A stretch of DNA of 20,177 nucleotides from a virus. This document shows positions 1 through 20,177 of this stretch, piece by piece. Positions within the stretch are counted from its first letter, which is position 1; the number at the start of each line of letters is the position of its first letter. Made by a program: the position numbers and the translations under genes. The stretch is taken from the IMG/VR virus record IMGVR_UViG_3300011116_000702, positions 1 through 20,177 of that record. One strand, 5' to 3'. The notes beneath the pieces were generated by a model. It did no database searches, was not told the origin of the DNA, and worked only from the letters and a program-made list of their open reading frames with translations.

Positions 1-2
1 AG

Positions 3-203
3 GCAGGTTCCGAGAAGGTATCGGGCTCTCCGCAGGTGGTAACCGTTGGTGACCTTATCGCGCAACTAGGCGGAGCGCTCAAGGGTGGCGCGAGAGTGCC
101 CGACACCAAGAAGGCGCGCATGTTGGTTGCAGAATTGCAGAAGGCAATTAAGAAGGAAGAAGCAAAGGAAGGCGTGAAGGCGGTTATCCCTGCCGCCGCC
201 TAA
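3..203 (+). CDS. C-terminal part of an unidentified GC-rich gene
   Basis: A frame open from the window edge reads 66 residues and stops at TAA 201-203. The true start lies outside the window. The visible part contains GDLIAQLGGALKGG, then a Lys/Glu/Ala-rich helical stretch, and ends in PAAA. No domain was recognised. The codons are strongly G/C-ending, unlike the AT-leaning genes that follow, so the gene may have a different origin or strong codon selection, as in a highly expressed gene. A strong terminator follows 12 bases after the stop, so this is the last gene of its transcript. The reading frame and terminator make a real gene likely; the function is unknown. Confidence 0.6.
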   Translation, partial: AGSEKVSGSPQVVTVGDLIAQLGGALKGGARVPDTKKARMLVAELQKAIKKEEAKEGVKAVIPAAA

Positions 204-215
204 TCGGTAAGCACT

Positions 216-247
216 AGCCCGCTCCCTTAATCGGGGGCGGGCTTTTT
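216..247 (+). terminator. Rho-independent terminator
   Basis: AGCCCGCTCCC (216-226) pairs with GGGGGCGGGCT (233-243) through ten Watson-Crick pairs and one G-T wobble around a six-base loop. A run of T residues (243-247) follows. It lies directly after the stop at 203 and should end rightward transcription of the partial gene, insulating it from the next operon. Confidence 0.9.
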
Positions 248-278
248 GCTGCCCGCGCAACGGGGCGCGGAAAAAAAA

Positions 279-390
279 TAGTTTGTGTCGGTTAGTTTGT
301 GTCGGGCTAGTTCGTGAGATAGTTATAGCCGTGTTGGTTTGTGTTGGGTGGGCGGGGCGTATCCGTAGCCGTTGCGTATCGCTATCCGTA
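279..390 (+). repeat. Short direct repeats in the non-coding leader
   Basis: The gap between the terminator and the first operon gene has no convincing ORF. It holds two tandem copies of TAGTTTGTGTCGG (279-291 and 293-305), a degenerate TAGTTCGTG (308-316) and a related GTTTGTGTTGG (337-347). TATCCGTA occurs twice (360-367 and 383-390). Further copies of the GTTTGTGTTGG core occur at 4952-4962 and 10619-10629. Binding sites for a regulator or replication protein are possible, but the function is unknown. Confidence 0.55.
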
Positions 391-400
391 CTTTGGGTGC

Positions 401-429
401 TTGACTCTGATTAGCCGTTATAGTATCTT
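401..429 (+). promoter_or_regulatory. Putative promoter of the rightward operon
   Basis: A -35-like TTGACT (401-406) is followed after 17 bases by a -10-like TATCTT (424-429), each a partial match to the vegetative consensus. Transcription would begin near 436. The first palindrome (459-473) would then lie a short way inside the transcribed leader, where a bound protein could block elongation. A phage-specific or sigma-like-factor promoter cannot be excluded. Confidence 0.5.
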
Positions 430-458
430 TAGATAGTGGACATCTGCCCACATCAACC

Positions 459-473
459 GTCTGATAATCAGAC
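459..473. promoter_or_regulatory. 15-bp palindrome, copy 1 (operon leader)
   Basis: GTCTGATAATCAGAC is two 7-bp arms around one central base. This copy lies 20 bases upstream of the first operon start (494), before the Shine-Dalgarno GAAAGG, and downstream of the putative promoter. The recurrence of the exact sequence suggests a protein-binding site such as an operator, or an RNA hairpin with a 5-bp stem and ATAAT loop. Confidence 0.75.
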
Positions 474-493
474 ACTACACGAAAGGTTCCAAA

Positions 494-751
494 ATGTACC
501 TAGAAGTAACCGACTTAATCGCAGTGATGATTGCGCTAGTCGTATCAGTAACACTCGTAATCACATCAGCCGTTGCTAACGCTCGGCTCACACGCTCCGT
601 TCAGGAGTACCGCAAGGCATGGCTTATCGCTAAGCAAGCATCTTTCATAGTGTTAGACCGTGACCGCGTAGAAGAAGAAATCAAAGATGAAGCCTACGGC
701 AGAATAGATGCTTGGCGTGAGCAGTTAATCCGAGAGAGAGAAGGCAAGTAA
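494..751 (+). CDS. Small membrane-anchored protein of unknown function
   Basis: An 85-residue protein and the first gene of the rightward operon. Residues 7-30 (LIAVMIALVVSVTLVITSAV and flanks) form one hydrophobic helix, probably a signal anchor. The rest is charged and probably helical, rich in Arg, Glu and Lys, and would face the cytoplasm. The start is supported by GAAAGG upstream of ATG 494. The next gene begins three bases after the stop, so the two are probably co-translated. No family was recognised. The topology is predicted from composition only. Confidence 0.75.
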   Translation: MYLEVTDLIAVMIALVVSVTLVITSAVANARLTRSVQEYRKAWLIAKQASFIVLDRDRVEEEIKDEAYGRIDAWREQLIREREGK

Positions 752-753
752 CC

Positions 754-966
754 ATGGAACTAGAAGGCAAGAACGATTTGCTCATGGTGCTTATTGGCTT
801 AGAAGCCGTAAGTGAATTACTAGACAGCGATGAACGCATGACCGACTATCGTAGAGATAGTTACGCCATGCTATTTAACCGAGTTGCTGAGGCTTACGCT
901 GAGTTAGCAACCGCAGAAGAAGAACACCTTGTCCAAGCACTAGCAGAAGGGTACATTGAACTATGA
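754..966 (+). CDS. Small acidic helical protein of unknown function
   Basis: A 70-residue protein with no Cys and no membrane segment. It is dominated by Glu, Asp, Leu and Ala and probably forms two or three helices, including FNRVAEAYAELATAEEEHL near residues 41-59. A GAAGG Shine-Dalgarno lies within the end of the previous gene, and the TGA stop overlaps the next start as ATGA (963-966), indicating translational coupling to the amidoligase-like gene. No homologous family was recognised. Its position between a membrane peptide and the amidoligase could make it an accessory factor, but that is inference from order alone. Confidence 0.72.
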   Translation: MELEGKNDLLMVLIGLEAVSELLDSDERMTDYRRDSYAMLFNRVAEAYAELATAEEEHLVQALAEGYIEL

Positions 967-2447
967 CAGGTTATGGCTTTATAGGGATTGGGATTTGCCA
1001 CCGCTGTTCTAATCCTGAGTTTCTATTCGTAATCTCTGACTCCGACTATGAAGGAGACCAGATACCGCGCTGTGGTGATTGCCACAGTTACTATCGCGAG
1101 ACACCTGCACCAAGAATTACACTTATGGATGAAACTCCACTGTGTCAGGCTTGTGATAGACCTGAGTTCATAGATGAGAACGCACTCAGTCCATTAGACC
1201 GCAACCGCTGGTCTTTGATACCTGCTCTCTTGTCTGATAATCAGACGGAGATAACAGTTCACCTAGACTGTTCAACTTCATCTCGTCGCAGTGACAGTTG
1301 CACAGATTGCGATAGCGTCTATGCAACTATACGAAATAGGAATTGGCGTTCACTATCACCGATTACTAATTCACAATTTGCTACACTTACTCGGATAGAA
1401 GGAGATTACCGCTGTGACAGTTGTACTTCAGCGTTCTACCAAGAAAACGGTGGTGAGCATAACTATGTCTCATGCCCCGCTTGTGAGGACATCATCCACC
1501 GAGACAATGGATTATGGTTTGACGACTCGCTCTACTGTGAGAATTGCCACGACTCTAATGTCTACGACTGTAACGAGTGTGGTGAGTCACAGTGGGACGG
1601 CAACGGACACGACTGTTCAGAAGATGATGACGAGGACAACGGTTCAATCCATAGTTACTCGTACCGACCTAGCCCCTTCTTCTTTGGTAAGGGACAGTAC
1701 TATCTCGGCTTTGAGTTAGAAGTCGAAGCACGCAATGGCTCACGCTATCAAGGTGCTGAGATAGCGCAGAACGAGTTAGGCGGTCATGCTTACATGAAGG
1801 ATGACGGCTCACTCTCTGACGGCTTCGAGATAGTCACGCATCCTCACACCTTGTCTGATTATCAGACAGACTTCAACTGGGAGTTCATTCCTAAGTTAAA
1901 GCGTGAGGGTTTCCGTTCATGGAACACTGATACCTGTGGGCTTCATGTCCATGTATCGCGTACCGCTTTCGGTAGTGGTGAAAGTGCATGGGGTAGGTCT
2001 GACCGCGAGCAGATTATCCTCAAGAAGCAAGCACATGAGTTACGCTTCATGAAACTTATCTACGACAACCAAAGACAGGTTGAGCGTATCGCTGGGCGTA
2101 GTGGTAATCACTATGCAACTTTCCAAGACAAGGGCAAACTTGTCGAGAAGGTTAAGTATGGAAACCAAACTAACGGCAGGTACTCGGCTATCAACACCGA
2201 GAATGATGCCACGCTAGAGGTGCGTGTGTTCAAGGGTTCACTGCGTAAGGAGAGAGTGCTATCTGCACTTGAGTTCGTTACTGCATCCGTTGAGTACACT
2301 CGTGACCTCAAGGTTACATCCAAGAACCAAGCCCTGACATGGCTGGCGTTCACAGGGTATGTCTCAACTCACCTTGATACTTATCCAAACTTAGCACTAA
2401 TCATGAGCGAGTCCTTCGCTTCTGACAACAACCCTAATGAAAACTAA
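963..2447 (+). CDS. Amidoligase-like protein with N-terminal Cys-pair (zinc-ribbon) array
   Basis: A 494-residue protein in two parts. Residues 1-220 hold many Cys-x2-Cys pairs (12/15, 37/40, 61/64, 113/116, 151/154, 171/174, 192/195, 203/206), consistent with tandem zinc ribbons for binding a protein or nucleic acid. After an acidic linker (219-226), residues about 245-470 match the glutamine-synthetase-fold amidoligase family: GFELEVE (249-255), DDGSL (280-284), GFEIVT (287-292), CGLHVHVS (325-332), INTEN (410-414) and TLEVRVFKGSL (417-427). Family members are predicted to use ATP to join a carboxylate to an amine. The start overlaps the previous stop as ATGA. Two 15-bp palindromes lie inside the coding sequence, and the next gene is a glutamine amidotransferase. 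The family assignment is from motifs; the substrate is unknown. Confidence 0.82.
   Translation: MTGYGFIGIGICHRCSNPEFLFVISDSDYEGDQIPRCGDCHSYYRETPAPRITLMDETPLCQACDRPEFIDENALSPLDRNRWSLIPALLSDNQTEITVHLDCSTSSRRSDSCTDCDSVYATIRNRNWRSLSPITNSQFATLTRIEGDYRCDSCTSAFYQENGGEHNYVSCPACEDIIHRDNGLWFDDSLYCENCHDSNVYDCNECGESQWDGNGHDCSEDDDEDNGSIHSYSYRPSPFFFGKGQYYLGFELEVEARNGSRYQGAEIAQNELGGHAYMKDDGSLSDGFEIVTHPHTLSDYQTDFNWEFIPKLKREGFRSWNTDTCGLHVHVSRTAFGSGESAWGRSDREQIILKKQAHELRFMKLIYDNQRQVERIAGRSGNHYATFQDKGKLVEKVKYGNQTNGRYSAINTENDATLEVRVFKGSLRKERVLSALEFVTASVEYTRDLKVTSKNQALTWLAFTGYVSTHLDTYPNLALIMSESFASDNNPNEN
1232..1246. repeat. 15-bp palindrome, copy 2 (inside the amidoligase gene)
   Basis: An exact GTCTGATAATCAGAC within the coding sequence, read in frame as part of Leu-Ser-Asp-Asn-Gln-Thr (residues 90-95), in the linker between Cys pairs. 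Confidence 0.75.
1853..1867. repeat. 15-bp palindrome, copy 3 (reverse orientation, inside the amidoligase gene)
   Basis: GTCTGATTATCAGAC, the exact reverse complement of the other copies. It is read in the same codon phase as Leu-Ser-Asp-Tyr-Gln-Thr (residues 297-302), next to the catalytic-domain motif GFEIVT. Confidence 0.75.
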
Positions 2448-2449
2448 CC

Positions 2450-2464
2450 GTCTGATAATCAGAC
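2450..2464. promoter_or_regulatory. 15-bp palindrome, copy 4 (between amidoligase and GATase genes)
   Basis: An exact GTCTGATAATCAGAC beginning two bases after the amidoligase stop and ending 16 bases before the glutamine amidotransferase start (2481), just ahead of its purine-rich Shine-Dalgarno. It fills most of the 33-base gap between the two enzymes and could control the second one separately. Confidence 0.78.
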
Positions 2465-2480
2465 AGAAAAGAGTAAGCCA

Positions 2481-3314
2481 ATGTGTATGTTATGTGTAAT
2501 TCCACCCAATGTAACTCCGTCTCGTGAGAAGTTAGAAAACTCTGCGCTCAACAATCCACACGGATTTGGTTTCGCAATCGTAGTACCTAGTGAGAACCGT
2601 ATCCATAGTGAGCGCACTATGAACCCTGACACCTCTATCAATCGCTTCTTAGAGATGCGTGCAAAGTATCCTGAGGGGTACGCTATGTGGCACGCACGAC
2701 TAGCCACTCATGGCTCAACGACAGTGGACAACTGTCACCCATTCAAGGTAGGTCATGATGAGCAGACTTACCTAGCGCACAATGGCATCCTGCCTATTAT
2801 CGAACCGCAAGGTGACTTGCGTAGCGATACTCGTATCTTTGCAGAGGACTTGCTACCTGCTATCGGTGGCGTATCTGCACTAGATAACGACCAAGTATTC
2901 AATCTTATGGAAGACTTTACCTCAGGGTCAAAGGTCGCCATTCTCACAGTAGACCCACGCGCTAAGCATCAGTGCTACCTTATCCACGAGAACAAGGGTA
3001 ATGTAGATGAGTCGGGTGTGTGGTGGTCTAATGACTCCTGCTACCTGCCTACCTATGGCAACTCATGGAGTAGTGTTCAGCCACTTAACTTCGGACTCAA
3101 AAATGATGAGGAGTTCTGGGCTGAGTGCCTTGTCTGTGAAACTATCCTGCTAGAAGAACCCAAAGACCCTTCTGCTAAGGACTTCTGCACTACCTGTGGT
3201 AGTTGCTGGGGCTGTTCTACTTACAAGACCGATTGCCTATGCTATCTCGGTAGCAACTCTAGCAAAGGTGGCAACTGGTGGAACGCTGACTCACAAGGAG
3301 CGTGGGGCTGGTGA
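2481..3314 (+). CDS. Class II (N-terminal Cys) glutamine amidotransferase
   Basis: A 277-residue Ntn-hydrolase-type glutaminase. Cys2 directly follows the initiator Met and would become the N-terminal nucleophile. Other family features are GFGFAIV (28-34), WHARLATHG (70-78), NCHPF (84-88), the oxyanion-hole-like AHNGI (99-103) and SDTRIF (115-120). Such enzymes hydrolyse glutamine and pass ammonia or the amide on to a partner. After about residue 210 there is an unusual Cys-rich tail with Cys at 216, 219, 236, 239, 242, 245, 252 and 254, likely a zinc-binding module, ending in Trp/Gly-rich sequence. Upstream are a GAAAAGAG Shine-Dalgarno and palindrome copy 4. Its pairing with the amidoligase-like gene suggests a joint amide-forming or amide-exchange pathway. 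Confidence 0.87.
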   Translation: MCMLCVIPPNVTPSREKLENSALNNPHGFGFAIVVPSENRIHSERTMNPDTSINRFLEMRAKYPEGYAMWHARLATHGSTTVDNCHPFKVGHDEQTYLAHNGILPIIEPQGDLRSDTRIFAEDLLPAIGGVSALDNDQVFNLMEDFTSGSKVAILTVDPRAKHQCYLIHENKGNVDESGVWWSNDSCYLPTYGNSWSSVQPLNFGLKNDEEFWAECLVCETILLEEPKDPSAKDFCTTCGSCWGCSTYKTDCLCYLGSNSSKGGNWWNADSQGAWGW

Positions 3315-3496
3315 GTAGAGAGCATAAGCCTGTACCACCTACGCCCTATTACTATGGCGTACGCGCTGAACTATTCCTGCATGATGCTGAGGAAGCATTA
3401 CGGCAGGGAGATACAACCGAACACGCAAGACTTATGGTGCGAGCCACGCACTATGCAGGACTTGCCCAACAACTACCAATGGAAGGTCACGCATGA
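3311..3496 (+). CDS. Small helical protein of unknown function
   Basis: A 61-residue protein. GTG 3311 is chosen because it overlaps the amidotransferase stop as GTGA and has AAGGAG (3295-3300) ten bases upstream. An in-frame GTG at 3302 would sit almost on the Shine-Dalgarno. The N-terminus is Pro/Tyr-rich (KPVPPTPYYYG), followed by two probable helices with Ala, Leu, Glu and Arg. There are no Cys residues or membrane segments. Its stop overlaps the next start as ATGA. It is coupled to the amidotransferase by position. No family was recognised. Confidence 0.68.
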   Translation: MSREHKPVPPTPYYYGVRAELFLHDAEEALRQGDTTEHARLMVRATHYAGLAQQLPMEGHA

Positions 3497-3645
3497 CCAA
3501 CTATAAAAAGACGCGTTGCTGGAAGTGTGACCTCGACTTAGTTGTCGAGGCACACGACTACGCAGAACGCAATTACTGTACCTCATGTGCATGGGATAAA
3601 CTCATGCTCGTGTCTGATAATCAGACAGAAGGTACAGATGTTTGA
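3493..3645 (+). CDS. Zinc-ribbon microprotein (50 aa)
   Basis: A 50-residue protein beginning at ATG 3493, overlapping the previous stop as ATGA. Cys9-x2-Cys12 (CWKC) and Cys29-x2-Cys32 (CTSC) form a minimal treble-clef or zinc-ribbon four-Cys site. The C-terminus, VSDNQTEG, is encoded by palindrome copy 5, and its TGA stop lies inside the first codons of the WhiB gene. Such small ribbons usually bind nucleic acid or partner proteins. The exact role is unknown. The overlaps on both sides and the Cys pattern make a real gene likely. Confidence 0.72.
   Translation: MTNYKKTRCWKCDLDLVVEAHDYAERNYCTSCAWDKLMLVSDNQTEGTDV
3612..3626. promoter_or_regulatory. 15-bp palindrome, copy 5 (upstream of whiB)
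   Basis: An exact GTCTGATAATCAGAC ending 11 bases before the WhiB start. It is followed directly by the Shine-Dalgarno AGAAGG (3627-3632). It also codes for Ser-Asp-Asn-Gln-Thr at the end of the 50-residue zinc ribbon. A protein or hairpin here could limit ribosome access to the WhiB start. Confidence 0.78.
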
Positions 3646-3982
3646 TAATCACTTACCAATGTTCACCAATGAAGCACTGTGTGCTGATAAAGGTTACAAC
3701 CCTGATTGGTGGCATCCGCAAGAGTTAGCAGGTCGTGGTCGCAAATGGAGTCACACTCCTGAGGCTACGCTTGCTCGCTCAATCTGTTCAGCCTGCCCTG
3801 CCAAGAAAGAGTGCTTGGAGTATTCATTACAATACTTTAACCTCACTGGTATTTGGGCTGGTACTGACAGACTAGAAAGACACGCTATGCAGAAGACTCT
3901 AAATATGACTCCAATAAATTGGACAGATACTTATGAGTCTGCTGTGTTTAGCGTGCCACACGAGAGGAATGAAGTTGTATAA
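3638..3982 (+). CDS. whiB: WhiB-family Fe-S transcriptional regulator
   Basis: A 114-residue protein with the four WhiB cysteines, Cys15, Cys50, Cys53 and Cys59 (C-x2-C-x5-C), which in this family hold a 4Fe-4S cluster. The G-[IV]-W turn is present as GIWAGTD (71-77), where cellular proteins often read GVWGG. WhiB proteins bind the major sigma factor and tune promoter choice; phage copies can modify host transcription. ATG 3638 is chosen because AGAAGG lies five bases upstream. An open frame upstream of it overlaps the preceding gene and lacks support. The 3' end overlaps the next microprotein. Presence of this family is the main evidence for an actinobacterial host. Confidence 0.92.
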   Translation: MFDNHLPMFTNEALCADKGYNPDWWHPQELAGRGRKWSHTPEATLARSICSACPAKKECLEYSLQYFNLTGIWAGTDRLERHAMQKTLNMTPINWTDTYESAVFSVPHERNEVV

Positions 3983-4094
3983 AGATGACTATGACTATGT
4001 GACAGAAAGTGTAGGCGAGCAGTTGCTCCTTATGCTTTGGACTTCTGTTGCAACCTTAATCGGAGTAGGAATAATCCTATGGATAGCACTATAG
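3969..4094 (+). CDS. Membrane microprotein (41 aa)
   Basis: A 41-residue protein with an acidic/Tyr N-terminus (DDYDYVTES, residues 6-14) and one C-terminal hydrophobic helix (residues 19-41, including ATLIGVGIILWIAL). It is a probable tail-anchored or signal-anchor peptide. GAGAGG lies just upstream of ATG 3969, with short spacing. The TTG two codons downstream is an alternative start. It overlaps the end of whiB and ends at the first base of the 19-bp palindrome. The function is unknown; the ORF is supported by its membrane segment and its packed position. Confidence 0.6.
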   Translation: MKLYKDDYDYVTESVGEQLLLMLWTSVATLIGVGIILWIAL

Positions 4095-4112
4095 TGGTCG
4101 GATTCCGACCAC
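4094..4112. promoter_or_regulatory. 19-bp perfect palindrome, different sequence
   Basis: GTGGTCGGATTCCGACCAC has two 9-bp arms around a single central T. It begins at the last base of the upstream TAG stop and is followed immediately by AGAAAGG, the Shine-Dalgarno of the next gene. It shares the odd-length single-centre design and position of the 15-bp family but not the sequence, so it may be the site of another protein or an intercistronic RNA hairpin. Confidence 0.72.
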
Positions 4113-4127
4113 AGAAAGGTAATGCAA

Positions 4128-4289
4128 ATGTCTGAACAATCACCCGAAGGCTATGTAACAAGTACAACCTTAGATGATGGCGAAGTCGTTATCTATGGCG
4201 TGTTTGAGACAGTTGATAAAGCGTTAGAGTTTGGCTCTAAACTTATTAACTGTGTTGCGTATCCGATTTATCCACCATCACTACACTAA
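4128..4289 (+). CDS. Small protein of unknown function (53 aa)
   Basis: Begins MSEQSPEGYV, and a segment from about residue 10 to 25 (YVTSTTLDDGEVVIYGV) looks like a beta hairpin. A short helix and a Pro-rich end follow. ATG 4128 is preferred to the in-frame ATG 4122 because AAAGG lies eight bases upstream of it and only two bases before the other. There is one Cys and no membrane segment. The gene sits directly after the 19-bp palindrome and before another coupled microgene. No family was recognised. Confidence 0.62.
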   Translation: MSEQSPEGYVTSTTLDDGEVVIYGVFETVDKALEFGSKLINCVAYPIYPPSLH

Positions 4290-4297
4290 GGAGAAAA

Positions 4298-4402
4298 ATG
4301 CCATACGAACCACCACTAGATGATGACATAGCACTCGACAAAGATGTCGAAGATGAAGAAGACGGCTATCAAGAACCTGATAGGATGTGGGGAGATGACT
4401 AA
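4298..4402 (+). CDS. Highly acidic microprotein (34 aa)
   Basis: Starts at ATG 4298 after a strong AAGGAG Shine-Dalgarno and ends at TAA 4402. About half the residues are Asp or Glu (for example DKDVEDEEDGY), with no Cys and no hydrophobic core, so it is probably disordered. Very acidic phage peptides can mimic DNA or bind basic host proteins, but nothing here proves such a role. Its last codons overlap the next start by eight bases (ATGACTAA). Confidence 0.58.
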   Translation: MPYEPPLDDDIALDKDVEDEEDGYQEPDRMWGDD

Positions 4403-4544
4403 AGCATTCACATTCAATGTCAGGGTTGAAGATGCAGTTGCAGGTAGTGCGCCAATGACAGAGCAAGAGTGCATTGACTACATTATCCTGCGTTTAGAAT
4501 CACAATCTGTAATCCGTGTTGTCAGTATAATACGAGATTACTAA
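4395..4544 (+). CDS. Small protein of unknown function (49 aa)
   Basis: The last gene of the rightward operon. Residues 1-12 (MTKAFTFNVRVE) look like a beta strand, followed by a helix (MTEQECIDYIILRLE) and a second strand (VIRVVSIIRDY), a compact alpha/beta layout. ATG 4395 overlaps the preceding stop. A longer in-frame extension upstream would run entirely through the previous gene, so this start is preferred. Palindrome copy 6 begins three bases after the stop. No family was recognised. Confidence 0.62.
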   Translation: MTKAFTFNVRVEDAVAGSAPMTEQECIDYIILRLESQSVIRVVSIIRDY

Positions 4545-4546
4545 CT

Positions 4547-4561
4547 GTCTGATAATCAGAC
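4547..4561. promoter_or_regulatory. 15-bp palindrome, copy 6 (end of operon)
   Basis: An exact GTCTGATAATCAGAC three bases after the last stop of the rightward operon, ahead of the hairpin and terminator. It has no downstream gene to control in the rightward direction. That argues against a purely start-site function and suggests a roadblock, an RNA 3'-end element or an architectural site. Confidence 0.75.
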
Positions 4562-4563
4562 AA

Positions 4564-4593
4564 GAGTCTACTTTCGTGGAAGGCGGTAGACTC
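4564..4593. other. Inverted repeat between the operon end and the terminator
   Basis: GAGTCTAC (4564-4571) is perfectly complementary to GTAGACTC (4586-4593) across a 14-base loop. It has no T tract, so it is not itself an intrinsic terminator. It could stabilise the 3' end of the rightward mRNA or bind a protein. Confidence 0.6.
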
Positions 4594-4604
4594 TAACCCC
4601 CCGA

Positions 4605-4640
4605 AGCCCCTCATCCTTAATTGGGTGGGGGGCTTTTTTT
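4605..4640 (+). terminator. Rho-independent terminator of the rightward operon
   Basis: AGCCCCTCATCC (4605-4616) pairs with GGGTGGGGGGCT (4623-4634), with two G-T wobbles and a TTAATT loop. Seven T residues (4634-4640) follow. The loop resembles the TTAATC loop of the terminator at 216-247. In the leftward direction there is no T tract after the stem, so termination of the facing operon would be weak here. Confidence 0.9.
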
Positions 4641-4646
4641 ATGCCC

Positions 4647-4718
4647 TCACATTGAAAAGGCTACGGCTAGTGCAAATGCTAAAATTAAAACAAGAAATAA
4701 ACAGTGCTGTGTACTCAT
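4647..4718 (-). CDS. Single-helix membrane microprotein (23 aa)
   Basis: A 23-residue ORF starting MSTQHCLFLV and ending AVAFSM. Almost all of it is one hydrophobic helix rich in Leu, Ala, Val and Phe. The ATG overlaps the TGA of the preceding zinc microgene as ATGA, the junction style used throughout this operon, and this is the last ORF before the terminator facing it. It is too short for homology to be decisive. The coupling and membrane character make it a candidate real peptide, perhaps acting on a host membrane protein; the function is unknown. Confidence 0.45.
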   Translation of the reverse strand: MSTQHCLFLVLILAFALAVAFSM

Positions 4719-4852
4719 TTTTTGGTATATTTTCCTGTCTTATGCTGGCAACAACAATCTTTGAACTCACACTCTGCATGAAACATCACCGCGATTGCTA
4801 CATCACCAACTGAATTGGCTGTACCTGCTGCTCTACACTTCATACAAATCAT
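4715..4852 (-). CDS. Cys/His-rich zinc-binding microprotein (45 aa)
   Basis: A 45-residue protein starting MICMKCRAAG. Cys3-x2-Cys6, His25-x2-Cys28, Cys33-Cys34-Cys35 and His37 give a dense metal-binding pattern. The start overlaps the stop of the upstream gene as ATGA, and its own stop overlaps the next ORF the same way. The central segment (NSVGDVAIAVMFHAECEF) is conserved-looking rather than low-complexity. It is probably a small zinc ribbon binding nucleic acid or protein. No specific family is claimed. Confidence 0.68.
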   Translation of the reverse strand: MICMKCRAAGTANSVGDVAIAVMFHAECEFKDCCCQHKTGKYTKK

Positions 4853-5223
4853 GGTACAATTAGTTTCTTCTCAGGCACTAGCAGCCCCGACTTTTTGGCA
4901 GCAGCGCGCTTCTCGGCGCGGTTTGCAGGGGTCGGCCCCGCGGGAGCGGAAGTTTGTGTTGGGCTGAGATTGCCGTCCTGCTCAGGTTGTTCCTGATAAT
5001 CCTCAGAGAAGATTGCGTTAGCCTGAATGAGGTCCACATACTGGTGGAACAAGTCAATGAACACACCAACCTGTGTGAGCAGATTCAGTGTGACATCACG
5101 TGCATCAGTTAGAAGTTTAACATCCTCTTCTGAGTGAGCGTCAATCCATTCCTTGTTCTGTACTGTCAAGTCCAAGTTCTTGTAAATCTCCGTCACTTCG
5201 TGTATCTGCATTTTTCTGCTCAT
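4849..5223 (-). CDS. Protein of unknown function with helical core and basic disordered tail
   Basis: A 124-residue protein. ATG 5223 is chosen because GGAGGAAG lies just upstream; an open frame extends further but lacks a comparable site. Residues about 5-80 look helical and acidic (DAHSEEDVKLLTDARDV, then TQVGVFIDLFHQYVDL). The tail is Pro/Thr/Ala-rich, then basic (ANRAEKRAAAKKSG), suggesting a flexible linker and a nucleic-acid-binding or tethering end. Its first 83 bases overlap the 3' end of the sigma-like gene in another frame. Its stop is coupled to the next microgene. The position beside the sigma-like factor suggests an associated regulator, which is inference only. Confidence 0.72.
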   Translation of the reverse strand: MSRKMQIHEVTEIYKNLDLTVQNKEWIDAHSEEDVKLLTDARDVTLNLLTQVGVFIDLFHQYVDLIQANAIFSEDYQEQPEQDGNLSPTQTSAPAGPTPANRAEKRAAAKKSGLLVPEKKLIVP

Positions 5224-5854
5224 TAAGTTCTTCCTCCGTGTAGTCGCGTTCCTTGCGTGGACGTGTGCCACCCAGGAAATTTAATAGATTGTTAACCGCT
5301 CTGTTCACACGCATACGAGATGCATCTTCACTGATGTCTAGTTCCTTAGCAAGAGTTACATTGTCACAACCATCACCAAAGCGTAGATAAACAATTGTTA
5401 GTTGCTCTTGAGTTAAGCGATTCAATGCTTTGTCAATATCTGCCATCATAGCAAACCAATTGCCACCCTCTGATGCAACCTTCTTAGCCTTAGTAAAACC
5501 TAGTTCAGTCATAGCAGGTGCGTTAAGGTCTCTACGTAACACAGCAGGCAGCAACAACTCTACAACCTCACGGTCATAGTAATAGTTATCCTCTACCTTG
5601 TAACCAACAGCACGAGCCTTCTCACGCTGACAGTAATCCTTAGCAGCATTACGCAACGACCTAGCAATCAACTTATCAGACTCTTTGCCATCCTTGATGT
5701 TCCACGTAGTAACCTTATTAGGATGAGTTAAGAACCAAATCCATAGTTCCTGACGTATGTCATCTGCATCGCACATGTGAAACTTACGTGAGTATTCATA
5801 GGCAATAGCACCGACCATGCCTTCATACTGTAATGGGTCAATTGGAGTTACCAC
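5141..5854 (-). CDS. Phage RNA polymerase sigma-like factor
   Basis: A 237-residue protein with the layout of a two-domain sigma factor. Residues about 10-85 resemble region 2, including DADDIRQELWIWFL (29-42) and a basic RSLRNAAKDYCQREKARAV stretch. Residues 145-195 resemble region 4, with LTQEQLTIVYLRFGDG followed by a helix-turn-helix (VTLAKELDISEDASRMRVNRAVNNLL). Such proteins direct RNA polymerase to particular promoters, possibly the phage late genes. The start is GTG 5854, overlapping the preceding stop by seven bases, with no strong Shine-Dalgarno. The acidic C-terminal tail after residue 200 is coded in the overlap with the next gene. A general DNA-binding sigma-like regulator remains possible. 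Confidence 0.75.
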   Translation of the reverse strand: MVTPIDPLQYEGMVGAIAYEYSRKFHMCDADDIRQELWIWFLTHPNKVTTWNIKDGKESDKLIARSLRNAAKDYCQREKARAVGYKVEDNYYYDREVVELLLPAVLRRDLNAPAMTELGFTKAKKVASEGGNWFAMMADIDKALNRLTQEQLTIVYLRFGDGCDNVTLAKELDISEDASRMRVNRAVNNLLNFLGGTRPRKERDYTEEELNEQKNADTRSDGDLQELGLDSTEQGMD

Positions 5855-6588
5855 TTGAATGTTTTACCATCCACCGTGAATGACTGATTGATGATTGGTA
5901 CTAACTGTGGTGTCACATTGTTACCATCAACATGCAAGATACCAAAGCCTTGCTGCCATGTGAATAGCCCTGCCTTGATGTACTTAGCATTACGATAATC
6001 CATTAGGTTGCCCAGTTCCATGCCCCAGATAGTCTTAGGCTTACCACCACGGTATGTCTGAGTCTGATGTGTCAGACCCATGCGGTGCGTGTGACCACAC
6101 ACTACGCTCATACCTGAACGCTTGGCTAAGCCCAATGCAGTGGCTCCTGCGGTAGGTTGTACGTTACCTTCATCACCGTGCATCAGCAACCATCCTGGTG
6201 CTAACTGATAAGGGTCAGCATGATACTTAATCTCAAGTTCACTTAGACCAAGAAAGTTCTCTAGTTGCAACTCTGGTAGACCAAGTAATCCTGGTGCACG
6301 CATAGCAACTGTGTTAAATAAGCGGTCAGTGTGGTTACTGCGCACCATGTGCTCAACAGTTAAGTCATACAGAACTTGCCGTGTTAAATCACGGTCACGA
6401 CCAATAGAGCGTTCAAACTCTAACTCTGTACCCTTACTCCACTTACTGATTGTCTGCATATCCATTTCGTCTCCACAAGAGACGACTGTCTCAGGTTGAT
6501 ACCATTGGATAAACTTAGCAACTGCTTTAGTGGCTTCTACATCGTGGTACGGGACCTGCAAGTCGGAGATGCAAACGATATTTTTCAT
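5848..6588 (-). CDS. Calcineurin-like metallophosphoesterase
   Basis: A 246-residue enzyme with the family motifs in order: ISDLQVPYHD (7-16; Asp9, with Gln in place of the usual His two residues later), CGDE (38-41), SNHTDR (84-89; equivalent of GNHE), MHGDE (136-140) and GHTH (165-168). Together these bind two metal ions and hydrolyse phosphomonoesters or phosphodiesters. Phage members may process nucleotides, RNA ends or DNA, but the substrate is not evident. It lies between an HNH nuclease and the sigma-like factor, joined by ATGA and short overlaps. The length fits a single catalytic domain. Confidence 0.88.
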   Translation of the reverse strand: MKNIVCISDLQVPYHDVEATKAVAKFIQWYQPETVVSCGDEMDMQTISKWSKGTELEFERSIGRDRDLTRQVLYDLTVEHMVRSNHTDRLFNTVAMRAPGLLGLPELQLENFLGLSELEIKYHADPYQLAPGWLLMHGDEGNVQPTAGATALGLAKRSGMSVVCGHTHRMGLTHQTQTYRGGKPKTIWGMELGNLMDYRNAKYIKAGLFTWQQGFGILHVDGNNVTPQLVPIINQSFTVDGKTFKW

Positions 6589-6893
6589 TTCTTTTTGGCT
6601 GCTTTCTTTACAGTCTTCTTCACGGCACGTCGCTTGTTTTCCTTTGCTACGTTCTTGGAGTGTGACATGGCTTGCAAGTTACCCTGTCCGTCTCGTCCTG
6701 CACGTCCACCGTTGTCTTTATGGTCGACGTCTGTTGAACGGGATAAGGTTTTGCCTGTGGCTTTTTCGTAATCAATTCTAGCCTTATTGCTAGAAGTCGT
6801 AACCACTGTGCCATCTTTCTTCTTTCTCTTAAAGACGTAGATAGGACGTCCACCATTTTGCTTACTGCCTTTGTAAGGTCCAAAGATTTTCAT
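6585..6893 (-). CDS. Small HNH endonuclease
   Basis: A 102-residue protein with an HNH core: Asp57-His58 (VDHKDN), Asn72-Leu73 (GNLQ) and His78-x2-Asn81 (HSKN), followed by a Lys/Arg-rich tail to the end. This metal-dependent fold cuts or nicks DNA. The N-terminal part (KIFGPYKGS to about residue 50) resembles the short strand-rich arm found before many phage HNH domains. The gene is joined to both neighbours by ATGA overlaps, so it looks like a resident operon gene rather than a recent free-standing homing insertion, though homing cannot be excluded. Confidence 0.75.
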   Translation of the reverse strand: MKIFGPYKGSKQNGGRPIYVFKRKKKDGTVVTTSSNKARIDYEKATGKTLSRSTDVDHKDNGGRAGRDGQGNLQAMSHSKNVAKENKRRAVKKTVKKAAKKK

Positions 6894-7087
6894 ATGCTTA
6901 CTTCCTCAAGTTCTGTGACCTCTACCTCTGGACCCATCAGAAACTTATCAAAAATGCCAGTAATATAACCTTCTGGATTCTCTTCAATCAAATCTAATGT
7001 ACCCTGAACAGCGGTCTCTTCATCAGTAGCATCTACAATAATTGTATAACGCTGCTTAGTAATAACCCGTACTTTATATTTACTCAT
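6890..7087 (-). CDS. Small alpha/beta protein of unknown function (65 aa)
   Basis: Starts MSKYKVRVITKQRYTIIVDA, two beta strands, then a helix with acidic character (TDEETAVQGTLDLIEENPEG) and another strand region, ending VEVTELEEVSI. The pattern (strand-strand-helix with an Ala-rich helix start) resembles small phage proteins that occur next to replication genes. No named family is claimed. It overlaps the upstream gene by eight bases and the HNH gene by an ATGA. Confidence 0.7.
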   Translation of the reverse strand: MSKYKVRVITKQRYTIIVDATDEETAVQGTLDLIEENPEGYITGIFDKFLMGPEVEVTELEEVSI

Positions 7088-7406
7088 TTGGCCATTTTCC
7101 TCTCAGCACCATCATTCCGATGATTGCATAGTTTGCTAAATCCTTGAATGAGTCTTCAAGGGATTCATGTTCTGCTTCTGCACCACTATCAACTAAGTGA
7201 TTGATACGAGCAATCTTGTCCCACATACGCACACGCAACCCATTAACAGGTCCACCAGGAGACTTGGCAATATTAAGTGGGCCGTAGTCTTTATGCTTGC
7301 TAAGTAACAGCATGTATAGTTCATCAACAATCTCATACACATCAAGGTCAAACTGGTCTACTGCTTGTTCTTTCCATACCAGTTCTTTGAGTTCTGCTCT
7401 ATCCAT
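7080..7406 (-). CDS. Nucleotide modification associated domain 1 (DUF1599)-like protein
   Basis: A 108-residue protein. KHKDYGPLN (38-45), then GLRVRMWDKIARINHLVD (56-73), ESLEDSFKDLANYAIIGMMVL (81-101) match the Nmad1/DUF1599 pattern of an all-helical fold related to nucleotide-pyrophosphatase-type proteins, with conserved Asp63, Lys64, Glu84/Asp85 and Asp89. The family is associated with DNA-base modification or nucleotide-pool control in phages, but its activity is not established here. It is overlapped by eight bases at each end. Neighbouring primase and nuclease genes fit a role in DNA metabolism. Confidence 0.78.
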   Translation of the reverse strand: MDRAELKELVWKEQAVDQFDLDVYEIVDELYMLLLSKHKDYGPLNIAKSPGGPVNGLRVRMWDKIARINHLVDSGAEAEHESLEDSFKDLANYAIIGMMVLRGKWPNE

Positions 7407-7743
7407 TATCTTTTAGCAACCTTTCTAGGCCTTCCATTACTTCACTCATCTCCGATTGTACTACACTTTCTTCAATAAAGTCTTCTAATTCATCCCCTGA
7501 TGCATTGATAAGCAATAGTGTTGCTGACTGCACATGGTCATACATAGCATCTAAATCACCCACATTAGTTAGGTCATTGAGTATTGCTAGGAACTGGAAT
7601 AGGTCGAATGTGTATCGCTTGTTAAGGCGTACAGCCCATTCATACTCAACACCACAGTGCTCCATGAACTCAAACAAGTCACAAGTAACGAAGTCGCACT
7701 TTTCTTCTGAACACTCGAAGTGTCCGTCAACTGGAATTAACAC
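7399..7743 (-). CDS. Zinc-finger-like protein of unknown function (114 aa)
   Basis: Starts with GTG 7743, overlapping the TOPRIM stop by one base (TAGTG). Residues 8-30 hold His8, Cys11, Cys16, Cys21, His29 and Cys30, a C2H2-like site (C-x4-C then a helix with HC). The rest is acidic and helical (residues 45-114), including ALLL-type and EEVSE-type segments. The N-terminal finger could contact DNA or a partner; the remainder could dimerise. No specific family was recognised. Its place between the primase and the Nmad1-like protein suggests a replication-linked accessory role. Confidence 0.7.
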   Translation of the reverse strand: MLIPVDGHFECSEEKCDFVTCDLFEFMEHCGVEYEWAVRLNKRYTFDLFQFLAILNDLTNVGDLDAMYDHVQSATLLLINASGDELEDFIEESVVQSEMSEVMEGLERLLKDNG

Positions 7744-8366
7744 TATTGTACGCTCTCAATCTTATAACTAAAGTAATCTGCACCATGCAGACGATACATA
7801 GAATTCACATCTTCACCCTCAGGCATAGTCACTACCACAAGATTACCCAATTCACGAGAAAGAGACTTGCCAAAATCAGCGCCAGCATTATCCCCATCAG
7901 CAAAGAGGAATACCTTGTCAAAGTCTTGGAGAAGTCGCGTGTAGTGCTTCTTCCAGTTGTTGACTCCTGGGACTCCCACCGCAGGTATCCCGCAAACAGT
8001 ATCGAGTGTGACCGTGTCAATTTCACCCTCGCAGATAGATATAAATGAGGTCGCTCTAAAGAACGCACTAACGTTGTAGAGATGCGTTGTCGCACCCGCC
8101 ATTCCCATGTATTTCGGTTCGGATAAGTCCATTGAACGGAATCTAATGTCAACCACCCCCGAACGTGTAATATACGGAATCGCCAACCGATTGATATAGG
8201 CCTCATGCCCCGTTAACGGTTCTGAGACGACGCCCAAGCGAACGGCTGTCGCTTGCTCCATAGTTATTCCTCGACCTGCTAGATATTCCTCTGCCTCGTG
8301 TAGTGCGCTGTGGTAGTGCTTGGCCGCACGAGTTAAGGATTCCCTCTGCGATGATGATTGCTTCAC
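7743..8366 (-). CDS. DnaG-like primase, TOPRIM domain part
   Basis: A 207-residue protein with the TOPRIM acidic motifs ICEGEID (111-117; Glu113) and FADGDNAGADF (155-165; Asp157 and Asp159), plus a preceding primase-like segment (EYLAGRG at 27-33, RLAIPYIT at 60-67). TOPRIM binds metal and performs RNA primer synthesis. The start is GTG 8366 with AGGGG/AGG upstream, 164 bases inside the 3' end of the CHC2 gene in a different frame. The zinc part is on the separate upstream ORF, so the primase is split. The first 12 residues are weakly supported, and expression by +1 frameshift from the zinc ORF is a possible alternative to internal initiation. Confidence 0.82.
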   Translation of the reverse strand: MKQSSSQRESLTRAAKHYHSALHEAEEYLAGRGITMEQATAVRLGVVSEPLTGHEAYINRLAIPYITRSGVVDIRFRSMDLSEPKYMGMAGATTHLYNVSAFFRATSFISICEGEIDTVTLDTVCGIPAVGVPGVNNWKKHYTRLLQDFDKVFLFADGDNAGADFGKSLSRELGNLVVVTMPEGEDVNSMYRLHGADYFSYKIESVQ

Positions 8367-8583
8367 GGAAACCTATCCCCTCTTTCTGCATAATGATGTT
8401 ATAGCCACTGCCTTTGTACTGGCATCCATGGCACTTAAAAATATTCTGTTCTAAGTTCACTGCTGCTGATGCGTGTGAATCGTTGTGAAACGGACACTTC
8501 ATCTTTGCCCAACCATTTCTGGTCGGTACTGTAGCACCATAGTGCTCTAGTATTGCAGTGATATTCGGGTTGTCATCATTCAC
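8203..8583 (-). CDS. DnaG-like primase, CHC2 zinc-finger part
   Basis: A 126-residue ORF from GTG 8583, chosen because it overlaps the resolvase stop as GTGA and has AAGAAAGG upstream; an upstream ATG at 8616 has no Shine-Dalgarno. Cys30-x2-His33 and Cys51-x2-Cys54 form the CHC2 primase zinc finger, which binds the DNA template. The fold core ends near residue 82 (EAIIIAEGIL). The remaining 44 residues overlap the TOPRIM gene and look like out-of-frame sequence (Arg/Ser-rich), so the functional protein may end near the overlap or be fused to the TOPRIM part by a +1 shift. Confidence 0.82.
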   Translation of the reverse strand: MNDDNPNITAILEHYGATVPTRNGWAKMKCPFHNDSHASAAVNLEQNIFKCHGCQYKGSGYNIIMQKEGIGFREAIIIAEGILNSCGQALPQRTTRGRGISSRSRNNYGASDSRSLGRRLRTVNGA

Positions 8584-8921
8584 TTCTCTAAAGCCTTTCT
8601 TAAGAGTTCGACCCATACTTGTACAGGCATAGTTGCGTACCAGTCTACAGGATTCCCCTTGCCCTTCCACTTGTGCACAACTACGCCCGTCCAAGCATTG
8701 TCATTAGTCATCTCGACTATTAACTCTTCTGTCCACCCTGCTAAGTCCATCTTAGCGTGGTTTTTTATCTCTATAGTAACACCAGGTATGCCTGAGATGT
8801 CACCTTTATCAAGGGTCGCACCTGCTAAACGCCTGTCTACATACGGAAACCATTGCTTGAGGTATTTTACTACATCTCGCTCTGCTCCTGCACCTTTAGC
8901 CTTTGCTGCGCGACCACCCAT
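8580..8921 (-). CDS. Holliday junction resolvase-like endonuclease
   Basis: A 113-residue PD-(D/E)XK-type nuclease. Glu14 (GAERDVV), Asp41 (GDISG) and Glu51-x-Lys53 (IEIKN) are arranged as in archaeal Hjc-type resolvases, with RRLAGA (30-35) and a C-terminal helix. These enzymes cleave branched DNA made during replication and recombination. ATG 8921 follows the preceding stop by two bases, with a weak CTAGG Shine-Dalgarno. Its stop is coupled to the primase start by GTGA. A restriction-type or mismatch nuclease of the same superfamily is the alternative. Confidence 0.8.
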   Translation of the reverse strand: MGGRAAKAKGAGAERDVVKYLKQWFPYVDRRLAGATLDKGDISGIPGVTIEIKNHAKMDLAGWTEELIVEMTNDNAWTGVVVHKWKGKGNPVDWYATMPVQVWVELLRKALEK

Positions 8922-8923
8922 AC

Positions 8924-9355
8924 CTAGTACCAGCCGTGACGGTTATGAAAGGCTAATGCCTTTGATGGACTTCCGTAACGGTGTTTTATATACTTGAGGC
9001 CTAAGTCAATTTGCTTAAGCATCGGGGTATTCTCTGGCATTTCTAACATTTGAGGAATGCCATAAGCGGTTGAGTCTGGATTGTCTGCTGTGTAATCCCA
9101 GCGAGACTCTTTGTTCCATAGTATGGACAATGCTTTCCATTCTCTAGTGCTGTTGTATTGCTCTAGGACTTTACCCTTTGCAATCCATTTTGCCATTTTC
9201 TTCATCTCAGATACTGAGATTACGCCAAAGATTGGTTTAGCGCAGTTCTCTCTGATTGCTATCTGTCTTTCCAAAAACATCGCACCCACAGCGTGAGGCA
9301 AAGTTCCCACAAAGACTACAGCAGCCATAATCCAAGCGTATGTTGTTAGTTTCAT
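8924..9355 (-). CDS. Lytic transglycosylase-like muramidase with signal peptide or anchor
   Basis: A 143-residue protein. Residues 5-25 form a hydrophobic signal peptide or anchor. The catalytic part holds ALSILWNKESRWDYTADNPDSTA (positions 75-97) followed by YGIPQML (98-104), the lysozyme-like pattern of SLT lytic transglycosylases with Glu83 as the predicted catalytic acid. IDLGLKYIKHRYGSPSKAL (116-134) and the C-terminal HNRHGWY complete the fold. It would cleave peptidoglycan glycan strands outside the membrane. GAGGAG precedes ATG 9355. It is unusual for such a gene to sit among replication genes; a tail-associated or superinfection role is possible. Confidence 0.75.
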   Translation of the reverse strand: MKLTTYAWIMAAVVFVGTLPHAVGAMFLERQIAIRENCAKPIFGVISVSEMKKMAKWIAKGKVLEQYNSTREWKALSILWNKESRWDYTADNPDSTAYGIPQMLEMPENTPMLKQIDLGLKYIKHRYGSPSKALAFHNRHGWY

Positions 9356-9357
9356 TC

Positions 9358-9561
9358 TTACTCCTCAATTGGCGCGGTTGCCTGTGTTCCACAGTCAGCA
9401 CACTCCATATCTCTGAAATACATCCCAATAGTACCATCCTCTTGGAAGGATACCTTGAGATTCCAAATGTAACATCCACAGATACATACCGTGGTTGGCT
9501 CACCACGGATATCCATCGCCCTTGTATAATCTGGTTTTAATTGATTTATATCTTTAGTCAT
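9358..9561 (-). CDS. Zinc-ribbon protein (67 aa)
   Basis: ATG 9561 is chosen because GGGAAG lies six bases upstream; upstream in-frame ATGs would sit on the Shine-Dalgarno or in the previous gene. Cys26-x-Cys28, the adjacent Cys30 and Cys55-x2-Cys58 form a zinc-ribbon core with beta strands between (YIWNLKVSF, TIGMYFRDM). The start overlaps the preceding 30-residue gene stop by eight bases, and the stop lies two bases before the next ATG. The function is unknown, most likely nucleic-acid or protein binding. Confidence 0.7.
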   Translation of the reverse strand: MTKDINQLKPDYTRAMDIRGEPTTVCICGCYIWNLKVSFQEDGTIGMYFRDMECADCGTQATAPIEE

Positions 9562-9646
9562 CGTCATCTTCCCACTCATCAGGGTCTACGTTAGGAAACG
9601 GATTTCCCCAGTCAGGAGCAGGTACGATTGGGTCGATGAAACTCAT
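9554..9646 (-). CDS. Acidic microprotein (30 aa)
   Basis: A 30-residue ORF (starts MSFIDPIVPAP, ends EWEDDDD) whose ATG overlaps the helicase stop as ATGA (9646-9643) and whose stop overlaps the next start by eight bases. It is Pro/Asp-rich and probably unstructured, with a conserved-looking FPNVDPDEW segment. The double overlap and clean reading frame support a real microgene. An acidic C-terminal tail of this type can be a protein-docking peptide, as in SSB-like tails, but that is only an analogy. Confidence 0.55.
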   Translation of the reverse strand: MSFIDPIVPAPDWGNPFPNVDPDEWEDDDD

Positions 9647-10434
9647 TTTAACCTCTCAGCGATGTCAGAAACATCCATGTATTCAGGGTTAAAGTTCAAC
9701 CAAAAGGCAGTATTGCCTGATGGGTCTGCCTTACCATAACGGTTCTTTACTGGTGCTACTGCGATAAACCCAGGAGCATCAGAGCCAACTGTACAGATAA
9801 GTGCAGGTAACTGTGCAACCATGCCCTGCAAAGAGGAACGTGGTTGACACGGTGTACCTACGTAGGACTCCTTCGTGTGATGAAGTACTACAACAGCAGC
9901 GTTAGTATCTCTTGCGAGGTACTTGAGTTCTTTCAGAGTAGAGCGCATATTTGCAAACTCTTCTCCGCCATCGTTAGCGATATCCATAAGGTTATCAATA
10001 ACGATAAGAGTAGGTGAACATCCCCATAGTTCTTCAAACGCAGCCACCTCTTGGTCTAAATCATCTAGGGTAGGACTAGAATCAAAAGACCAAAAGATGT
10101 GCTGCGCATGTTCATTAATTACTTTACGAGAAGTAGCAACCTCAGTCTCAAGTAGAATTTCTACATCAGATTGAGTCTTGCCAGTTATCATAGAGAGTAA
10201 TCGCATAGCCATAGTATGTGCATTGGTGTCAGCACTAACGTATAGTGTTGGAACCTTTGCTTTCAATGCTAGGGCTAATGCGACAGAAGACTTACCAGCA
10301 CCAGGAGTACCAGCAATCATCGAGATTTCGGCACGCCGAAAAACGACTTTGTTGACTTCAAAGGTGCGAAAGACAGTTGGTAGCGGTTCGCCACCTATGT
10401 CCTTGCTACCTACGGCGCGGGCAAGTGTTCTCAT
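9643..10434 (-). CDS. DnaB/RecA-like replicative ATPase (helicase)
   Basis: A 263-residue RecA-fold ATPase. Walker A GTPGAGKS (42-49), Walker B LIVIDNL (143-149) and VVVLHHTKE (181-189) are in the order of DnaB C-terminal domains and RepA-type hexameric helicases. KNRYGK (230-235) near the C-terminus is a candidate Lys/Arg finger. The classical DnaB N-terminal domain is absent, as in RepA-like minimal helicases. It would unwind DNA in the fork, coupled to the split primase downstream. The start ATG 10434 follows the previous stop closely, with a weak Shine-Dalgarno. A recombinase of RadA type is a less likely reading. Confidence 0.83.
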   Translation of the reverse strand: MRTLARAVGSKDIGGEPLPTVFRTFEVNKVVFRRAEISMIAGTPGAGKSSVALALALKAKVPTLYVSADTNAHTMAMRLLSMITGKTQSDVEILLETEVATSRKVINEHAQHIFWSFDSSPTLDDLDQEVAAFEELWGCSPTLIVIDNLMDIANDGGEEFANMRSTLKELKYLARDTNAAVVVLHHTKESYVGTPCQPRSSLQGMVAQLPALICTVGSDAPGFIAVAPVKNRYGKADPSGNTAFWLNFNPEYMDVSDIAERLK

Positions 10435-10437
10435 CTC

Positions 10438-10866
10438 TTAGAAAGATTCCCATTCTGCATCGTTACGACGGATAAAGACTGGCTGACATTGGTCAGGAGT
10501 ACCCTTTGGAGATGGGCACATATAGCCCTTCCAAGGACCCTTAGCCCCTGAGCCTTGTCGCTTTGTCATTATACCGTGGCTGCAACGCTTGGCTTCTGGT
10601 CCTACTGTATTGCTAGGTGTTTGTGTTGGATGTGCAGTGTGGTCTACTTGTGCATCAGGATATACAGAACGAATGTTCTCTACTGCCTGTGATGCATTCT
10701 GTGGAGCACCTGATAGTGATTGCGCCATAACCTTAAGTAAGTCTTGTGACTCCTCAACGCCTACGGCTTGTTCTAGAGCCTCGCAGAATCCTGCATAGGT
10801 CTCTGACGCTACAACGAATATACGTCCGTCGTAGAGTTTGCTACTGACTTGGAAGTTACCAGTCAT
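10438..10866 (-). CDS. Zinc-motif protein with C-terminal Cys/His ribbon, possible ssDNA-binding factor
   Basis: A 142-residue protein. The N-terminal half (residues 1-70) has strand then helical character without recognised motifs. A Pro/Thr-rich linker (80-90) leads to a C-terminal module with Cys95-x-His97, Cys117 and Cys127 (RCSHGIM ... WKGYMCPSP ... DQCQPVF), a zinc-binding pattern common at the ends of phage DNA-binding proteins. GAGGGG lies eight bases before ATG 10866. Its position just upstream of the helicase fits a single-strand binding or loading role, which is inference from context. Confidence 0.7.
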   Translation of the reverse strand: MTGNFQVSSKLYDGRIFVVASETYAGFCEALEQAVGVEESQDLLKVMAQSLSGAPQNASQAVENIRSVYPDAQVDHTAHPTQTPSNTVGPEAKRCSHGIMTKRQGSGAKGPWKGYMCPSPKGTPDQCQPVFIRRNDAEWESF

Positions 10867-10979
10867 TTGTTTTTCCCCTCTTCATGATGTTCATGTTTGA
10901 ACCCTATGTTTTCCCAATAATCTGCCCAGTCATCAATTGACTTTATCATTGGGACTATGCTACTAACTAACGTGTCCAT
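10863..10979 (-). CDS. Small acidic protein (38 aa)
   Basis: A 38-residue ORF with a probable start at ATG 10979, overlapping the nuclease stop by 17 bases. The in-frame ATG 10949 is an alternative giving 28 residues. Visible features are DDWADYWENIGF followed by a charged KHEHHEEGKNK tail. Its stop overlaps the next ATG as ATGA, which supports translation through here. No Shine-Dalgarno is clear at either start. Function unknown. Confidence 0.5.
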   Translation of the reverse strand: MDTLVSSIVPMIKSIDDWADYWENIGFKHEHHEEGKNK

Positions 10980-11730
10980 TAACAAACTTACAGGAAGATG
11001 TAATTCCACATCGACCACAGTTAGACAGGTTAGGTAAAAATATAGTTTCCTTACGGGCCTTATCAAAGGTATTAAGTATATCTTCTACTCGTTCTGGATG
11101 TAAATTAGATAGATTCCATAACGAAACGTAACCAGTACGTGCATCCCAAAAGCCTGCCTTGTCGACAGAAATCCCTTGCTTCTCAAGCGCCCACGCATAG
11201 ACTGCGAGTTGCAAGGGATGCCTTTGGGATGACGCACCAGTCTTGATGTCGAGGAGCACCCGATTCCCCTCGAAGTCCACCATCACGCGGTCAATGGCCA
11301 TCTTCACAGATGAGTCATCGATTTCAATCTCATATTCTTTTTCAACGAAGTCTTCATAGACTGACCAGCCGTTCATACGGAACTTAGCCCAATTCTCTAG
11401 CATCCAGCGACCTTCGCCATACCACCATGACATGTCTTCCTTCTTGGCAAACTGCCAAGTGTTCATGTCACCATTGATTTCTTCGTCTTCTTTTACTTGG
11501 GCAAACCAAGCATCGTTCCAGACTGTATCAAGGTAGGCAGAGTCAACAGTTATGTTGCCTGCGTTGTCATAGTTTTCGGTAGCCTTGTGCACTGCAGAGC
11601 CACCAGTAAACCATACTGCATGGGCCTCTTGTACGCCTTCGACCTTTTGTAAATAGTATTTCCAGCCACACTCTTGCCAAGTGGTTAGACTGGAATAAGA
11701 AATATGCTTAGGTAATTGATTCATACTCAT
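10963..11730 (-). CDS. PD-(D/E)XK exonuclease, Cas4/RecB-like, with Fe-S-type Cys
   Basis: A 255-residue nuclease. The order of motifs matches the Cas4/AddB-like family: SYSSLTTWQECGWKYYL (11-27; Cys21), GSAVHKA (44-50; His48), AIDRVMVDF (145-153; Asp147), LLDIKTG (159-165; Asp161, Lys163), QLAVYAWAL (174-182; Gln174, Tyr178), and a C-terminal Cys238, Cys241, Cys247 set. With Cys21 these can hold a 4Fe-4S cluster. Such enzymes resect DNA ends. The start is ATG 11730, with an alternative at 11724, overlapping the microgene stop as ATGA. No cas1 or cas2 gene is seen, so a phage recombination role is more likely than CRISPR adaptation. Confidence 0.85.
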   Translation of the reverse strand: MSMNQLPKHISYSSLTTWQECGWKYYLQKVEGVQEAHAVWFTGGSAVHKATENYDNAGNITVDSAYLDTVWNDAWFAQVKEDEEINGDMNTWQFAKKEDMSWWYGEGRWMLENWAKFRMNGWSVYEDFVEKEYEIEIDDSSVKMAIDRVMVDFEGNRVLLDIKTGASSQRHPLQLAVYAWALEKQGISVDKAGFWDARTGYVSLWNLSNLHPERVEDILNTFDKARKETIFLPNLSNCGRCGITSSCKFVNGHVS

Positions 11731-11894
11731 AGTGTATCACAACCATGAGGACCATATGGGTCGAATCCACAGAAGTAACAATCCATGGAATCACCGCATT
11801 CTTTGCATACGTATTTAAACTGCATTTCATCACAGCAATAATGGATTACATCCATGATGTAGTAGTGCTCTGTTTGGTCTATAAATTTTGTCAT
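11727..11894 (-). CDS. Cys-rich zinc-binding microprotein (55 aa), first of the leftward operon
   Basis: A 55-residue protein starting MTKFIDQTEHYYIM. It contains Cys20, Cys21, Cys30-x2-Cys33, Cys39-x2-Cys42, Cys52, and His18 and His50, enough for one or two zinc sites. The TGA stop overlaps the nuclease ATG as ATGA. No good Shine-Dalgarno is visible; translation may begin on a short leader. The gene lies directly downstream of the ATACGATAC repeats. The family is unknown. The Cys spacing and coupling make a real gene likely. Confidence 0.66.
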   Translation of the reverse strand: MTKFIDQTEHYYIMDVIHYCCDEMQFKYVCKECGDSMDCYFCGFDPYGPHGCDTL

Positions 11895-11925
11895 ACGGAT
11901 ACGATACCATACGATACGGTAACGG
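11893..11925. repeat. Tandem ATACGATAC repeats at the head of the leftward operon
   Basis: ATACGATAC occurs at 11899-11907 and 11909-11917 (a 10-bp period), flanked by ATACGG (11893-11898) and GATACGGTAACGG. The repeats lie immediately upstream of the first start codon and may overlap a leftward promoter or leader. They could be regulator-binding sites or iterons for replication. The complement shares CGTATCG and TATCCGTA with the leader at 369-390. Confidence 0.65.
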
Positions 11926-11943
11926 GTTTCTTAAAAATCCTGT

Positions 11944-12000
11944 CTGAACCAGATTTTAAGAAACGCCCCCCTACCCCCCATAAAAATTATGGTGGTTCAG
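11944..12000. repeat. Nested inverted repeats with C-rich block (candidate origin element)
   Basis: CTGAACCA (11944-11951) is the perfect complement of TGGTTCAG (11993-12000). Between them lie an interrupted run of C residues (11965-11979) and an inner palindrome CCATAA/TTATGG (11978-11992) with an AAA loop. In single strands this would fold into a long hairpin or cruciform. With the adjacent iteron-like repeats it resembles a replication origin or a complex operator. The function is not shown by sequence alone. Confidence 0.55.
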
Positions 12001-12069
12001 GGAGTTGGAATCAGACATATGTCGTCACCGTCATTTGAAGTTTCCGCCCCACGGTTGCCCGCACTTCTA

Positions 12070-12078
12070 TGGTACACT
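12070..12078 (+). promoter_or_regulatory. Putative extended -10 promoter of the FmdB-like gene
   Basis: TGGTACACT fits the extended -10 form TGn followed by a near TATAAT match. No clear -35 is seen at the right spacing, as is typical of extended -10 promoters. Transcription would start near 12085, giving a short leader before the AGGAGG Shine-Dalgarno at 12091-12096. Confidence 0.45.
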
Positions 12079-12102
12079 AAGTTCCTAATCTAGGAGGGTT
12101 GA

Positions 12103-12279
12103 ATGGCTAGTTACGAATACAAGTGTGAGAACGATTCAGAGACAATAATCATCACCAGAGGTATGACAGATGATGAGATTATCCCTTACTGCGATGCCTG
12201 TAATGACCCTATGGTAAGGGTCTACAACTCTGCCCCTGTCAAGTTTAATGCCAAGGGTTTCTACTCAACAGGCGGATAA
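12103..12279 (+). CDS. FmdB-like zinc-ribbon microprotein (58 aa)
   Basis: A 58-residue protein starting MASYEYKCEND, matching the FmdB-type ribbon opening (M-x-x-Y-E-Y-x-C). Cys8 and Cys32-x2-Cys35 (YCDACND) are visible; the second Cys of the first knuckle is replaced by Asp11, so the metal site would be incomplete or altered. An AGGAGGG Shine-Dalgarno is five to six bases upstream. The gene is alone, opposite in direction to both leftward operons, and convergent with the late operon, whose terminator starts just seven bases after its stop. FmdB-like ribbons are thought to act as small regulatory proteins. The family call rests on a short motif. Confidence 0.72.
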   Translation: MASYEYKCENDSETIIITRGMTDDEIIPYCDACNDPMVRVYNSAPVKFNAKGFYSTGG

Positions 12280-12285
12280 AACAAG

Positions 12286-12327
12286 AAAAAACCCCTCTAC
12301 CCTAGTATTTCTACTAAGGTGAGGGGT
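12286..12327 (-). terminator. Rho-independent terminator of the late operon (leftward)
   Basis: Read on the minus strand, ACCCCTC plus ACCTTAGT pairs with ACTAGGGT plus GAGGGGT, with one bulged base and one mismatch around a short loop. Six T residues follow (12291-12286). On the plus strand the same stem lacks a clean T tract. It closes the holin-endolysin transcript. Confidence 0.88.
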
Positions 12328-12366
12328 AATCTCGTCTCTATGGGGCTGCTAGAGGCCTTAAATGGC

Positions 12367-12558
12367 CTACTTAGAGCCTCGTCCAAACTCTGTTGCCGAA
12401 GCATCAAGAGCCTTTAGAACTGGTCCAGCCAATCCAGCAAGGAATGCGTTTGCGATAACCTTAAGGTCAGTCTGACCTGTCAGGTAGATGGCAATAGCAG
12501 ATGCTGCTGCTGCACGGAAATATGTCAAGGCAATCGCCTTTAACTTCTGTGTATCCAT
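12367..12558 (-). CDS. Holin-like membrane protein
   Basis: A 63-residue protein with two hydrophobic helices: residues about 7-27 (KAIALTYFRAAAASAIAIYL) and about 33-50 (VIANAFLAGLAGPVLKAL), with a short Gln-Thr-Asp turn between and a charged end (EFGRGSK). This size, topology and position directly after the endolysin fit a holin that permeabilises the membrane at the end of infection. A strong AGGAGG lies five bases before ATG 12558. The assignment rests on topology and context, since holins are not conserved in sequence. Confidence 0.78.
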   Translation of the reverse strand: MDTQKLKAIALTYFRAAAASAIAIYLTGQTDLKVIANAFLAGLAGPVLKALDASATEFGRGSK

Positions 12559-12567
12559 TATATCCTC

Positions 12568-13014
12568 CTAGGATTTCTTAGGTAAAGGCTTAGGTAGTGC
12601 TGCCTTTACTTTACTTATGATAGCAGGTTTGCCTAACCATGGGAACCAATTAGAGGTGTCCTTGCCACACTCATCCTTGATAGAGATATGCAAATGCTTG
12701 TTGTGCTTGTTAGGACCTGTGTACTCACAGTTGCCCTTAGCGGGGCTCCAGATACGTCCCTTGAAGATTAGATACTTGACTCGTGGGTCAGTCATCAGGC
12801 GAACAAAGACCTCATCGCAATCAATCCCAAAAACAGGGTCATGCGTCAGGTCAACAGCAAAGCCTGTATTGTGGTCTGAATCAGGATTCTGACTTAAATG
12901 AGCAGCACTCGGAAGGAGCCCATCTGAGGCTTTCTTGCGCTTGGGCTTCAATGCCGTCGCTTGGCGCAACACAGCAATTGCAGCAGGAGTGGCTTTCTTG
13001 ACTACAGGTTTCAT
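12568..13014 (-). CDS. Endolysin, peptidase M15-type
   Basis: A 148-residue protein whose core matches the M15/VanY zinc peptidase fold: SDHNTGFAVDL (46-56; His48 and Asp55 as zinc ligands), DPRVKYLIF (76-84), and NKHNKHLHISI (102-112; His109 as third ligand). This family cuts peptide bridges in peptidoglycan. The N-terminus (residues 1-30) is basic and may bind the wall or DNA rather than being a signal peptide; release would depend on the holin. The ATG overlaps the membrane-protein stop as ATGA, with GGGGGAGAG upstream. The C-terminal tail is Lys/Pro-rich. Confidence 0.85.
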   Translation of the reverse strand: MKPVVKKATPAAIAVLRQATALKPKRKKASDGLLPSAAHLSQNPDSDHNTGFAVDLTHDPVFGIDCDEVFVRLMTDPRVKYLIFKGRIWSPAKGNCEYTGPNKHNKHLHISIKDECGKDTSNWFPWLGKPAIISKVKAALPKPLPKKS

Positions 13015-13217
13015 TCATCTCTCCCCCGTTGTAACATCATCTGATATAGGATTTCTACTTTTTCTTCTAACCTAATGACTGAATCTTTAAGGCTTGACCC
13101 TGAATTGGGCTTGAGTTCATACAGGTAATGCTTGACTAGCCATCTAACAGAGCCAGCAAATGCTGATATGATTGCTATGATAGATACTATTAGTCCAGCC
13201 CAGTTTGCAGGTGTCAT
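13011..13217 (-). CDS. Small membrane protein with coiled coil (DUF2746-like)
   Basis: A 68-residue protein with one helix (residues 6-28, WAGLIVSIIAIISAFAGSVRWLV), then LKPNSGSSLKDSVIRLEEKVEILYQMML (36-63), an amphipathic coiled-coil stretch. The motif ELKPNSGSSLKDSV matches small membrane proteins found in actinophage lysis cassettes. It could be a second holin, antiholin or structural membrane factor. AGGA lies upstream of ATG 13217. Lysis-gene order is membrane protein, endolysin, holin in the transcription direction. Confidence 0.75.
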   Translation of the reverse strand: MTPANWAGLIVSIIAIISAFAGSVRWLVKHYLYELKPNSGSSLKDSVIRLEEKVEILYQMMLQRGRDE

Positions 13218-13226
13218 GTTATTCCT

Positions 13227-15422
13227 TTATAACGAACGAATAGTGACAAGAAGAATTCCGCCAACGCCAGAAAACCTCTTATCAGGTGGAGTTAAGTTGG
13301 TAAATTGTATTTCTTCGATGATTCCAGTATAGGACTCACCAGTTCTAAAGTCGTCAATACGAATTGTATCACCAGTATTCTCGATTGTTTCTAACTCAGT
13401 TAGTCTTTCATATGATGAGTTCTCATAGCCCATCTGTACATTAAATTTATCCTTCTCGTTGTCAAAACAAGCCAAAGGATACTGCATGATGCGCTGGCGT
13501 GGGATAGCAGGCAGAGCCTTAATCTGATAGCCATTAAGGATTGCACCAGTAGATGGAGTTGTTTGAGAACGATGTAGGGTAAACTTAAAGGATAGATACT
13601 CTTGAGCACCAATAGGGTACCCAATGCTCACATCACTTACAACGCCATCTTCGGCAAAGTCACCAATAGTAAACTCATTACCAGCATCATCAACAGATGA
13701 GATAACTACACGGCCATTCTCATCCTTGATACGTGGAGTGAGGAACTTAAAGACCTTACCCTCAAGGGTGTTGTAGCGAATCTTACCTGTTGTTATATAG
13801 CCAGTTGATAGCAAGTTAGCAGAGTCTTCTCTGTAGACATGTCCATTTGCTTCACTAGCATACGCTGTGGAAAAAGCAAGGTCATCAGTTCCATTTAGGA
13901 ATGCAACTGCTGTAGTTCTATGAAGAGTATCAGCACTTGGATAGTACAAGTCATTAGCATATGCAAAACGTAGGGTTTCAATTTCTGTACTTAGGTCGAT
14001 ACGAATAAGTCCAGGTTGTCCATCTACGCTTGTAGCACACCATACATAATGGTCACGTGCAGCAAAGTCATAGCAAGGTTGAGTTGTCTCAACAATTAGT
14101 GGTCCATAAAGGATAGAACCATCTTGGTCTGAGACTGTTGCAATACGAATACCCTTGTCAGTTCCAATAAGCATTCTGCCAAGGTAATAGTAAATCTTAA
14201 AGACTCTTTCGCCTACTGGTAGTTCTGCTGCAGTGATTGCCGATGTTAGAGTTGGCATAGCACCAGCAGTTGTTAATTCAAACTTCTGAATTGTAGACTG
14301 AATACCATTGTAACCTGCAAGATAAATTGCTGGACCAGATGCAGTAATGCTTGTGTATACATGTGTAGATGCTGGGTGTGTATACAGTGCTGTTGGCATT
14401 GCAGTTGCTGATGATGAGAATTCATACACAGCATTATTTGCAGCCATTACAATACGGTCTTTAACATATTCCATAGTAGCATTAGTGACTTCAATGTTAG
14501 CATCATTGAACATTGGAGTATTTGAAGTGTCAGAAGAACCAGTTAATGCTTTTTTATAAACATTTAATCTTTGGTTTGCACCAGATGGTCTATTAGTAAC
14601 CCAAAATGCAGTAGTTCCATCATCACAGATTGCATGTACTGGTCGGTCTGCACCAGAGTTGTAATCAATAAAGTGTGTGATTGTACTAGATGCTGTGCCA
14701 TTAGGAGTAACTGCTGTAGATGTAACATTAGTTGCTGTCTTAGCATATGAGAATGTAGTGCTAGTCACTGCTGTAACAGTATACGTTCCGTTAAATGTAG
14801 CGTCGACTCCAGATACTTCTACTACTGTACCAATTGCATACTTATGCGTTGCACTTGTAGTTAAGGTAGCAACGTTAGAGGTCAATGCTTTAGTTGTGAT
14901 TGAATAGACAAGAGGATTGTATACCTTATCAACATCATACTCATCATGTAACAATACAGATGAGACGTCATTAAATTTGATTGAACGCAAGAATTGGAAT
15001 GGTCGGTCATTACTTGCAATAGCACCAGTTGTTACATGGTTTTCAATGCAAGAGTTAAGCAAAGATACATTACCGTTGCTCCAAACATTTACACCCTTGC
15101 TATCTGAAAAACGATATTGAACAGTTTCTCCAGCAGATGGGTCATAGAAGTTGATGCCCTTTCCTTGATGGAAAGAAGACTGACTACGTAGCCACCAACC
15201 AGTAAGCGTTTGCTCTCCTGGTTCGCGGCTCTGGTCAACCTGGTCCTTACGATACTGAGCAGTCTTACGAATGTAAGGACGTGTCTCAGATGCAAAGATG
15301 AAAAATGGCAAGCCATTGATAGAGATATCATACGCTGCACCAGTTAATGCATAAGTTCTTACAGCATTAGGATTAGATAATGCGTATGGTAAACCTTCGG
15401 TAATATCGCGGTTGTACGCCAT
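13227..15422 (-). CDS. Large minor tail protein, beta-rich, with inserted Ig-like domain
   Basis: A 731-residue virion protein. Residues about 1-170 are strand-rich, with FYDPSAGETVQYRF (92-105). An inserted module at about 178-245 (Thr/Ser/Val-rich, GTVVEVSGVDATFNGTYTVTAVTS at 198-221) is of the kind repeated in many phage tail proteins. Residues about 260-510 contain repeated short strand units (AICDDGTTAFWVTN, AIYLAGYNG, RMLIGTDKGIRIATV, YVWCATSVDGQPGLIRI), suggesting a beta-propeller. The C-terminal 200 residues are another beta region. A strong TAGGAGGAAAG lies before ATG 15422. It is probably a tail tip, nozzle or fibre-attachment protein; no catalytic motif was found. Confidence 0.75.
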   Translation of the reverse strand: MAYNRDITEGLPYALSNPNAVRTYALTGAAYDISINGLPFFIFASETRPYIRKTAQYRKDQVDQSREPGEQTLTGWWLRSQSSFHQGKGINFYDPSAGETVQYRFSDSKGVNVWSNGNVSLLNSCIENHVTTGAIASNDRPFQFLRSIKFNDVSSVLLHDEYDVDKVYNPLVYSITTKALTSNVATLTTSATHKYAIGTVVEVSGVDATFNGTYTVTAVTSTTFSYAKTATNVTSTAVTPNGTASSTITHFIDYNSGADRPVHAICDDGTTAFWVTNRPSGANQRLNVYKKALTGSSDTSNTPMFNDANIEVTNATMEYVKDRIVMAANNAVYEFSSSATAMPTALYTHPASTHVYTSITASGPAIYLAGYNGIQSTIQKFELTTAGAMPTLTSAITAAELPVGERVFKIYYYLGRMLIGTDKGIRIATVSDQDGSILYGPLIVETTQPCYDFAARDHYVWCATSVDGQPGLIRIDLSTEIETLRFAYANDLYYPSADTLHRTTAVAFLNGTDDLAFSTAYASEANGHVYREDSANLLSTGYITTGKIRYNTLEGKVFKFLTPRIKDENGRVVISSVDDAGNEFTIGDFAEDGVVSDVSIGYPIGAQEYLSFKFTLHRSQTTPSTGAILNGYQIKALPAIPRQRIMQYPLACFDNEKDKFNVQMGYENSSYERLTELETIENTGDTIRIDDFRTGESYTGIIEEIQFTNLTPPDKRFSGVGGILLVTIRSL

Positions 15423-15430
15423 CTTTCCTC

Positions 15431-15541
15431 CTACTTAACTTGTCGCTTATCCCACTCGGACTTATACATTACTTCCATACGACCATCTTCATATGTTACA
15501 CAGACCTGCTCTGGTGTAGTTCCCATAAGTTCAATCTTCAT
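15431..15541 (-). CDS. Microprotein between tail genes (36 aa)
   Basis: A 36-residue protein starting MKIELMGTTPEQVCVTYEDG and ending EWDKRQVK. It has strand-like halves and one Cys. Its ATG overlaps the TAA of the tail-fibre gene by one base (TAATG), and its TAG is part of the TAGGAGG Shine-Dalgarno of the next gene. The double overlap makes it a likely real gene. A chaperone or assembly peptide for the neighbouring tail proteins is possible, but the function is unknown. Confidence 0.62.
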   Translation of the reverse strand: MKIELMGTTPEQVCVTYEDGRMEVMYKSEWDKRQVK

Positions 15542-17145
15542 TAGTAAATCTCCGATTCCCAGCCTTGGTATCCACCAGCGCTTGTTGTTCTTAGTTCAAC
15601 ATATTCACCTGTTGTAAAGGTTCCACCAGATGCAGTTGCATTAAGTGTTATATTTTCAGTATTGCTGCTTTGTATTGAATAACTTGTTAAAGAACTTGCA
15701 GTGTTATTAGAAGAACGAACTATTTCAGTACCTGAGTTATCCGATACTCCAATGGCTGCTAACTTTCTAACCTTGTAATAAATAGTAATTCTAGTACTAG
15801 TAGAGGAAACAGCAAAGCCTATACCAAAACGCATATTAGAGGCATCGGCTGTCCATCTTTCGTAGTAACGGCGGCAAAGGTCTAATTCTGTTGTATATAA
15901 TCCACCACCAGCAAGAACAAATGGTGTAGCAACTGAACCAACTTCTAGTTGGAATCCAGTTACATCAACATAGTCTTGAGAAACAGCAGTACCTACTGGC
16001 ACAAATTGAACTAATGCTTGCAACTGTGTAGCACTTGAAGAGATAGTTGCAGTAAATGAAAAGCGTTGCCATGATGTTGTAAGTGTGGCTGTACTACTAA
16101 TTGGTGTAGCAGTTCCTGTATAGGCAGTACCAATACCAGCCTCATTTGTTCCAGTTCCTGTATATAGACGAACTTGTAAAGTATTAGATGCTCCACTATA
16201 TGAGTTACTCTTACGAGCATAGAAAGAATAGGTTACTGTTTTGCCTTGTAATTGAGTAGCATTTAATGTCTCAACTGTTTGTCCAAGATAGACAGTATCA
16301 GTTGCTGTCTGACCATTTGACCTTTGTAAACGGACATATGCTGGTATACCAGTTGGTCCGCCAGTTGTTGTTAGTATTCCTAAAATTCCAGATGAGCCAG
16401 CAGAACGCTTAGCAAAGAATCTATCTGCAACCCAAGTAGTAGATGTGCTTAATGACCCAGCAGAAAATACACGCTGATTAACATTGAAGTCACCATTGAT
16501 AAGCAGATTCTTGCCTACTTGAGTATTACTCCAAACAACACCAGGAGTTGCAGTTGAATCTGCAAGTAGTGTTGAACCGTTTGAACCTACAGTTACAGCC
16601 TGCACTGTATCTGCTGCAGTACCAGCAAGAAGGTCTCCCTTTGCTGCAATGGCATAGTTAGTTGTATCTGCTACATACTTAAGTCCAGCAGTCTGAGCAG
16701 AGTCAGCAACAAGACGAGTTTCATTTGCACCAACAGTTAAAATTCCAGGTGTATCATTGGCTGTACCAGCATATAAATCACCCTTAGCAGCAATATCTGT
16801 TTTCTTAACAGAGTTATCTGTCTGAGTAATCATGTTCTTCATGTCTTCACCAGTAAGAACATGCTTTACAGTTGCCCCGTTAGCATGTTGGATTGCTGTT
16901 GTATCTGCTTGTCCACGTGTAATAGTAAGTGTCTTAGTTACATTGTCTACTGATGTGACAAAACAGATTTCTTCGCTTGCTGTATCTGGGTCAATAGCAA
17001 TTGCAAACTGGTCTGAACCATTAATAAATCCAACTGCTGCTGGCACTAAGCCAAGGGAACTTGTAACAGTTAATGTAGTTGCACTATTTGACAGTGCTGC
17101 AGATAGTGTTGTTTCTACGCTAGTTGTAGAATATCGTCTTGTCAT
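15541..17145 (-). CDS. Tail fibre/spike protein with carbohydrate-binding-like domain
   Basis: A 534-residue Thr/Ser/Ala-rich structural protein. Residues about 12-97 form an attachment module similar to one in the neighbouring 298-residue protein. Two repeats of about 41 residues follow, each starting AAKGDL (119 and 167), separated by 48. A beta-jelly-roll-like part begins at NLLINGDFNVNQR (213-225), with a C-terminal segment containing LDLCRRYYERW. This layout is typical of phage fibres that bind host glycans. TAAGGAAAATAA precedes ATG 17145. Trimerisation and receptor specificity cannot be read from sequence. It ends by a one-base overlap with the microgene. Confidence 0.78.
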   Translation of the reverse strand: MTRRYSTTSVETTLSAALSNSATTLTVTSSLGLVPAAVGFINGSDQFAIAIDPDTASEEICFVTSVDNVTKTLTITRGQADTTAIQHANGATVKHVLTGEDMKNMITQTDNSVKKTDIAAKGDLYAGTANDTPGILTVGANETRLVADSAQTAGLKYVADTTNYAIAAKGDLLAGTAADTVQAVTVGSNGSTLLADSTATPGVVWSNTQVGKNLLINGDFNVNQRVFSAGSLSTSTTWVADRFFAKRSAGSSGILGILTTTGGPTGIPAYVRLQRSNGQTATDTVYLGQTVETLNATQLQGKTVTYSFYARKSNSYSGASNTLQVRLYTGTGTNEAGIGTAYTGTATPISSTATLTTSWQRFSFTATISSSATQLQALVQFVPVGTAVSQDYVDVTGFQLEVGSVATPFVLAGGGLYTTELDLCRRYYERWTADASNMRFGIGFAVSSTSTRITIYYKVRKLAAIGVSDNSGTEIVRSSNNTASSLTSYSIQSSNTENITLNATASGGTFTTGEYVELRTTSAGGYQGWESEIY

Positions 17146-17154
17146 TTATTTTCC

Positions 17155-18051
17155 TTAGCGACCATAGTGTATTTTGACTGGGTATTTTCCTTGAAGACGT
17201 GATGCTTCTTCATTAAGTCTTTGTTGATATAATGCATAAAGGTAACGGGATACAGATGACCCAGTTGACCCACCTAATCTAGTGCTACTTAAATCAGCCT
17301 CTGCTGATGTATAATTAATTCGACCAGCATCAATGAATGATAGCAGTCTTGAGACAGCACCTAGAATAATCACATCTTTTGTTGAAGATGGCAAGCCACT
17401 TACATTTGCAAAGTCTTGTTCATTGCTTGAGAGTGTATTAGGCTCTTTAGTATACCAAACTTGAACAGTGCGTCCAGCATCAACTCTATCATAGATGCTT
17501 ATGCTGTTTCTTGAGTTAAACGAGTCAGCATTAGCCATTGGGTCTATGCGCCAACGTCTTACTGGAATCCATTCCTTAGAAGGTCCAACAGATTCCCATG
17601 ATACAGAAAGAACATCTTGAACATCATCAGGCAAGGCATAAGTACTTACTGCTGTATTGTACTTAAATGTTGTTGAGGTTACAGCCCATAGTTTAGGGAA
17701 TACAGAGTTAATTGTATCATTGATTGCTTGCTTGATAATTACTCTTGGAAATGTTGGAGATAGAGTGACTTGAGCATTTGTTGAGTGAGGTGATGGCTGT
17801 GTTCCATTAAAACCACGTCCAAAACCTGGTGCTACGTTAAGTACACCTGTTGACTTGTTGTATGAATCTACCCAAAAAAGTTCGTCATCAATTTCAACAA
17901 TACCTTTAGCAAAGTTATCAGTTGTCGCAACAGTAATAGATGTTGCAGAGGTTGTTACTGAACCATTAAGGTATGTAAGTCTATCTTGGTTAAGTGTGTA
18001 GCCAATCAGTTTAGACTTGACTTCTCCGACTAATTCATTCAGCGTTGGCAT
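17155..18051 (-). CDS. Virion structural protein (possible connector or tail adaptor)
   Basis: A 298-residue protein. Residues 28-97 carry an attachment module, with SATSITV, DELFWVD, GFGRGFNGT and H-x5-VTL signatures, also seen in the fibre protein. A following alpha-beta region (FPRVIIKQAINDTINSVFPKLW at 101-122, YALPDDVQDVLSVSWE) and a C-terminal helix bundle (VIILGAVSRLLSFIDAGRI, RYLYALYQQRLNEEASRLQ) resemble head-tail connector or tail-tube adaptor proteins. It overlaps the preceding 68-residue gene by 17 bases. AGGAAACAG precedes ATG 18051. The role is inferred from fold-like pattern and position. Confidence 0.66.
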   Translation of the reverse strand: MPTLNELVGEVKSKLIGYTLNQDRLTYLNGSVTTSATSITVATTDNFAKGIVEIDDELFWVDSYNKSTGVLNVAPGFGRGFNGTQPSPHSTNAQVTLSPTFPRVIIKQAINDTINSVFPKLWAVTSTTFKYNTAVSTYALPDDVQDVLSVSWESVGPSKEWIPVRRWRIDPMANADSFNSRNSISIYDRVDAGRTVQVWYTKEPNTLSSNEQDFANVSGLPSSTKDVIILGAVSRLLSFIDAGRINYTSAEADLSSTRLGGSTGSSVSRYLYALYQQRLNEEASRLQGKYPVKIHYGR

Positions 18052-18241
18052 CTGTTTCCTCTTCTACTATAGGTGCACTAAACTTGCCTGTTGACTCATC
18101 ATAAGTCCAGCCAATACCAGCAGGGTTTTCAGGTGTGTACTCAATAAGAACCACACCTAATTCTTGTTCAGCTTGTTCTTTATTGTCTGCAACAATAACA
18201 GTTGAAACTGTATTGCCGCCCATTACTGCAAATGTTGCCAT
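18035..18241 (-). CDS. Small structural or assembly protein (68 aa)
   Basis: Starts MATFAVMGGNTVSTVIVADN, then a helix (KEQAEQELGVVLIEY) and GIGWTYDESTGKFSAP near residues 42-57, a pattern seen in small proteins next to tail-fibre genes of marine and freshwater phages. The tail is acidic (EEETDANAE). AAGGAG precedes ATG 18241. The start of the next gene lies 17 bases before its stop. No proven function; an accessory tail protein or fibre chaperone is a reasonable guess. Confidence 0.68.
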   Translation of the reverse strand: MATFAVMGGNTVSTVIVADNKEQAEQELGVVLIEYTPENPAGIGWTYDESTGKFSAPIVEEETDANAE

Positions 18242-18251
18242 TGTTTACTCC

Positions 18252-19115
18252 TTAGTAGTAAAGATAAATCACACCGTTGCCACCAGTACCACCTACGCCT
18301 GAGTTATTACCTGCACCCCCGCCACCGCCGCCGTTACCACCAGCACCGCCGATATTTGCAGAACCATTAGAACCAGCAGCAATAAATCCACCACCACCAC
18401 CGCCCGCACCAAATAAAATACCTGTACCAGTTGAGCCTGTACCACCAGCAAAGAAATCACCAGCGCCACCTGCACCACCAGTACCAGTTCCCGTTGTATT
18501 GGCAGAACCGCCACCGCCAGCAATTAAACCTTTACCACCAGCACCACCTGTTTGCGTACCAGTTGCAGTAAAAGCACCTGCGCCACCACCACTTGAAACA
18601 CCAATTCCCCCAGCGCCGCCTGTTGTTGCAGCAGCATTTCCACCGCCACCTGCATAACCAATACCGCTTGCAATAGCACCGCCAGGTGCGCCTGTATAAG
18701 AAGTTGAACCAGCAGATGCAGCAGCAGTACCAGCACCGCCACCTGCTCCACCCATTCTTGTAGCAGTTGATGCAGTAGTTCCACCACCGCCTGCTCCGCC
18801 ACCTGCTAAAACCATTCCAAATGTTGTATCACCACCAGCACTGCCAGCAGATAAAGAACCACCTGTGCCACCTGCTCCTACTGTGCAAGTTCCTGGTACA
18901 AAAGTCCAACCAGTAGAAAATCCACCAGCACCACCGCCACCAGCATAAGTTGTAGATGAACCGCCACCACCACCGCCACCAATGCACACTGCATAAACTC
19001 GTTGGACACCAGTAGGAATTCCAGTAACCGAACCGCTTGATGTAATTGTTTGTTGCAACTTTAATCCAAACGGTGTGTCGCTAAATGATGAATTTTGATA
19101 AATGTTCACGCTCAT
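18252..19115 (-). CDS. Glycine-rich tail adhesin-like protein
   Basis: A 287-residue protein. Residues 1-45 form a beta-rich head (PFGLKLQQTITSSG, QRVYAVCIGG). From residue 46 to 275 it is dominated by runs of Gly with Ala, Ser and Thr (GGGGGGG, GGAGG, GGTGG repeats), ending in VIYLYY. This layout is known in phage receptor-binding proteins, where Gly-rich tracts form a packed polyglycine lattice and short loops contact the host. AAGGAG precedes ATG 19115. It is a paralogue of the next gene. The complementary strand gives long Pro-rich reading frames, which are artefacts of the Gly codons. Confidence 0.78.
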   Translation of the reverse strand: MSVNIYQNSSFSDTPFGLKLQQTITSSGSVTGIPTGVQRVYAVCIGGGGGGGSSTTYAGGGGAGGFSTGWTFVPGTCTVGAGGTGGSLSAGSAGGDTTFGMVLAGGGAGGGGTTASTATRMGGAGGGAGTAAASAGSTSYTGAPGGAIASGIGYAGGGGNAAATTGGAGGIGVSSGGGAGAFTATGTQTGGAGGKGLIAGGGGSANTTGTGTGGAGGAGDFFAGGTGSTGTGILFGAGGGGGGFIAAGSNGSANIGGAGGNGGGGGGAGNNSGVGGTGGNGVIYLYY

Positions 19116-19127
19116 TATTTGTTCTCC

Positions 19128-20177
19128 TTAGTAGAAAATGTAAAGAATACCATCGCCGCCAGTGCCTGCGCTTGAACTACCTGCATTGGTACCACCACCG
19201 CCACCACCAAGCCCACCATTTCCAGCAGCGCTACTTGTAGCGGTAACACCATTGCCTGCAACACCACCACCACCACCACCTGGAGCCTGGCCAGTGCTTG
19301 TCAATCCCGCACCTCCAGTAGTTACTGCACCAGTGAGGATATTGATACCGTTGCCACCATTGCCAGCAACATTGAGAACACTTGAACTGATGGCACCAGC
19401 ACCACCGCCACCCACTAAACCGCTACCGCCATTGCCGCCAGTATTTTGCGCACCACCAACAGCAGTTGAATATCCTCCACCGCCGCCAGAAATACCATTA
19501 CCGCCATTACCGCCAAGTTTTATGGTAAAACCTGATAATCCACTGCCAGCACCTGAACCTATGCCTCCATTTATTGCACCTGTAGCACCTGCACCGCCGC
19601 CAGGAATTCCAAAATAATTAGTAGAACCAGCAATTCCTGCGTTAGTTCCACAACCACTAGCACCACCTAAAAAACCTGCTACTTGAACACCACCACCGCC
19701 GCCTGCAATGATGTGTCCGTAACGTGTGTAACCACCAACATTGGCAGTACCTCCTGCACCAACAACACAAGTGCTATTGGCTAATGTCCAACCCCAAGCA
19801 ACTCCACCGCCACCTGCTGAATATCCGCCAAGACCACCGCCACCAACGCATATTGCATATACCCAAGTAATTGCAGAAGGTATAGTTACAGACATAATGC
19901 CTGTTTTTTGCACTATTCCACCAGATACATAAGTTCCAGTTGCTGCGTTAGTTACAGTAAATTGAGTTGAAGTTGCAGAGGCAACAGTTGCTGACCTTAA
20001 ATTGTAAGCAATTGGATTTACATCATAAATTCCAACAATATCGCCAGCAGAATAGTTATTTTCAGCAGTAAATGTAACAACTCCTGCAGAAGCAGTTACA
20101 TTTGTAATAATTGATTGACCAACTTTATGCCGAAGTGTTAAACCGTGTGGCAGAATAAAAGATGTTTGTTGATTAGG
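19128..20177 (-). CDS. Second glycine-rich tail adhesin-like protein (N-terminus outside window)
   Basis: The frame is open to the window edge, with 349 residues visible (first codon at 20177-20175). A GTG at 19913 is only internal. Visible residues 1-16 (ending ILPHGLTLR) resemble the head of the neighbouring protein (PFGLKLQQ), and residues 23-88 form an Ig-like module (SAGVVTFTAENNYSAGDIVG ... TQFTVTNAATGTY). Gly-rich tracts follow, ending in ILYIFY. It is probably a tail fibre tip or adhesin acting in host recognition. The stop lies 12 bases before the next ATG. Two adjacent paralogues suggest a variable host-range locus. Confidence 0.76.
   Translation of the reverse strand, partial: PNQQTSFILPHGLTLRHKVGQSIITNVTASAGVVTFTAENNYSAGDIVGIYDVNPIAYNLRSATVASATSTQFTVTNAATGTYVSGGIVQKTGIMSVTIPSAITWVYAICVGGGGLGGYSAGGGGVAWGWTLANSTCVVGAGGTANVGGYTRYGHIIAGGGGGVQVAGFLGGASGCGTNAGIAGSTNYFGIPGGGAGATGAINGGIGSGAGSGLSGFTIKLGGNGGNGISGGGGGYSTAVGGAQNTGGNGGSGLVGGGGAGAISSSVLNVAGNGGNGINILTGAVTTGGAGLTSTGQAPGGGGGGVAGNGVTATSSAAGNGGLGGGGGGTNAGSSSAGTGGDGILYIFY

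What the first reader, a model, noticed from the sequence alone, without database searches (positions are those of the whole stretch)
963..3314. Phage amidoligase and class II glutamine amidotransferase pair with added zinc modules
Two adjacent genes encode a glutamine-synthetase-fold amidoligase-like protein (GFELEVE, GFEIVT, CGLHVHVS and EVRVFKGS motifs) and an N-terminal-Cys glutaminase (Cys2, WHARLATHG, AHNGI). They sit in one operon, separated only by a palindromic site. Members of both families handle amide bonds, so the pair could amidate, ligate or tag a protein, peptide or wall component. Both carry extra Cys-rich modules, an eight-pair array in front of the ligase and a Cys-rich tail on the glutaminase, which may direct them to a shared target. 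The neighbouring small genes may be partners or substrates.
Basis: partly seen in the sequence, partly recalled or inferred. Interest (0 to 1): 0.8.

Follow-up and report, generated by a model that had tools for sequence, protein, structure and literature searches.

The report
Phage zinc-amidoligase and glutaminase gene pair
Two neighbouring phage genes encode an ATP-driven amide-forming enzyme with a zinc-finger-like front end and a partner that releases ammonia from glutamine; they travel together through phages, plasmids and mobile elements of many bacteria, but nobody yet knows what they amidate.

Summary
ORF 963-2447 is an Amidoligase_2 / glutamine-synthetase-fold ligase behind eight CxxC pairs. 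ORF 2481-3314 is a class II glutaminase with an intact Cys2 active site and a Cys-rich tail. Profiles, predicted folds and catalytic residues agree. The pair is one of the most conserved features of these phages. The ligase sits just upstream of the glutaminase in all 76 viral loci with upstream sequence, and the reverse holds in all 79 loci found from the ligase. It also occurs in Mycobacterium phage Marvin, mycobacterial plasmids and many clostridial mobile elements. Ligase and glutaminase distances track each other (r 0.94). The same gene order is the core of the phiEco32/LUZ24 cassette, so the kind is known; this is a zinc-armed two-gene variant. The best reading is a two-subunit glutamine-dependent amidotransferase. 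Its substrate is unknown and the cell-wall/superinfection idea is untested. In passing, the palindrome between the genes proved to be one of six to eleven phage-specific operators. Their sequence covaries with a new roughly 215-aa protein at the head of the operon (partial Mantel 0.57), which looks like a stoperator-type regulator with switching specificity.

The parts
963..2447 (+). zinc-amidoligase (494 aa): N-terminal Cys array (aa 12-218) and glutamine-synthetase-fold ligase domain (aa ~240-480)
   Evidence: PHROG 16683 8.8e-37 and 22302 2.1e-32; Pfam Amidoligase_2; AF2 pLDDT 89.5, Foldseek YbdK/GS/PafA/Dop
996..1616 (+). Cys-rich array of the ligase, eight CxxC pairs plus H100, C103, C218 (putative zinc modules)
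   Evidence: C/H positions nearly invariant in 57 relatives; weak match to LIM-type zinc domains in PDB
1695..2402 (+). amidoligase catalytic domain (GxExE, DGS, GFE, HxH, ExR)
   Evidence: 79 viral/phage rows and 78 cellular-set rows keep G249, E251, E253, D281, S283, G287, H328, H330, R379, N411, T417, E419, R421
2481..3314 (+). class II glutamine amidotransferase (glutaminase), 277 aa
   Evidence: GATase_4 5.7e-6, PHROG 25883 7.9e-40, AF2 pLDDT 82 and Foldseek GlmS 6e-8, GFAT, PurF, EgtC; C2, R73, T76, N101, G102, D116 79/79
3126..3242 (+). Cys-rich tail of the glutaminase (CxxC..CxxCxxCxxC..CxC)
   Evidence: C216, C219, C236, C239, C242, C254 invariant in 63 relatives
2450..2464 (+). 15-bp palindromic operator-like site between the two genes
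   Evidence: phage-specific variants at the same place in relatives
1232..1246 (+). operator-like palindrome inside the ligase gene (read as SDNQT)
1853..1867 (+). operator-like palindrome inside the ligase gene (read as SDYQT)

Best explanation
The two genes encode a two-subunit, glutamine-dependent, ATP-driven amidotransferase of phages and other mobile elements. The class II subunit hydrolyses glutamine at Cys2 and releases ammonia. The glutamine-synthetase-fold subunit activates a carboxylate with ATP (acyl-phosphate chemistry) and captures the ammonia as an amide. The Cys arrays act as zinc-bound docking modules of the complex that hold the partner and/or a large intracellular substrate. 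Shown here: families, folds, intact active sites, obligate pairing and co-evolution. Inferred: ammonia transfer between subunits, zinc binding, docking role and substrate. In this phage the operon also carries a WhiB-like factor and is dotted with binding sites of a phage-specific regulator, so it is probably switched as an early module.
For: Glutaminase residues equivalent to GlmS C1, R73, T76, N98, G99 and D123 are 79/79 in the viral/phage alignment, and C2, H71, R73, T76, H100, N101 and G102 are 97-99% in the cellular set; the GlmS equivalence is my mapping. Ligase metal/ATP-site motifs are 99-100% conserved in the cellular set. Foldseek to PDB: ligase to YbdK 9.9e-7, GS, PafA, Dop, GmaS; glutaminase to GlmS 6e-8, PurF, EgtC. 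Adjacency: 76/76 viral loci with upstream sequence, 79/79 loci found with the ligase, 57 of 68 chromosomal pairs within about 100 bp, two mycobacterial plasmids examined. Ligase and glutaminase distances correlate at 0.943 across 68 chromosomal pairs, and in phages at partial r 0.59 after removing the sigma-factor distance, 0/2000 permutations for each. Cys modules are carried by the ligase, the glutaminase or both in the phiEco32, LUZ24, clostridial and actinophage systems, which fits a module serving the complex.
Against: No complex was modelled. One class II Ntn relative, EgtC, hydrolyses a gamma-glutamyl bond and does not feed a synthase (established knowledge; it is among the Foldseek matches). 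Ligase relatives YbdK and GmaS join carboxylates to amines, not ammonia. A C. difficile phage ligase lacks both Cys module and neighbouring glutaminase, so the ligase fold can work without this partner. Zinc was not shown.
Confidence: 0.58

Rival explanations
1. Peptide or gamma-glutamyl ligase plus trimming hydrolase: the ligase makes an isopeptide or peptide bond on peptidoglycan precursors or another surface peptide and the Ntn enzyme trims it, changing the wall so that other phages are excluded (the proposal attached to the phiEco32 cassette).
For: Same ligase-glutaminase order as phiEco32 and LUZ24. Literature repeats the superinfection idea for phiEco32, PSA-HP1 and OM43 phages (PMC10580990, PMC5498523). 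A MAG contig has Zn-amidoligase, glutaminase and a phiEco32-type COOH-NH2 ligase in a row. Folds include YbdK and EgtC.
Against: No ATP-grasp, GGCT or second ligase accompanies the pair in this phage family. No experiment supports wall modification. If the operator set works as a repressor array, the pair would be silent in a lysogen, where exclusion would matter most.
Confidence: 0.2
2. Peptide tagging of host or phage proteins, Pup-like: the ligase joins a small peptide or amino acid to protein side chains, and the glutaminase deamidates or recycles it.
For: PafA and Dop are among the fold matches; Cys modules could recognise proteins.
Against: No conserved small protein accompanies the pair across lineages. 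A glutaminase site specific for free glutamine fits ammonia supply better.
Confidence: 0.1
3. Auxiliary nitrogen metabolism: the genes channel ammonia or glutamine into host amino acids during infection.
For: Claimed for a Planctomycetes phage carrying amidoligase, glutaminase, glutathione synthase and GGCT (PMC10945688).
Against: Does not explain Cys modules on the ligase or its presence on clostridial mobile elements in up to six copies per genome; in the passages read, the paper's growth effect was not tied to these genes by mutation.
Confidence: 0.07

Closest known systems
phiEco32 / LUZ24 amidoligase-GATase cassette (Iyer et al. 2009 proposal; PHROG 2443 and 4736)
   Same: Amidoligase gene directly followed by class II GATase gene; motif-level homology of both proteins (hhalign 1.4e-6 and 3.5e-6 to phiEco32; 4.5e-7 and 1.9e-5 to LUZ24).
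   Different: Cassette also has COOH-NH2 ligase, RimK-like ATP-grasp and GGCT. Its ligases have no CxxC pairs and its GATases are 510-676 aa with CxxC motifs; here the ligase carries the Cys array and the GATase is 277 aa.
Mycobacterium phage Marvin gp105/gp106 and other cluster S phages
   Same: Same pair, same order, Cys modules on both proteins.
   Different: 32-34% identity; shorter Cys array; both annotated only as glutamine amidotransferase domain proteins.
OM43 (Methylophilales) phages MEP401/MEP402
   Same: Adjacent Amidoligase_2 and GATase genes; Cys motifs before the ligase.
   Different: Glutaminase of MEP402 lacks the Cys tail.
MurT-GatD peptidoglycan amidation pair
   Same: Two-gene ATP ligase plus glutaminase making an amide (established; PMC3267633).
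   Different: Mur-ligase fold and class I GATase; unrelated proteins, analogy only.
Amidoligase-GGCT genes of Firmicutes prophages (PHROG 2443/2520)
   Same: Amidoligase_2 on mobile elements (PMC11318856; Tn6164 PMC3485107).
   Different: Partner is gamma-glutamyl cyclotransferase, not a class II glutaminase.

Membership tests
Amidoligase_2 (PF12224), glutamine-synthetase-fold COOH-NH2 ligases | Profile match to the catalytic domain | tested here: met
   8e-5, 23.1 bits vs cut-off 22 for aa 239-494; whole protein 19.9 bits, below cut-off; PHROG 2443 'amidoligase' 0.0011
Amidoligase_2 (PF12224), glutamine-synthetase-fold COOH-NH2 ligases | Conserved metal/ATP-site motifs GxExE, DGS, HxH, ExR | tested here: met
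Amidoligase_2 (PF12224), glutamine-synthetase-fold COOH-NH2 ligases | Glutamine-synthetase fold | tested here: met
   Predicted model matches YbdK, GS, PafA by Foldseek, probability 1.00; TM-scores low (0.24-0.29 by query), as expected with the large extra N-terminal region
Amidoligase_2 (PF12224), glutamine-synthetase-fold COOH-NH2 ligases | ATP-dependent amide formation | not testable with these tools
   needs enzymology
Class II glutamine amidotransferases (Ntn fold) | N-terminal nucleophile Cys after Met removal | tested here: met
   MC start in 79/79; those rows were anchored on MC, but C2 is also 97% in the independently called cellular set
Class II glutamine amidotransferases (Ntn fold) | Glutamine-binding and oxyanion residues (Arg, Thr, Asn-Gly, Asp) | tested here: met
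   R73, T76, N101, G102, D116 invariant in 79
Class II glutamine amidotransferases (Ntn fold) | Glutaminase activity coupled to a synthase | not testable with these tools
   coupling inferred from adjacency and co-evolution
phiEco32-type amidoligase cassette | Amidoligase followed by class II GATase | tested here: met
   against window
phiEco32-type amidoligase cassette | Accompanying COOH-NH2 ligase (PF14395), ATP-grasp/RimK, GGCT | tested here: not met
   Pfam/PHROG scans of the window operon and clustering of neighbours show none; one MAG relative has PF14395
Zinc-binding modules (LIM-like/treble-clef) | Conserved paired Cys/His ligands | tested here: inconclusive
   Cys positions conserved and weak LIM similarity (0.0012); no metal shown
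Anti-phage defence or candidate defence system | Match to PADLOC models | tested here: not met
   no match

The most novel reading that the evidence does not exclude
The pair is the core of a widespread, so far unnamed weapon or takeover system of mobile elements: a zinc-guided, glutamine-fuelled amidotransferase that amidates a carboxylate on an intracellular macromolecule (protein or nucleic-acid-bound target) of the host or of a rival element. It would be neither wall modification nor nitrogen metabolism.
Probability: 0.3. Interest if true: 0.8.

Novelty: new variant of a known kind. Interest (0 to 1): 0.52.

Why it matters
The chemistry of phage amidoligase cassettes has been guessed at for years without a substrate. 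This family reduces the cassette to two genes, with the same order, co-evolving active sites and a built-in docking module. It also shows the pair on phages, mycobacterial plasmids and clostridial mobile elements. A two-gene system in a cultivable phage (Marvin, in a laboratory mycobacterium) makes the question directly testable by deletion, pull-down and mass spectrometry.

Tried and rejected
1) Natural ligase-glutaminase fusion in L011/L095: one ORF spans both, but it lacks the start of the glutaminase including Cys2, and the same contig has a frame-broken sigma-factor gene, so I treat it as a damaged or mis-assembled copy. 2) Peptidoglycan argument from archaea: two archaeal MAG contigs carry the pair (L247, L228), but only 1 of 196 and 1 of 29 genomes of those phyla have it, so mis-binning or viral contigs cannot be excluded and I did not use it. 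3) Defence system: no PADLOC match. 4) Conserved third gene as substrate: neighbour clustering in 79 chromosomal loci gave mainly mobile-element genes (resolvase, DUF3846, DUF960, relaxase, integrase) beyond the pair. 5) Cys tail of the glutaminase always matching the Cys array of the ligase: not so; clostridial and OM43 pairs lack the tail. 6) An alignment of ten very diverse ligases (A3) was too diverse for the genome scan; a closer one (A4) worked. 7) The 2009 amidoligase paper and the Marvin genome paper are not held, so I could not check whether Cys-array ligases were described there.

Full report
OBSERVATION. The ligase carries eight CxxC pairs before the GxExE, DGS, GFE, HxH and ExR motifs. 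Pfam Amidoligase_2 is a weak hit for the whole protein (7.1e-4, 19.9 bits) but passes its cut-off when only the catalytic part is given (8e-5, 23.1 bits); the glutaminase passes GATase_4 (5.7e-6). Both proteins belong to phage families of unknown function: PHROG 16683/22302 at 8.8e-37/2.1e-32 for the ligase and PHROG 25883 at 7.9e-40 for the glutaminase. The two genes lie 33 bp apart with a 15-bp palindrome between them, one of six copies in the first 4.6 kb.

FOLD AND ACTIVE SITES. AlphaFold2 with 57 and 63 relatives gave mean pLDDT 89.5 and 82.1. Foldseek against the PDB returned only glutamine-synthetase-superfamily enzymes as significant ligase matches (YbdK 9.9e-7, glutamine synthetases, PafA, GmaS; Dop just below). 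For the glutaminase it returned Ntn glutaminases (GlmS 6e-8, GFAT, PurF, EgtC). TM-scores are modest, as expected because both proteins carry extra Cys-rich parts. In 79 aligned viral/phage sequences the glutaminase keeps C2, R73, T76, G78, N84, H100, N101, G102 and D116 in all, and the ligase keeps its motif residues in 72-79. In the independently retrieved chromosomal set the ligase motifs are 99-100% conserved. Neither protein looks degraded.

THE PAIR IS THE UNIT. Among viral contigs found with the glutaminase, every one of the 76 with sequence upstream has the ligase there. All 79 further viral loci found with the ligase have the glutaminase next to it. Known phages with the pair are Mycobacterium cluster S (Marvin gp105/106), OM43 phages MEP401/402 and a spring podovirus; a Bifidobacterium phage has a Cys-motif ligase and a glutaminase one gene apart. 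The two mycobacterial plasmids examined, of about 155 kb, carry it. A scan of one genome per species gave 218 ligase relatives; of the 79 kept, most are clostridial, and 57 of 68 paired cases have the genes within about 100 bp. In Clostridia the neighbours are resolvases, DUF3846, DUF960, relaxases and integrases, and the system is patchy: 16 of 87 species in one family, with up to six copies in one genome. That is the pattern of a mobile-element accessory module. Ligase and glutaminase distances correlate at 0.943 across 68 chromosomal pairs, and in 34 phages at partial r 0.59 after removing the sigma-factor distance, with no permutation out of 2000 reaching either value.

CYS MODULES. Ligases of this family with an intact N-terminus have 3-10 CxxC pairs in front of the catalytic domain. 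The glutaminase tail (invariant C216, C219, C236, C239, C242, C254) is present in actinophages, Marvin and the mycobacterial plasmid read in full but absent in Clostridia and in MEP402. In phiEco32 and LUZ24 the reverse holds: the ligase has no CxxC, and the glutaminase has four and two. The Rhizobium phage and C. difficile phage proteins checked have none. I infer that the Cys modules serve the complex and not one enzyme, as docking or targeting parts. Zinc binding itself is inferred from the pattern and a weak LIM similarity (0.0012).

RELATION TO KNOWN SYSTEMS. phiEco32 and LUZ24 have, in order, COOH-NH2 ligase, a small gene, amidoligase, class II GATase, RimK-like ATP-grasp and GGCT. The pair here is the core of that cassette in the same order, with detectable but distant homology. 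One Thermoproteota MAG contig even has the zinc ligase, the glutaminase and a PF14395 ligase in a row. Literature attaches three untested functions to such genes: wall modification against superinfection (PMC10580990; PMC5498523), metabolite synthesis in Marvin (cited in PMC10580990) and nitrogen metabolism (PMC10945688). So the kind is known; the Cys-array two-gene form is a variant. I could not read the 2009 amidoligase survey and cannot exclude that it describes this form.

MECHANISM. Most likely the glutaminase makes ammonia from glutamine and the ligase uses ATP to fix it on a carboxylate. Shown: folds, intact sites, obligate co-occurrence, co-evolution. Inferred: subunit contact, ammonia transfer, zinc and substrate. 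The alternatives (gamma-glutamyl or peptide ligation with a trimming Ntn hydrolase, Pup-like tagging, nitrogen metabolism) are scored separately.

THE PALINDROMES. The palindrome is not tied to the pair. In relatives, 6-11 copies sit at the same places over about 5 kb and nowhere else in the fetched contigs (up to about 42.9 kb), but each phage has its own half-site; eleven were seen in 45 distinct phages. The first gene of the module encodes a roughly 215-aa protein with no Pfam or PHROG match; the window holds only its last codons (1-203). Half-site distance follows this protein (r 0.56) and not the glutaminase (-0.06) or ligase (-0.01); partial Mantel r is 0.57 with 0 of 2000 permutations reaching it. 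A few positions are alike within half-site groups and different between them (for example K57: 0.92 within, 0.06 between). Inside genes the sites are read as SDNQT in this phage and as YDNRT in phages of another group, which points to selection on DNA. This resembles the stoperators of cluster A mycobacteriophages (PMC9283540), but those are 13-bp asymmetric sites of a monomeric repressor; here they are palindromic. Whether these phages are temperate was not established, so repressor versus other regulator is open.

Noticed in passing
window 459-473, 1232-1246, 1853-1867, 2450-2464, 3612-3626, 4547-4561; relatives L002-L105, L273-L312: Six exact or near-exact 15-bp palindromes in the rightward early module; each related phage carries its own half-site (11 kinds) at the same positions, confined to this module: a stoperator-like array whose specificity has switched as a set.
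   Followed up: yes
window 1-203 (C-terminal fragment); complete in L291:6238-6882 and L304:10250-10864: A roughly 215-aa protein without Pfam or PHROG match heads the module and covaries with the palindrome half-site (partial Mantel 0.57, 0/2000), with group-specific residues; likely the DNA-binding regulator.
   Followed up: partly
window 3638-3982: WhiB-like factor (Pfam Whib 1.3e-10) in the same operon, pointing to an actinobacterial host.
   Followed up: no
window 3493-3645: 50-aa two-CxxC protein with weak RNHCP similarity (0.0014), containing one of the palindromes in its reading frame.
   Followed up: no
window 5141-5854 (-): Phage-encoded sigma-factor-like protein (Sigma70_r4_2 4.4e-6) facing the module, present in all 20 related contigs tested.
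   Followed up: partly
L110:5737-6849 and neighbours: C. difficile phage AR1086-1 (and plasmid-like records) has a Cys-poor amidoligase (no CxxC) without glutaminase, next to RlaP and not far from KptA RNA-repair genes.
   Followed up: no
L228:3-4308: MAG contig with zinc-amidoligase, small gene, glutaminase and phiEco32-type COOH-NH2 ligase in a row, a link between the two-gene form and the large cassette.
   Followed up: partly
L109:3649-7137: Rhizobium phage RHph_N3_13 has amidoligase, ATP-grasp and glutaminase interleaved with small genes, plus a second glutaminase about 5 kb upstream.
   Followed up: no
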